Shown here in pieces: positions 1 through 64,000 of a stretch of 64,000 bases of DNA. Numbering within the stretch: the stretch's first letter is position 1; every line of letters begins with the position of its first letter. Below the pieces are notes generated by a model that saw nothing but the letters and a program-made list of their open reading frames with translations, searched no databases and had not been told where the DNA came from. Source of the DNA: Akkermansiaceae bacterium (GTDB lineage: Bacteria > Verrucomicrobiota > Verrucomicrobiia > Verrucomicrobiales > Akkermansiaceae). The position numbers and the translations under genes were made by a program. Where the stretch lies: positions 1-64,000 of the forward strand of contig CANLKN010000001.1 of assembly GCA_947491475.1 (NCBI GenBank), given 5' to 3'.

Positions 1-1
1 G

Positions 2-865
2 CCGAAGGAATTCGACAAACTCACACCCTTGTTTCCCGACCAGCGCATCCACCTCGAAGGCGAAGGCCCGGATTTCCTCGGCGTGCGCGTGATCGATCTG
101 ATCGCCCCGCTCGGCAAGGGCCAGCGCGGCATCATCGTCGCTCCGCCACGCGGTGGCAAAACCATCCTGCTCAAACAGATCGCCCGCTCGATCCGCCTCA
201 ACCATCCGGATGCCGAGCTCATCATCCTCCTGCTCGACGAGCGGCCCGAGGAAGTGACGGATTTCGAGGAAACCGTGGGCGCGCGCGTTTATGCATCGAC
301 CTTCGATGAATCGCCGCGCCGTCATGCACAGGTGGCGGATCTGGTGATCGAGCGTGCCAAGCGCCTCGTCGAGCTGGGCAAGGACGTCATCCTGCTGCTC
401 GACAGCCTCACCCGCCTCGCCCGCGGCCACAACTCGGCGATGCAGGGCAGCGGCCCGATCGGCTCCGGCGGCGTCAGCCCGGTGGCCTTGCAGAAATCGC
501 GCAAGTTTTTCGGCACCGCCCGCAACGTCGAGGAGGGCGGCTCGCTCACCATCCTCGCCACCGCGCTGGTGGAAACCGAGAGCCGGCTGGATGATGTGGT
601 CTTCGAGGAATTCAAGGGCACCGGCAACATGGAGGTGCGGCTCGACCGCGAGCTCGCCGAGCGCCGCGTTTTCCCCGCCATCCACATCCCGCAATCCGGC
701 ACCCGCAACGACGACCGGCTCTATCACCCGGACGAGTTCCTCAAGGTGGTGGACGTCCGCCGCCAGCTCGCCGGCCTGCCGATCGGCGATGCCATCGAGA
801 CTTTGCTCAAGAATCTAAAGGCCACCAAGACCAACGCCGAACTGCTGCTGCGCGGCCTGCGCTGA
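2..865 (+). CDS. rho: Transcription termination factor Rho (C-terminal part, 5' truncated by window edge)
   Basis: Frame open from base 2: PKEFDKLTPLFPDQRIHLE...GKGQRGIIVAPPRGGKTILLKQIA (Walker A), LLDSLTRLARGHN, SGGVSPVALQKSRKFFGTARN, typical of Rho. Confidence 0.97.
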   Translation, partial: PKEFDKLTPLFPDQRIHLEGEGPDFLGVRVIDLIAPLGKGQRGIIVAPPRGGKTILLKQIARSIRLNHPDAELIILLLDERPEEVTDFEETVGARVYASTFDESPRRHAQVADLVIERAKRLVELGKDVILLLDSLTRLARGHNSAMQGSGPIGSGGVSPVALQKSRKFFGTARNVEEGGSLTILATALVETESRLDDVVFEEFKGTGNMEVRLDRELAERRVFPAIHIPQSGTRNDDRLYHPDEFLKVVDVRRQLAGLPIGDAIETLLKNLKATKTNAELLLRGLR

Positions 866-872
866 GTAGTGA

Positions 873-989
873 CTGTAGCGGCGGTCTATGACCGCCGATG
901 CCGATGAAATGCGCGAAGCCTCTTCATTGGCTTTCCCATGACATCTCGCCCTCGGGGGTAGCCAGCGACGCTCACAGACCGCCGCCACA
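873..989. repeat. Palindromic intergenic repeat, copy A (~117 bp)
   Basis: Begins ctgtagcggcggtct..., ends ...gctcacagaccgccgccaca (inverted ends); shares internal gcgcgaagcctcttcat and agccagcgacg with copy at 23092. Confidence 0.8.
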
Positions 990-1120
990 AAACCCGCAAC
1001 TGGCTGATTGACAGCCCCCCTCCGGGCCGCCTAGTTTCCCGCGCGTTTCGCCGGGCCGGGTGATTTCCCACCCGCGCAGTCGGCGTTTCCGTTAGAAATA
1101 CACGACACCTATCACACACG

Positions 1121-3967
<2,847 letters not shown>

Positions 3968-3969
3968 AA

Positions 3970-3994
3970 CTGTAGCGGCGGTCTGTGACTGTCG
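3970..3994. repeat. Partial (one end only) copy of the ctgtagcggcggtctgtga repeat
   Basis: ctgtagcggcggtctgtgactgtcg immediately after the ppdK stop; matches the end of copies A/B. Confidence 0.6.
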
Positions 3995-4103
3995 CCAAAG
4001 TTCAAACCAAAGCCGCTCCGGGGAACCGGAGCGGCTTTTTTTGCGGATTCGACCGTTTCTCCCCGGATCAGGATGTCTCAGCCGTAATCATGCTGTGCAC
4101 CAT

Positions 4104-4241
4104 CGTGGCGCGGGCGTTTCGCCCGCAGACCTTCTGCAAATCCTTGTCACTTGCAAGCAGACGCCTGACACACCCATTGATGAGTTTTTTGGCATGCAGC
4201 AGCCGGCTTGATATGGCGGCGGGCGAGACGCCCGCGCCACG
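4104..4241. repeat. Inverted-repeat element with 23-bp GC-rich ends
   Basis: cgtggcgcgggcgtttcgcccgc (4104-4126) vs reverse complement of 4219-4241, cgtggcgcgggcgtctcgcccgc: 22/23 identical. Confidence 0.8.
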
Positions 4242-4373
4242 GTTTGTTACCCTACTGCATGGTTATCGCGGTTATGGTCACCTCGCTCAAGCTTGCCTCC
4301 AGTTGGTCCATAGCCGGAGTCGGGCGTCAGGCATACCGTCAAGTCAGTGTGATTTCAGGATAACACAAATGTT

Positions 4374-6605
4374 TCACGAGAAATTCAGCGCATCCATGTC
4401 GAAGACGACGGTGACGTCCTCCGGCAGGCTGGTTCGAGCGAGGACCGTCTGGACATGGCGGGTGAGTGGGCGGGCTTTTTGCGAACGCAGGGTGATCTGG
4501 AAGCGGAACTGCCCGTGCGCCTTGATCAGCGGTGATGGCAGGACCTCGCCTAACAGGATGCCATGCGGCAGGTCCTCGGCCAGCCTCAGATGCAACGTCT
4601 GCAAGGTGAACTCCGCGCGGCGCTCGTGATTCGAGCGGGCTGTTAGAACGGCGCAATGGCCGTAGGGAGGAAACGCGAACTGCCGCCGGAATTCCATTTC
4701 CTGCTCGGAAAACCCGTCGAAATCATGCCGCCGCGCGTATTGGATGGATGGCGAGTGAGGCGTGAAGGTCTGCACGATCACCTCGCCCTCCAGATCGCCA
4801 CGGCCAGCGCGGCCGGCAACCTGGGTGATGAGTTGGAAGGTGCGCTCGCCGGCGCGGAAGTCCGGCACGTGCAGGCTGAGGTCCGCGTTTAGGATGCCGA
4901 CCAGCGTGACGTTGGGGAAATGCAGGCCCTTGGCGATCATCTGGGTGCCGATGAGAATGTCGATCTTGTGGGACTTGAAGGCGTTGAGCGTATCGCGCAG
5001 CGCGTGCTTGCGGCGCATGGCATCGGCATCGATGCGGGCGATCTTCGCGGCGGGCAGGACCTTGGCCATGATTTCCTCCACCTTCTGCGTGCCGTAGCCT
5101 TGCAGGATGATTGCAGGGTCCTTGCACTCCGGGCACTTGCGCGGGACGATGCTCTGGTGGCCGCAAACATGACAGACGAGGCGCTCGTCGGTGCGGTGAT
5201 AGGTGAGCGCCACCGAGCAATGCGGGCACTGGCAGACATGGCCGCACTGCGGGCATTGCAGCGAGCGGGCGAAGCCGCGGCGGTTCAGGAACAGGATCGA
5301 CTGCTCGCCTTTTTCCAATCGCTGCTCGAGCGCCACGCGCAGCTTGTCGGATAGAACGGCGGGGCCGCCCTTGTGTTTGCTGGCCTCCAACCGCATGTCC
5401 ACCACGCGCACGAGCGGCATTTTCTGACCGTCGGCGCGCTGGTCGAGGCGCAGGAGTTGATATTTTCCAAGCTGCGAGTTATGCCATGATTCGAGCGAGG
5501 GAGTGGCCGAGCCGAGCACGATCGCGCAGCCTTCGAAAGCAGCGCGCAGGACCGCCACATCGCGGCCATGATAACGCGGCACGTTCTCCTGCTTGTAGGT
5601 GTTTTCATGTTCCTCATCCACCAGGATGAGCCCGAGATCCGGCAGGGGTGCGAAGACTGCCGAGCGCGCGCCGATCACGATGCGCGCCAGCCCCTTGCGG
5701 ATGCGGTGCCATTCGTCGAAACGCTCGCCTTGCGAAAGATTCGAATGCAGCACCGCCACCTGGTCCTGCATGGAGGCGAAGCGTGCTTTAAAACGACGGA
5801 CGGTTTGTGGGGTGAGGGAAATTTCCGGCACCAGCACGAGAACGGTTTTACCCATATCGATCACCCGCCGCGCGGCCTGGAGATAGACCTCGGTCTTGCC
5901 GGAGCCGGTGACGCCTAACAGAAGGATCGGCTTGGGTGTTTCCGAGCCCAGGCTTTCAAGGATGGCATCGAGCGCCCGTTGCTGGTCCTCATTCATGGCG
6001 AGCGGCAGGGATTCGAGCACCTCGTCGGCGCCATCGGCCTCGGGATCGCGGCGGACTTCCTCGGCTTCCAGGCGCAGCAAGCCGGCTTTTTCCATACTCT
6101 TGAGAGCGGCGGCCGAGCCATCGCCGAGATCCGCAACGGGCAAGCGCATCTCCGCCGCGTGGGCGAGCAGCGCGAGGATCGCATGCTGGCGCGGCGCGCG
6201 TTTCGCCAGTTTTTCCAACACGGAGGGATCGGGTGCGGCATCCAGGATGGCCACGCGGCGGGTCTTGGCGGAGTTTTCCTCCGAACGCACCGACTCCGGC
6301 AGCAACGAGCGGATCACCGTTTCGATGCCGCAGCCATAATAGTCCGCGATCCAGCGGCCGCAGCGCAACAGCACCGGCGTGATGAGCGGCTCCGGATCAA
6401 TCAGCGACTCCAATTCGCGCAAGGCGAAATCCATCTGCACATCCTCGACCAGCGAGAGCACGGTGCCGGTAGCGGATTTTCGACGCAACGGAATGCGCAC
6501 GCGGCAGCCGGGGCGCACGTCGAGCCCTGCCGGCACGGCGTAGTCGAAGACCAGCTCCGAAGGACCATCGATCAGCACACGAACAATCACCGCGCCACCG
6601 TGCAT
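4374..6605 (-). CDS. priA: Primosomal protein N' (PriA helicase)
   Basis: GVTGSGKTEVYLQ, DEEHENTYKQ, zinc-binding CPQCGHVCQCPHCSVALTYHR...CHVCGH, GTQMIAKGLHFPNVTLVG, QVAGRAGRGDLEGEV. Confidence 0.96.
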   Translation of the reverse strand: MHGGAVIVRVLIDGPSELVFDYAVPAGLDVRPGCRVRIPLRRKSATGTVLSLVEDVQMDFALRELESLIDPEPLITPVLLRCGRWIADYYGCGIETVIRSLLPESVRSEENSAKTRRVAILDAAPDPSVLEKLAKRAPRQHAILALLAHAAEMRLPVADLGDGSAAALKSMEKAGLLRLEAEEVRRDPEADGADEVLESLPLAMNEDQQRALDAILESLGSETPKPILLLGVTGSGKTEVYLQAARRVIDMGKTVLVLVPEISLTPQTVRRFKARFASMQDQVAVLHSNLSQGERFDEWHRIRKGLARIVIGARSAVFAPLPDLGLILVDEEHENTYKQENVPRYHGRDVAVLRAAFEGCAIVLGSATPSLESWHNSQLGKYQLLRLDQRADGQKMPLVRVVDMRLEASKHKGGPAVLSDKLRVALEQRLEKGEQSILFLNRRGFARSLQCPQCGHVCQCPHCSVALTYHRTDERLVCHVCGHQSIVPRKCPECKDPAIILQGYGTQKVEEIMAKVLPAAKIARIDADAMRRKHALRDTLNAFKSHKIDILIGTQMIAKGLHFPNVTLVGILNADLSLHVPDFRAGERTFQLITQVAGRAGRGDLEGEVIVQTFTPHSPSIQYARRHDFDGFSEQEMEFRRQFAFPPYGHCAVLTARSNHERRAEFTLQTLHLRLAEDLPHGILLGEVLPSPLIKAHGQFRFQITLRSQKARPLTRHVQTVLARTSLPEDVTVVFDMDALNFS

Positions 6606-6698
6606 CCGCCTGAGGCGGCGGCCAAGAGTGATTTCGAGCTTTGTGTTGCCGAAAATATTCCTTGGCAGGGTGGGGCGTGCGTCTGAGCCTAGTCACCA

Positions 6699-7985
6699 AT
6701 GACCCATTCCATGGCATTCCTCTGCTACGGCCTCCTTGCCTGGCCGTGCATCGCAACCGCCGAAAACACCGAGGCTGCGGATTTTCAAAGCCAGGTTGAG
6801 GCCGGAAAACTTTCGCGCAGCGCGGACAAGCTGGTGGAAATCCCGGCCGTCTGGTCTCTCAAACCGGATGATCTGGACGCCGCATACGCAATGCCGGAGG
6901 GCGCGCAGATGAAGAAAAACCCCTACTTCAACTGGATGACCCAAAGCCGCGACCGCGCGGTCTTCATGCGCCGCCCTTACACGAATCTGATGGTGGACCT
7001 CACGCTCTTTGAGGGTGCGCTGCCGGTCGAGGAAGTGGTGGTGGATTTCCTCGATGGCAAACTCAACGGAATCACCTTTTCATTCTACAACCGCGGCGAT
7101 TCCGGCGAAATCAGCCGCGAGGAATTCGAAAAACGCATGAAACTCTGCGGCCAGAAAATCGGCGCGTTGCTCGACATCCGGCCGAATTCCAAAAAAGCCA
7201 ATCCCACCCAGGGACTGCTGGCGGATGGTTGGATCTGGGTTTCGCAAAAAGGCATGGCGACCCTTGAGCACAATCCCGAGGCGCTGCAGGGAAAACCCGA
7301 GTTCCTGCGTCTCAAAATCGCCCCACGCGATGCCAAAGGCGTGTTTGCCGCCGCTTTCCAAAGCCGACCATCGGCAGTGAAAGTCTCGGAGCTGCCCAAG
7401 AATGTGGTCCGCGAAAATGGCGACGTCTTTATCAAGGGCATTCCGATGGTGGACCAAGGTCCGAAGGGATATTGCGTCGTGGCCACCGCCCAGCGCCTGC
7501 TCGAATATTATGGCATCCCCGCCGACCAACACCAGCTCGCCCAGGTGGCCGGATCGGATGCGGAAAAAGGGACCAACTCACTGGCGATGTCCGAAGCGCT
7601 CGGCAAGATCGACTATCGTTTCAAGACCCGCTTCAAAATCCACGCCATGGGCCATGAGAACCGCTTGGTGCAGGTGGATGAACGCAAAATGACCGTCGGC
7701 CGGGATTTCCCGCAAAGCCAGTTTGAGAAAACCATCCGCAGCTCCATCGACAACGGCGTGCCGCTGCTGTGGGCACTCGTTCTCGGCCAATACCCCGAGG
7801 ACCCGCCGATCGCCATGCAGCAGGGCGGCGGCCACATGCGCATGATCATCGGCTACAACGATGCGGCCAAGCAGCTCATTTTCACAGACTCCTGGGGTGC
7901 CGGCCACGAGATGAAACGCATGACCATGGAGCACGCCTATCAGGCATCCCAGGGCTTGTTCACCATGACGCCCACCGTCAGGTGA
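6699..7985 (+). CDS. Secreted C39-like papain-fold cysteine peptidase
   Basis: N-terminal signal-like segment; GIPMVDQGPKGYCVVATAQRLLEYYG (Cys), GGGHMRMIIGYN (His), FTDSWGAGHE (Asp). Confidence 0.65.
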   Translation: MTHSMAFLCYGLLAWPCIATAENTEAADFQSQVEAGKLSRSADKLVEIPAVWSLKPDDLDAAYAMPEGAQMKKNPYFNWMTQSRDRAVFMRRPYTNLMVDLTLFEGALPVEEVVVDFLDGKLNGITFSFYNRGDSGEISREEFEKRMKLCGQKIGALLDIRPNSKKANPTQGLLADGWIWVSQKGMATLEHNPEALQGKPEFLRLKIAPRDAKGVFAAAFQSRPSAVKVSELPKNVVRENGDVFIKGIPMVDQGPKGYCVVATAQRLLEYYGIPADQHQLAQVAGSDAEKGTNSLAMSEALGKIDYRFKTRFKIHAMGHENRLVQVDERKMTVGRDFPQSQFEKTIRSSIDNGVPLLWALVLGQYPEDPPIAMQQGGGHMRMIIGYNDAAKQLIFTDSWGAGHEMKRMTMEHAYQASQGLFTMTPTVR

Positions 7986-8022
7986 CCGGTGCGCATGAAG
8001 CGGCGGCTCATTGATTCAATGA

Positions 8023-10278
8023 ATGAAACGCAAAGCGAAATGGGTTTATGTGATACTTGGCGTTTTTGCCGTGCTGATCGTTGCGGAGGAAGTTGCTTTG
8101 CGTCTTACGCCGTTTCCCGCAGGGCTTGCATTGCCGCCGCCGGGCAGCACTGAGTTTCTCGACCGTCATGGAAGCTCGCTGCGCCTCCTGTTAGTGGATG
8201 AGCGCCGCTATGCCAAACACTGCGCGCTTGATGAAATCGCGCCGCACTTGATCGAGGCCACACTGAGTGCGGAAGACCGTAGGTTTCATGATCATTCCGG
8301 AATCGACTGGTTGGCATCCGCGCGTGCCATGGGAAGCGCACTGCGCCGGGGCCAGGCTCATTCCGGCGCATCCACCGTCACCCAGCAATTGGTCAAGCTC
8401 ACGCAACCGGGACCGCGCACCATCCGCCGCAAGCTCGCTGAAATGTGGCTGGCCCGTCGGGTTGAGCGTGAATGGAGCAAGGAAAGAATCCTGCAGGAAT
8501 ACCTCAATCGCCTCGACTATGGCAATCTCCAGCACGGCATCGCCGCTGCCAGTCGATTCTATTTCAACAAACCGCCGGCCGATCTGAGCGCTGCGGAGGC
8601 GGCGCTGCTCGCGGGGCTTCCGCGCGCGCCGGGACGCCTCAACCCGCACACCCACATCGCCTCGGCCCGCGAGCGCCAGCAATGGGTGCTCGGACGCATG
8701 CGGGCAAACGGCTTGCTCGATGTGGAAACCCATGCACGGGCCATCGCCGAACCTTTGCGGCTCGCTCCGCCGAAACATCCATGGCAGGCCCCACATTTCG
8801 TCGATCTGTTGCTGCGACGCGGCAACATCCTGCCACCAGCTGGCGGACCTGTGCGCACCACGCTTGATTTGCCACTCAATCGTTTTGTTGAAAGCCGTTT
8901 GACCGACCAACTCCGGCTCATCGCCGAACACCATGCGACCAGTGCGGCGGCGGTGGTGATCCACAATCCGACCGGCGAAGTGCTGGCGATGGCCGCCGCC
9001 AGCAACGAGGAGTTCCAGGCCGGCAGCGGCCAGGTCAACGGTGCATGGATCATCCGTTCGCCCGGTTCCGCATTGAAACCATTTACATATCTTCTCGCTC
9101 TCGAACAGGGCGCGAACCCCTGCACCGTGGTGGCTGATGTGCCCACGGATTTTGCCACCCCCACCGGACTTTACCGGCCCAACAACTACAACCATCGTTA
9201 TCATGGCCCGGTCAGCCTGCGAAACGCGCTGGGAAACTCGCTCAACGTCGCCGCCATACGTGCTTTGGAGCTCGGCGGCGGCCCGGACGCCTTGCACCGC
9301 CGCCTCGGTGAGCTGGGCCTGACCACTCTGGATCACTCGCCGGGATACTACGGACTTGGCCTGACCATCGGGAATGCCGAGGTGCGGTTGCTCGAACTCA
9401 CCAATGCCTACGCCACTCTCGGCCGACTCGGCACACACCGGCCGTATCGTTTGTTGGATCATCATCCGCCGCACGAAAAAGACAGCCACCAGGTCTGCGA
9501 TCCGCGCGCAAGCTGGTTGATTGCCGACATGCTCGCGGACAACCACGCGCGCAGCGCGGCGTTCGGACTCAACTCGTATCTTGCTTTTGATTTTCCCGTC
9601 GCCTGCAAGACCGGCACCAGTTCCGGCTACCGCGACAACTGGGCGCTCGGCTTCACGCCGGAATTCAGCGTCGGCGTGTGGGTGGGCAACATGGACGGCT
9701 CACCCATGCGCGGCATCACCGGTGTCACCGGCGCGGCTCCTGTGATGCATGAAATCATCAAACACCTGCACGAAACCCACGGCACCACTTGGTTCGGAAA
9801 GCCGGCGGGCATTGCAACTTACCGTGTCCATCCGCTCACCGGGCACATGGTCGCAACAGACGATGCGGGAAGCATCGATGAAAAATGCCTGTGGCCACCC
9901 CAGGCACCTAACCCGCAGGATTTCGATGCACGGGGCCGCGTCATTCTAGCCAATGAATATGCCGAATGGCTCGCCTCGCCACAAAACGCGCTCGGCGATC
10001 TTGTCACATGCTCCGCCTATACTTCCGAGCTGCGCGTCCTGCATCCGCAACCTGGAACGACCTATTATCTGGATCCAGACCTGCCTGCCGATAGCCAGCG
10101 CATCCGCCTCCGCGCTGAGTCGCCCGGCGTGGTTTCCTGGTCAAGCGAAACACTTGCCATTGAGATCGAAAAATCACAATCGAGCATCCGGCTACGGCCC
10201 GGCCGCCATGTTTTAACAGCCACCCACCCCGCTACCGGCCAGCGCGTGGAGACATGGATCGAAGTGATCGATCTGTGA
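8023..10278 (+). CDS. pbpC: Penicillin-binding protein 1C
   Basis: Transglycosylase motifs EDRRFHDHSGID, GASTVTQQLVKL; transpeptidase SPGSALKPFTYLLAL, KTGTSSGYRDNW; PBP1C-like C-terminal domain. Confidence 0.92.
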   Translation: MKRKAKWVYVILGVFAVLIVAEEVALRLTPFPAGLALPPPGSTEFLDRHGSSLRLLLVDERRYAKHCALDEIAPHLIEATLSAEDRRFHDHSGIDWLASARAMGSALRRGQAHSGASTVTQQLVKLTQPGPRTIRRKLAEMWLARRVEREWSKERILQEYLNRLDYGNLQHGIAAASRFYFNKPPADLSAAEAALLAGLPRAPGRLNPHTHIASARERQQWVLGRMRANGLLDVETHARAIAEPLRLAPPKHPWQAPHFVDLLLRRGNILPPAGGPVRTTLDLPLNRFVESRLTDQLRLIAEHHATSAAAVVIHNPTGEVLAMAAASNEEFQAGSGQVNGAWIIRSPGSALKPFTYLLALEQGANPCTVVADVPTDFATPTGLYRPNNYNHRYHGPVSLRNALGNSLNVAAIRALELGGGPDALHRRLGELGLTTLDHSPGYYGLGLTIGNAEVRLLELTNAYATLGRLGTHRPYRLLDHHPPHEKDSHQVCDPRASWLIADMLADNHARSAAFGLNSYLAFDFPVACKTGTSSGYRDNWALGFTPEFSVGVWVGNMDGSPMRGITGVTGAAPVMHEIIKHLHETHGTTWFGKPAGIATYRVHPLTGHMVATDDAGSIDEKCLWPPQAPNPQDFDARGRVILANEYAEWLASPQNALGDLVTCSAYTSELRVLHPQPGTTYYLDPDLPADSQRIRLRAESPGVVSWSSETLAIEIEKSQSSIRLRPGRHVLTATHPATGQRVETWIEVIDL

Positions 10279-10306
10279 TACACGCTTTCGCCATCGGCCG
10301 TTGATC

Positions 10307-11080
10307 TCAGCGCGTGACTCCGCGTTCCGAGCTTTCGATGAAATGGATCAGGTGCGCCACTTGCGGCGTGTCGGCGGCATGGGTGGCCTTGAGCGAGCTG
10401 ATTGAATTGGCGAGATTGCTGTCCTTTTTCAGGAAGAGTTTCTTATAGGCGGACTTGAGTGCCTTGATATCATCTTCGGGAAACCCGCGGCGCTGGAGGC
10501 CCACGATGTTGAGGCCGCGCGTCGAGGCCGGATTGCCATCCACAATCATGAACGGCGGCACATCCTGCACCACTTTTGACAATCCGCCGACGATCGCGTG
10601 CTTGCCGATGCGGCAGAATTGATGGGCGGCGGCAAAGCCTGAAATGATCACATGGTCCTCGACCACGATGTGGCCTGCCAGCCCGACCGAGTTGGAAAGA
10701 ATGATGTGATCGCCAAGTTGGCAGTCATGGGCGACGTGTGAGTAGCAGAGCAGCAAATTGTGCGAACCGATCCGCGTCGGCAGGCTCTCGTGAGTGCCGC
10801 GGTGCACGGTGGTGTTTTCGCGGAAGACGTTGTGATCACCCACTTCCAGCCATGTCGGCTCGCCGATGTATTTCAAATCCTGAGTCTTGCCGCCGATCAC
10901 TGCGAACGGGAAAAACTCGTTGCCACGGCCGAATTTCGAGTGCCCTTCGATCACCACGTGCGAGTGCAGCACGCAGTCGTCGCCGAGTTCCACATTGGCA
11001 CCGACCACGCAAAACGGCCCGATGCGGACGTTGTTTCCGATTTTGGCGAGCGGCGAGACGATGGAGGTTGGATGAATCAC
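10307..11080 (-). CDS. lpxA: UDP-N-acetylglucosamine acyltransferase
   Basis: VIHPTSIVSPLAKIGNNVRIGPFCVVGANVELGDDCVLHSHVVIEG...NEFFPFAVIGGKTQDLKY; GTG start at 11080 inferred by alignment to typical MIHPT start. Confidence 0.93.
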   Translation of the reverse strand: MIHPTSIVSPLAKIGNNVRIGPFCVVGANVELGDDCVLHSHVVIEGHSKFGRGNEFFPFAVIGGKTQDLKYIGEPTWLEVGDHNVFRENTTVHRGTHESLPTRIGSHNLLLCYSHVAHDCQLGDHIILSNSVGLAGHIVVEDHVIISGFAAAHQFCRIGKHAIVGGLSKVVQDVPPFMIVDGNPASTRGLNIVGLQRRGFPEDDIKALKSAYKKLFLKKDSNLANSISSLKATHAADTPQVAHLIHFIESSERGVTR

Positions 11081-11197
11081 GGAGAGGATTTCCGCCCATC
11101 CCGCGCCGCCTGACGAGCCAATTTTTGCGCCTGGCGGCAGGGGCAATTGCCCCTTGATGCGGCATCGGGCCCGGATAGCATCCGTCCACAACCTTCC

Positions 11198-12445
11198 ATG
11201 TCAGAAATTCAGGAAACCATCCACCAAATGGGCCGCCAGGCGCGGGCGGCCGCCTATGCGCTGGCCCAACTTTCGGCCGACGAGAAAAATGCCATTCTCC
11301 GCTCCATGGCGGCGGCCATCCGTGAAAATGCCGCATCGTTGTTAGATGCCAATGCCAAAGACCTCGCAGCAGGTATCGAAAAAGGCCTCTCTGCCGCCAT
11401 GCTCGACCGCCTCCGCCTCGATGAGGCCCGCATCGAGGCGATGGCCGCCGGCATCGACCAAGTCGCCAAACTGCCGGACCCGGTGGGCCAGGTGATGGAC
11501 AAGTGGATGCGTCCCAACGGCATCGAAATCGAGCAAGTCCGCGTGCCCATCGGCACCATTGGCATCATTTACGAAAGCCGTCCGAACGTCACCGCCGACG
11601 CAGCCGTGCTTTGTTTCAAAACCGGAAACGCCACCATTCTCCGTGGTGGCAGCGAGGCCATCCACTCGAATCGGGCGATCGCCGCCGCCCTTGCCTCTGC
11701 CGGTGCGCCGGAACATTCCATCCAGCTCATTCCCTTCACCGACCGCGAAAGCGTCGCGGTGCTTGCCGGCATGGACCAGTGGCTCGATCTGATCATCCCG
11801 CGCGGCGGCAAGGGACTCATCGAAACCGTCGTCTCGCTTGCCCGCATGCCCGTCATCAAACATTACGACGGCATCTGCCACCTCTTCGTGGACAAGGCCG
11901 CGGACGTCGATATGGCGGTTTCTCTAACAGTCAACGCCAAGACTCAGAAATGCGGCGTCTGCAATGCCTTGGAAACCCTGCTCGTCCACCGCGCCATGGC
12001 CGCTGCCTTCCTGCCGAAAGCCGCTGCCGCGCTGCGCGAAAAACGAGTCGAACTCCGTGGCTGCGGAGAAACGCGGGCCGTTCTAACAGATATCCTCCCC
12101 GCTACCGAGGACGATTGGAGCACTGAATATCTCGATCTCATCCTCTCGATCAAAATCGTCGCATCGCCTGAAGAAGCGGTGGAACACATCAACCGCTACG
12201 GCTCGCACCACACCGACACCATCGTCACCGCTGACGAAGCCACCGCCGAGCGTTTCCTGCGCACCGTGGATTCCGCATGCGTTTTCCACAATGTCTCGAA
12301 CCGTTTTGCCGACGGCGGCGAGTTTGGTTTCGGCGCGGAAATCGGCATCTCCACCGACAAGCTCCACGCCCGTGGTCCGATGGGGCTGCGTGAACTCACC
12401 AGCTACCAATACCGGGTGCGCGGAAATGGGCAGGTGAGGGGATGA
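11198..12445 (+). CDS. proA: Gamma-glutamyl phosphate reductase
   Basis: [59 protein letters not shown]. Confidence 0.96.
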
Positions 12446-12530
12446 TGATATCAAAATTTTCTCTGCGTTCCCTTTGCGGCATTGGCGGCACTGCGGTAAC
12501 CTCCATGTCCTGCCAAGTGTCCGACTACTG

Positions 12531-13271
12531 ATGAATTCCGAATCCACCACAGCGCCGCTGGTTTCCCCGGGTGTCGTGTTTGAAGCACGCAAGCTGCGCA
12601 AGGTCTATCACACCGGCGAGGTGGACGTGGTGGCGCTCGATGGCGTGGATATCGAACTCAACGCTGGCGAACTCGTGTGTCTGCTCGGGGCATCCGGCAG
12701 CGGAAAGTCCACACTGCTCAACATCCTCGGTGGCCTCGACCTGCCGACCTCCGGCGAGCTGATCTACAAGGGCTGGAAACTCGATGGCTCCGACGAACAA
12801 ATCCTCACCATGTTCCGCCGCAACTGCGTCGGTTTCGTATTCCAGTTCTACAACCTCATTCCCTCTCTAACAGCCCGCGAAAACGTCGCGCTCATCACCG
12901 GCATTTCCCGCAATCCGATGACACCCGCCGAAGCGCTCGACATGGTCGGCCTCGGCGCCCGCATGGATCATTTCCCGTCCCAGCTTTCCGGCGGCGAGCA
13001 GCAACGCGTGGCCATCGCCCGCGCCATCGCCAAGCGCCCGGAAGTCTTGCTTTGCGATGAACCCACCGGTGCGCTCGACGTCACCACCGGCATCACCGTG
13101 CTGGAAGCCGTGGAGCGCATCAACCGCGAACTCGGCACCCTCACCGTGGTCATCACTCACAACGCCGTAATGGCGGAAATGGCCGACCGCGTGCTGCATC
13201 TTTCCGACGGGAAAATCGTCAGCTCACACTGCAATATCACCCGGCTTCCGGTCTCGGAATTGAAGTGGTGA
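12531..13271 (+). CDS. ABC transporter ATP-binding protein (LolD/MacB-like)
   Basis: [18 protein letters not shown] Walker [17 protein letters not shown] signature; [11 protein letters not shown] Walker B. No adjacent permease. Confidence 0.88.
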
Positions 13272-13328
13272 TTTTTCCCCGCGCGGTGTTTCTAAACCCT
13301 TCCAATCGCGAATTTCCCAATTTCCATT

Positions 13329-14198
13329 CTAACGGGTGCTGATGGCCATGCGCGCCTTGCCATCGGTGTCCTTCTCGGGATCGGCCCGCCAGACGAAAGA
13401 GAACCCGTTCTTGTAAATGCGCTGGCTCCTGGCGTTGGAGAGGCTGAAGGACGAGTTTGGAGAAGCGGTCAGGAAAACCTTCCTGCCGCGGTAAATTTGG
13501 AAGTCCATTTCAATTTCGGCAATGCCCGGGCCACTGACCGGCGCCGAGGCCAGATCGGCAGGCTCAAGAATCAGCTGCTTCACCCGCTTGCCATCCAGCA
13601 GTTTGAGTTGGAGGGTTTCATCCTTGAGCCTGAGTTCCATGGCTTTCTCGCGCTTTTCTTCCTGCGCCTTCTGCTCCTCGCTCTTGGACTTGTTGCCCTG
13701 GCCATAGGGCGCGTAAAACTTCGGCGAGCGCCCGATCAAGGCGAAGCGCTGCGGGTTCTTGCTCGGGCCCGGATCCACCACTCGACCGCCGATCAGGAAA
13801 TTGTTGCGGCTTTGCTCCACCGTCACCTCCAACGTGGCACCGCCTTTCACCTTTCCGGTATAAACCACCTTCTCGATTTTATTGGTGGCCGGCTGTGAGG
13901 TTGAGAGGGTTTCAGGATCCAATTCCCGCACGACCACCCGGCCGGCTGGCGTGATTTCCTCAATCACCGGCCGCATCCGGAAGGACCGGCCACCAGTGGC
14001 GCGCGGCGCGTCATCGGAGGGGTTGAAGATGATTTCCCCCTGTGAGGAAATGCCCAAGGTGCAGCGTGAATTCTGTTCGCCGGCGAAGTAGCCAAACCAC
14101 GGCGCGGCATCCAAAGACGGCAGTTGCGCGGTGGCAGGCTGAACCGTGTAAACAAACAGTGACAATCCAAGGACTGCAAGGCGGTGTTGGGTTTTCAT
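13329..14198 (-). CDS. Conserved hypothetical secreted protein
   Basis: MKTQHRLAVLGLSLFVYTVQPATAQ signal peptide; no recognised domain. Confidence 0.6.
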   Translation of the reverse strand: MKTQHRLAVLGLSLFVYTVQPATAQLPSLDAAPWFGYFAGEQNSRCTLGISSQGEIIFNPSDDAPRATGGRSFRMRPVIEEITPAGRVVVRELDPETLSTSQPATNKIEKVVYTGKVKGGATLEVTVEQSRNNFLIGGRVVDPGPSKNPQRFALIGRSPKFYAPYGQGNKSKSEEQKAQEEKREKAMELRLKDETLQLKLLDGKRVKQLILEPADLASAPVSGPGIAEIEMDFQIYRGRKVFLTASPNSSFSLSNARSQRIYKNGFSFVWRADPEKDTDGKARMAISTR

Positions 14199-14285
14199 GA
14201 CTTCAAGCAAGCCCAAAGCCCCCCTCTGGGCGAGCGGAAAAAAAGCGCAGTGGCAATGCCCGGTAGGACGCGGGTTCAATGGTGC

Positions 14286-15026
14286 TTACTCCGGCTGCTT
14301 CTTTTGCGGCTTGGTTTTTTCCTCCACGCCACTCAACAGCATCGCGGTTTCCACGCGGTTGAGAATCGCCCAGCGGCCGGGTTCCAGATCGCCGAGCCAC
14401 AGCCCGCCGACACGCACCCGCAGCAATTTTGTGACCTGATAGCCGAGCGTCTCGAACATCACGCGGATCTGGCGTTTTGCGCCGTGGTCGAGCACGATTT
14501 TGATGCGCCTCGGGCTGAGACGCTCGATTGCCTTGGCCTTGAGCTTGCCCTCTGGGGTGTAAAGACCTTCGAGAAACTGATCGAGATGCACGTTTTCGAA
14601 AGCCTGGTTCGAGGTGACGAGGTATTCCTTTTCGACCGATTTCGACGGATGCATCAACTGCTGTGACAGATCGCCGTCGTTGGTGAGAATGAGCAGGCCC
14701 TCCGAATCGCGGTCCAGCCGGCCGACGTGGTGCAGCGAGCGCAGCGTTTCCGGGAGCAAGGTGTAGATTGTTTCGCGGCCGAGCTCGTCCTCGCGGGTGC
14801 ATACGTAGCCGCGCGGTTTGTGGAAGACCACGACGAGAGCTTCCTTGGGTGCGACCCGCTTGCCATCCAAACGGACGTGATCACCGGGGGAAATGCGCGT
14901 ACCCATGTTGATGCACGGGCTGCCGTTCACTTCCACGCGGCCTGCCTGGATCAGCTCGTCGCATTTGCGGCGCGACCCCACGGCGCAGGAGGCGAGGTAT
15001 TTGTTGAGTCGGGTGCCTTCCTTCAT
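14286..15026 (-). CDS. Pseudouridine synthase, RluB/RsuA family
   Basis: TRLNKYLASCAVGSRRKCDELIQAGRVEVNG (S4), HVGRLDRDSEGLLILTNDG, HGAKRQIRVMFETLGYQVTKLLRVRVGGL. Confidence 0.93.
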   Translation of the reverse strand: MKEGTRLNKYLASCAVGSRRKCDELIQAGRVEVNGSPCINMGTRISPGDHVRLDGKRVAPKEALVVVFHKPRGYVCTREDELGRETIYTLLPETLRSLHHVGRLDRDSEGLLILTNDGDLSQQLMHPSKSVEKEYLVTSNQAFENVHLDQFLEGLYTPEGKLKAKAIERLSPRRIKIVLDHGAKRQIRVMFETLGYQVTKLLRVRVGGLWLGDLEPGRWAILNRVETAMLLSGVEEKTKPQKKQPE

Positions 15027-15095
15027 GGGTTCAAATGCAAAAGGCGCGAAACCCGCAGGGTTGCGCGCGTGGTGAAGATGGATTCGGCGATCAGA

Positions 15096-15251
15096 TCAAC
15101 CCTCGTGTTTGGTCTTGGGCAGACCTACGGGGGAGCGGCCGGATTTCCACTCGCCGCGCTCTTTGAGCAGCTTGACGCGCTCGAAACGCTTGAGAACGGA
15201 ACGTTTGCCGCCGACGGTGGCGCTGGACTTGAGACTGTTGTGCTTTGACAT
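15096..15251 (-). CDS. Small basic protein (51 aa; TIGR04137-like, Chlamydiae/Verrucomicrobia)
   Basis: Translated by hand: MSKHNSLKSSATVGGKRSVLKRFERVKLLKERGEWKSGRSPVGLPKTKHEG*. Too short for the supplied ORF track. Confidence 0.82.
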   Translation of the reverse strand: MSKHNSLKSSATVGGKRSVLKRFERVKLLKERGEWKSGRSPVGLPKTKHEG

Positions 15252-15344
15252 CGCGTGAGGTGGTTTGAAAATCGCGGGAGGCGGAAACTAGGGGCGGCCT
15301 ACGCCGGTGGCAACCCAAAAATCAGGCGAAATAATCCACGGCGG

Positions 15345-15606
15345 TCAAGCTATGGAGAGCAAGGAATCGCGGTAGGTGTGATCGAGCATGGCGCGGCGGC
15401 GTTTCTTTGGCAGGCTGCGGGTATCGGATAGATCGATTTTGAGGAGGTTGAGAACGATGATCCTGTGCTTCCTTATGAAGGTTCCCTTGGCTGCCTTTGA
15501 GGGACAAGATGTAGTCCGCTTTCTTTTCGATGATGGCCTCGGCGAGGTGAGTGTCCATGGCATCGTAAAAAAGGAGCGTCCTTCTAACAGATTCTCTTTG
15601 AAGTTC
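15345..15606 (-). pseudogene. ISAs1-type transposase remnant (internally deleted and frameshifted)
   Basis: Frame A: DAMDTHLAEAIIEKKADYILSLKGSQGNLHKEAQ; shifted frame B: HRIIVLNLLKIDLSDTRSLPKKRRRAMLDHTYRDSLLSIA; resemble the middle and C-terminus of ISAs1 DDE transposases. Confidence 0.75.
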
Positions 15607-15611
15607 GATGA

Positions 15612-16373
15612 TCACTTGCCAATCAACACCTCCACGCCTCTCAGTCGCAGTTCTTCGATGAATTCCGGATCCGCCTTGCTGTCGGTCACTACACAACTCA
15701 ACTCCGTGACCGAGGCGAAGAAAAACGGAGCCCTTTGCCCGAGCTTCGAGTGATCCGCCAGAAACACCACATCCTCCGCACCGGCGATCACCCGTTCCTT
15801 GAAGGCCGCCTGCCGTGAGTTGCTCTCACTCACGCCACGCTCGGCATGGATGCCGTTTCCTGATAGAAACATGCGGTGGATGTTATATCTTTGCAGCGAC
15901 TTCTCTGAGGTGGCGCCGATGAATGAGCGCGACTTGGCGTCATACAATCCGCCCGTGCAGATCAAATCCAGATTCGGCCGATCGGCCAGCGCGGTAATCA
16001 CATTGAGGGCGTTGGTCAGAATCGTCAGCGGAAAATCGGGCAGGAATTCCGTCAAGGTAAGAACCGTGGAGCTTGCATCCAGGAAGATGTTCTCGTTGGG
16101 CCGGATTCTGTCTGCGGCCAGCCTGGCGATTGCCTTTTTCTCCTCACGGTTGATGCCCTGTCGCTGCGTGAAGGGCACTTCCTCGCGGATTTTTTCCGGT
16201 TGGCTCGCCCCGCCGTGCATTCGGATCAACTCACCGCGTTTTTCCAAAACCTCGAAATCCTTGCGTATCGTCTCGTCAGTCACTCCGAGCTTTTCCGCAG
16301 TCTCTGTGGTCCGCAATGATCCTGCGCTGTTAAGCAGGTCGAGAATCCTCCTCTGGCGTTCGATCGCGAGCAT
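15612..16373 (-). CDS. DeoR/GlpR family transcriptional regulator
   Basis: MLAIERQRRILDLLNSAGSLRTTETAEKLGVTDETIRKDFEVLEKRGELIRMHGGA; sensor domain IRPNENIFLDASST. Confidence 0.95.
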   Translation of the reverse strand: MLAIERQRRILDLLNSAGSLRTTETAEKLGVTDETIRKDFEVLEKRGELIRMHGGASQPEKIREEVPFTQRQGINREEKKAIARLAADRIRPNENIFLDASSTVLTLTEFLPDFPLTILTNALNVITALADRPNLDLICTGGLYDAKSRSFIGATSEKSLQRYNIHRMFLSGNGIHAERGVSESNSRQAAFKERVIAGAEDVVFLADHSKLGQRAPFFFASVTELSCVVTDSKADPEFIEELRLRGVEVLIGK

Positions 16374-16380
16374 GACTTTG

Positions 16381-16432
16381 GTTTTTCTGGGTTTGTTTGG
16401 GATTTTTTGGTATTTTTTGGTTGACTAGTCAA
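16381..16432. promoter_or_regulatory. Candidate operator array: four 10-bp tandem repeats plus 12-bp palindrome in the DeoR-BMC divergent intergenic region
   Basis: gtttttctgg|gtttgtttgg|gattttttgg|tattttttgg followed by ttgactagtcaa (perfect palindrome). Confidence 0.55.
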
Positions 16433-16459
16433 GCCAATATCGGAAAACAGCGCCAACCC

Positions 16460-17140
16460 ATGTCTGCAACGCTCTCCCAATCCACTCCCCGAGCCGTCAT
16501 CGAGCACATGGTCAGAGAACAGGTGTATGCCCGCCTCGGGTTCCCTCTTCCGGCCGCCTCCAAAGCTCCCAACGCGCTTCTGGTCAATATTTCCGCCCGC
16601 CACTGCCACCTGACACAGGTTGCGGTAGAGGCGCTGTTCGGTCCCGGTCACAAGCTCACTCCGATGAAAGGGCTCTATCAGGAAGGCCAGTATGCCGCCA
16701 AGGAGTCCGTCACCCTCATCGGTCCACGCAGCCGCGTCATCTCCAACCTCCGTATCCTCGGACCCTGCCGCGATCTCGACCAAATCGAGCTCGCCTACAC
16801 GGATGCCGTCTCGCTCGGTTTCGACATCCCGGTGCGCATGTCCGGAGCCATCAAGGGCACGCCCGGCTGCATGCTGATGGGCCCCAACGGCTACTATGAA
16901 CTCGACCAAGGTGTCATCCGCGCCCAGCCGCACGTCCACATGCATCCGGATGATGCCGCCTTTTACGGCGTGAAACATCTGGATGTGATGAAGCTCAAGG
17001 TGCACGGCCCGCTTGGAATGACTTTTGACAACCTCGTCGTCCGCGTGGACCCCTCATTCAAACTCGAAGTCCACATCGACACCGATGAAGGCAATGCCTG
17101 CGGCCTCAAGCCCGATACTTTCTGCGAACTGATCAAATAA
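16460..17140 (+). CDS. pduL: Phosphate propanoyltransferase, PduL-type
   Basis: [69 protein letters not shown]-terminal amphipathic extension. Confidence 0.94.
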
Positions 17141-17214
17141 CCCGCCTGAAAACCCGTATTCCAGATCTCCAGATCTCAAATCCAAAGACTCCAACCACAC
17201 TACCAACCAATACT

Positions 17215-17484
17215 ATGAGTGCACTCGGAATGATTGAAACCAAAGGCTACGTCGGCAGCGTCGAAGCCACAGATGCGATGGCCAAAGCGGCCAACGTCCA
17301 ACTTGTGAACCAAATCCAGATCGGCGGAGCCTTCATGACCGTCATCGTCAAAGGCGACGTCGGCAGCGTGAAAGCCGCCGTGGATGCCGGTGCCGATGCT
17401 GCCGGCCGCGTCGGCGAGCTGGTCTCCGCCCACGTCATCGCCCGCCCACATGCGGAACTGCTCAGCCAGTTTGGAATCGCCTGA
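17215..17484 (+). CDS. BMC-H microcompartment shell protein (hexamer) 1
   Basis: [28 protein letters not shown]...[20 protein letters not shown]...[10 protein letters not shown]. Confidence 0.96.
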
Positions 17485-17521
17485 AAACCAAATCACTTTT
17501 AACCAATAACCTCTAACTAAA

Positions 17522-17800
17522 ATGGCCAAACAAGCAATCGGCATCATCGAAACCAAAGGTTTCGTCTCACTCGTGGAAGCTTCCGACGCGGCGCTCAAAG
17601 CCGCCGACATCAGAATGACCGGCTGGGAGAAAATCGGCTCGGGCCTCGTCACTGGTTTCTTCACCGGCGATGTCGCCGCTGTGAAGGCCGGCCTCGACGC
17701 CGCTGCCGCCGCAGCCTCCAACCTGGGACAAGTTTCGTCCGTCCAAGTCATCCCGCGTCCGCACGACGAGCTGTCGAAGCTCGGCTCGTGGATGGGTTGA
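17522..17800 (+). CDS. BMC-H microcompartment shell protein 2
   Basis: MAKQAIGIIETKGFVSLVEASDAALKAADIRMTGWEKIGSGLVTGFFTGDVAAVKAGLDAA. Confidence 0.96.
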   Translation: MAKQAIGIIETKGFVSLVEASDAALKAADIRMTGWEKIGSGLVTGFFTGDVAAVKAGLDAAAAAASNLGQVSSVQVIPRPHDELSKLGSWMG

Positions 17801-17849
17801 TTCATCTGATTTCAGCTTCTCAGCTTTTCAGAATCTCAGCATTTACCCC

Positions 17850-19025
17850 ATGCTTATCCTCGTCGCCAACCTCGGTTCGACTTCCTTCAAATACCGCCTC
17901 TTCCGCATGGATGAGAGCGGTGGCGAGGTGGTGGCCAAGGGCGGCTACGAGCGGGTCACGGATCATGCCAGTGTGATTGATGACGCCCTCGCCACGCTGC
18001 AGCGCGATGGCGTCATCGCCAGTCCGGATGAAATCGAAGCCGTCGGTTTCAAGACCGTGCTCGGCAAGGACCTCAGCGGTTGCGTCATCGCCGATCAACA
18101 GACGATCGATGCGCTAGAGGGCTTCGCCGCAGTCGCCCCGGCGCACAATCCGCCTTACGCGAATGGCATCCGGCAGTTCGCGAAAGCACTGCCAAAGGCG
18201 AAACTTGTCGCCCTTTTCGAGACCGCTTTCTACCAGTGGACCAGCCCGGCTTCCTACAACTATGCCATTCCCAAAAGCTGGCGGGACATCGGCATCCGGC
18301 GCTACGGTTTTCACGGCGCCAGCCACAAGTTCATCGCCGAGCGCTCCGCCGAGATGTGCGAGCGCGAGGAAGTCGGCCAAATCGCCCGCCGCCTCTATCT
18401 GGATGGCCCGCAAACCGTATCCGGCAAGCCATTCCGCGTCGTTTCCTGCCACCTCGGCGGATCCAGTTCGGTCACCGGCATCCTCAATGGCGTGGCCATC
18501 GGCACCAGCATGGGCTTCTCGCCCCAGAGCGGCCTGCCGCAGAACAACCGCGTCGGTGAGCTCGACTCCGGTGCCATCCCCTATGCCATGCGCACGCTCG
18601 GCATCTCACTCGACGAGGTGGAGCGCCAGCTCACCAAGGAATCCGGACTGCTCGGCATCTCCGGCGTTTCCAATGACCTTCGCGACATCCTTCAAGCCGC
18701 CGAGTCCGGCAATGCCGACGCGCAACTCTCGCTCGACGCCCTTGTCCACTCGATCCGTCATTGGATCGGTGCCTTCATGCTGGAACTCGGCGGTCTCGAT
18801 GCCCTGGTCTTTACCGCCGGAATCGGCGAAAACAATGCCGCGCTCCGCGAGCGGGTTTGCGACGGACTCGAAGGCTTCGGCATCGTCATCGATCCCGCCA
18901 AAAACGATGCCTGCCGCGCCGCCGAAGCGGATATCGGCTCTGCGGCTTCCGCAGCACGCATCCTTGTCATTCCCGCCAATGAGGAACTCGTGCTTGCCCG
19001 CGAAGTGTTCCGCAAACTCTCCTGA
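17850..19025 (+). CDS. ackA: Acetate kinase
   Basis: LILVANLGSTSFKYRLF; RRYGFHGASHKFIAER; VVSCHLGGSSSVTGILNGVAIGTSMGFSPQSGLPQNNRVGELD; FTAGIGENNA. Confidence 0.93.
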   Translation: MLILVANLGSTSFKYRLFRMDESGGEVVAKGGYERVTDHASVIDDALATLQRDGVIASPDEIEAVGFKTVLGKDLSGCVIADQQTIDALEGFAAVAPAHNPPYANGIRQFAKALPKAKLVALFETAFYQWTSPASYNYAIPKSWRDIGIRRYGFHGASHKFIAERSAEMCEREEVGQIARRLYLDGPQTVSGKPFRVVSCHLGGSSSVTGILNGVAIGTSMGFSPQSGLPQNNRVGELDSGAIPYAMRTLGISLDEVERQLTKESGLLGISGVSNDLRDILQAAESGNADAQLSLDALVHSIRHWIGAFMLELGGLDALVFTAGIGENNAALRERVCDGLEGFGIVIDPAKNDACRAAEADIGSAASAARILVIPANEELVLAREVFRKLS

Positions 19026-19067
19026 CAACCCATCATCCAGAACTCTCAACCATAACCAACCAATACC

Positions 19068-19373
19068 ATGGCCAAACAAGCAGTAGGACTCCTAGAAACC
19101 CGCGGCCTCGCGTGCCTCGTCGTCGGCGTTGACGCGATGCTCAAATCCGCAAATGTCGAACTCGCCGGACCGATGAAGCAAATCGGCAACGCAATGTGCA
19201 ACGCCGTCGTCACCGGTGATGTCGCCGCCGTCAAGGCCGCCATCGATGCCGGTGCCGCCGCCGCCGCCGATGCCGGTGGCGAGGTCATCAGCGCCCACGT
19301 CATCGCCCGCCCGGATGACGCCATCGACGGAGTGCTCCCCAAGGACGCCGCCGCCCGCGCACCGCGCAAGTAA
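19068..19373 (+). CDS. BMC-H microcompartment shell protein 3
   Basis: MAKQAVGLLETRGLACLVVGVDAMLKSANVELAGPMKQIGNAMCNAVVTGDVAAVKAAIDAG. Confidence 0.95.
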   Translation: MAKQAVGLLETRGLACLVVGVDAMLKSANVELAGPMKQIGNAMCNAVVTGDVAAVKAAIDAGAAAAADAGGEVISAHVIARPDDAIDGVLPKDAAARAPRK

Positions 19374-19446
19374 GTCAATGGTCATCTGTCGGCAGTCATC
19401 GGCCATTGATTGGCCAATGACTGGTGACGGGTGACTCACAACACCT

Positions 19447-19755
19447 ATGTTCCTCGCTGAAGTCATCGGACAAGTCGTCTCCACCAAGAAGGACGAACAA
19501 ATGGTGGGGCGCAAGCTCCTGCTGCTCCGCCCGAAGCTGGTGGACGACAAGGATCCTTCCAAGTTCAAGGACGGCTCCAACACCATTGTCGCCATCGACA
19601 CCGTTGGTGCCGGCGAGGGTGAACTCGTGATGTTCTGCCAGGGCAGTTCCGCACGCAACGCCCAAGGCCTCAAAGCCATCCCCGTGGACGCCGCCATCGT
19701 CGCCATCATCGACCGCGTCGAAGTCCAGGGAAAGACCATCTATAAATCCTCATGA
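19447..19755 (+). CDS. EutN/CcmL family BMC-P vertex protein 1
   Basis: MFLAEVIGQVVSTKKDEQMVGRKLLLLRPKL...VAIDTVGAGEGELVMFCQGSSAR. Confidence 0.94.
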   Translation: MFLAEVIGQVVSTKKDEQMVGRKLLLLRPKLVDDKDPSKFKDGSNTIVAIDTVGAGEGELVMFCQGSSARNAQGLKAIPVDAAIVAIIDRVEVQGKTIYKSS

Positions 19756-21224
19756 AAACTCTCGATCCCGAAACTCTCCGCTCTGTGGTTGAAACCGTCG
19801 TAGCCCGTTTGGCAGCAAGCCAGGGTCAACCCACTTCATCCGCGCCTGCCGCGTCTTCATCCTGCGGCTGTGCGGGCTCATCCTCCACCGGCCAGCGCGG
19901 CGTGTTCGACTGCGTGACCAAGGCTGCCGAGGCCGCCAACGATGCGCATCTCAAATTGAAGAAACTCGGCGTCGCCGGTCGTGCCAAGGTGATCGAAATC
20001 GTCAAGCATCTCGCCGTTTCCAACGCCGAGCCATGGGGCCGTTTCGAGATGGATGAAACCAAGATCGGCCGTGTCGATCACAAGATCGCCAAGCTCCAGA
20101 TCACCAAAAACGTGCCCGGCACCGAATGGCTCCAACCTTATGCCATGAGCGGTGACGGCGGCATCACCCTCGAGGAATACGCGCCCTTTGGCGTGATCGG
20201 CGCCATCCTGCCCGTCACCCACTCGGTTCCCACGCTCACCGGCAACGTCATCAACATGGTGGCCGCCGGCAACTCGATCGTATTCAACCCGCACCCCGGC
20301 GGTGCCCGCAGCGCTGCCATGGCTGTGCGCGCTTACAACGAGGCCATCTTCCGCGAGATCGGAGTTGATAACATCATCACCACCATCGAGAAACCGACAC
20401 TCGAGTCCTTCGATGCCATCTGCAAGAATCCACTGATTCCACTGCTTGCCATCACCGGCGGCCCGGGGGTCGTCAATGCCGCGATGCAATCCGGCAAGCG
20501 CTCCATTTGTGCCGGTCCAGGCAATCCGGTGGTCGTGGTTGATGAGACTGCGGACCTGGCCAAAGCCGCGCGCAGCGTCATCGAAGGCGGAGCCTTCGAC
20601 AATAACCTGCTCTGCATCGGCGAGAAGGTGGTGTTTGTGGTTGGTTCCGTGTTCAACCGTTTCTGCGAGGAGCTCACCAAGGCCGGTGCCGCCCGCATCA
20701 ATGCGCAGCAACTCGAAAAACTCACTGCCGCGGCCTTCACCATCAAACCGGGCGAAGGCGGCGGATGCGCCCATGCCTCTGTCAACCGTGCCCTGGTCGG
20801 TGCCGATCCCGCGGTGCTGGCCCAACACGCCGGTGCCACCATTCCGGCCGGAACCCAGATGCTTTTCGCCGAAACGGACGTGGACCATCCATTCGTGCAG
20901 GAAGAGCAGATGATGCCGATGATGCCCATCGTTTCCTGCCCGGACTTCGAGACCGCAGTGCGCGAAGCCAAGCGCGCCGAGCACAACTACCGCCACTCCG
21001 CCATCATCCACACGCTCGACGTGAACCACATGACCTACATGGCCAAGGTGATGGACACCACCATCTTCGTCAAGAACGGCCCGTCCGTCGCCGGCCTCGG
21101 CCTCGGTGGCGAAGGCTACCTCTCCTACTCCATCGCCACCACGACGGGCGAGGGGATCACCACTCCCAAGACCTTCACCCGTATCCGCCGCTGCGTCCTG
21201 GTAGAAAATCTCCGCATTATCTAA
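19752..21224 (+). CDS. CoA-acylating aldehyde dehydrogenase (PduP/EutE-like, microcompartment-associated)
   Basis: AldDH fold with NNLLCIGEKVVF active-site Cys, ITGGPGVVNAAMQSGKRSICAGPGNPVVVVD; N-terminal encapsulation-like helix and linker. Confidence 0.94.
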   Translation: MKTLDPETLRSVVETVVARLAASQGQPTSSAPAASSSCGCAGSSSTGQRGVFDCVTKAAEAANDAHLKLKKLGVAGRAKVIEIVKHLAVSNAEPWGRFEMDETKIGRVDHKIAKLQITKNVPGTEWLQPYAMSGDGGITLEEYAPFGVIGAILPVTHSVPTLTGNVINMVAAGNSIVFNPHPGGARSAAMAVRAYNEAIFREIGVDNIITTIEKPTLESFDAICKNPLIPLLAITGGPGVVNAAMQSGKRSICAGPGNPVVVVDETADLAKAARSVIEGGAFDNNLLCIGEKVVFVVGSVFNRFCEELTKAGAARINAQQLEKLTAAAFTIKPGEGGGCAHASVNRALVGADPAVLAQHAGATIPAGTQMLFAETDVDHPFVQEEQMMPMMPIVSCPDFETAVREAKRAEHNYRHSAIIHTLDVNHMTYMAKVMDTTIFVKNGPSVAGLGLGGEGYLSYSIATTTGEGITTPKTFTRIRRCVLVENLRII

Positions 21225-21236
21225 GACCAAAGACTT

Positions 21237-21269
<33 letters not shown>

Positions 21270-21334
21270 AAAGAGCAAGCACCGCGTGAAGCTCCCCTAA
21301 TAACCAATATCCAATAACTAATAACCGTTACCCA

Positions 21335-21589
21335 ATGATCCCCGCCCAAGTCGTCGGCCATGCCGTGAGCAGCCATGCGCATCCTTCCTTGAAGGGTTGC
21401 AAAATGCTGCTCTGCCAGGCGCTCGATGCCGCGGGTTTTCCCCAGGGGGCGCCGATGGTGGCCATCGACCTCTTCGGTGCCGGCATGCACTCCAAGGTCT
21501 TCGTCTCCACCGACGGCATCGGTGCCCGCCACATCGTCCACGACGATAGATCACCCGTTAGAAATTTCATCCAGGGAGTGATCGACTGA
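21335..21589 (+). CDS. EutN/CcmL family BMC-P vertex protein 2
   Basis: MIPAQVVGHAVSSHAHPSLKGCKMLLCQALD...MVAIDLFGAGMHSKVFVSTDG. Confidence 0.92.
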   Translation: MIPAQVVGHAVSSHAHPSLKGCKMLLCQALDAAGFPQGAPMVAIDLFGAGMHSKVFVSTDGIGARHIVHDDRSPVRNFIQGVID

Positions 21590-21630
21590 TCCCCAATTTC
21601 AAATCTCAAATCTCAAATTTCTTTTCCCCA

Positions 21631-21933
21631 GTGCGCGTAGCCCAGGTCATCGGCAGGGTCACCCTGAACATGCAAGACCCCTCCTTCAAGGGCGGGCGCT
21701 GGCTGATGTGCAATCCGCTCGATACCGCACATTTCAATTCCGCCTTCAAGAAACAGCCGCCGCTATCCAAGCAGTTATCGCTGGTCGCCTATGACAATCT
21801 CGGCGCCGGGGAAGGGGACATCGTCGGCATCGTCGAGGGGGCGGAAGCCACCGCGCCATTTGATTACGACATTCCCATCGACGCCATCACCGTCGCCATT
21901 TTCGATTCACTCTCCTACGAGCCACCCAACTGA
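21631..21933 (+). CDS. EutN/CcmL family BMC-P vertex protein 3 (GTG start)
   Basis: MRVAQVIGRVTLNMQDPSFKGGRWLMCNPLD...VAYDNLGAGEGDIVGIVEG. Confidence 0.92.
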   Translation: MRVAQVIGRVTLNMQDPSFKGGRWLMCNPLDTAHFNSAFKKQPPLSKQLSLVAYDNLGAGEGDIVGIVEGAEATAPFDYDIPIDAITVAIFDSLSYEPPN

Positions 21934-21953
21934 TTTCCAACCTCCGCAAATCC

Positions 21954-23033
21954 ATGAGCAAGAAAGTCTATACCGCCGCTGACATCGAAGCCCTTCTCAA
22001 GGCCGGCAAATCCGGCAGTGACATCCCCGCGGGTGCCGTTCTCACTCCTTCCGCCAAGGATATCCTGCGCGACGGTATCGGTCCGGTGCGTGCCGGTGGT
22101 GCATCCGCCGCAGCCAGCTCCCCCGCCGAGCCGATCCTGCCCGATTACGAATACCACTGGACCCCCGGCAAGGATCCCAAGACTCCGGCGGAAATCGAGG
22201 CCTTCTTCCATTCGCCCGCCATCGTCGCCATCAAGGAGCGCATGGTGGACATCGGCAAGCGCATGTGGGCCCGCGAATACACCGACGGCAACGGCGGGAA
22301 CCTCACCATTCGCGTCGGTGACAACCTCGTGCTCTGCACGCCCACTCTGGTTTCCAAGGGTTTCATGACCGTCGAGCAGATGTGCCTGGTGGACATGGAA
22401 GGCAAGCAACTTGCCGGCAAATACAAGCGCACTTCCGAGTGCATGACTCACCTTGCCATCATGAAGCGCCAGCCCAAGGCCAAGGCCTGCTGCCACGCGC
22501 ATCCGCCGCACGGCACCGCTTTCGCCGTGGCCGGCGTCCAGCCGCCCACCTGCATGATTCCGGAAGCGGAGGTTTTCCTCGGCCAGATCGGCATGGCGGA
22601 CTACCGCACCCCCGGTTCGCCGGCCAATGCCGAGGTCGTCGGCAACGCCGCCGTCGATCACATGGCCGTGCTCATGGTCAACCACGGTGTCATCACCTGG
22701 GGCAAGGACATCGAGGACGCCTATTGGAAGATGGAAAACGTCGAGTCCTACTGCAAAACCGTCTGGGTCGCCTCCCAGCTCAAGGGCGGCCAGCTCCTTA
22801 CCATCACCGGCGGCCAGGCCAAGGAACTCATCGGCCTCCGCAAGTCCCTCGGCATGGACGACAAGCGAGCCAATTGGCAGGAATGCCAACTTTGTGATAA
22901 TTCGGATTTCACTCCCGGCACGGTCTGCCGCATCCCGGACCAGCCTGCTTCCGGCAGCTCACCGAAACTCGATGCCGAAGCCGAGAAACTCGTCCAAGCG
23001 CTCACCGAGCAGATCATCGCGTCGATGAAGTGA
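21954..23033 (+). CDS. Class II aldolase/adducin family protein (fuculose/rhamnulose-phosphate aldolase-like, microcompartment-associated)
   Basis: TDGNGGNLTIRVGDNLVLCTPTLVSKG; CCHAHPPHGTAFAVAG metal-binding His; MVNHGVITWGKD. Confidence 0.92.
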   Translation: MSKKVYTAADIEALLKAGKSGSDIPAGAVLTPSAKDILRDGIGPVRAGGASAAASSPAEPILPDYEYHWTPGKDPKTPAEIEAFFHSPAIVAIKERMVDIGKRMWAREYTDGNGGNLTIRVGDNLVLCTPTLVSKGFMTVEQMCLVDMEGKQLAGKYKRTSECMTHLAIMKRQPKAKACCHAHPPHGTAFAVAGVQPPTCMIPEAEVFLGQIGMADYRTPGSPANAEVVGNAAVDHMAVLMVNHGVITWGKDIEDAYWKMENVESYCKTVWVASQLKGGQLLTITGGQAKELIGLRKSLGMDDKRANWQECQLCDNSDFTPGTVCRIPDQPASGSSPKLDAEAEKLVQALTEQIIASMK

Positions 23034-23091
23034 TGTGGCGGTTGAGACTGGAGCGATCCAGGAAACGCTCCCCGGTTTGGACATGTCTGAA

Positions 23092-23210
23092 CTGTAGCGG
23101 CGCTCTGTGAGCGTCGATGCTCAAGAACCGCGCAAAGCCTCTTCATAGACTTTCTCGTTGGCATCTCAGCCGCAGGGCCAGCCAGCGACGGTCGCAGACC
23201 GCCGCTACAG
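23092..23210. repeat. Palindromic intergenic repeat, copy B (~119 bp)
   Basis: ctgtagcggcgctctgtgagcgtcgatg...cagcgacggtcgcagaccgccgctacag; inverted ends, shared interior with copy A. Confidence 0.8.
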
Positions 23211-24515
23211 TCATCCGATCAAATCCCCGATTGAGCCGAAGTCCGGCGAGAACAGCCGCTTGTAGGTGCGCGCGGCATAACCATCGGTCATGCCGGCTAG
23301 GAAATCGCAGACCAGCCGGGCGCGTGTCGCCTCGTCGGGCGCGGCGCTGATTTCCGCAGCGGTATCCGCTGGCAGGAGCTGGAAGTCCTGGCCGTCGATG
23401 GTGCCGCCCGCGATGTAGCGTTCGCCGAGCACCTGCCACATCTGCCGCAGCATCCGGCTGCCTTTGTGTTCGAGTTGTTTCAACTGCGGCGATAGAAAAA
23501 CCACTTCGAAGGCCAGACGCTTGAACAAGGTGGACTCCGCTTTGACATCCTCATCGATGACGAGCCGGTAGTGATAACGGTTGGTCGCCGCGCTGAGGAA
23601 ATTCACATCCGTTTCCAGCCGGGTGGACTGGATGTAGCGGCCGATGCGCTTGCCGACAAAGGGATCAACGCGCCGCAGCCGGATCGAGCGCATCAGGTCG
23701 CCGAGCGGCGTGCCTTCGCCCGACGAATGACCGTGTTGTTCCGCCCAGGTCTCGATTTTCTCGATGTTGAGAAACCCGGCGCGCACGCTGTCGGAGAGGT
23801 CGTTGAGCGAGTAGGCTGTGTCGTCCGCCCAATCCATCACCTGGCACTCGATCGACTTGAACTTGTCGCGCACAGCGCCGGGAGGCAGCTCTAACGGAAA
23901 GTCATGGCTTCCCATCGCCCAATTGAGATGCGCCTGCTGGTCATCATAAATGAAGTGATGCTCCGGCGTTTCCCCGCTTGCGGTCTTCAGCTCGGACCAC
24001 AGGGATTTGTATTTCAATATGCCGTCGAGAAACGCGCGGCTTGGGTCCATGCCGGCGCGTTTGGCTGAAAAGATCCGCTCGGTGAGCAGCCGCAAGGTCT
24101 GCGCATTGCCTTCGAATCCGCCATGGTGGAGCATCAGGTGGTTGAGCGTGCGTTCGCCCGCATGGCCGAAGGGCGGGTGGCCGAGGTCATGGGAAAGGCA
24201 GACCGCTTCCACCAGATCCGCATCGATGAAGAAATCGTCCTCCAAGGGACCATCCGGCCGCGATTTGAGCCAATGGCAGATCGACTTGCCGATCTGCGCG
24301 ACCTCCAGCGAGTGTGTCAGCCGCGTGCGGTAGAAATCATACTCGCCGCTCCAGAATACCTGCGTCTTGTTCTGCAGTCGGCGGAATGTCGGCGTGTGCA
24401 GCACCCGGTCGCGGTCGATCTGGAACGGCGAGCGGAAATCGCCTGAATCCGGTTTGCCCGAGAGTCGTTGCGTGTCGAAATCCCCGTAGAAGCGGTTGCG
24501 CATGCCGCAGATCAT
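23211..24515 (-). CDS. dgt: Deoxyguanosinetriphosphate triphosphohydrolase-like HD protein
   Basis: FRRLQNKTQVFWSGEYDFYRTRLTHSLEVAQIGKSI; HDLGHPPFGHAGERTLN; DWADDTAYSLND. Confidence 0.92.
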   Translation of the reverse strand: MICGMRNRFYGDFDTQRLSGKPDSGDFRSPFQIDRDRVLHTPTFRRLQNKTQVFWSGEYDFYRTRLTHSLEVAQIGKSICHWLKSRPDGPLEDDFFIDADLVEAVCLSHDLGHPPFGHAGERTLNHLMLHHGGFEGNAQTLRLLTERIFSAKRAGMDPSRAFLDGILKYKSLWSELKTASGETPEHHFIYDDQQAHLNWAMGSHDFPLELPPGAVRDKFKSIECQVMDWADDTAYSLNDLSDSVRAGFLNIEKIETWAEQHGHSSGEGTPLGDLMRSIRLRRVDPFVGKRIGRYIQSTRLETDVNFLSAATNRYHYRLVIDEDVKAESTLFKRLAFEVVFLSPQLKQLEHKGSRMLRQMWQVLGERYIAGGTIDGQDFQLLPADTAAEISAAPDEATRARLVCDFLAGMTDGYAARTYKRLFSPDFGSIGDLIG

Positions 24516-24793
24516 GGAGTGGGTAACCCGGATTCAAATCACGAAATTCGGGTTCCCGTGATTTGCAAGTGAAGGCGGGCTTGGCAGGGTGGGGGACTTC
24601 ATCCGGGTGGATAATCAGTCGAAAACGCGAATTTTCGTCACTTGCCCAGTGACGTGGCCTCGTGCCACCCATGCGCAGCTCAGCAAGGGGAAATTTTTGC
24701 GAAACCACGCTTGCGGGGTATCTGTCATGCACACATAGTCGCGCGCGACCCGACCGGGGCCCAGAGCGGACCGGACGTGATTTCAATCAAGCC

Positions 24794-26551
24794 ATGAGCG
24801 ACACATCTTCGGCGACTGCGGAACTGACACTGCCTAAAGACCTTGCGGCCGCAAACGGCATGGTGAATGTGCAAATCGACGGCGTCTGGCACCAGTTTCC
24901 CAAAGGCACGCGGATGATCGAAGCCTGCCGGAAAGTCGGCACCATCGTCCCACACTATTGCTACCACCCGAAGCTGAGCTCGCCCGGAAACTGCCGGATG
25001 TGCCTCGTCCAGATGGGCATGCCCCCTCGCAGCGCGCCTGGCCAGCAACCGCAGCGCGATGAAAACGGCTACGAGCCGATCGGCTGGATGCCCCGTCCCG
25101 TGATCGCCTGCGCCAACACGGTTTCGGAAAACATGGGCATCCGCACCTCCGGCGAGCTCGTCGAGAAATGCCGCGAGGGCGTGATGGAGTTTCTCCTCAT
25201 CAATCACCCGCTGGATTGCCCGATCTGCGACCAGGCCGGCGAGTGCCGTCTGCAGGAACACTCGGTGGAACACGGCCGCGGTGCCTCGCGCTTCGTGGAC
25301 ATGAAGGTGAAAAAACCGAAAAACGTCGAGATCGGCCCGCGCATCCGGCTCGACGACGAGCGCTGCATCATGTGCAGCCGCTGCATTCGCTTCATGGACG
25401 AGGTCGCTGGTGATCCGGTGCTCGGTTTCACCCAGCGCGGCACCCACACCACTCTAACAGTCCACCCCGGCCGCCTGTTGGATTCCAACTACTCGCTCAA
25501 CACCGCCGACATCTGCCCGGTCGGCGCGCTGACATCGAATGATTTCCGCTTCCAGATGCGGGTCTGGTTTCTCAAAGAAACCCCGACCATCGATGTGAAC
25601 TGCGGCACCGGCACCAACATCACCGTCTGGGCCCGCGGCAATACGATCCACCGCATCACCCCGCGCCAGAATGACGAGGTGAACTCGACCTGGATGCCGG
25701 ACTCCCATCGTCTTAACTTCCACTACATCGATGGCGAGGCGCGCTTCACCGAACCGCTCTCCAAGGTGGATGCCCAGCATCAAGCGGTTTCCTGGACCGA
25801 TGCGCTGAAAACCGCCGCTGCGAAACTCAAAGCCGTCTCGCCCGGCCAAATCGCCATCATCGCCTCCGGCCGCATGACCAATGAGGAGTTGTATCTAACC
25901 AAATCGCTCGCCGCGCAAATCGGCTCCCCTCACCTCTCGCTCGTGCCGCGTTTCGCCGAACCGGACGCCCTGCTCATCGCCGCCGACCGCAACCCGAACA
26001 CCACCGGCGCGAAACTCGTTCTGGAAACCGAAGACCCCTTCGCCAAACTCGATTCGATCCGCGAAGGAGTGCGCTCGGGACAAATCAAGGCGCTCATCGT
26101 GCTCGGCGAAGACCTGGTCACCGACGCCGGATTCCATTTCTCCGACCTCGCCAACCTGGATTTCCTGGTCCAAACCCAGATTCTCGCCAACCCCACCGCG
26201 CTGGCGGCCGATCTGGTGCTGCCCGCCGCCGCCTTCGCCGAGAAACGCGGCTCAATGGTCAACCTCTCCGGCCGTCTCCAGCGCCTCAACCGCGCCGTGG
26301 AGATGCCCGGCCAGGCACGCGACGACTGGGAAATCCTCCGCGAGCTGATCATCGCCCTGTCCGGTGAAAACAACGATATCCATCTGATCGAGGACGTCTT
26401 TAAGGCCATGGCCGAAGCCGTTCCGCCATTCAGCGGACTCACGCTTTCCAAAATCGGCCACCAAGGCACGCAAGTCCTCGAAACCGGCTATCGGATCCCG
26501 CTGCTCGCCAATGAACGCGCCGCCAAGGCCGCAGGACGAATCAATGGGTGA
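24794..26551 (+). CDS. nuoG: NADH-quinone oxidoreductase subunit G
   Basis: IVPHYCYHPKLSSPGNCRMCLV; NHPLDCPICDQAGECRLQEHS; RCIMCSRCIRFMDEVAG; NTADICPVGALTSNDFRFQMRVWFL. Confidence 0.95.
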   Translation: MSDTSSATAELTLPKDLAAANGMVNVQIDGVWHQFPKGTRMIEACRKVGTIVPHYCYHPKLSSPGNCRMCLVQMGMPPRSAPGQQPQRDENGYEPIGWMPRPVIACANTVSENMGIRTSGELVEKCREGVMEFLLINHPLDCPICDQAGECRLQEHSVEHGRGASRFVDMKVKKPKNVEIGPRIRLDDERCIMCSRCIRFMDEVAGDPVLGFTQRGTHTTLTVHPGRLLDSNYSLNTADICPVGALTSNDFRFQMRVWFLKETPTIDVNCGTGTNITVWARGNTIHRITPRQNDEVNSTWMPDSHRLNFHYIDGEARFTEPLSKVDAQHQAVSWTDALKTAAAKLKAVSPGQIAIIASGRMTNEELYLTKSLAAQIGSPHLSLVPRFAEPDALLIAADRNPNTTGAKLVLETEDPFAKLDSIREGVRSGQIKALIVLGEDLVTDAGFHFSDLANLDFLVQTQILANPTALAADLVLPAAAFAEKRGSMVNLSGRLQRLNRAVEMPGQARDDWEILRELIIALSGENNDIHLIEDVFKAMAEAVPPFSGLTLSKIGHQGTQVLETGYRIPLLANERAAKAAGRING

Positions 26552-26561
26552 GAGGTTACAT

Positions 26562-26581
26562 GTTATTTGTTAAAAGTTATT
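26562..26581. repeat. Left inverted repeat flanking the four-helix-bundle gene
   Basis: gttatttgttaaaagttatt; 19/20 identical to the reverse complement of 27001-27020. Confidence 0.8.
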
Positions 26582-26591
26582 AGGAAAAAAT

Positions 26592-27005
26592 ATGGATCGC
26601 GAATCGCTCAGAACGTTTGAAGATCTGGAATGTTGGAAGGCATGCCGGGAACTCCGTGTTTTCGTGGCCCGGAAGTTCTGCAAGGCGCTTCCAAAAGACG
26701 AACGCTACCGGATGGGCGATCAAATCCTGCGTGCGGCCAGATCCACCACCGCCAACATTGCTGAAGGCTGCGGACGCTTCCACTATCTCGACAACGCCAA
26801 GTTCTGCTCGAATGCCCGTGGTTCCTGCTGGGAAACCATCGACCATATGATCACAGCAGCCGATGAAGACCTGGTAAGTGAAGAGATTCTCATTCAAGGC
26901 CGTGAGATTGCCACCAAAGCCGTGGCACTCCTGAACGGCTACATTTCTTACCTCAGAAAAGCCGCCACCACCAAACCCAGCCACGAGGGTGGATCATCCA
27001 AATAA
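26592..27005 (+). CDS. Four-helix-bundle protein, S23/23S rRNA-intervening-sequence (IVP) family
   Basis: TFEDLECWKACRELRVFVARKFCKALPKDERYRMGDQILRAARSTTANIAEGCGR, typical IVP/S23 sequence. Confidence 0.88.
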   Translation: MDRESLRTFEDLECWKACRELRVFVARKFCKALPKDERYRMGDQILRAARSTTANIAEGCGRFHYLDNAKFCSNARGSCWETIDHMITAADEDLVSEEILIQGREIATKAVALLNGYISYLRKAATTKPSHEGGSSK

Positions 27006-27020
27006 CTTCTAACAAATAAC
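27001..27020. repeat. Right inverted repeat flanking the four-helix-bundle gene
   Basis: aataacttctaacaaataac, followed by a further iteration ttctaacaaatt. Confidence 0.8.
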
Positions 27021-27046
27021 TTCTAACAAATTAAACCACTTCCACC

Positions 27047-28306
27047 GTGCCAGACCTCCTCTTCCAACTCGCCATCATCCTGGTGAAAATCGTCGCGCTG
27101 ACGTTCTGCGTCGTGCTGCCGCTCGTTCCCATTTCGGTTTACTTCGAGCGTCGCTTCTGCGCCGTCATCCAGGACCGCGTGGGGCCGAACCGCACAGGCA
27201 TTCCCCTCACCTTGTTAGGCTTCAAGAAGGACTTCCACTTCTTCGGCCTGATCCAGCCGATGGCTGACGGCGTGAAACTCTTCCTCAAAGAGGACTTCAC
27301 TCCCAACTACGTCCGCAAGGCCTTCTATTGGCTGGCACCCGCGCTCACCGTCGCACCGGCGCTCATCACCGTCTGCGTGGTGCCCTTCGGCTCGCCAATC
27401 ACCCTCTTCGGCCACAAGGAAAATCTCGTCATCGCGGATCTCGATGTCGGCCCGCTGTTTGTTTTCGCCGTCTCCTCGCTCACAGTTTACGGCATCACCT
27501 TGGCCGGCTGGTCGTCCAATTCGAAATACCCGCTCATCGGCGGCGTGCGCTCCACCGCGCAGATGATCTCCTACGAAATCGCCCTCGGTCTTTCGATCAT
27601 TCCGGTGCTGCTCTATTTCGGCGAACTCAACCTCGGCAAAATCGTCCAGCATCAGGCTGACCACGGCTGGCTGCTTCTTCCGCTTTGGCAAAATGGCAGC
27701 CTCGGCCTGCCCGATCTGCAAACCGCGCTGTTCTGGATCCCGGCTGTCATCGCCTTCCTCATCTTCACCATTTCCATCTTCGCGGAAACCAACCGCATGC
27801 CCTTCGACCTTCCCGAGTGCGAGACCGAACTCGTCGGCGGCTACCACACCGAATATTCGTCGATGAAATTCGCACTCTTCTTCATGGGCGAATACGCCGC
27901 CATGGTCATCGGCTCGGCGCTGATCGTCACCCTCTTCCTTGGCGGATGGTCGCTCGGCTTCGGCCTGGACAAATACATCGCGGATTTCCATATCGGCGGC
28001 TTCCACTTCGGTGGGCTGATTCATCTCGGCATTTTCATCGCCAAACTCATCGCCTTCATCCTGTTCTTCATCCTCGTCCGCTGGACCGTGCCGCGTTTCC
28101 GCTACGACCAACTCATGAAACTCGGCTGGGTGATCTTCTTCGAGGCCGCACTCATCAATGTCTTTCTCGCGGCGCTCATCATCGCCGCACCGGAGCTAAC
28201 CGCCGCCATCATCGGCATCGGTGCCGTATTGCTCATCGCCGTCACCGCCGCCATCATCTGGGTCGCCAAAGTTTCCGAGGAGCACCCGAAGCCATTGCGC
28301 GCCTGA
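27047..28306 (+). CDS. nuoH: NADH-quinone oxidoreductase subunit H
   Basis: YFERRFCAVIQDRVGPNRTG; ETNRMPFDLPECETELVGGYHTEYSSMKFALFFMGEYA. Confidence 0.96.
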   Translation: MPDLLFQLAIILVKIVALTFCVVLPLVPISVYFERRFCAVIQDRVGPNRTGIPLTLLGFKKDFHFFGLIQPMADGVKLFLKEDFTPNYVRKAFYWLAPALTVAPALITVCVVPFGSPITLFGHKENLVIADLDVGPLFVFAVSSLTVYGITLAGWSSNSKYPLIGGVRSTAQMISYEIALGLSIIPVLLYFGELNLGKIVQHQADHGWLLLPLWQNGSLGLPDLQTALFWIPAVIAFLIFTISIFAETNRMPFDLPECETELVGGYHTEYSSMKFALFFMGEYAAMVIGSALIVTLFLGGWSLGFGLDKYIADFHIGGFHFGGLIHLGIFIAKLIAFILFFILVRWTVPRFRYDQLMKLGWVIFFEAALINVFLAALIIAAPELTAAIIGIGAVLLIAVTAAIIWVAKVSEEHPKPLRA

Positions 28307-28349
28307 CACCGGATTTCAAATCTCAAATTTCAAATTTCAAATCCCCCAC

Positions 28350-28916
28350 ATGGCCGTCATCAAACTCCAGCGCCCCAAGCTCAACTTCGGTGAGAAGATT
28401 TACTTTGGAGCCCTGATCAAGGGCTTCATTCTCACCATGACCCACGCGGTCAAGTCGCTATTGGGCAAATCCGCCAGCGCGGATTCCATGGCTTCCTCCG
28501 GCCTCGGTGTGACCATGCAGTTTCCCGAACAGCGCTGGGATGAACACCTGCCCGAATACTACCGCGGTGCGCCCGCTCTGGTCACCGACGAACAGGGCCG
28601 CGAGCGCTGTGTTTCCTGCCAGCTTTGCGAGTTCATCTGCCCGCCCAAAGCCATCAAGATCATACCAAGCGAAATCCCATCCGACGACCCATGGGCCAAG
28701 GTGGAAAAGCGGCCGAAGGAATTCGATATCGACATGATCCGCTGCATCTACTGCGGCATGTGTGAGGAAGTCTGCCCCGAGCAGGCGATCTTCCTCCGCA
28801 AGGATTATCTCATCACAGGCCTCAAGCGCGCAGACATGGTGCACGACAAGAAACGCCTCTATGAAATTGGCGGCGTCCGCACCGGATTGGTGAACAAATG
28901 GAATGAACTGAAATAA
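28350..28916 (+). CDS. nuoI: NADH-quinone oxidoreductase subunit I
   Basis: Two 4Fe-4S motifs CVSCQLCEFICPPKAI and CIYCGMCEEVCPEQAIF. Confidence 0.95.
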   Translation: MAVIKLQRPKLNFGEKIYFGALIKGFILTMTHAVKSLLGKSASADSMASSGLGVTMQFPEQRWDEHLPEYYRGAPALVTDEQGRERCVSCQLCEFICPPKAIKIIPSEIPSDDPWAKVEKRPKEFDIDMIRCIYCGMCEEVCPEQAIFLRKDYLITGLKRADMVHDKKRLYEIGGVRTGLVNKWNELK

Positions 28917-29479
28917 TGCCCTCTTACCTCTTCTGGCTCTTCTCAACCATCATGCTCATCGGCGGGGCCGCGGTCGTCGCATTCCGCAACCCGGTGTCCA
29001 GCGCCCTATCGGTGGTTACTTGTTTCATCGGACTCGCAGGCTTGTTCATCGGGCTGAGCGCCTTCTTTGTCGGAATCATCCAGATCCTCGTCTATAGCGG
29101 TGCGGTGATGGTGTTGTTTCTGTTCATCATCATGCTGCTCGACCTCAAGGACGAGCAGAAGCGCGCCAAGGGGTTTGCTCCTCTGGCGGCAGGTATCGGT
29201 CTGGCCATCGCCTTTGTCGTCCAACTCATCGGCGTGCTCTCGCGCACCCCGAACAAGGTCGCCCCACCACTTGATGCGCAATCCCTGGCTGCTGCAGCTG
29301 GAAATTTTGTGCCCGGCACCAAAATCGCAGCCGCCCTCAAGGACGGCCGCCTGCCCGATGTGCATCTCATCGGCCACACCCTCTTCACCCAATACAACCT
29401 CCCCTTCCAGATTCTGGGCGTCCTGCTGCTAGTCGCCACGGTCGGAGTGGTGGTGCTTTCGAAAAAACAAGCAGAGTAA
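28916..29479 (+). CDS. nuoJ: NADH-quinone oxidoreductase subunit J
   Basis: FRNPVSSALSVVTCFIGLAGLFIGLSAFFVGIIQILVYSGAVMVLFLFIIMLLD. Confidence 0.93.
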   Translation: MPSYLFWLFSTIMLIGGAAVVAFRNPVSSALSVVTCFIGLAGLFIGLSAFFVGIIQILVYSGAVMVLFLFIIMLLDLKDEQKRAKGFAPLAAGIGLAIAFVVQLIGVLSRTPNKVAPPLDAQSLAAAAGNFVPGTKIAAALKDGRLPDVHLIGHTLFTQYNLPFQILGVLLLVATVGVVVLSKKQAE

Positions 29480-29600
29480 GACAGAAGACCATGAGACAGA
29501 AGACAGAAGAAAAGAATTCGCGACCCTGTTGCCGGGCCGACGCTTTCCCACGCTTGCGTCCTGTCTTCTGTCTTCTGTCTCCAAGTCTTCTGTCTCTCAT
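29479..29600. repeat. Inverted-end element of gacagaagacagaag words (~120 bp) between nuoJ and nuoK
   Basis: Left arm gacagaagaccatgagacagaagacagaagaaaag; right arm ctgtcttctgtcttctgtctccaagtcttctgtctc. Confidence 0.75.
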
Positions 29601-29611
29601 CTACTAATCCC

Positions 29612-29929
29612 ATGGCCACTCTCAACGACTACCTCCTCGTCTCCGGCCTGCTCTTCGCCATCGGCCTGGCGGGCGTAGTGATCCGCCGCAATATCATCGT
29701 CGTCTTCATGTGCCTTGAGTTGATGCTCAGCGCCGCCAACCTCAGTCTGATCTCCTTCTCTCGCTTCAACACCATCAACGGCCTGCCCGACTACAACGGC
29801 CAGATGCTCGTCTTCTTCGTCATCACTGTCGCCGCCGCCGAAGTCGCCGTCGGACTCGCCATCATCGTCGCGCTCTACCGCTCCCGCCAAACCATCCACA
29901 CCGATGAGCTGACCAGCCTGAAAGGATAA
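29612..29929 (+). CDS. nuoK: NADH-quinone oxidoreductase subunit K
   Basis: [52 protein letters not shown]. Confidence 0.95.
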
Positions 29930-29981
29930 GATTTAACCACTGATTTCACTGATTGACTGATCAAAAGACCCCGCTCTTCCC

Positions 29982-31781
29982 ATGACTTTAGCCTGGATTC
30001 TCTTCTACCTGCCGATTGCGGTCGCCGCGGTCAACCAGTTGGTGTTGCGCCGCAATCCACTGGTGCCTTACCTGGCCACGGCGGCGGCGGGCGCCTGTTT
30101 TGTCACCTCGCTGTTGCTGCTCGGCACTACGGAAACCTCCGGATTTTCCTGGGCCACCGTGGGCGGACTGGACATTAAGATCGCCCTCAAGCTCGACCAC
30201 CTCTCCACCGGGATGATGGTGGTTGTCACCGGAGTCGGGCTGCTCGTGCATGTCTTCTCGCTCGCCTACATGAAGAAGGACGAGGCGGTGAACCGCTACT
30301 TCTGCGGTCTCGGTTTGTTCATGTTTTCCATGACGGGCATCGTGCTCTCTGAAAACTTCATCATGATGTTCATCTTCTGGGAACTGGTGGGCCTGAGTTC
30401 CTACCTGCTCATCAGCCACTGGTATCACAAGGACAGCGCCGCGGATGCCGGTAAAAAAGCCTTCCTCTGCAACCGTCTCGGCGACTTCTCCTTCATGATC
30501 GGCGTGCTGCTGCTGTGGGGCATCTCCGGCAGCCTGACCTTCGAAGGGCTCAAATCCTGGGCCGATGGGGGCGGCGTGGCCGCGGCATCGACAGGCGTGC
30601 TGGGTGCCGCCATTCTCTGCATTTTCGGCGGAGCAGTTGGAAAATCCGCCCAGCTACCGCTCCACGTCTGGCTGCCCGACGCGATGGAAGGCCCTACACC
30701 CGCCTCTGCGCTCATCCACGCGGCGACGATGGTGGCGGCGGGTGTTTACATGTTGTTCCGCCTCCAGCTTTCCATCGGTGCCGAAGCTTTTGCCGGATTC
30801 GCAGGCACTACCATCGCTTGGATCGGCGGCCTCACCGCGCTGCTCTCCGCGCTGATGGCGTCGCAGCAGAACGATATCAAGCGTATCCTCGCCTACTCCA
30901 CCTTGTCGCAACTCGGCTACATGATCATGGCCGTTGGCCTGCTCGCGGGCGAGGCCGGCATGTTCCACCTTTACACCCACGCATGGTTCAAAGCCCTGCT
31001 CTTCCTCGGTGCGGGTTCCATCATCTACGCCTGCCACCACCAGCAGAACATCTGGAAAATGGGAGGATTGTTGCGAAAAATGCCGATCACCGCCGCCAGT
31101 TTCGCGGCAGGCACCGCCGCGCTCATCGCAGTGCCCTACGTGACTTCCGGTTTCTGGTCGAAAGAGGAAATTCTCACCGCCGCCTACAATGGAAACAAGT
31201 TCCTGTTCGTAATCGCAGTGGCGGTTGCATTCCTCACCGCCTTCTACATGACCCGTGCCTTTGTGGTCACCTTCCTCGGCAAGCCCAGATCGGACGACGC
31301 TTCGCACGCCCACGAGGTGGGTCCTTTCATGTGGATCCCGTTGGCTGTGCTCGCGATCCTAGCCATCGTTTCCGGCTTCGGATTTGTTAGCGAAAAGCTA
31401 AACGCCACGCGCCCGGAGCACACCGCCAACACCACGGTCCTCATTGCCTCCATCGCCACGCTGGTCCTGGGAGTCGGTGCCGGCTTTGTCCTCTACCGTG
31501 GCAAGGAATCCGATCCTCTATCGATCCCGCTTTTCCGCGATCGCTTCTACTTCGATGGTTTCTACGACAACTTTCTCGTCCGCTATTTCCAAGATGCGTT
31601 CGCCGCCATCATCCACTTCTTCGACGAACTCCTCATCAACGGCCTGCTCGTCGGCGGCCTCAGCCGTGGTGCTGTCAGTGTCGGCAATCTCTTTCGCAAA
31701 CTCCAAGGCGGCCAACTCCAAGCCTACTCCTTCGCTTTCGGCCTCGGAGTGATTCTCGTCATCTATTTTACCGTGTTTTGA
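29982..31781 (+). CDS. nuoL: NADH-quinone oxidoreductase subunit L
   Basis: FIFWELVGLSSYLLISHWY; GKSAQLPLHVWLPDAMEGPTPASALIHAATMVAAGVYM; DIKRILAYSTLSQLGYM. Confidence 0.96.
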   Translation: MTLAWILFYLPIAVAAVNQLVLRRNPLVPYLATAAAGACFVTSLLLLGTTETSGFSWATVGGLDIKIALKLDHLSTGMMVVVTGVGLLVHVFSLAYMKKDEAVNRYFCGLGLFMFSMTGIVLSENFIMMFIFWELVGLSSYLLISHWYHKDSAADAGKKAFLCNRLGDFSFMIGVLLLWGISGSLTFEGLKSWADGGGVAAASTGVLGAAILCIFGGAVGKSAQLPLHVWLPDAMEGPTPASALIHAATMVAAGVYMLFRLQLSIGAEAFAGFAGTTIAWIGGLTALLSALMASQQNDIKRILAYSTLSQLGYMIMAVGLLAGEAGMFHLYTHAWFKALLFLGAGSIIYACHHQQNIWKMGGLLRKMPITAASFAAGTAALIAVPYVTSGFWSKEEILTAAYNGNKFLFVIAVAVAFLTAFYMTRAFVVTFLGKPRSDDASHAHEVGPFMWIPLAVLAILAIVSGFGFVSEKLNATRPEHTANTTVLIASIATLVLGVGAGFVLYRGKESDPLSIPLFRDRFYFDGFYDNFLVRYFQDAFAAIIHFFDELLINGLLVGGLSRGAVSVGNLFRKLQGGQLQAYSFAFGLGVILVIYFTVF

Positions 31782-31821
31782 TCCCATTGACATCATTGCA
31801 ATCATTGATTTCATTACCGCC

Positions 31822-32070
31822 ATGGCCACATCCATTACGATCCGAAACCTGGACGAAAAAGTGAAACAACGCCTCCGCGTCATGGCGGCGACTCATGGCA
31901 AATCCATGGAGGCGGAAGCACGCGACATCCTCACAATTGCTGCCTTCAACCGACCAACCGACTCCTCCTCTTCGCAATCTTCCACCGAGGATGTCTGCTC
32001 GTCCGTTCGGGGCATTTGGAAAGGTCGCTTTACGACGGACGAAATCATGGAAATGACCCGTGGAGAATGA
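31822..32070 (+). CDS. FitA-type antitoxin (ribbon-helix-helix)
   Basis: MATSITIRNLDEKVKQRLRVMAATHGKSMEAEARDIL; ATGA overlap with downstream PIN toxin. Confidence 0.88.
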   Translation: MATSITIRNLDEKVKQRLRVMAATHGKSMEAEARDILTIAAFNRPTDSSSSQSSTEDVCSSVRGIWKGRFTTDEIMEMTRGE

Positions 32071-32483
32071 CCCTGATGCCAGCCTTTATCGATACAAATG
32101 CCATACTCGATGTCACAACCCATGATCCCATCTGGAATCAATGGTCGAGTCATGTCATCAACCAACATGCGCCCGGCGGGCTTTTCATCAATCCTTTCGT
32201 CTATACGGAACTCTGCATCGGCGCTGAATCCACCGAGGAAGTGGATGCTGTCATCACAAAACTTCGGCTTTCTTATGTGGAACTACCCGCATCCGCCCTG
32301 TTTCTTGCCGCCAAGGCATTCCGCGATTACCGCTCGCGCGGCGGCACCAAAAGGTCTCCCCTCCCTGATTTCTTCATTGGCGCACATGCCAAGGCCCTCG
32401 GCTTTCCTCTCATCACCCGCGATGTGAAACGCTATCGAACCTACTTCCCGGAAGTCCCGCTCATCACTCCCGACCCATCCTGA
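32067..32483 (+). CDS. VapC/FitB-type PIN-domain ribonuclease toxin
   Basis: MPAFIDTNAILDV; YTELCIG; LPDFFIGAHAKALGFPLITRDVKRYRTYFPEVPLITP. Confidence 0.9.
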   Translation: MTLMPAFIDTNAILDVTTHDPIWNQWSSHVINQHAPGGLFINPFVYTELCIGAESTEEVDAVITKLRLSYVELPASALFLAAKAFRDYRSRGGTKRSPLPDFFIGAHAKALGFPLITRDVKRYRTYFPEVPLITPDPS

Positions 32484-32499
32484 TTTTCCATTTCCTGCC

Positions 32500-33945
32500 A
32501 TGCTCGCCCTTATCGTCGCTCTCCCTCTTCTCGCCGCCATCGCCGTCATGCTCGGTACACCCGCGCGCCAGACGTCCATCGCCGCTGCCGGGGCCAATCT
32601 CGCGCTCGGCCTGTGGGCCGCGTTTTCGTGGGAAAACAGCTTCTGGAACTTCAGCGTTCCGGTGCTCGAAAAACCTGCGCTCAATCTTTCCTTCGGCATG
32701 CAGGATGGCATCAGCGCGGTGATGATCGCGCTCTCGGTGCTCGTCACACTCGCCGCCACCCTGAACGCCCGTGCACCGGTGGGCCGCGAAAAACTTTACT
32801 ACTCTTCCATTCTTCTCATCGCCGCCGGAGCCATCGGCGCATTCGCATCCACCGATCTGTTCTTTTTCTATGCATTTCATGAACTCGCATTGATCCCCAC
32901 TTTCCTGATGATCGGCATCCTCGGACGGGGCGATCGCAAACAGATCGCATGGAAGATCACCATCTATCTCGGCCTCGGCTCGATTGTTCTGCTGGCCGGA
33001 CTCGTCTGGCTCGCCAATCTCGCAGGCACCTTCGACATTCCTACCATGGTCGCGGCCGCCAGGGACGGGACGCTTGTGATTGATCCCGCCACTCAAAAAT
33101 CCATCGCCGCGCTGTTAATCGTCGGCTTTGGCTCGCTGGTTTCGCTCTTCCCGATGCACTCATGGGCAGCCCCAGCCTATGCCAGCGCACCCGCACCGGT
33201 CGCCATGCTGCATGCGGGAGTGCTCAAGAAATTCGGTCTCTACGGCTTGATCCGCGTCGCGCTGCCCATCGTTCCCGAAGGCATGCAGGCATGGCTGGGT
33301 GTGCTCCTGGTGCTGCTGCTCGGCAATCTGCTGTGGTGCGGCATGGTCACCATTTCCCAAAAACGCTTCGATAACATGCTCGGCAGCGCCTCGGTCATGC
33401 ACATGGGCTACATCTTCCTCGGCATCGCTGCTGTGGTTTCCAACCCGCACAACACGCTCGGCATCCCCGCTGCCGTGCTGCTGATGTTCGCGCACGGTGT
33501 CTCTGTGGCCTTGCTGTTCGGGCTTGCCGACCGCATCGAACGCGCCACCGGCACACTCGACTTCGCCGATCTCGGCGGTCTTGCAAAATCCGCCCCGGCG
33601 CTTGCCTTCACCGTTGGTTTCGCCGCCTTCACTGCGATGGGCCTTACGGTTTCCGCCAATTTCGTCGGCGAAGTCTTCGTCTTCCTCTCGGCGTTCCAGC
33701 AATACACCCCGGCCACCGGCCTCACACCGCTGCAAATCGTCTGCATTTTCGCCATCTGGGGCGTGGTCATCTCCGCCGTTTACATGCTGCGCGCCTTTCA
33801 CGGCATGTTCCATGGACCGCCGGTGGAGGCCACCCGCAACGCGCCGGATCTCACCCTCGCCGACCGTATCCCGGCGCTACTCCTCGCCATCCCGCTCCTC
33901 TGCGTCGGCCTCTACCCCAACCTGCTACTGAACCTCATCCGATAA
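32500..33945 (+). CDS. nuoM: NADH-quinone oxidoreductase subunit M
   Basis: FFFYAFHELALIPTFLMIGILG; FPMHSWAAPAYASAPAPVAMLHAGVLKKFGLYGLIRV. Confidence 0.95.
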   Translation: MLALIVALPLLAAIAVMLGTPARQTSIAAAGANLALGLWAAFSWENSFWNFSVPVLEKPALNLSFGMQDGISAVMIALSVLVTLAATLNARAPVGREKLYYSSILLIAAGAIGAFASTDLFFFYAFHELALIPTFLMIGILGRGDRKQIAWKITIYLGLGSIVLLAGLVWLANLAGTFDIPTMVAAARDGTLVIDPATQKSIAALLIVGFGSLVSLFPMHSWAAPAYASAPAPVAMLHAGVLKKFGLYGLIRVALPIVPEGMQAWLGVLLVLLLGNLLWCGMVTISQKRFDNMLGSASVMHMGYIFLGIAAVVSNPHNTLGIPAAVLLMFAHGVSVALLFGLADRIERATGTLDFADLGGLAKSAPALAFTVGFAAFTAMGLTVSANFVGEVFVFLSAFQQYTPATGLTPLQIVCIFAIWGVVISAVYMLRAFHGMFHGPPVEATRNAPDLTLADRIPALLLAIPLLCVGLYPNLLLNLIR

Positions 33946-33990
33946 TTCTCTTTCTGGAATCTGGATTCTGGTCTCTGAAATCTTCTTCCA

Positions 33991-34770
33991 ATGCTCATCT
34001 ATCACCAACTGACCAAACGCTTCAATGCAAGCCGCCTTCGGGCGGTCATGTGCAGCGGTCAGGCCGTGGTGATGCACCGCCTTGCCATCACCAGCAAGGA
34101 CGGCGATTGGATCGTCCGCGAAAACCCGGAAGACCTCGACTTCATTCTCAGCGTCCTCGCCGAATCCGGTGCCACTTATCGCTTCGGCGCTCCGCTCGAC
34201 GCACGATGGTTGGCTGGCGGTTGGAGCGCACACTTCGAGTTCCGCCATGATGGCTTGCGCGTCCGCACCGACTTCTTCAGCCGCCCGCCGCGCCTGCAAC
34301 CCAGCGACCTCGACCGCCTCTGGACGGACTCCGCCTCCCAAGAGATCCCCTTTACCGGTATGCGTGAGCTCGTGTTGATGAAAATGACAATGCGGGAAAA
34401 AGACTATCCGATTATTGGCGAGCTCGCACGCCGACTCGAGTCCATCGATGATCAATTCCTTTTCTCGCGCAGCGCCCGCGACCTCATCGCGCTCGCTGAA
34501 AACCATACCATCCCGCCGGCGATCCTCGCATCCCGTCCGCTATTGGAAAAAATCCAGGATGGTGAGGATGTGCTCGCAGCCGCGCTCGACCACGAACGCC
34601 GCCAGATGATTAAGGCCGACGAAGCGCGCCTGGCCCGCTACAAAGCCGCTTCCGAATCATGGGAATCTGCATGGCCCTCACTTTCCAAGGAAATTTCATC
34701 CCTCCCGTTGCACGCCGCCCACCAGCGCATCGCCGCCGCCGCCGAAACCCTCCTCCCGCAACATCCATGA
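33991..34770 (+). CDS. Hypothetical protein with possible degenerate nucleotidyltransferase-like N-terminus
   Basis: VMCSGQAVVMHRLAITSKDGDWIVRENPEDLDFIL; EIPFTGMRELVLMKMTMREKDYPIIGELARRL resembles NTase-associated segments. Confidence 0.5.
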   Translation: MLIYHQLTKRFNASRLRAVMCSGQAVVMHRLAITSKDGDWIVRENPEDLDFILSVLAESGATYRFGAPLDARWLAGGWSAHFEFRHDGLRVRTDFFSRPPRLQPSDLDRLWTDSASQEIPFTGMRELVLMKMTMREKDYPIIGELARRLESIDDQFLFSRSARDLIALAENHTIPPAILASRPLLEKIQDGEDVLAAALDHERRQMIKADEARLARYKAASESWESAWPSLSKEISSLPLHAAHQRIAAAAETLLPQHP

Positions 34771-35024
34771 ACCACCAGCCCACCGACGTCTTCCTCAGCG
34801 AAGAAGACCTCGACCTGCAGAACCTCAGTAATGAGGAGCTTGCGGCTGTGTATGAAGCCTGGCTACGGGCTGCCGCCATCACGGACGATGAAGACCAACA
34901 CCTCTACAGCCACGGCGTCTTCCTAACCGAACCAGGATACAGCCACCTCGTCCCCCACCTCACGCCAAACAAAAGCGCTCTTCAATCTTCTCCACTGATC
35001 ACTGATCACAATGGAACGCAGTGA
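34767..35024 (+). CDS. Small acidic hypothetical protein, translationally coupled (ATGA) to upstream gene
   Basis: MNHQPTDVFLSEEDLDLQNLSNEELAAVYEAWLRAAAITDDEDQHLYSHGVFL. Confidence 0.55.
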   Translation: MNHQPTDVFLSEEDLDLQNLSNEELAAVYEAWLRAAAITDDEDQHLYSHGVFLTEPGYSHLVPHLTPNKSALQSSPLITDHNGTQ

Positions 35025-35082
35025 CATGGAGGCGCTGACTAACTCCATAAAATCCGCCTCAAATCACTTTCCACTCTTTCCC

Positions 35083-36552
35083 ATGCCCGCCTACTACTTA
35101 GAAGCCCTCACCGTCACCCTCGGCCTGATTCTACTGATGGCCGAAGCCTTTGTTCCGTCGAAGAGCAAGTCATGGGTGGGTGTGTTCGCCGCCATCGGTT
35201 TGGGTGGTATCCTGCTGCTCATTCCGCTGGCCATCGGCCCTGACGCGAAACCGGATGCCGGCTGGGCGGCATGGCCGTTGTGGAATTTCTATCAATTCGA
35301 TTCGCTCGCCCGCTTTTATAAGATCTTCGCGCTCATCACCACGCTATTGGTGGTTCTCATGTCCATCGATTACCGGAAAATCCTCGCCCGCTACACTGAT
35401 CATCCGGGCTCTGAAAACGGCACCGGCGAGTTCTATGCGCTGCCTGTTTTCGCCTGCGCCGGCATGATGTGGCTTGCGTCTGCCAAGGACCTCGCCGGAG
35501 CCTTTGTGGCGCTCGAACTTATCACCGTCACTTTCTACATCCTCGTCGCCTACATGCGCCGCAATGTCGGCTCGCTCGAAGCCGGCGTGAAATACCTCAT
35601 ACTAGGCGCGCTGAGCACCGGGTTCCTCGTTTACGGCATTGCCTGGGTCTATGGATCGACAGGCACCATGAGCCTCGCGGCTATGCCATCCTCAATCTCC
35701 AATCTCCAATCTCCAATCCCCCTTCTCTTCGGTATCGCCCTGGTCATGGTCGGCCTCGCCTTCAAGATCGGCGCGGTGCCCATGCACATCTGGATTCCGG
35801 ATGTCTATCAGGGTGCGCCTACACCGGTCACCGCCTTCCTGTCAGTGGGATCAAAAGCCGCCGGTTTCATTCTGCTGGTGCGTTTCCTCGAGCCCTTCCT
35901 TGCCAGTGAGTTCACGCGCGGACCAGTGCTCAAGCTGTTGATCATCCTGTCGATCGCCACGCTGCTGTTCGGAAATCTTGCCGCCATTCCGCAGACCAAC
36001 TTCAAACGTCTTCTCGCCTATTCTTCCATCGCCCATGCGGGTTTCCTCTTGCTTGCCTTGGCCGCAGGTTCGTCTGGAACGGATGCGGCGCTCGGTTCGG
36101 TGCAAGTCGTCTCGCTTTATCTCGCCACTTATCTGATCATAACGCTCGCTGTGTTTTTCATGCTTGCCCAGGTCCGCATCCAGCGTGAGGGAGAGGACAT
36201 CAGCGATTTCAATGGTCTCGGACAAACCAATCCCACCTTTGCCATGGCGCTCACCATCCTGCTGGCCGCACTGGCGGGTGTGCCGCTCACCGCCGGATTC
36301 ATTGGCAAGTTCTTCGTCTTCACGCTCGCCGTGGATGCCGGCATGTGGGCGGGTGTCGGCATCGCCTTCATCGCCGCAGGCACCGGTTTCTATTATTACC
36401 TCAAGGTAGTCCGTGCGATGTGGTGGTCGGCCCCCGGCGACCGCCCTGCGGTTTTCCTGCCAACCATCAGCAAGACCTGTGTCGTAGTGCTCACTGCGGC
36501 CACCCTCGTCTTCGGCGTCTGGCCCCAGCCGATTCTCGCGCTGCTCAGGTAA
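35083..36552 (+). CDS. nuoN: NADH-quinone oxidoreductase subunit N
   Basis: MPAYYLEALTVTLGLILLMAEAF; FKIGAVPMHIWIPDVYQGAPTPVTAFLSVGSKAAGF; NFKRLLAYSSIAHAGF. Confidence 0.95.
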   Translation: MPAYYLEALTVTLGLILLMAEAFVPSKSKSWVGVFAAIGLGGILLLIPLAIGPDAKPDAGWAAWPLWNFYQFDSLARFYKIFALITTLLVVLMSIDYRKILARYTDHPGSENGTGEFYALPVFACAGMMWLASAKDLAGAFVALELITVTFYILVAYMRRNVGSLEAGVKYLILGALSTGFLVYGIAWVYGSTGTMSLAAMPSSISNLQSPIPLLFGIALVMVGLAFKIGAVPMHIWIPDVYQGAPTPVTAFLSVGSKAAGFILLVRFLEPFLASEFTRGPVLKLLIILSIATLLFGNLAAIPQTNFKRLLAYSSIAHAGFLLLALAAGSSGTDAALGSVQVVSLYLATYLIITLAVFFMLAQVRIQREGEDISDFNGLGQTNPTFAMALTILLAALAGVPLTAGFIGKFFVFTLAVDAGMWAGVGIAFIAAGTGFYYYLKVVRAMWWSAPGDRPAVFLPTISKTCVVVLTAATLVFGVWPQPILALLR

Positions 36553-37099
36553 TCTTACCCAGTCTTTCCTTTAACTCCGGCCACTGTGCGCGGCTGACGA
36601 TGTAGCCGACGCATTCAGGCATTCCGCAGCGGCACGGGTGGTCCTCGTAGCAATCAATGTCGAAACCGTAGTCGAAGGTCAGTTCCTCGCCCGAATTGAT
36701 GTCGCGCAGGGCATGGATGTAGATCCTGCGGCCCTCGATCCATGCCTCGCAGTTCGGATTGCACGAGTGATTGATCAGTCGTGCCGTGTTCCATGGCACG
36801 TTGCCGTCAATGTCATATCTCTTGGAGAGGGTGAAGATATACACTGCGGCGTCACCGGTCTCGAGCGATTTGGAATGCTGCGAAATCCCGCGGCGCTCGC
36901 TCTCCTCCTTATCAATGCGCTCGCCGACGTATTCGATGATCCGCTCTTCCTTGGGGATGAAGCGCGTGGCATAAACGCCGCGGCCGTGAATTTCGGATCC
37001 GCGCACCTCGCAGTATTCGCTTTGCCCGCGCTTCCAAAGATCCAACAACTTGCGGTGCAGGATTTTTCCTGGGTCGATTCCCTTTTTCCTCGATGCCAT
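36545..37099 (-). CDS. SET-domain protein (putative protein-lysine methyltransferase)
   Basis: SEIHGRGVYATRFIPKEERIIEYVGERID; ARLINHSCNPNCEAW; GEELTFDYGFD; post-SET-like CRCGMPECVGYI. Confidence 0.92.
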   Translation of the reverse strand: MASRKKGIDPGKILHRKLLDLWKRGQSEYCEVRGSEIHGRGVYATRFIPKEERIIEYVGERIDKEESERRGISQHSKSLETGDAAVYIFTLSKRYDIDGNVPWNTARLINHSCNPNCEAWIEGRRIYIHALRDINSGEELTFDYGFDIDCYEDHPCRCGMPECVGYIVSRAQWPELKERLGKIT

Positions 37100-37107
37100 G
37101 ATTTTTT

Positions 37108-37794
37108 CTAACGGATTTCACGTTTGCTCACCGGCGGCAGTTCCATCTCCTGGGGCAGCGTGATGAAAAGCCCGCGGAGGTCGGCGGGCCTCAACCCGGC
37201 GCCGTCGATGAATGTCCAGTTGTCTCGGTCCTTGTCGGAAATGGCGACCTGGTAGCTGGTGCTTTCGATGACGAGTGGACGCGGATTTCCCTCGCGCATA
37301 ATGCGGAATTTGGTGATGGTGGGCACCAACACCAGCCACTTGCTAAAAACCAGTCGCTCGGTCTGGCGGCCGTTTTCTGAGATGACTTTTTTTGCTGGGC
37401 TCACTTGATAGGTGCGCGGCTGGCCCTGAGGTTTGAAGGAAATCATGCTGATGCCTTGACGCACCATTTCGGCGGCCACGCCCGAAAGTTGTTTTTCGAG
37501 TGCATCCATTCCACCCATGCGCGCGGCGGTGCGTTCTTTCCACATCGGATTCATACGCTCGATGGCGGCTTGGTAGCGGCCGAGAACCACTTCATCACCG
37601 AGTTTGGCGACCGCCGCCACCGCCGATGCCACCACTTCTGGAGGAATGGGTTCGGCTAACACCTCGGATTCCTGTTCGAGCGCCTCAGGCGCGGCCGCCT
37701 CCTGGGCGGGCACTACTCCGCATGCCATCACCATGGCTGCGCTGAGGGAAATCCAGAGGTTCAGTTTCACGCGCCAATGGATGCCCGCGTGCAT
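37108..37794 (-). CDS. Conserved hypothetical secreted protein
   Basis: MHAGIHWRVKLNLWISLSAAMVMACGVVPAQE signal-like; no recognised domain. Confidence 0.6.
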   Translation of the reverse strand: MHAGIHWRVKLNLWISLSAAMVMACGVVPAQEAAAPEALEQESEVLAEPIPPEVVASAVAAVAKLGDEVVLGRYQAAIERMNPMWKERTAARMGGMDALEKQLSGVAAEMVRQGISMISFKPQGQPRTYQVSPAKKVISENGRQTERLVFSKWLVLVPTITKFRIMREGNPRPLVIESTSYQVAISDKDRDNWTFIDGAGLRPADLRGLFITLPQEMELPPVSKREIR

Positions 37795-37878
37795 CGCCGA
37801 CGTCAAGCCCGACGCCGGGAAACTCTGCGGGAAATCCGCTTGGAATTCCCACGGGCTTTGCGTAATGCTCGCCGCCCC

Positions 37879-38778
37879 ATGGCAAAACAGGCACTCGGAA
37901 AAGGACTCGGAGCACTCATCAGGAAAAGCACGGCAACCCCGTCCGCCGCCCTGATTGCCACCGAGGAAGACTTCAAGCGCGTCCGCGATGTGCCGCATGA
38001 TCACGTGATTCCCAGCCCGCTTCAGCCGCGCACCCGCTTCGTCGAATCCCCGCTTGACGAGCTCGTGGAATCAATCCGCCAGCATGGCATCATCCAGCCG
38101 CTCATCGTGCGCCCGGTGAATGGCAAGCTCGAGCTCATCGCCGGCGAGCGCCGCTGGCGCGCCTCCGGCAAACTCGGCCTCGCCACCGTGCCCGTGATCG
38201 AACGTGAAGCCTCGGACCGCGATGTGCTGGAAATGGCTCTCATCGAGAACCTCCAGCGCGAGGATCTCAATCCGATGGAAGAGGCCGCCGGCTATGTGCG
38301 GCTTGCCAAGGAGTTTTCCATGAAACAGGAAGAGATCGCGGGACGGGTCGGCAAGTCGCGCGCCAGCGTGGCCAATGCCATGCGCCTGCTCGATCTCCAT
38401 CCGGACGTGCAGATGCTCCTTGCCCAAGGCCAGCTCACGGTCGGTCACGCCAAGGTGCTTCTATCGATCAAGAATCATGACAACCAGTTGCTGGCCTCCG
38501 ATCAGGTCATCCGCCGCAAGCTGACCGTGCGCGCCACCGAAAAGCTCGCTCAGAGTTTCCTCGCGGATTCCGCCGACTCGTCGGGCGAGTCGAAAAAATC
38601 CGCCGCCAGCCGGGAAGTGGATGTTCACATCAGGGCCGTGGCCAACCGCCTGCGCGAGCACCTCGCCACCCACGTCGCCATCCAGCACGGCCAGAAAAAA
38701 GGCAAAATCGAAATCGAATACTATGGCGACGACGACCTCCAGCGCCTGCTCGAACTCATCGGGTTGAATGCGGAATAA
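37879..38778 (+). CDS. parB: Chromosome partitioning protein ParB
   Basis: MAKQALGKGLGALI; PLQPRTRFVESPLDELVESIRQHGIIQPLIVRPVNGKLELIAGERRWRASG; RVGKSRASVANAMRLLDL. Confidence 0.95.
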   Translation: MAKQALGKGLGALIRKSTATPSAALIATEEDFKRVRDVPHDHVIPSPLQPRTRFVESPLDELVESIRQHGIIQPLIVRPVNGKLELIAGERRWRASGKLGLATVPVIEREASDRDVLEMALIENLQREDLNPMEEAAGYVRLAKEFSMKQEEIAGRVGKSRASVANAMRLLDLHPDVQMLLAQGQLTVGHAKVLLSIKNHDNQLLASDQVIRRKLTVRATEKLAQSFLADSADSSGESKKSAASREVDVHIRAVANRLREHLATHVAIQHGQKKGKIEIEYYGDDDLQRLLELIGLNAE

Positions 38779-38997
38779 ATGTTCTCTCACATCAGTCTCT
38801 TTGCGTTGTGATGAGTTTTCGTTATTTTAACTGCTATTAAAATTCACTCCGAAATCACTGCCGATCCTCAGGTAGTGACCGGGATGCCCTGCATTAGCGG
38901 GGCTAAGTTTCAATTGGCCCGCTCGTTCTTCAATCGCGTTACTTCCATCTGCTCAAGGATTGAAACACTTGCCCAAGCGCGCTTGACGCGCTAACTA

Positions 38998-40623
38998 ACG
39001 TCCATCAAACGACGTTCCTTCAGCCTTCTTCTCGCCCGGCGGTATCTCAATCCCCGCCGTGCGGTGCTTTCCTCGTTCACTCTCATCTCGCTGATTGGCG
39101 TGATGCTCGGGGTGCTGGTGCTGGTGGTGGTAATGGCGGTTTACGCCGGTCTTGAGCGCGATGTGAAAAGCCGCCTTCTCGGATTCACACCGCACATCCT
39201 GTTGCGCCACCAACCCGGCCACCTCGGTGTGATGCCGCTGTCCGATTGGCAGGATGCGGCGGAAAATGCAGAAAAACTCCCGCGCGTGGAAGCCGCCACC
39301 GCCTTTGTTTCTGATAACGTCATCATCGACGTCGCCTCATGGCAGCGGCCGGTCATGTTCCGCGGCATCGATACCTCGGACCCTGCACAGGTCGAGGGCA
39401 TCGCCAAAATGCTCGACCTCGAAAACCACCCGGAATCCACCGCCGATCTCGGCATCGACGACCGCGCCGTCGTTTCCTCGATCCTCGCCGAGCAGCTTTC
39501 GCTGAACGTGGGTGACACCATCCGCCTCTACTCGACGCGCAACTTCGAGGAGGTGATGCGCGCCTACAAGGCGACCGAGAAACCACCGCTGCGCGAGGCA
39601 TTTGCCACGGACTGGAGCGCCGCCACCAGCGCACTTGACGGTGCCTGGAAACCTGCTGGTGAAAAGCGCGCTGTGGACATTGCAGCGCTCACTGATATCT
39701 ATCAGAAATTCGAAAACCTGCGAGCCGAGGATCTGCGCGTCCCGGAGCTTGAACTTATCGAGGATCTTCTCATCGCCATGGAATCCGGCGAGAAGGACGA
39801 GGCAACCGGCGTGTTTCTCTTTGATGCGGAAACGAAAAACAAAATTTCCAATGCCATTGCCGCGCTCAACTCCACGGATGTCGAGAAAATGGACGGCGAG
39901 ACACTCAAAGGACTCAAGCAGATCATACTGCCCAAGGAGGCCGTGGTGATCGGCATTTATCTGGCATCGCAAATGGCGGTGACGCCGGATTTGTTCGTGC
40001 CGTTGCCGCTGGCTCAGGATCTGGCAGGTCTCGGCGAAACGGTGCAAGGCATCGCACTGCGGCTCGATGATGCCTACGCCGCCGAGGAAATTGCCGCACT
40101 GGGCCGCAAGGAACTGGGCGTGGACTGGTCGCTGCTCACTTGGGGAGATCAATACCAGACCTTCTTCGCTCTCATCAACCAACAGCGTGTGATGATGTAT
40201 TTCGCACTGTCCTTCATTGTGCTGGTATCCGCCTTCTCAATGATGGCGGTGATGTTCACCGTGACGATCCAAAAGCGCCGTGAGATCGGAGTGATGAAGG
40301 CGCTAGGCGCCGCGCCCGGCCAGATTGTATGGGTGTTTCTTCATCAAGGGATGATCCTCGGGTTGTTAGGTGCCGCCCTCGGAGTCGGTCTCGGCCGGGT
40401 AGTGATTCATTTCCGCGGACCGATCCAGGGTGTTTTCCGCTCGCTTGGATTCGATCCCTTCGCTGCCTCGTTTACTGGTTTCGGCATACTGCCCGCGCAC
40501 AACAATCCTCTGGAACAAGCAGTCATCGGTTTTCTTGCTTTCGTTCTTTGTTCACTTGCGGCTTTGGTGCCGGCGTTTTTCGCCGCACGCAGTGATGCCG
40601 CTAAATCCCTACGCAACCTCTGA
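38998..40623 (+). CDS. LolC/LolE-like ABC transporter permease (start codon uncertain; conserved N-terminus begins at an ACG)
   Basis: T/M-SIKRRSFSLLLARRYLNPRRAVLSSFTLISLIGVMLGVLVLVVVMAVYAGLERDVKSRLLGFTPHILL; FtsX-like C-terminus. In-frame TAA at 38992-38994 limits upstream extension. Confidence 0.85.
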   Translation, partial: TSIKRRSFSLLLARRYLNPRRAVLSSFTLISLIGVMLGVLVLVVVMAVYAGLERDVKSRLLGFTPHILLRHQPGHLGVMPLSDWQDAAENAEKLPRVEAATAFVSDNVIIDVASWQRPVMFRGIDTSDPAQVEGIAKMLDLENHPESTADLGIDDRAVVSSILAEQLSLNVGDTIRLYSTRNFEEVMRAYKATEKPPLREAFATDWSAATSALDGAWKPAGEKRAVDIAALTDIYQKFENLRAEDLRVPELELIEDLLIAMESGEKDEATGVFLFDAETKNKISNAIAALNSTDVEKMDGETLKGLKQIILPKEAVVIGIYLASQMAVTPDLFVPLPLAQDLAGLGETVQGIALRLDDAYAAEEIAALGRKELGVDWSLLTWGDQYQTFFALINQQRVMMYFALSFIVLVSAFSMMAVMFTVTIQKRREIGVMKALGAAPGQIVWVFLHQGMILGLLGAALGVGLGRVVIHFRGPIQGVFRSLGFDPFAASFTGFGILPAHNNPLEQAVIGFLAFVLCSLAALVPAFFAARSDAAKSLRNL

Positions 40624-40626
40624 GTC

Positions 40627-41457
40627 ATGGACATCTGGATCATTCAAAATGGCGAGAAAATAGGGCCCATCCACGACTTCGAGGTGCGCAAGAAAATCGA
40701 GTTCGGCGAGTTGTCAGCCGATACACCCGCATGGCACGAAGGTCTCAGTGCATGGTGCCCACTCGGCGAGATCGATCTTTTCACACGCGAGTTCGGCCTT
40801 CATCCTGAAGAATCGAAGTCCACGTTCCAAGACGCCACGGAGCTAAGTCCTGGCACTCCGCCGCCGCTGCCTGCCCAGTTGCATCTGGTCCGTCGCTTCT
40901 GGGCGCGTTGGTTTGATCTTTATCTGTTTGCCGGTGTCTGGTGGCTTGGCATGTGGGCTGCCGGGCGCGACATCGGAGCCACTCTAAGCAACCCGTGGAT
41001 CATTCTGTTTCAATACATTCCATGGTTTGTCTTGGAAACCATCCTGCTGCAACGCCTCGGCACCACACCAGGCAAGTGGCTGCTCTGCATACGCGTGCTC
41101 AACGACGACGGCTCGCCGCTCAATCTCAAACAAGCCACCCTGCGCTCGTCACGCGTTCTGTTTCTCGGCATCGGCTTCGGTTGGGGCATTCTCGCGTTGA
41201 TCTGCCAAATCATTGCATATTTCACCACCAGGAAGCTCGGTCGTCCGTTATGGGACCATGCTGGAGGGCACCGCCTGCAAACCTCGCCAATCAATGGCTT
41301 GCGCATTGTTGCTTATATCATCGGCCTCTTTGTCGCCTTACAACTCCAGATGATCGTCGTAGCACCACATATGATGGAGAATATCAAAAAGAACTTTCCA
41401 GCATTCAGTGAGCATTTTGAAAAGAATCCGCCCTGGCACCTGCCGGAAAAGCGTTGA
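40627..41457 (+). CDS. GYF_2 domain plus RDD family membrane protein
   Basis: MDIWIIQNGEKIGPIHDFEVRKKIEFGELSADTPAWHEGLSAW; RRFWARWFDLYLFAGVWWLG; GTTPGKWLLCIRVLNDDG. Confidence 0.85.
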   Translation: MDIWIIQNGEKIGPIHDFEVRKKIEFGELSADTPAWHEGLSAWCPLGEIDLFTREFGLHPEESKSTFQDATELSPGTPPPLPAQLHLVRRFWARWFDLYLFAGVWWLGMWAAGRDIGATLSNPWIILFQYIPWFVLETILLQRLGTTPGKWLLCIRVLNDDGSPLNLKQATLRSSRVLFLGIGFGWGILALICQIIAYFTTRKLGRPLWDHAGGHRLQTSPINGLRIVAYIIGLFVALQLQMIVVAPHMMENIKKNFPAFSEHFEKNPPWHLPEKR

Positions 41458-41561
41458 ATGAAATAATCCATTAGTGCTTTGCAGGCATTGGCCTTCGTTT
41501 CACAACTCTGGATTCTCGTTGGAATGGTTTGTTGGGGGGGCGCTGGCCAAACCGACTGCCG

Positions 41562-42119
41562 CTATTTCAATCCCCCGGCGATGTCATCGGCGAGGCGGGA
41601 CAAGAGCCGGGATTGTGCTGCGACGAGTGGTTGGTAGCCATCCGACTCCAGCGGCTCGCGAGCGACAAAGGTGCGGGAGGCTTTGATTTTGCGGTCCGGC
41701 AGCGAGTAGGCGCGCCAACCGGCTTCGATCACGGCGTAGCCGTCGGCCGCGCCGTGGAGTTGGCGGATATCCAGGGTGACTTGATAGCGGATGCCATCGT
41801 CGCCCTGCCATGGATAGGTGCGGACGTTGCCGGTGCCGAGCCTCCGCCCGAGGTTGGCGGCGGTGACGCGGGCAACGGATGCGGACAGATCGCCAGCCCA
41901 GCGGTGGTCTTCAGCGATGCCGAGTTGGTTGGGTGTCTCAGCGATGACGAGGTTCGCGCGGTCAATGTATTCGGCCAACGAGACCGGGCCTACGCCGATG
42001 CCGGGGCCGCCGCCGGAGGGGGCCGGGCCATCGGCTGTTAGAACATAAAAGGATCTTGATGTCGTGGTGCAGCCGGCGAGCGCGAGAATGGCGGTGAGAA
42101 TGGATAGTGCCCGGATCAT
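41562..42119 (-). CDS. PqiC/YmbA-like membrane integrity lipoprotein
   Basis: MIRALSILTAILALAGCTTTSRSFYVLTADGP...GIGVGPVSLAEYIDRANLVI. Confidence 0.85.
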   Translation of the reverse strand: MIRALSILTAILALAGCTTTSRSFYVLTADGPAPSGGGPGIGVGPVSLAEYIDRANLVIAETPNQLGIAEDHRWAGDLSASVARVTAANLGRRLGTGNVRTYPWQGDDGIRYQVTLDIRQLHGAADGYAVIEAGWRAYSLPDRKIKASRTFVAREPLESDGYQPLVAAQSRLLSRLADDIAGGLK

Positions 42120-42132
42120 GGTGGTGGGGAAA

Positions 42133-43800
42133 TCAGCGCGGGGCTTTGGGTTGAGGGTTTCCCGTGGACTCGCGGCCAAAGAGCAGCGAGTTGGGTTTTT
42201 CATCGATAGTGGTGGTCATCGACTTGAGGGCGCGCAGTGAGGCGCGGAGTTCGTCAAGGGTGCGCAGCAGATCGCCCTGCACCGCTCCGTCCGGGCCCAT
42301 GCTGGCGACGGATTTTTCCAATGCGGCGATCGACTTTCGGAGGTCGGCGGGTAGTTCACGGAATTGCGGATCCTCGAGGGTTTGGCGGGCGGCGGAGGCG
42401 GTGGCTTCGATCTCCTTGAGCGTGGTGCGGGACTCGGCCATGGTGGTCTTCGCTTCCTCGGCGGCGGCGGTGATTTCGGTCACCGTTTCCTCCAGCGACA
42501 AGGCTTGCAGTTTATCAAGAATGGCGGTGATTTTCGACTCAAGCTGGGCGAAGCCGGAGGAAACGGTGGGGATGCTGATGAATTGGCCGGTCGTTTCTAT
42601 TTTCGCCGGGGCGGCATCTTCGTAATAGTCGAGATCCACATATAGGGCACCCGTGATCAGATTGCCGGTTTTGAGAGCGGCGCGCAGGCCGCGGGCTACG
42701 GCTTCATGGAGGAATCCCGAATCCGGCGCGGCGGAGTTGCGCGCGGCTTCGGGACGCATCAGGCAGGGGTCGATCTCGATCAGCACTGGGATTCGTTTGT
42801 CGGTGATGTCTGGCACCAGATCGAAGGAAATTTCCGCCACGCGGCCGATGGTGATGCCACGAAATTCCACCGGTGCCCGTTCGCTGAGGCCGCGCACCGT
42901 CTGATCGAACAGCAGCAGCAACTTGAGCGTGGGATTGAAGGTGGATTTGCGGGCGGTTTCCTCATCGCGGTAAAGCGTGAAGCTCATGGCGTTTGAGGCA
43001 GGTTGACCGGGAACTTCGCCCACCGTCACACCAAACGAGACTCCGCCGGAAACCATCGCTTGGAATGATGGCGTGCGCAGTTTGAAACCATCGGCTCCGG
43101 CGCTGATGTCGATGCCGCTGGTGTTCCAAAAGCGGGTGTTTTGGGTGACCAAATCGCGGTATTCCTGAGAGATGAATGCATCGTAGCTGACACCCAGCCC
43201 GCCGGGTTCGAGCCGGCGGCCTTCGATCCGTCCCACCTCGAAGCCGCGGTGGTAAATGGGTGCGCCCACCGTGACTGAGCCGGCCGCCTCGGCTGTGAGC
43301 GTGAGGCGCAGTCCCGGCACGCTGAGATTGGTGGCGGGCGGCGTTTCCAGCCCCAGGAAATGATTTACCCGATCGTCATTGGGTGGGCCTGGATCCAGCT
43401 CGATGTAGGATCCCTGGATGAGCGTGCCAAGGCCCGATACCTCCGCTGCCGAGAGCCTGGGTTTCACCACCCAGAAGCGCGTCCCATCGCGCAGAAGTTG
43501 TTCCGCTGCGGCATCGATTTCGACATCCACGAGCACCGATTTCAAATCATCCTCCAAGCGCACTTTTTTCACTACGCCCACCCTGACCGAGCGGCAGCGC
43601 ACCTCGGTCTTGCCCGCGTAAATCTCTTCCGCTGTTTCAAAGCTGATGTGGGCCACCGGCCCTTGCGCCGCGAAATTCCGATAGAGCAGCCAGCCACCGA
43701 TGAGCAGCGCGATGATGGGCACGACCCACACGATGTTCCACCGCTGGGCGCGGCGGATCACAGGAGTGGCTGCGGGAGGTGGACTCGATTTTTCGCTCAA
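42133..43800 (-). CDS. PqiB-like MCE/MlaD domain protein
   Basis: RRAQRWNIVWVVPIIALLIGGWLLYRNFAAQGPVAHISFETAEEIYAGKTEVRCRSVRVG; repeated MCE domains. Confidence 0.92.
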   Translation of the reverse strand: MSEKSSPPPAATPVIRRAQRWNIVWVVPIIALLIGGWLLYRNFAAQGPVAHISFETAEEIYAGKTEVRCRSVRVGVVKKVRLEDDLKSVLVDVEIDAAAEQLLRDGTRFWVVKPRLSAAEVSGLGTLIQGSYIELDPGPPNDDRVNHFLGLETPPATNLSVPGLRLTLTAEAAGSVTVGAPIYHRGFEVGRIEGRRLEPGGLGVSYDAFISQEYRDLVTQNTRFWNTSGIDISAGADGFKLRTPSFQAMVSGGVSFGVTVGEVPGQPASNAMSFTLYRDEETARKSTFNPTLKLLLLFDQTVRGLSERAPVEFRGITIGRVAEISFDLVPDITDKRIPVLIEIDPCLMRPEAARNSAAPDSGFLHEAVARGLRAALKTGNLITGALYVDLDYYEDAAPAKIETTGQFISIPTVSSGFAQLESKITAILDKLQALSLEETVTEITAAAEEAKTTMAESRTTLKEIEATASAARQTLEDPQFRELPADLRKSIAALEKSVASMGPDGAVQGDLLRTLDELRASLRALKSMTTTIDEKPNSLLFGRESTGNPQPKAPR

Positions 43801-44450
43801 GATTCGGGGATGGTTGGATGCGGTGGTGCGGCAGCGGACATTTGATCAAGCCGATCCCACAGCAGGCGGGGATCGAAGCGCATCGCTGCGAACATGGTAA
43901 GCACGACCACGCCGGCAAATGCAAGCGCTCCCGGCCCGGGCGTGATCGCCATGTAGTTGCCCAGCTGCAGCAAGGAAACCAGGATACCCACCACGAAGAT
44001 GTCGATCATCGACCAGCGGCCGAGCAATTCGGTGAACCAATAGATCCTGCCGAGTGCCGCTGGCGATGGGTGGACCCAGCCGCCGGCCGCCGCGCACAGC
44101 CAGCTGAGCGATGCGATTTTAAGCAACGGAATCAGGATCGATGCGGCGAAAATCACCAGTGCGATCGGATACGCGCCGCTGCGCCAAAAAGTCATCATGC
44201 CGCCGATGATGGTGCTGGGTGTGACCACGCCGATCTCGACCACGGTCATGACCGGCAGGAGGTGGGATGGAATGTAGAGTGCGGCCGCAGCGGCCATCAG
44301 CGCGATGGTGCTCTCGATGCTGTCCGGCTTGCGCAAGTGCAACTGCGTGCCGCAGCGCGGGCAGCGGCCGAGTTCGACCGGTGAGACCTTGCCGCAGGTG
44401 TGGCAGCCGGCGAGTCCGTGGTCCGAGGCTTTGATGATCGGTTGCTTCAT
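43797..44450 (-). CDS. PqiA-like membrane protein, second half-module
   Basis: CHTCGKVSPVELGRCPRCGTQLHLRKPDSIESTIALMAAAAALYIPSHLLPVMTV. Confidence 0.88.
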   Translation of the reverse strand: MKQPIIKASDHGLAGCHTCGKVSPVELGRCPRCGTQLHLRKPDSIESTIALMAAAAALYIPSHLLPVMTVVEIGVVTPSTIIGGMMTFWRSGAYPIALVIFAASILIPLLKIASLSWLCAAAGGWVHPSPAALGRIYWFTELLGRWSMIDIFVVGILVSLLQLGNYMAITPGPGALAFAGVVVLTMFAAMRFDPRLLWDRLDQMSAAAPPHPTIPES

Positions 44451-45112
44451 GGCTTGGCCACCTCCAGGCGATCCCATAATTCCTCGCGATCGATGCCGGC
44501 CAAGGCCGCCGCCATGCACAACATCACGCCGGCGAAGGCCCAGAAACCGATGCCAAAATGCACGTCTGCCACCTTGACGAGCTTGAGCAGGCTGACCAAC
44601 ACCCCTAACAGGAAAACCTCCACCATGTTCCAGGGTTCGCTGCGATACATCCACTTGGCGGCAAAATTCGCGCCGGGCGCGGCGCGGCCGAAGAGCAGCG
44701 GCAGGCAGACGTAGATCATTCCTCCCGCGAGCATCAGCGGCGTCACCACTGTGAACAGGATGATCGATGCTCCCAGCAACGGCGCGTCTTGATGCATCAG
44801 AGCGGAGGCCGCTCCGGTGAGGGTGAGGTTGCGCCGCATGCTGGCGGCATCCATGATCAGGAATGGAAACGTGTGCACCAGCACCATGAGCAGCAGCGCA
44901 GCCAGCGAGAACGCGGATGCCCGCGTGAGAGATGCCGCCCGGTTCTCGTAGAGCAGCCCGCCGCAGCGGACGCAACGCGCGGATATGCCTTCCTCCACCG
45001 GAGAAAAGCGGTGCAGGGTGTCACAAAAATGGCATGCCGAGAGGCGTGCGTCACCCGGTGGCTTAGGCCATGATAGCATGGCTGTCCAAGTTCTGGAAAA
45101 GCCTTTTTTCAT
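44447..45112 (-). CDS. PqiA-like membrane protein, first half-module
   Basis: CHFCDTLHRFSPVEEGISARCVRCGGLLYENRAASLTRASAFSLAALLLMVLVHTFPFLIMD; ATGA overlap with downstream gene. Confidence 0.88.
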   Translation of the reverse strand: MKKGFSRTWTAMLSWPKPPGDARLSACHFCDTLHRFSPVEEGISARCVRCGGLLYENRAASLTRASAFSLAALLLMVLVHTFPFLIMDAASMRRNLTLTGAASALMHQDAPLLGASIILFTVVTPLMLAGGMIYVCLPLLFGRAAPGANFAAKWMYRSEPWNMVEVFLLGVLVSLLKLVKVADVHFGIGFWAFAGVMLCMAAALAGIDREELWDRLEVAKP

Positions 45113-45267
45113 GAAAGAAGCAAAGCCTCGACTCGCTGTTCATCACCGGATCGGGTCAATTTCATGCGGGCAATCTATGGGCGGAGGCTCCTGTGCGGAA
45201 TGCAAAAAACCGTCAATTCCAAGCAAAGCAGCACAGTGCTGAATTTGTAGAGTGTCTAAAAAATGAA

Positions 45268-45331
45268 GCGGCCCGACCGATCATCCCCCTAGGAAAACCC
45301 AATAACCCGGGGGGCATCTCAGTCGGACCGC
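45268..45331. other. Long GC-rich hairpin, candidate structured RNA or terminator-like element
   Basis: gcggcccgac ... gtcggaccgc outer stem (9/10), inner ccccc/ggggg stem. Confidence 0.4.
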
Positions 45332-45461
45332 CTTGTCTTGCGACGGGCGTAAGCTGCTGCACGATCCCGGATCTGGCAAGAAATTATTTAAGAATTTTTT
45401 GAGATAATTCACCTGCTGGATGGTTCTTGAATGCTGCGACCGGGATGATTGAATAGGCCGC

Positions 45462-45920
45462 GTGAAACATTTTATCCTTTTTCTGGTGGCTATGCTCCTC
45501 ATTGCCTGCGCGGGTCCGCCGGAAACGTTGGTGGTCAAACAATACCTGCTGCGCGATCAGAAGCAGGAGAGCAGCGATGATCCGATGGTGCGCATGGAAA
45601 AGTCCCGCCGCCTGCACGGGGCGGTCAGCATGGAGGAACGCAGACAACGGCTTGGACAGTATTACTCGATCAAATGGCAAGATCCCGAGGGTGCCGGCTC
45701 CGGGCCGGTGGAAGTGATCTTCGAATACCAGCAGGGAGCCACCGCCAGCCGCATCAAACGCATGACCAAGACGTTCCCCGCATCCGCTGCCGGGGGCACG
45801 GCGGACTTCGCGGTGATCGGCGATGATTATTTCAAAGGTGGCAAGGTGTTGGCATGGCGGGCGAGTGTGAAACGAGGTGGCCGCGAACTGGCAAGCCGCC
45901 AGTCTTACCTCTGGCGTTAG
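45462..45920 (+). CDS. Hypothetical lipoprotein
   Basis: MKHFILFLVAMLLIACAGPPE lipobox. Confidence 0.65.
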   Translation: MKHFILFLVAMLLIACAGPPETLVVKQYLLRDQKQESSDDPMVRMEKSRRLHGAVSMEERRQRLGQYYSIKWQDPEGAGSGPVEVIFEYQQGATASRIKRMTKTFPASAAGGTADFAVIGDDYFKGGKVLAWRASVKRGGRELASRQSYLWR

Positions 45921-46001
45921 ATTTACGAGATGGGCGGTTGACCTCGGACGCCTCTGATTTTATCTTCCATCGAGTCGGACGTTTGAACTTTTGCCATTTC
46001 T

Positions 46002-46559
46002 GTGACTGCGGATAGCCCTATTTCACTTGGTGTCTTCGATGGATTCAGTTGGATCCGTCTTGAAGGGAAGGGTTCGTTTGTGAACAGCCCGGTGCTCAAG
46101 GCGTTGGGAGAAGAGCGCATCGCCGCCGGCGAAACCTGTTTGGTGGTGGACCTTGAGGCCTGCACCGGCATGGATTCCACCTTCATGGGCAGCTTGGCCG
46201 GCATGGCTACCCGGCTCGCCTCAAGTGATGGCGGTTCGTTGCATATTGCCCGCCCCGGCGAGCGCAACCGCCGCTCGCTCGAAGATCTGGGCCTCGATTT
46301 CCTGATGCGGATCGATCCGCCCGACGCCTCATGGCAGGGTAGGGTGGACGCCATCCGAAATAACCTGGTGGCTCCGCGCGCGCCCGGGGTGCCAGGTCGG
46401 TTTGAACGCACTCGCCATGTGCTCGAAGCCCACCAGACACTGGCCGGCATCAACGACAAGAACGCCCGCAGCTTTTCCGGAGTGGTCTCATTGCTGGAAG
46501 GAGAGATGGCGGAAAAATCGGCAAAACAGACGCTGGCGGAACCCGGCGCGAAAGGTTAG
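46002..46559 (+). CDS. STAS-domain anti-sigma factor antagonist-like protein
   Basis: CLVVDLEACTGMDSTFMGSLAGMATRLASSDGGSLHIARPGERNRRSLEDLGLDFLM. Confidence 0.82.
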   Translation: MTADSPISLGVFDGFSWIRLEGKGSFVNSPVLKALGEERIAAGETCLVVDLEACTGMDSTFMGSLAGMATRLASSDGGSLHIARPGERNRRSLEDLGLDFLMRIDPPDASWQGRVDAIRNNLVAPRAPGVPGRFERTRHVLEAHQTLAGINDKNARSFSGVVSLLEGEMAEKSAKQTLAEPGAKG

Positions 46560-46585
46560 GACTTTTCTCCAAGCCCGAAGCGGAA

Positions 46586-48049
46586 ATGTTGTTGCCCATC
46601 CAAATGCCGGATCCTGCGATCATCGCGCTCGGCTTGATTATAGTCATTTCGCTGGGGCTGCTGCTTGCATTGCAAAACCAGCGTCGGCGCAACCGTGAGA
46701 TCCGCCGCCGCTTCCGCGAAATGGAGGAAGAGGAGCAGCGGATGTTCACCTTCCTTCACGATCTCGGGCTGGCCATCGAGAACGAACCCTCGCCCACCAT
46801 GCTCTCCCGCATCATCGTCGATGGCATCGACAAAGTGGTCAACGCCCGCGGTGGTGCCATCTATCTTCTGGGTGCGGACAATTCCTTCCTGTTGCCATCC
46901 TACATTTCGGAAGACTGCCCACCACTCATCGGCATTCCCGTGGAGGTGCGCAAAAAAGCCGAGCGCGATCCGCGTGCACTCGAAAGCCATCTGCGGCTTT
47001 CGCGAGTCACCGTGGACGAGGGAATTCTCGGCTATTGCCTTGCCGTGGGCGAACCGATCCATGTGCGGGACGTAAAAAGCCACCCGTCGTTCAGGGATGC
47101 ATTCACCCGCTACACCGACGACGTCTCGGCGCTGCTTTCGCCGTTGTGCCATGCTGGCAGGGATCTCGGCGTGCTGGTGGTGGCCAGACGTCATCAGGAT
47201 GGATTTTTCTCGCAGAACGACCTGGCGGTATTCCGTTCGGCCGCCGAGCAATCCTCGTTTGCCATCGGCAACGCCCGTATCTATCGCGAGGCGCATGAAA
47301 AGCGAGCTATGGAAGGCGAGCTCCAGAATGCCCGCGAGGTGCAGCGCATCCTGCTGCCTCAGCAGGACCCGGTGGTCCCGGGTTTCCGCATCAGCGGCAC
47401 CAACGTGCCGGCCCGCATCATCAGCGGTGATTATTACGATTACCTGGAGTTGGGAGAGGGGAAATTCGGCATCGTCATCGCCGATGTTTCAGGCAAGGGC
47501 CTGCCAGCTGGATTGCTCATGGCCATGTGTCGCAGCGCGCTGCGTTCGGTGGCCCCCGGCCGCACCTCGCCTTCCGAGGTGCTTGCCGCCGTGAACCGCC
47601 AGCTTTTCCCGGATATCCGCGAGGACATGTTCATCAGCATGGCATACGCCATTCTCGATCCGGGCAGCGGTCGCCTGACCATCGCGCGTGCAGGCCACGA
47701 TCCGGCGCTGCTTTTTCGCCGGGATTCGGGAAACGTGGAACTCCTGCGCTCGCCCGGCCTCGCCCTTGGGGTGGATGGCGGTGCCGTTTTCGAGCGCGTC
47801 ACCAAGGACCAGGAAATCGAGCTGCATCCCGGTGATTGCGTCTTGTTTCACACCGATGGCGTGCGTGAGGCGGTGGATTCCCGGGACGAGGAGTTCGGCA
47901 TGGAGCGAATGTGCGAGGTTTTCCGCATGGCGGCCCCGCTTGGCTCCGAGGCCGTGCTTTCACACATGCAGGATGAACTCCGCCAATTCACCGGGAACGG
48001 CACCCAAATGGACGACATCACTCTTGTCTCCATCGAAAAGAAAAGATAG
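46586..48049 (+). CDS. Membrane-anchored GAF plus SpoIIE/PP2C serine phosphatase
   Basis: N-terminal TM; ELQNAREVQRILLPQQDPVVPGF; SGDYYDYLELGEGKFGIVIADVSGKGLPAGLLMA; GDCVLFHTDGVREAVD. Confidence 0.92.
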   Translation: MLLPIQMPDPAIIALGLIIVISLGLLLALQNQRRRNREIRRRFREMEEEEQRMFTFLHDLGLAIENEPSPTMLSRIIVDGIDKVVNARGGAIYLLGADNSFLLPSYISEDCPPLIGIPVEVRKKAERDPRALESHLRLSRVTVDEGILGYCLAVGEPIHVRDVKSHPSFRDAFTRYTDDVSALLSPLCHAGRDLGVLVVARRHQDGFFSQNDLAVFRSAAEQSSFAIGNARIYREAHEKRAMEGELQNAREVQRILLPQQDPVVPGFRISGTNVPARIISGDYYDYLELGEGKFGIVIADVSGKGLPAGLLMAMCRSALRSVAPGRTSPSEVLAAVNRQLFPDIREDMFISMAYAILDPGSGRLTIARAGHDPALLFRRDSGNVELLRSPGLALGVDGGAVFERVTKDQEIELHPGDCVLFHTDGVREAVDSRDEEFGMERMCEVFRMAAPLGSEAVLSHMQDELRQFTGNGTQMDDITLVSIEKKR

Positions 48050-48057
48050 CTGCCCAT

Positions 48058-48233
48058 ATGAATATCCTTGTCACCGGCGGGGCAGGCTTTAACGGCTCCA
48101 ATCTCGTTCACTATCTGCTCACCGAAGCTGCCGCTGTGACCTTGGTGCACACATCGCCAAGGTCGTCACCCTCGACAAGCTGATATACGCAGGAAACCGC
48201 TCCAGCCTCGCCGATCCCGATTCGGATCAAAGA
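48058..48233 (+). pseudogene. dTDP-glucose 4,6-dehydratase (rfbB) N-terminal remnant, frameshifted and truncated
   Basis: MNILVTGGAGFNGSNLVHYLLTE in one frame, HIAKVVTLDKLIYAGNRSSLADPDSD in another, then lost. Confidence 0.8.
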
Positions 48234-48934
48234 GATGATCTTTGCAGAAACAAGGTTTCAAAGAACACCTTGGCTGTTAGATCATCGCCAACGGCGGTGG
48301 CATGGCTGCCGTCCGGCATGAACAGGCGCGCGCCGCGACCGGCGGAGACCTCGCTCTCCCATGCATCGCCGACTGGCACCACGGTGAGACCACCAGCGGC
48401 TTGGGCAGCGACGCGGTATCCTTCCCGCAAACGATGGTTCATCGCGTGAAAGTCATCATTACCCGGATAAAACTCGTCGCCATCGCGGCGCCCCCATGTC
48501 TGATAGAGCACGGGAACCGCTCCGACGGCGCGCGCTTCATCTGCCAGCTTGCTGACGTTGGGAAACATCGCATGGATCCGCTTGATGGCCTGTGAGGGAA
48601 TGCGGCTTTGTTCCTGAATCACCACCACATCCCAGTTGCCCTCGCGGATTTTGCGCAGCGTTTCCTCATTTTGCACATGCTGTTCCAGCGACCATCCGCT
48701 GTTTGTGATCTGGCTGACACGGACATCCTTGCCATTTCGCGCAGCGATCCGACGGAGTTTTTTGGGAATCTCGAAACTATAACTATTGCCGATGAACAAG
48801 ACCGAGGACGGCGGCGCTTTCCCACCGCTGCGGGATGCCATCTCCTGACGGGCCGACTTGCGGCCAGCCGCACAGCTCGCGAGGAAAAGCACCGCCGCGA
48901 TGGCTAACAGAATCTGGGTAAATGAGAGGTTCAA
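48227..48934 (-). CDS. SGNH-like lipoprotein (probable TTG start overlapping upstream gene)
   Basis: LNLSFTQILLAIAAVLFLASCAAG lipobox; VLFIGNSYSFEIPKKLRRIA; DGSHATAVGDDLTAKVFFETL. Confidence 0.7.
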   Translation of the reverse strand: MNLSFTQILLAIAAVLFLASCAAGRKSARQEMASRSGGKAPPSSVLFIGNSYSFEIPKKLRRIAARNGKDVRVSQITNSGWSLEQHVQNEETLRKIREGNWDVVVIQEQSRIPSQAIKRIHAMFPNVSKLADEARAVGAVPVLYQTWGRRDGDEFYPGNDDFHAMNHRLREGYRVAAQAAGGLTVVPVGDAWESEVSAGRGARLFMPDGSHATAVGDDLTAKVFFETLFLQRSSL

Positions 48935-49821
48935 GCGCGTGGGTGGGCTGAGTCGTAGGCTTGCTTGAGGCGTTCCTTGGTGACGTGGGTGTAGATCTGG
49001 GTGGTCGAGAGCGAGGCGTGGCCGAGCAGCGCCTGCACGCTGCGCAGGTCCGCCCCGGCATCCAGCAGGTGGGTGGCAAAGCTGTGCCGCAGCTTGTGCG
49101 GGCTGATGGCAAACGGGATGCCGCTGTGTTTCAAGTATTTCCTCAACAGCAAATCCACCGCCTGCTGGGTGATGCGAGTGCCGCGCTTGCTCAGGAACAA
49201 GGCTCCGGAGGTGACGGCCGCTTCCTGCCGGTAGCGCTGGATGGCGCTCACCGCCGGTCCGCCCACCGGAACAATGCGCTCCTTGGCGCCCTTGCCGCGC
49301 ACTTTCACCGTATCGCCGATGAAATCCACGTCCTTCACATCCAGCGCCAGCAATTCGGAAATCCGCAGCCCGCAGGAGTAAAACAATTCGAGAATCGCCA
49401 CATCGCGCAGTGGCAGCCATGGCGGCGATTTCTTGTCCACCGGCAGACGCAGCGGCATTCCCAGCAGTTCGTCAATTTGCGCGATGCTCAGGACCACCGG
49501 CAGGCCGCGCTCGGGTTTCGGCAACTGGACTTCCGCCACCGGGCTGCGGCCCATGCCGCGGCGCAGGACGAGGAATTTGTAAAACGAGCGAAGCGCCGCG
49601 AAGCGCAGCCTGATGGTCGCCCGCTTGAGCCCTTGTTTCATCAGCGCGAAAAGGTAATCGCGGAAATCATCGGCCGTTTCATTGCGCCAACCCGCGAAGG
49701 AATCGCCGCGCCAGTTGCAGTAGGCGGCCAGCGCGTCGCGGTAATTCACCAGCGTCCGGGGCGAGGCACTCCGCTCGGTGTCCATGAAATCAAAAAACGC
49801 GCTCTCGTCCGCATCCGTCAT
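48931..49821 (-). CDS. Tyrosine recombinase XerC/XerD family
   Basis: LFYSCGLRISELLALDVKDVDF; PHKLRHSFATHLLDAGADLRSVQALLGHASLSTTQIYTHV. Confidence 0.94.
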   Translation of the reverse strand: MTDADESAFFDFMDTERSASPRTLVNYRDALAAYCNWRGDSFAGWRNETADDFRDYLFALMKQGLKRATIRLRFAALRSFYKFLVLRRGMGRSPVAEVQLPKPERGLPVVLSIAQIDELLGMPLRLPVDKKSPPWLPLRDVAILELFYSCGLRISELLALDVKDVDFIGDTVKVRGKGAKERIVPVGGPAVSAIQRYRQEAAVTSGALFLSKRGTRITQQAVDLLLRKYLKHSGIPFAISPHKLRHSFATHLLDAGADLRSVQALLGHASLSTTQIYTHVTKERLKQAYDSAHPRA

Positions 49822-49933
49822 TGTGCGACCAACCTATGGTTCTGGCCATAAGTCTCCAAGGGAAATTGTGACCTGTCTCACCGGATAATTCGTGATTGTT
49901 CTCCGCTCCGATGCCATGTTTGCTTTGCTCGGC

Positions 49934-51538
49934 ATGAAATCATTGAAACTTGTCCTCCTCCCCTTGGTTGCCCTTCTGCTTGCCTCCTGCTACGAGACCA
50001 AACAGGAAATCACGCTCAACCCGGATGGCACCGGCAAGATGCGTCTCGAAAGCAGCTTCCAGAACGTCAACATTGGCAATCAGGACGCCAGTCCCGAGGA
50101 GGCCCTGCAGGCCGCGGTTGGCAGGATCGTCAACGACTCCAAGGGCGTGGATGTCTGGGATGACGTGTCCTTCAAACAACTCGACGATGGCAGGATTCAT
50201 TTCGCCGGAACCGCTTATTTCAAGAAAATCGAGGCGGTGGAGATCCCTAATCTGGGCATGTTCGACTTCAAGTGAACTCATGACTCCGCGGGCAAGGGCA
50301 ATCTCTCCCTGACCATGAAAAAGTCCGACAATCCCGAAGAAAAGGAAAAGAAACAGCAGCCAACATTGACCGCTGATGAAAAGGCCAAAAAAATCAAGGA
50401 GGAGCGTGCCAAATTCCAACAGACCAAGCCGATGATGTCGGCGATGCTCGGCGGCCTCAGGCAGACCGTGGATTTCCGCCTTCCGGGCAACATTGTGGCG
50501 AGTTCCAATTTCAAACGCAGTCCGCTGGGAACGCTCGGTCTCATCTTCGAGGGCGGCAAGATGATCGAGGCGATCGACAAACTCATGGCCGATGACGAGT
50601 GGCTCGGCAAAAACGGATTCGACCCGCAGAGCGCCCCGGAGATGGATGATGAATTCTGCGGTCTGATCTTCGGAGAGAAGGCTCCGGTTTCGGCATCTGT
50701 CACTGGCGCGAACCAGCCTTTGTTCGACTACGCGGTTGAAACCACCGCCGCCCGCAAAGGCACGGAGGCGCTTCAGAAAAAACTCGGCCTTGTGTCCATC
50801 GCAGCGCCGGCCCAGGGCGGCCAGATCAAGTCCATCAAGGTCGTCGGCGCACGCATCGCCCGCGAGATGGACAAGAAACTCGACCTCCGCCCCTTCCATC
50901 AGGAGGCGGGCTACACGCTTGCCGTGTTTGTCGAGTTTCCCGGCAGCATCCTCGACATCACCGACAAGAGCGTGATCGAAAGCGCCTTAGCCGGTGACGG
51001 CAGCAGCCTCATCAAGGGCAATCGCGATTGGGACCGTCGCCTGGGTTTTCCGAAACTCTCGGCCGACCAGGCATCGGCGATTTTCGATGTGGAATTGAAA
51101 ATGCCGCCGCCCGGCGTGCAGGGCATCAAGGAGATTTCCGGCCTGCTTCAATACCGAGTGTCCATGGCGACCAAGGAAACGGACCTCGGCCAGATGGAAC
51201 TCAAGACCGGTTCCAAATCCGGCGAACTCGGTGCCAGCATCGAGGCAATCAAGGATGGCTGGAAAGACGGCACCAAGGAACTCGAACTCAAGCTCAAGCT
51301 GAAACCCACCGATCTCAAAGCCGTGCATCTCGTCGAGAACGGCGTCAGAAGCGAACTCAAGAGAAGCGGCTACAGCGGAAGCGACAATACCACTGTGTTC
51401 ACCTTCCAGATCGATGGAGAACTGCCGGAAAAGGCCTCCTTGATCGTCGAAACCTACGATAAGATCCAGACCTTCGACGCACCCTTCACCCTCGAAAACC
51501 TCTCGTTGCTCGGTGAACCCATCGGGCCGGGCGCTTGA
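49934..51538 (+). CDS. Lipoprotein interrupted by a single in-frame TGA (50273-50275)
   Basis: MKSLKLVLLPLVALLLASCYETKQEITLNPDGTGKMRLE...NLGMFDFK*THDSAGKGNLSLTMKKSD...; both halves in the same frame. Confidence 0.6.
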
Positions 51539-51604
51539 AACGCCGACCTTGCAAATGAGAGATTGCATCCTCTCTCCATGTAACAATCATTCCGCTCGCA
51601 CACA

Positions 51605-52468
51605 ATGAAACGCCGCTCACTTCTCACCATGATCCCCGCCGCCTCCGCCTTGCTCGCACTTCGCTCCAAGGGTGCTCCCATTCCCCAGGCAGCCCTCACG
51701 ACCGCTGGCTTCGGCATTTCCATTCAGTGTTGGTCCTTCAGGGAATTTTCCTTGTTCCAGGCTATTGAAATGGCCGCCGTCGCGGGTGCGGGAGGTGTGG
51801 AAGTTTTTCCCGGCCAGAAACTCGGCGGCGATCATGGCGATGCGATATTCGGCCCGGATCTGCCGGATGAAAAAATCCAGGCTGTGATCGAACATCTTAA
51901 AAAGCACAATCTTGTCGCCTACAACTTCGGTGTCACCCCGATCTCCAAAGACGAAAAAGAAGCCCGCAAGATTTTCGAGTTGGCTAAAAAGACGGGGCTC
52001 TACGGCGTCAGCACTGAGAGCATCGAGGCCATCGATACAATCGAAAAACTCGCCGGGGAATATGACATCAAGGTCTGCTTCCACAATCATCCCAAAAAAC
52101 CGATGTATGACATGTGGAACCCTGATTTCGTTTATGACGCCGTCAAGGACCGCCATGCAAACGTCGGCTTCTGCGCCGACATCGGCCACTGGGCTACCTC
52201 AGGGCTCGATCCGCTCGAAGTGATCAAAAAAATCGCGCCTCGCGTGCATGCCTTCCACATGAAGGACCGCGAATCGATCGAGAAATGGTCGCACGACCGC
52301 CCCTTCGGCACGGGTGTGATCGACAACATTGCGATTCTTGATGAAGTCCGCAAACACGGCTTTGCCGGCAACGTCTCAATCGAATACGAGCACAACTGGA
52401 AAACCAGCCTTCCTGAAATCGCCCAGTGCGTCGGTTATCTGCGCGCTTATTCGCGGATCAAAGCCTGA
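51605..52468 (+). CDS. Sugar phosphate isomerase/epimerase (TIM barrel, hydroxypyruvate isomerase-like)
   Basis: GISIQCWSFREFSLFQAIEMAAVAGAGGVEVFPGQ; FHNHPKKP; GFCADIGHWATSGLDP; HAFHMKDRE; SIEYEHNW. Confidence 0.88.
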   Translation: MKRRSLLTMIPAASALLALRSKGAPIPQAALTTAGFGISIQCWSFREFSLFQAIEMAAVAGAGGVEVFPGQKLGGDHGDAIFGPDLPDEKIQAVIEHLKKHNLVAYNFGVTPISKDEKEARKIFELAKKTGLYGVSTESIEAIDTIEKLAGEYDIKVCFHNHPKKPMYDMWNPDFVYDAVKDRHANVGFCADIGHWATSGLDPLEVIKKIAPRVHAFHMKDRESIEKWSHDRPFGTGVIDNIAILDEVRKHGFAGNVSIEYEHNWKTSLPEIAQCVGYLRAYSRIKA

Positions 52469-52637
52469 GCTTGCGGCTTTGTAATGCGACATCGCCCATG
52501 CGAGACGTCCGTATCAGCTGTCACCAGGAAATCGACGGCAAGACAAGTGGCGCGGGCGCATCTCCAGCCGCCCGGCTTCGTATTTTCATGGACTCCAGAC
52601 TGGCACGGTTTGCGCCTCTCTAGCTCATGGATACGGT

Positions 52638-54140
<1,503 letters not shown>

Positions 54141-54183
54141 GATGTTACTGGGGTGTGCGTTCGGGATTTGGAAAAAAAGAGTT

Positions 54184-54283
54184 AACCACGAAATGCACGA
54201 AAGACACTAAAGGTTGGATAAGTGAAGCATGCCTCATCGACCGAAGGTCATCTCATTCCGTGAAATTCGTGTCTTTCGTGGTT
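54184..54283. repeat. Inverted-end element of aaccacgaaa...cacgaaagacac words (~100 bp)
   Basis: aaccacgaaatgcacgaaagacac at left; gtgaaattcgtgtctttcgtggttt at right. Confidence 0.75.
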
Positions 54284-54301
54284 TCAATCTTGAGTTTTGA
54301 A

Positions 54302-55435
54302 TTATCTAACAACTCGCGCGCCGCCGCCACCCATGACTTTTTCGACCTCCTTGCGGGTGGCCATCGAGGTGTCGCCGGGGGTGGTGGAGGCCAGCGCGCC
54401 GTGGGCGGCACCATAATCGACGGCCTTTTGCGCGTCGTTGAATTCGAGGAATCCGAACTGCACGCCAGAGGCAAATGAGTCGCCGCCGCCGACGCGGTCC
54501 ATGATTTCAAGGTCGGGATACTTGCGGGATTCGTGGAACTGCCCGCCGTGCCAGAGGATCGCCGACCAGTCGTTGACGGTGGCGGTTTTCACTCCACGCA
54601 GGGTGGTGGCGGCGACTTTGAAGTTGGGGAATGCTTTGACCGCGGTTTCGATCATCGTTTTGAAGGCATCGATCTCGATGTGGGAAATGTTATGATCCAC
54701 GCCCTCGACCTCAAAGCCGAGCGAGGCGGTGAAGTCTTCTTCATTGCCGATCATGACATCGACGTATTTGGCGATCTCGCGGTTCACTTCCTGCGCCTTG
54801 GCGAGGCCGCCGATGGTCTTCCACAGCGATGGGCGGTAGTTGAGGTCGTAGGAAACGATGGTGCCGTAATGGTTAGCGGCTTTCACTGCCTCCACGGTGA
54901 GCGCTGCAGTGGTTTCTGATAGAGCGGCGAAGATGCCGCCGGTGTGGAACCAGCGCACGCCGAGCTTGCCGAAAATGTGATCCCAGTCGATGTCACCGGG
55001 CTTGAGTTGCGAGGCAGCAGTGTTGCCCCGGTCCGGATTGCCCACCGCGCCGCGGATGCCGAAGCCACGCTCGGTGAAGTTGAGGCCATTTCGAACCGAG
55101 CGGCCGATGCCGTCATCGGCGCGCCACTGGATGAAGTCGGTGGCCACGCCGCCCTGCATGATGAAGTCTTCGACGAGATGGCCCACCTCGTTATCGACAA
55201 ACGCGCTGACCACGGCGGTCTTGAGGCCGAAGCATTTGCGCAGTCCGCGAGAGGTGTTGTATTCGCCACCGCCTTCCCAGACTTGGAATTGGCGCGCTGT
55301 GCGGATCCGGCCTTCGCCTGGATCGAGACGGAGCATCACTTCACCCAGGGAAATCTGGTCGAAGGTGCATTCGGATTTTGGTTTGAGGGTCAGTGGCATG
55401 GTGATAGGGGATTGGTTGGAGGAGTTTTCAGACAT
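54302..55435 (-). CDS. PfkB family sugar kinase (2-keto-3-deoxygluconate kinase-like)
   Basis: SLGEVMLRLDPGEGRIRTARQFQVWEGGGEYNTSRGLRKCFG; MDRVGGGDSFASGVQFG. Confidence 0.85.
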   Translation of the reverse strand: MSENSSNQSPITMPLTLKPKSECTFDQISLGEVMLRLDPGEGRIRTARQFQVWEGGGEYNTSRGLRKCFGLKTAVVSAFVDNEVGHLVEDFIMQGGVATDFIQWRADDGIGRSVRNGLNFTERGFGIRGAVGNPDRGNTAASQLKPGDIDWDHIFGKLGVRWFHTGGIFAALSETTAALTVEAVKAANHYGTIVSYDLNYRPSLWKTIGGLAKAQEVNREIAKYVDVMIGNEEDFTASLGFEVEGVDHNISHIEIDAFKTMIETAVKAFPNFKVAATTLRGVKTATVNDWSAILWHGGQFHESRKYPDLEIMDRVGGGDSFASGVQFGFLEFNDAQKAVDYGAAHGALASTTPGDTSMATRKEVEKVMGGGGARVVR

Positions 55436-55463
55436 GTCGGACCAGTCTGACTCGTAAGACTAT

Positions 55464-56558
55464 TTATTCAGCTACTTTGAAATCAGAAACCTTCCAGCGG
55501 GCCTTGCGGGCTTCCTTAGCGAGCTCGCTGAATGCTTGGATCTCGGCTTCGGAAAAGAGGAGTCCGCCGTTTTTGGCGCAGCGGGCGGCTGCTTGGGCTT
55601 CGACCTGGCCGGGGAGCAAGCAGTTATCATTACCGTGTCCGAGGATGTCTTCGATCACTACTTTGACGTTGTCACTCTGGCTGCGCCCTTTGGCGAAATC
55701 ACCGGCGTTCATCGCGTCCGGATGCCAGACTTGGAAGAAGAAGCAGCAGGTGCCCTTGTCGTCGCCAACCTTGTCCCAACGGTTCCTAATGGTGGGCAGC
55801 GAGCCGCCGATGAAACCGCCGATGATTTCATTCATCAATGCGAGGCCGTATCCTTTGTGCGCACCGAATGGCACGAGAAACTTCGCCGCATTCGGATCGG
55901 TGGTCGGCTGGCCGTTTTCATCGACCGCCGCGCCGGGCGGCAGTTCCTTGCCTTCGCGGGCAAGTTGTTGCACGCGGCCCATGGCAACCACTGAGGTGGC
56001 CCAGTCGATAACGATCGGGTAACCGATAGCATCGGTGGTGGGGAAACCCCACGAATGCGGGTTGGTTCCGAGGGTGGGGAATTTGCCGCCGAAGGGCACG
56101 ACTTCCGCGAGCGCGGCGGTGCAATTGGTGTAGGCAATGTAACCGCGGCGTGCGGCTTCCATGACATAACCGCCCCCCCAGAGATAATGGAATGCGTTGT
56201 CCACGGAAACCATGCCCACCCCGTATCTGTCAGCCAGTTTGATGGCGGTCTCGATGGCTGCGTAGCCGGTGGCTTGACCAAGTTTCTTGTTGGCATTCCA
56301 AACTTCCGCGCCTTTGAAGCGGGTTTTGATTTTTTCGATCTTGGCTCTCGGCACGCATCCGCCGGCGGCGGAGCCGAACAAGTGATCGAGGTGCAGCGCC
56401 TTGAGCGCGTTGTGCGTGCGGATGCCGTGGCGGCTGGCCTCAGCGCAGAAGCGCGCCCCATCGGCTGCTTCGGATTTTTTATATCCGCGCGCGCGGTAAA
56501 CCGAGGCGACCAGTTCGTTGTGCTGGTCTTCGGGAACGACGTAGAAGGTTTCGGACAT
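55464..56558 (-). CDS. Ldh_2 family malate/L-lactate-type dehydrogenase
   Basis: YRARGYKKSEAADGARFCAEASRHGIRTHNALKALHLDHL; AYTNCTAALAEVVPFGGKFPTLGTNPHSWGFPT; PFGAHKGYGLALMNEI. Confidence 0.87.
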   Translation of the reverse strand: MSETFYVVPEDQHNELVASVYRARGYKKSEAADGARFCAEASRHGIRTHNALKALHLDHLFGSAAGGCVPRAKIEKIKTRFKGAEVWNANKKLGQATGYAAIETAIKLADRYGVGMVSVDNAFHYLWGGGYVMEAARRGYIAYTNCTAALAEVVPFGGKFPTLGTNPHSWGFPTTDAIGYPIVIDWATSVVAMGRVQQLAREGKELPPGAAVDENGQPTTDPNAAKFLVPFGAHKGYGLALMNEIIGGFIGGSLPTIRNRWDKVGDDKGTCCFFFQVWHPDAMNAGDFAKGRSQSDNVKVVIEDILGHGNDNCLLPGQVEAQAAARCAKNGGLLFSEAEIQAFSELAKEARKARWKVSDFKVAE

Positions 56559-56570
56559 GGGATTTCCTTG

Positions 56571-57557
56571 TTAGATAAGCGCTTCAGGCGGTGGCGCGTC
56601 ATTCACCTGAGCAAGCGGTTTCTCTCCGCGCAGCAGGTGTAGCAGGTTTTGAGCGGCCATCATAGCCTGGCGCTGGACGCTTTCATAAGTGCGCGAGCCG
56701 ATGTGCGGAGTGATGATGCAGTTCTTCGCCTTGAGCAGCGAATGATCGGCAGGTGGAGGTTCCTCGTCGAGCACGTCGGCACCGTAGCCGCCCACCTTGC
56801 CGCTTTCCAGGGCGGCGGCGAGATCCGCAGTATTAACCACTTCACCACGACTGCAGTTGAGGAGGATCACGCCGTCCTTCATGGTAGCAATGGTTTCCGC
56901 GCGGACCATTTCTCGCGTTTCCGGTGTAAGATTGGTGTGCAGTGAAATGATGTCGGATTTGATGAAAATTTCCGCCATGTCGGCTGCGCGGGCAATATCA
57001 TGAATGGACGCAAAAACCTCATCCCAATAGACATCGTAGGCAATCACCGTCATGCCAAAAGCCTTGGCGCGCGTGGCGACTTCCTTGCCGATGCGGCCGA
57101 GACCGACGATGCCGATGGTTTTTCCCATGATCTCATGGCCGGTGAGGCGCTTCCAATTGCCGGAGCGGGTGAAATTGACTTCCTCGACGAGTTGGCGGTA
57201 AAGCGCCAGCAGTAGCGCAAAGGTGTGCTCGGCCACCGTGGTGTGGTTGACTCCGGGGCAGAAGGAGAGGGGAATGCCCATCTCGGTGGCGGCTTTCACA
57301 TCGATCTTGTCCACGCCGATGCCGTATTTGCTGAGGATTTTCAGACGAGGTGCCGCTTTTTTCAATACCGCGTGTGATATCACATCGTCGCCGCAGAGGA
57401 TGGCGTCGAAGTCACCGACCAATTCCAGCATTTGTTCTTCAGAAAGCGGACCGCGTTGACAGGCGATTTCGATGCCGGTGCATTCCAGGAGCGCGTGATG
57501 GGGGCCGGCGATGTCCTGGTAGGAAGTGGTGGTGAGCAGAACGCGAACGGGTTTCAT
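56571..57557 (-). CDS. D-isomer specific 2-hydroxyacid dehydrogenase (phosphoglycerate dehydrogenase-like)
   Basis: LSKYGIGVDKIDVKAATEMGIPLSFCPGVNHTTVAEHTFALLLAL; GKTIGIVGLGRIGKEVA; DVLDEEPPPADHSLLKAKNCIITPHIGS. Confidence 0.93.
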   Translation of the reverse strand: MKPVRVLLTTTSYQDIAGPHHALLECTGIEIACQRGPLSEEQMLELVGDFDAILCGDDVISHAVLKKAAPRLKILSKYGIGVDKIDVKAATEMGIPLSFCPGVNHTTVAEHTFALLLALYRQLVEEVNFTRSGNWKRLTGHEIMGKTIGIVGLGRIGKEVATRAKAFGMTVIAYDVYWDEVFASIHDIARAADMAEIFIKSDIISLHTNLTPETREMVRAETIATMKDGVILLNCSRGEVVNTADLAAALESGKVGGYGADVLDEEPPPADHSLLKAKNCIITPHIGSRTYESVQRQAMMAAQNLLHLLRGEKPLAQVNDAPPPEALI

Positions 57558-57691
57558 GGCATCAATTGGATAAGTCGGAGCCGAAAAAAAATCCTACCGC
57601 TGTGACCGTTGAGCACGCGCGAGACCGTCCAGCGCGAGATGCCGAGATGGCGCGCAAGTGCAGCGGTGGTGTTGGGCGGATCTTGAGGCAT
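57554..57691 (-). other. 45-aa ORF carrying only a LacI-type helix-turn-helix, ATGA-coupled to downstream dehydrogenase
   Basis: MPQDPPNTTAALARHLGISRWTVSRVLNGHSGRIFFRLRLIQLMP*. Confidence 0.55.
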
Positions 57692-57867
57692 ATGCGTTTC
57701 TAAACGCCGAGAGTGACACGCTTGAACCGCCATGCCAACACGAGTTTGTTTGGCGGTCGGATGAATCAGGACACGCCTCCGGCCGTGGTCGGTGCGGTAA
57801 CAGCAGGGCGTCACCCGGGAATTCCATCCCGTCAGGATATTTGGTTGGCCGTTCCGCTCGCTGCGGC

Positions 57868-58560
57868 TTAGACCCTCCGCTTCAGCACATAGATCATCTG
57901 CCTTGCAAACAGTGAGGGCCAGATCCGCCACAGGCCCGTAAAGCCGTTTTGTCCGGTGTAGGACACCACTTGGAACCCACAGTATTCCGCCCAGTGGTGG
58001 AAATCGCGCACGGTCCAATGCCGCAAATGCTCTTTGATATGATAGACAATCGCGGTCACTGGCATTCTGCCGCCGAGAGCCAGACGCAGACGGTTGACGA
58101 TGAAGCCCAGATTGGGAATCGTGATGTAAAAGACAGTGGCACGGGTCTTGAGAAATTCCGTCATCAACCGTTCTGGCTCAGGCAGGTGTTCGATCAACTC
58201 CATCGCCACGATGACGTCCACTTCATAAAATGCTCCGAGATTCGGATTGTTGAGATCGCAGGTGACTTCGCCATTGAGCCCCTTCTCACGCAGCTTTTCA
58301 ATGGCTGTCATCGACCCGTCGATGCCGATCAAACGAAGTCCGGGTTTATTTTCATATGCATACTCCAGAAACGCCCCGTCGCCACATCCGACATCGAGCA
58401 CAGTGCACCCGTCCGGCAAGTGCTTTGTCACCCACACAAATCGGTATTTCGGCTCTTGCCGGCCACGCTGGTCCCAGTAGTCGTCGTAGTCAGCGAACTC
58501 CCTGAGTGGCATAGGATCGAGAAAAATCTCGCCGAAGATTTGTCGCAGCTTGCGGGTCAT
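57868..58560 (-). CDS. SAM-dependent methyltransferase
   Basis: VLDVGCGDGAFLEYAYENKPGLRLIGIDGS; VIVAMELIEHLPEPERLM. Confidence 0.88.
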   Translation of the reverse strand: MTRKLRQIFGEIFLDPMPLREFADYDDYWDQRGRQEPKYRFVWVTKHLPDGCTVLDVGCGDGAFLEYAYENKPGLRLIGIDGSMTAIEKLREKGLNGEVTCDLNNPNLGAFYEVDVIVAMELIEHLPEPERLMTEFLKTRATVFYITIPNLGFIVNRLRLALGGRMPVTAIVYHIKEHLRHWTVRDFHHWAEYCGFQVVSYTGQNGFTGLWRIWPSLFARQMIYVLKRRV

Positions 58561-58564
58561 TCCG

Positions 58565-59419
58565 TTAGATATTCAGACTTTTTCTCATCGCCTTCCAGAC
58601 TTTCGCCGACAGCCACAAGACTCCATCCACCAATCCATTGATATAGGGATCTCGAAACAAGGTGACCCCATAAGCCCGGCGAATCGCCCGCGATTCAATG
58701 AATTGCTTTTCCGCCGCAAGGATTTGCTCCATGTTGCGACCTGGGCCCAAGTGACGTTGAGAGAGATTTCCGCCGTGCATACGGAAATCAGCCACCGTCA
58801 CCGGCACGTGTTGGAACTTCATTCCCGCCGCATCCAGCCGTGCGTAGAACTCGCCGTCCATCACATAGCGAAAATCATTTCTCAGTCGGTGGCCTCTATC
58901 GATTACCGTCGCGCTCCGGTAAAACGCCGCAGTCGAACCGATGAAACAATGATGGTGCACATGCACGAAGCGCGACCACGGCAACGATTTGACATGCCGC
59001 AGGAAAGAGCCGCCTTCATCCACGAAGTCCCAGTCGCCATAGACCACATCTGCCGCGCAATTCTCTAACAGTGGAAGAATCGCCTCCAGCGCGCCGGGCT
59101 TCAGGCGATCATCTGCGTTGAGCCACATCACCCATTCGCCTTTCGCCCGCTCAAAACCCTTGTTGATGGCATCGCTCATCCCACCGTCGGGCTCTTGGAG
59201 CCACGTTGCATGTGGAAATCGCGCCGCCACCTCCGCGCTGTCATCGGTCGAGCCGCCGTCGATGATGAGATGTTCGAGCGTGATACCCAAGGAGCGCTGG
59301 CGTCCCGCCCGCGGGTCTTCAGATGCTGAGATGTCATCTGCTTGCCTCGCCACGCTTTCCAGGCAGTCGCCCAGAAATCTGCCGTAATTAAGCGATGGGG
59401 TGATCAGGGTGAGGTGCAT
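58565..59419 (-). CDS. Family 2 glycosyltransferase
   Basis: LTLITPSLNYGRFLGDCLESV; LIIDGGSTDDSAEVAARF; EWVMWLNADDRLKPGAL. Confidence 0.9.
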   Translation of the reverse strand: MHLTLITPSLNYGRFLGDCLESVARQADDISASEDPRAGRQRSLGITLEHLIIDGGSTDDSAEVAARFPHATWLQEPDGGMSDAINKGFERAKGEWVMWLNADDRLKPGALEAILPLLENCAADVVYGDWDFVDEGGSFLRHVKSLPWSRFVHVHHHCFIGSTAAFYRSATVIDRGHRLRNDFRYVMDGEFYARLDAAGMKFQHVPVTVADFRMHGGNLSQRHLGPGRNMEQILAAEKQFIESRAIRRAYGVTLFRDPYINGLVDGVLWLSAKVWKAMRKSLNI

Positions 59420-59460
59420 GGATATAGGTAGTTCGGCACAGCGGGAGCCAGATAGGAGGG

Positions 59461-60762
59461 CTAGCATCCACGATCCATCATCCCCACCACCGTTTCAGCT
59501 ACTTTGTCTGCGTGAAGCCGTTGGCTCCAGATCTGCGAAATTTCCGCCGCATCGCGTTCGCCATTCTGCCACGCATCCAACTCGGCCAGCAGTGACTCTA
59601 CATGCCCGGCAGTATTGTCGAGATCAGTCAACTGACCGGATTTTTCCGAGGCAAACCACTCAAAGCTAGGCATAGTGACCAGTCGCCCCGCCACCACCGA
59701 ACATCCCGAACAAAGCGCCTCCGCCGCCGCAATGCCGAAGCTCTCGTAGGCCGATGGACTGTAGAAAATTTGAGAATCCCGTAACAGTGCCGCCAGTTCT
59801 TCTCGGTTCATCATCCCCATGATGCGGATCCGTTTGCGCAGCCCGGGAGTTTTTGAAGCATGCCATATTTCCATCTCCGGTGTCGCACGCCCTGCAACTA
59901 CCACTGTCACCGTAGGATCATCTAACAGCAGTTGGTCCATCACCTCCATCAGCAACCAAGTTCGTTTCTGGATGTGATCCTGCCAGCGGCCGACACACAC
60001 CACTTGCCGTTGTTTGCCCAATATGGATGACAGGCTTCTAGCTTGTCCCGGACTACGGCCATCTTGCCTGCAGGATGCTGATGGCATCGTTGAATCCAAG
60101 CTGGAAGTCCTAGCTCGTAAACAGCCAGGAAGGCTGTTCTCCGCCACTTCGAACATCGACTCCACTGAGTGGGGCAGAAGCTTCACCCTACTTGCCAATT
60201 CTTCGCCTTCATAAACCCAACACAAGCGGCGATACCTTTCCACCGCAACGGGAGACACGCAGGCGATCACATTTCCCTGGCTCAAATGCCGGCTACGGAG
60301 AGCATCGCTCAATAGCAATTCTACCGTTATCCCGCGGATGGCGAGCTTCAGAAAACGAATCCATGCCCGAGCGTTCCGACCCTGCCCTCCATAGATCCAC
60401 TGTGCCTGTAACCAATCGCACCAACCCACCCGCGGGCTGACCATGCCAGCGCTGTCCTGATTCAGGATCAAAAAAACACCCGCCGAGCGGATTGCTGCGG
60501 CAACTTTGCTAAACTTAGGACGCCCCCATGCATACAGTACGAGGCCGTCGAGTTGTTGCAATCTCCACCACTCCGATGATTCAAGGTTATGGTAATCCGT
60601 GCGGATCAAGTCCGCCTCATCCTCGAGCTTTCGCTCGCCAGGCATGACTGCACGGCTCTCAATGCCGATGGCCTGCAATCCCCGGCACAATAATCCGCTG
60701 TCCCGAGCGAAAAAATCAGCCCCCCCTCCAAAAGCCACAGGCGTGCAAGTGTAAATGCGCAT
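59461..60762 (-). CDS. GT4-like glycosyltransferase with an embedded REP-like insertion
   Basis: QVVCVGRWQDHIQKRTWLLMEVMD; IFYSPSAYESFGIAAAEALCSGCSVV. Confidence 0.8.
   Translation of the reverse strand: MRIYTCTPVAFGGGADFFARDSGLLCRGLQAIGIESRAVMPGERKLEDEADLIRTDYHNLESSEWWRLQQLDGLVLYAWGRPKFSKVAAAIRSAGVFLILNQDSAGMVSPRVGWCDWLQAQWIYGGQGRNARAWIRFLKLAIRGITVELLLSDALRSRHLSQGNVIACVSPVAVERYRRLCWVYEGEELASRVKLLPHSVESMFEVAENSLPGCLRARTSSLDSTMPSASCRQDGRSPGQARSLSSILGKQRQVVCVGRWQDHIQKRTWLLMEVMDQLLLDDPTVTVVVAGRATPEMEIWHASKTPGLRKRIRIMGMMNREELAALLRDSQIFYSPSAYESFGIAAAEALCSGCSVVAGRLVTMPSFEWFASEKSGQLTDLDNTAGHVESLLAELDAWQNGERDAAEISQIWSQRLHADKVAETVVGMMDRGC
60029..60138. repeat. REP-like hairpin pair inside the glycosyltransferase ORF
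   Basis: gacaggc-ttcta-gcttgtc (60029-60047) and aacagcc-aggaa-ggctgtt (60120-60138). Confidence 0.55.
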
Positions 60763-60843
60763 TGGAGGGTTGGAAAGAAACGCTGAAATGCTGATAATAG
60801 ATTAAGATAACTAAAGTGAGGAAACAAGAGCGGATATCTGCAT

Positions 60844-62052
60844 TTAGGATCTCAGTTTTTCAGTATTCAACTTCAACCATCCACCCCATCCCAGAAGCGC
60901 GAAGAACAGATACATCAGTCCGAATCGATGCCTCATAATCCCCAAATCAAGTTGGCCACCGATCCAACTGGAAAGCAGCACAGCGCCGAGCATCGGCGCA
61001 AGCGTGACCAGTGTGCAGGCTCGGAAAAACGCAACCGTCGAGTCCGTGCGGTCCTGCATGAGCAGCCACAACGATGCCGCCATTGCCGATAGAATGGATG
61101 TGGTGATGATCATCGTGCTCGCCCATGGCATCGCGTGATCCATGGTGGCGATCTTGTTCCTTGAACCAATCGGCGAGAAACCCGCAGGGTCATGTAAATA
61201 AAACGGCAAGATAATTGCAACAGTCGTAAGAATGGCAATGGAACTGATCAGAACTGCCTTGCGAAATTCCACCAAACGCCACAATGCTGCGCCGAAGAGC
61301 GGATACAATAGCAAGAAATTCGCACGGGATGCGAGAGCCACTCCCACAAGCAGGCATGCTGTCCACCGCTGCCAAGCCGGAGAGGTGGCATTCTCCCACG
61401 TTGTCAGTGCTAACATGAATATCAGTGCGACAAATATCCCGTTCGCTATCAAATCCCCGCCTGAAACAAATTAATGCTGGACAGCCATTGACAAGACCAT
61501 TGGCACAGCTAACAACCAAAGGGCAGTAGCCTTGTTTTTGTGAAACATGGCCGCCGTGAACAAAAAGAGGGACAGCCAAAATACATTCTGATAACCACTG
61601 TTTCCAAGCGCCACAAACGGTGCCGCAAGCAGAATGGAACCCGGCATGACAGACAAAGGACCGGCGATTCTATTGGATGGATAATAGGGAGTCTCGCCAC
61701 CTGCCAAACGGGTCACAGCCATTTCCAGTCCTTCATCACGGTCACTGCTTTTCCCCGGTCCACGGCTATCTTCGAAGGGATGGAGCAACACAAAACCGGC
61801 GGCCATCATCGTGATGGCCAGCACCGCGATACTGCGGAAATGACGATTCAACCACGGGGCGATGCGACGTGTCAGATATGCCGTTATAAAAACCACTGCG
61901 ATGACCACCCCGACATAAGCGGACACACCGGACATGCCTGTGTATTTCTGGATTAAGCCTGTCGAGGGAAATGCCAGCAACAACGCCAAGATCCAAGGAT
62001 CGCGGGCAGAAGGCGTGCCATGATCTGATTCAGTATTAGTCATACTTGTCAT
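60844..62052 (-). pseudogene. Polytopic membrane protein (glycosyltransferase-type) split by an in-frame TAA at 61471-61473
   Basis: ...VLSMAVQH*FVSGGDLIANGIFVALIFML...; both halves in the same frame, multiple TM segments. Confidence 0.7.
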
Positions 62053-62180
62053 CTAATCCGTGGAATAGCTTGAAGCGCAGCGATGGGATCTTCGATACCT
62101 ATGCGATGCTTCCAGTAACAATCCATTCACAATCAACGGTCAGCGCATGCACTACAATTCCCACTCAACCTGGTCTGGTC

Positions 62181-63182
62181 TCACATCTGGCCTAGAACAC
62201 GAATATCATCAAACCAAGCCCGCAAGAGACTCTCTTCATCGCTTCCGACCCAGCCGTTTCTGATCAGTGTTTGATAGCATGACTCCATCATCGACTGCAG
62301 CGAATCACCGATCTTCAACGGCAGGGCGGCCAATTCTTCACGCATCCTTTCATTGTTCTCATAACCTGGCAATTCATCGATGAAGTCCCGCTGCAAGTCA
62401 TGATCGTTGCGCTCCTGCCAGACAGTGGGACCCTGATAAAGAATCCCCAGATCCATCGCCTGCAATACGCGCTGTGTGACGAAGCTCCGCCAGATATAAG
62501 TCATTCGGAAGCTGCACTTCGCGGGCAGGTAGAGCAGCGGAAATACGCATTGAAACGTGGTCGTATTCTGGCTGTTGAAGGGACACCATGATCCGTTCCG
62601 CAGCAGGACAGGTTCATGGGCGGTTTCGAAATGGAAGGGCAGGGGAAAGAGCATCCGATAGACTGCATCCACATCCGGGTCCGAATCTGCCAATCCTTGT
62701 TGGACCGGGCACTCATACTCGCCCTAGGCGCCGGCAGCTGGAACTTCGTCGCGGGCACGAGTGAGTGGCATGCCTCGCGGATAGATGAAGTTCTCACTGA
62801 AATATCGGTAGGCGTTCACCCATCCGTCCTTCTCAACCGGGCGACATCTGATCCGCTTTTCACGCGCAATCCAGAATTGTTGCATCGGATGGTTGTCGTC
62901 GTCGGTTTCCACAATCACCGTCGCCCCCGCCCGCATCGCCTCAAGGTAGGCGATGTTTTTGCGGGTATAGGATCGCTCCGGGCATATCCTTCCCAGCGCG
63001 AATCCGCTGTCGCGTTGTTGTTGCAGCGAGAGGAAACGGCATCCATCCAACCTGAAATCAGCGGGGCTTTTGCCATCGCCGGCCACAATGAAATCCCACC
63101 CATGCTCAATACTGCCAGCAGCAAGTTCATGCATGGCCGAGTTCGGCGGATTGATTGTGGTGACAACGAGTGAGGTGCGCAT
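62181..63182 (-). pseudogene. STELLO/DUF288-like glycosyltransferase split by an in-frame TAG at 62724-62726
   Basis: MRTSLVVTTINPPNSAMHELA...ENFIYPRGMPLTRARDEVPAAGA*GEYECPVQQGLADSDPDVDAVYRMLFPLPFHF. Confidence 0.72.
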
Positions 63183-63223
63183 GGTGATGAATGATATTGA
63201 CTTTAACCGAAAGCCGAGATTCC

Positions 63224-63352
63224 AACCACGAAAATCACGAATTACACGAAAGGTCCAAAGTCTGGGCGATGTCGTGGCAAGGCACGTTTTGGAGCAGCCG
63301 TTCACCCCCGTTCAGACTTTCATTTTTTGTGTTTTTCGTGAATTTAGTGGTT
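63224..63352. repeat. Inverted-end element of aaccacgaaaatcacgaa words (~129 bp)
   Basis: aaccacgaaaatcacgaattacacgaaag at left; ctttcattttttgtgtttttcgtgaatttagtggtt at right. Confidence 0.72.
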
Positions 63353-63369
63353 AGATATTGTGAGTGAGC

Positions 63370-63999
63370 TTAATGAATCACCGGCGACCGTCCCGTGATC
63401 CGGCGGAGGAAATAATGCAGAAGCACCGTAATCGAATTGCGGATCGCTCCCTGTGAGACTCTGGGCGAAGGCGCGCGATAGTGGATGGGGACTTCGATGA
63501 GTTTCTGCCTGCGTAGCAAATAGCGCAGTTCAGTCTGATGAAAATGCGCTTTTGAAAGCAGCGGGTATTCCACAATCTTGAGCAGGATCGGACGCCGGAA
63601 CGCTTGGTAGCCGGAGGTCATGTCTGCGAGCTTTGCACCGAGCAGCACGCGCGCGAGGATGGTCCCGCCTTTGCTCAGCAGACGTCGGCGGAATGGCGAG
63701 TCCACCATCGAGCCGCCGTTGATGTAACGGCTGCCGAAGGCGCAATCGTTGCCTTCGTTCAAAGCCCGCAGGAAAGCAGGGATCGCGTGGGGATCGTGGG
63801 ATAGCCCGCCATCCATCTCAATGATGATATCATGTCCGCCTTTCAAAGCCTCTCGGAATCCATTAAGGTATGCATCCACCACATTGCGGTTTTCCGGAAT
63901 CCACCTGGTGAGGAATCGGGAATCCTGCTTTTCAAGTTCCCTGCAGCATTCAAGAGTGCGGTCCTTGGAGATCCCATCTACAATAAAATACACGGTGCC
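63370..63999 (-). CDS. Family 2 glycosyltransferase (dolichyl-phosphate mannosyltransferase-like), 5' end beyond window
   Basis: YFIVDGISKDRTLECCRELEK; GHDIIIEMDGGLSHDPHAIPAFL; DCAFGSRYINGGS; DMTSGYQAFRR. Confidence 0.88.
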   Translation of the reverse strand, partial: GTVYFIVDGISKDRTLECCRELEKQDSRFLTRWIPENRNVVDAYLNGFREALKGGHDIIIEMDGGLSHDPHAIPAFLRALNEGNDCAFGSRYINGGSMVDSPFRRRLLSKGGTILARVLLGAKLADMTSGYQAFRRPILLKIVEYPLLSKAHFHQTELRYLLRRQKLIEVPIHYRAPSPRVSQGAIRNSITVLLHYFLRRITGRSPVIH

Positions 64000-64000
64000 G

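Follow-up and report, generated by a model that had tools for sequence, protein, structure and literature searches.

The window, i.e. the whole 64,000-nt stretch of Akkermansiaceae DNA that was analysed, contains at positions 26555–27034 a unit of ~480 bp in which an S23/IVP gene (PF05635) lies between two inverted arms made of 7-nt words. The unit stands between two host genes of the + strand, namely nuoG (24662–26551, with its stop at 26551) and nuoH (27047–28306, starting at 27047), which are only 29–70 nt apart in most relatives. The enclosed gene (26592–27005, + strand) encodes a four-helix-bundle protein of 137 amino acids that matches PF05635 (E 1e-24) and TIGR02436 and has solved structures among its relatives (2GSC and 2RLD), as expected from the original prediction, which had placed an IVP-type gene of this length between nuoG and nuoH. 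The same prediction claimed inverted ends of 20 bp with a further downstream iteration, and these are indeed present: gttatttgttaaaagttatt at 26562–26581 matches its inverted counterpart at 27001–27020 over 19 of 20 positions, and the right-hand repeat continues with an extra iteration at 27015–27034. Inverted 20-mer matches with ≤3 mismatches are found four times in the window versus never in 100 shuffles. After extension, the arms cover 26555–26585 and 26997–27027, each with 31 nt, a complementarity of 87% and a spacing of 411 nt. Their period of 7 nt corresponds to the ‘iterated word’ noticed originally, which is GTTANNN when read inward. The left arm (26555–26585, + strand; GTTACAT GTTATTT GTTAAAA GTTATTA) begins 3 nt past the nuoG stop codon, and the right arm including its extra iteration (26997–27034, − strand; inverted GTTATTT GTTAGAA) covers the IVP stop codon and ends 12 nt short of the nuoH start. 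The predicted RNA fold of the element pairs the left arm with the right arm; this pairing is its only informative part, since the energy computed for the entire fold is unremarkable (z −1.16). No Rfam family was matched in window positions 24600–30000.

Related features are found elsewhere in the window. An element devoid of any open reading frame (ORF) occupies the nuoJ/nuoK gap (29479–29595), with inverted arms of AGACAGA heptads around a core of ~50 nt; it is the clear case among the ORF-less inverted-end elements that the original prediction had reported from the window. Solo arrays also occur, one of GTTANNN heptads without partner arm (17480–17525, − strand), and one of four exact AGACAGA words directly after a stop codon (21225–21275, + strand). 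In the genome of the window (G000), all four IVP genes have inverted arrays of heptads on both sides, with a different word for each gene (AGACNCA, CCAGANN, GTTANNN or TTGAACA), and all four elements lie between co-directional genes, snug against the upstream stop codon. Arms alone are dispersed through the same genome: about 11 ORF-less AGAC inverted pairs (for example the nuoJ/nuoK element and pairs on contigs C7, C13, C25, C36 and C47) were counted versus one AGAC-type IVP element, and four ORF-less GTTA pairs (C13, C15, C58 and C148) versus the IVP element of the window, while solo arrays of IVP-element words are frequent. The suggestion that ORF-less elements are relatives of the IVP cassette is supported by these words, shared with resident IVP copies, and by the words alone, since the inner sequences of the ORF-less copies are unrelated and have nothing in common. 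A census of 864 kb of G000 sequence, picked regardless of IVP content, gave seven iterated inverted pairs, while five second-order Markov controls contained none. Reversal of the GTTA pattern did not provide a clean control, as the reversed pattern seems to match another heptad family. This control, ATTGNNNATTGNNNATTG, has 48 matches in G000, where a GATTGNN heptad family seems abundant; the GATTGNN word was also seen at two IVP loci of relatives (L219 and L228).

Other repeats of the same genome are worth recording. At three places in the 864 kb (window 4104–4241, G000 C8:34339–34477 and C13:33524–33661), the GC-rich arms CGTGGCGCGGGCG...GCGCCACG enclose, as inverted repeats, a core of ~90 nt. 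Several copies of TGTAGCGGCGGTCT.GACCGC, which represents a third family of inverted repeats, lie in the window (874–989, 23091–23211 and 3971–3995).

How far the association between IVP genes and matching arms extends was determined in two collections of loci. These loci are best family matches, so that intact copies are favoured, and contigs were scanned with a profile of six IVPs, the alignment of all 29 being too diverse. In G000 and related genomes, inverted arms above threshold flank 34 of 40 IVP loci, versus 4.4% matching when arms are swapped between loci. In a broad set covering Acidobacteria, Planctomycetes, Clostridia, Bacteroidetes, Proteobacteria, CPR and others, 67 of 79 loci pass, versus 4.6% of swapped arms. 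The same arm-score threshold was applied to real and swapped pairs, without correction for relatedness among loci. Equivalent inverted repeats around random genes would have refuted the prediction, but other ORFs at the loci of the first collection are flanked by matching arms in only 4.6% of cases, most of which concern antisense frames of IVP itself, whereas the arms of IVP genes match across phyla. The best period is 7 nt in most cases (49 in the broad set and 25 in relatives) or else 8 nt (15 and 5), and arm length is about four words (median 4.4). In 82 of 88 arms, G outnumbers C in the inward word, which can be interpreted as an arm that barely pairs with itself while pairing well with its partner. 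Where both neighbours are co-directional, the element has the orientation of the operon in a ratio of 53:7. Words are alike only between elements with similar proteins, a relationship that holds above 60% identity and is weak below. The data show a discrete insertion unit, in which the arms match each other and the words vary between elements.

The operon settings of IVP genes include unrelated ones such as cmr2-cmr3, nrdB-nrdA (in antisense) and conjugation genes; the nrdB-nrdA element, from Nostoc edaphicum (L252), goes against the orientation bias. Copy counts are limited by the draft state of genomes. No near-identical recent duplicates were seen among the sampled copies of G015, G002, G029 and G030, where the best identity is 76%, indicating no recent burst in these samples. 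With the query used, no IVP match was found in 50,697 phage records. At one locus (L231, G029 2569500–2584000), several IVP genes or fragments, one of them with an in-frame stop, are gathered in about 12 kb.

A prediction on the heptad words could be made from the literature. GGGAATC heptad repeats have been described in Xanthomonas, with about 70 inverted pairs in Xanthomonas campestris and in general no association with insertion sequences, transposons or mobile elements (PMC4692102). If IVP elements are the source of these repeats, an IVP gene of the XCC0516 type, i.e. that of the crystallised S23 protein of Xanthomonas (2GSC), is predicted to carry GGGAATC arms, and this was met by the two closest XCC0516 orthologues found (86–87% identical). 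Heptad arms are present at 28 of 31 Xanthomonadaceae IVP loci, and the location is accB-accC in 30 out of 30 sampled loci. The word at this site differs between genomes (GGGAAT, GGGATT, GTGAAT or GTGATT), with left and right arms agreeing in each of the 22 accB-accC loci compared, over the four word classes. The two separated arms change in concert, which is expected if they must pair or share one reading protein.

As signs of a transposable cassette, the original prediction had proposed to look for empty sites in relatives, presence/absence polymorphism among strains and target-site duplications. Empty sites do occur in relatives, including at nuoG-nuoH, and pairs of occupied and empty sites were identified at seven cyanobacterial plasmid sites. 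On a T. variabilis plasmid, a 423-bp IVP element is found where the plasmids of N. linckia and Fremyella are empty; the alignment is that of a clean insertion with 5 bp, GTAAT, duplicated at both ends and overlapping the upstream stop codon. Polymorphism is evident at two sites of a Nostoc plasmid operon, where some plasmids have the element and others lack it, even inside one strain. Four further pairs come from Nostoc MS1, Aulosira, Calothrix and Picosynechococcus 7003, the last at cmr2-cmr3, where Picosynechococcus PCC 7002 has no element. Target-site duplication is supported only in part: apart from the clean case of T. variabilis, a duplication of 7–10 bp is suggested in Nostoc MS1 by a TACTAAG flank on both sides of the element, and none could be resolved at the remaining sites, so that no fixed length is established. 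Closer to the window, the AGAC-type IVP copy of G000 (L001) has no counterpart at the orthologous position in the sister genome G016 (85–87% DNA identity), and the nuoJ-nuoK junction lacks the ORF-less element in G016 and seven other relatives; at the ORF-less site between atpA and atpG, comparison with G016 left the junction unresolved. Gain or loss at such sites was inferred from context.

Truncated IVP genes were also encountered. Elements with an internal deletion are exemplified by C052 pE (L240:1450–1590), which retains only the left arm, and by the nuoG-nuoH site of G032 (L029), where both arms are retained. Such elements may be steps on the way to ORF-less copies and solo arms.

The history of the window copy can be followed in nuo operons. 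The element is also found between nuoG and nuoH in G006 and G018; an IVP gene kept there without inverted ends would have contradicted the prediction, but the ends are conserved with it. The same junction is clean and short in G016, and solo arms of a like word remain in G014 and G019. The nuo-operon IVPs of the genus form one clade (100/100), with those of nuoG-nuoH as a subclade (99/95), and close relatives of the window protein were found only in nuo operons, as judged by distance to nuoH. On the species tree, gains or losses at nuoG-nuoH fall in two separate groups. The best reading of these trees and junctions is that the window copy is an old resident with repeated losses leaving solo arms, not a recent arrival. 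G018 has two nuo copies, at G-H and I-J; the latter groups with the G-H clade by protein and by its GTTA word, unlike other nuoI-J copies, suggesting that it may have arisen by a local hop. A clade confined to nuo operons and mostly lost implies that mobility is slow and local here, and mobility in general rests on the other evidence. The suggestion of a transposable cassette is supported by the arms across phyla and by the empty sites, with the qualifications that the window copy is not a recent insertion and that movement was not observed.

The nuo operons contain other insertions. A DUF6036 nucleotidyltransferase gene with a small second ORF lies in the nuoH-nuoI gap of G016, G008 and G010 (L006, L010 and L025). 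In the window, another insertion in the operon is a FitAB/VapBC-like toxin–antitoxin pair between nuoL and nuoM (31822–32483), in which an 82-aa antitoxin-like protein precedes a PIN-like protein.

A different gene is associated with arms of another type. Inverted arms were found at 23 of 30 loci (L104–L133) of GxxExxY genes (PD-(D/E)XK; PF13366), with a period of 8 or 9 nt and never 7, and words such as CGCCAAGA, ACGCAGAGG and ACAGGATTT. On this sequence evidence, GxxExxY genes appear to be a second class of mini element. One such gene was seen in the nuoH-nuoI gap of G023 and G012 (L024:2325–2796). The GxxExxY nuclease was also considered as an obligate partner of IVP and rejected, since G000 is without any, yet has IVP elements and ORF-less copies.

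Altogether, the window unit is probably a small mobile element, in which two arms of about four iterated words, usually of 7 nt, surround one S23/IVP gene. The IVP protein would be the trans-acting factor that recognises the words of both arms, and would spread its own copy along with copies lacking the ORF, much like RAYT with its REPINs; both steps are likely but inferred, without binding data and without observed movement. The main argument for IVP as the recognition factor comes from the ends, whose type can be predicted from the gene: 7/8-nt words with IVP and 8/9-nt words with GxxExxY. With less certainty, and still untested, IVP may act as a toroidal pentamer in which each subunit reads the next word along an arm that is single-stranded or forms a stem, in a manner comparable with the TRAP ring, which reads spaced triplets. 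The arms may also pair into a stem that RNase III could excise from mRNA, which would render insertion between operon genes tolerable. Strand cutting and joining, a chemistry that was not observed, might be left to a host enzyme or to an unknown activity, and at least five genomes with IVP genes would at present do without a resident reverse transcriptase (RT). Several points speak against mobility: no transposition event is observed, the vertically conserved copies of nuo and accB-accC could be host genes, and the co-direction bias could reflect selection after insertion rather than mechanism.

Other explanations have to be weighed against the same data. Neither a nuclease nor a recombinase signature is recognised in IVP, only PF05635/TIGR02436 being above cut-off, and this lack of a catalytic signature leaves room for heptad pairs that are passive repeats, dispersed by some unrelated enzyme of the host or of a transposon, with IVP as a captured gene having another role, e.g. 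in binding or regulating its own mRNA. Vertical fixation of some copies and the commonness of solo arrays are consistent with such passivity, which is nevertheless unlikely because the captured gene is, with few exceptions, IVP at 7/8-nt words and GxxExxY at 8/9-nt words, the similarity of words goes with that of proteins above 60% identity, and the nuoI-J copy of G018 bears the GTTA word typical of the clade of its protein and not that of other nuoI-J copies. Immobility is the essence of another explanation, quite improbable in our opinion, in which IVP is a host operon gene (a nuo accessory or RNA-processing factor) while the arms form a stem in the mRNA and thereby adjust the expression of neighbours. 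Its presence in unrelated operons, the frequent empty sites (one with a boundary duplication) and the frequent loss in close relatives, with solo arms left behind, are difficult to reconcile with a host function, even if the fixed accB-accC position, the nuo-confined clade in the genus of the window genome and the 53:7 orientation with the operon would fit.

Finally, spreading could proceed by reverse transcription of the element transcript, with an RT acting in trans and IVP as its Avd-like partner. This is very unlikely. RVT_1 has no match in five genomes of at least 94% completeness (G005, G006, G018, G029 and G038) that carry 2–9 IVPs each, one of them being a single contig with seven IVPs, which rules out an RT as obligate partner in current genomes; likewise, ORF-less copies have no common internal sequence, whereas homology of S23 with Avd (PMC10053308), insertion in transcript direction (53:7) and short, variable boundary duplications are what reverse transcription has in its favour.

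The mobile element with IVP as its recognition factor can be integrated in a wider picture, which we put forward only tentatively: a bacteria-wide class of mobile elements in which S23/IVP proteins are recognition subunits and a pentameric ring reads the 7-nt word in both arms, imposing the period and letting the word drift freely if both arms drift together. The class would take in the GxxExxY nuclease elements with their 8/9-nt words, and would be the source of most bacterial heptanucleotide repeats and of the S23-type intervening sequences (IVSs) of rRNA. In the literature searched, S23 is described as of unknown function and heptad repeats are described without source; no paper joining IVP genes to iterated inverted ends was found, and because most subscription journals were outside the search, priority is uncertain. 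The protein family and the repeats are each known, but the element is widespread, apparently undescribed and new as a kind, because it falls short of at least one defining criterion of every known family of mobile elements considered. S23/IVP proteins, which are common in bacteria, have solved structures and unknown function, and their association with heptads ties together these proteins, the heptad repeats published from several phyla without an account of their spread, and the ‘parasitic’ S23 IVSs. It predicts that an IVP protein binds the word flanking its own gene, and that there exists a class of mobile elements without known transposase, along with a second one (GxxExxY) with another word period.

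Among known systems, one of the closest involves RAYT, a Y1/HUH nuclease that spreads REPINs, i.e. inverted pairs of REPs carrying a conserved tetranucleotide tag. Like IVP elements, it combines a single protein gene with numerous short hairpins dispersed between genes of the same genome, has inverted arms and is often kept vertically, and dispersed intergenic inverted pairs are likewise present in G000. IVP differs in being a four-helix bundle instead of a Y1 (HUH) transposase, and its arms are made of iterated 7-nt words that differ between elements and have no common tag. DDE insertion sequences with their MITEs share inverted ends, non-autonomous copies and a possible short target duplication, but the IVP element has no transposase (IVP is the sole gene inside the window element) and its end sequences vary from copy to copy. 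Avd of diversity-generating retroelements is a homologous four-helix-bundle protein (PMC10053308); these retroelements require an RT and template/variable repeats, whereas IVP elements encode no RT.

The 23S rRNA IVSs of Leptospira and Coxiella (PMC4990558) have in common with the window element an S23p family protein and stem-forming complementary borders, as well as the sporadic presence of IVP elements. They are described as parasitic elements of unknown mobility, their excision by RNase III is established, and the same paper (PMC4990558) cites the S23 crystal structure as a toroidal homopentamer. No description of iterated-word ends or ORF-less copies for IVSs was found in the literature examined. 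IVSs reside inside rRNA genes, while the window element lies between the protein genes nuoG and nuoH; an rRNA location was excluded for the sampled IVP loci, none of which contains 23S sequence. Lastly, published heptanucleotide repeats include TAACTGA in Beggiatoaceae (PMC4679880) and those of trnL P6b in Nostoc (PMC4476775), besides GGGAATC. None has been connected with IVP, their origin and spread being left open (PMC4679880, PMC4692102 and PMC4476775), but all have the same period and intergenic setting as IVP arms, and GGGAATC is the exact arm word of the IVP elements orthologous to XCC0516.
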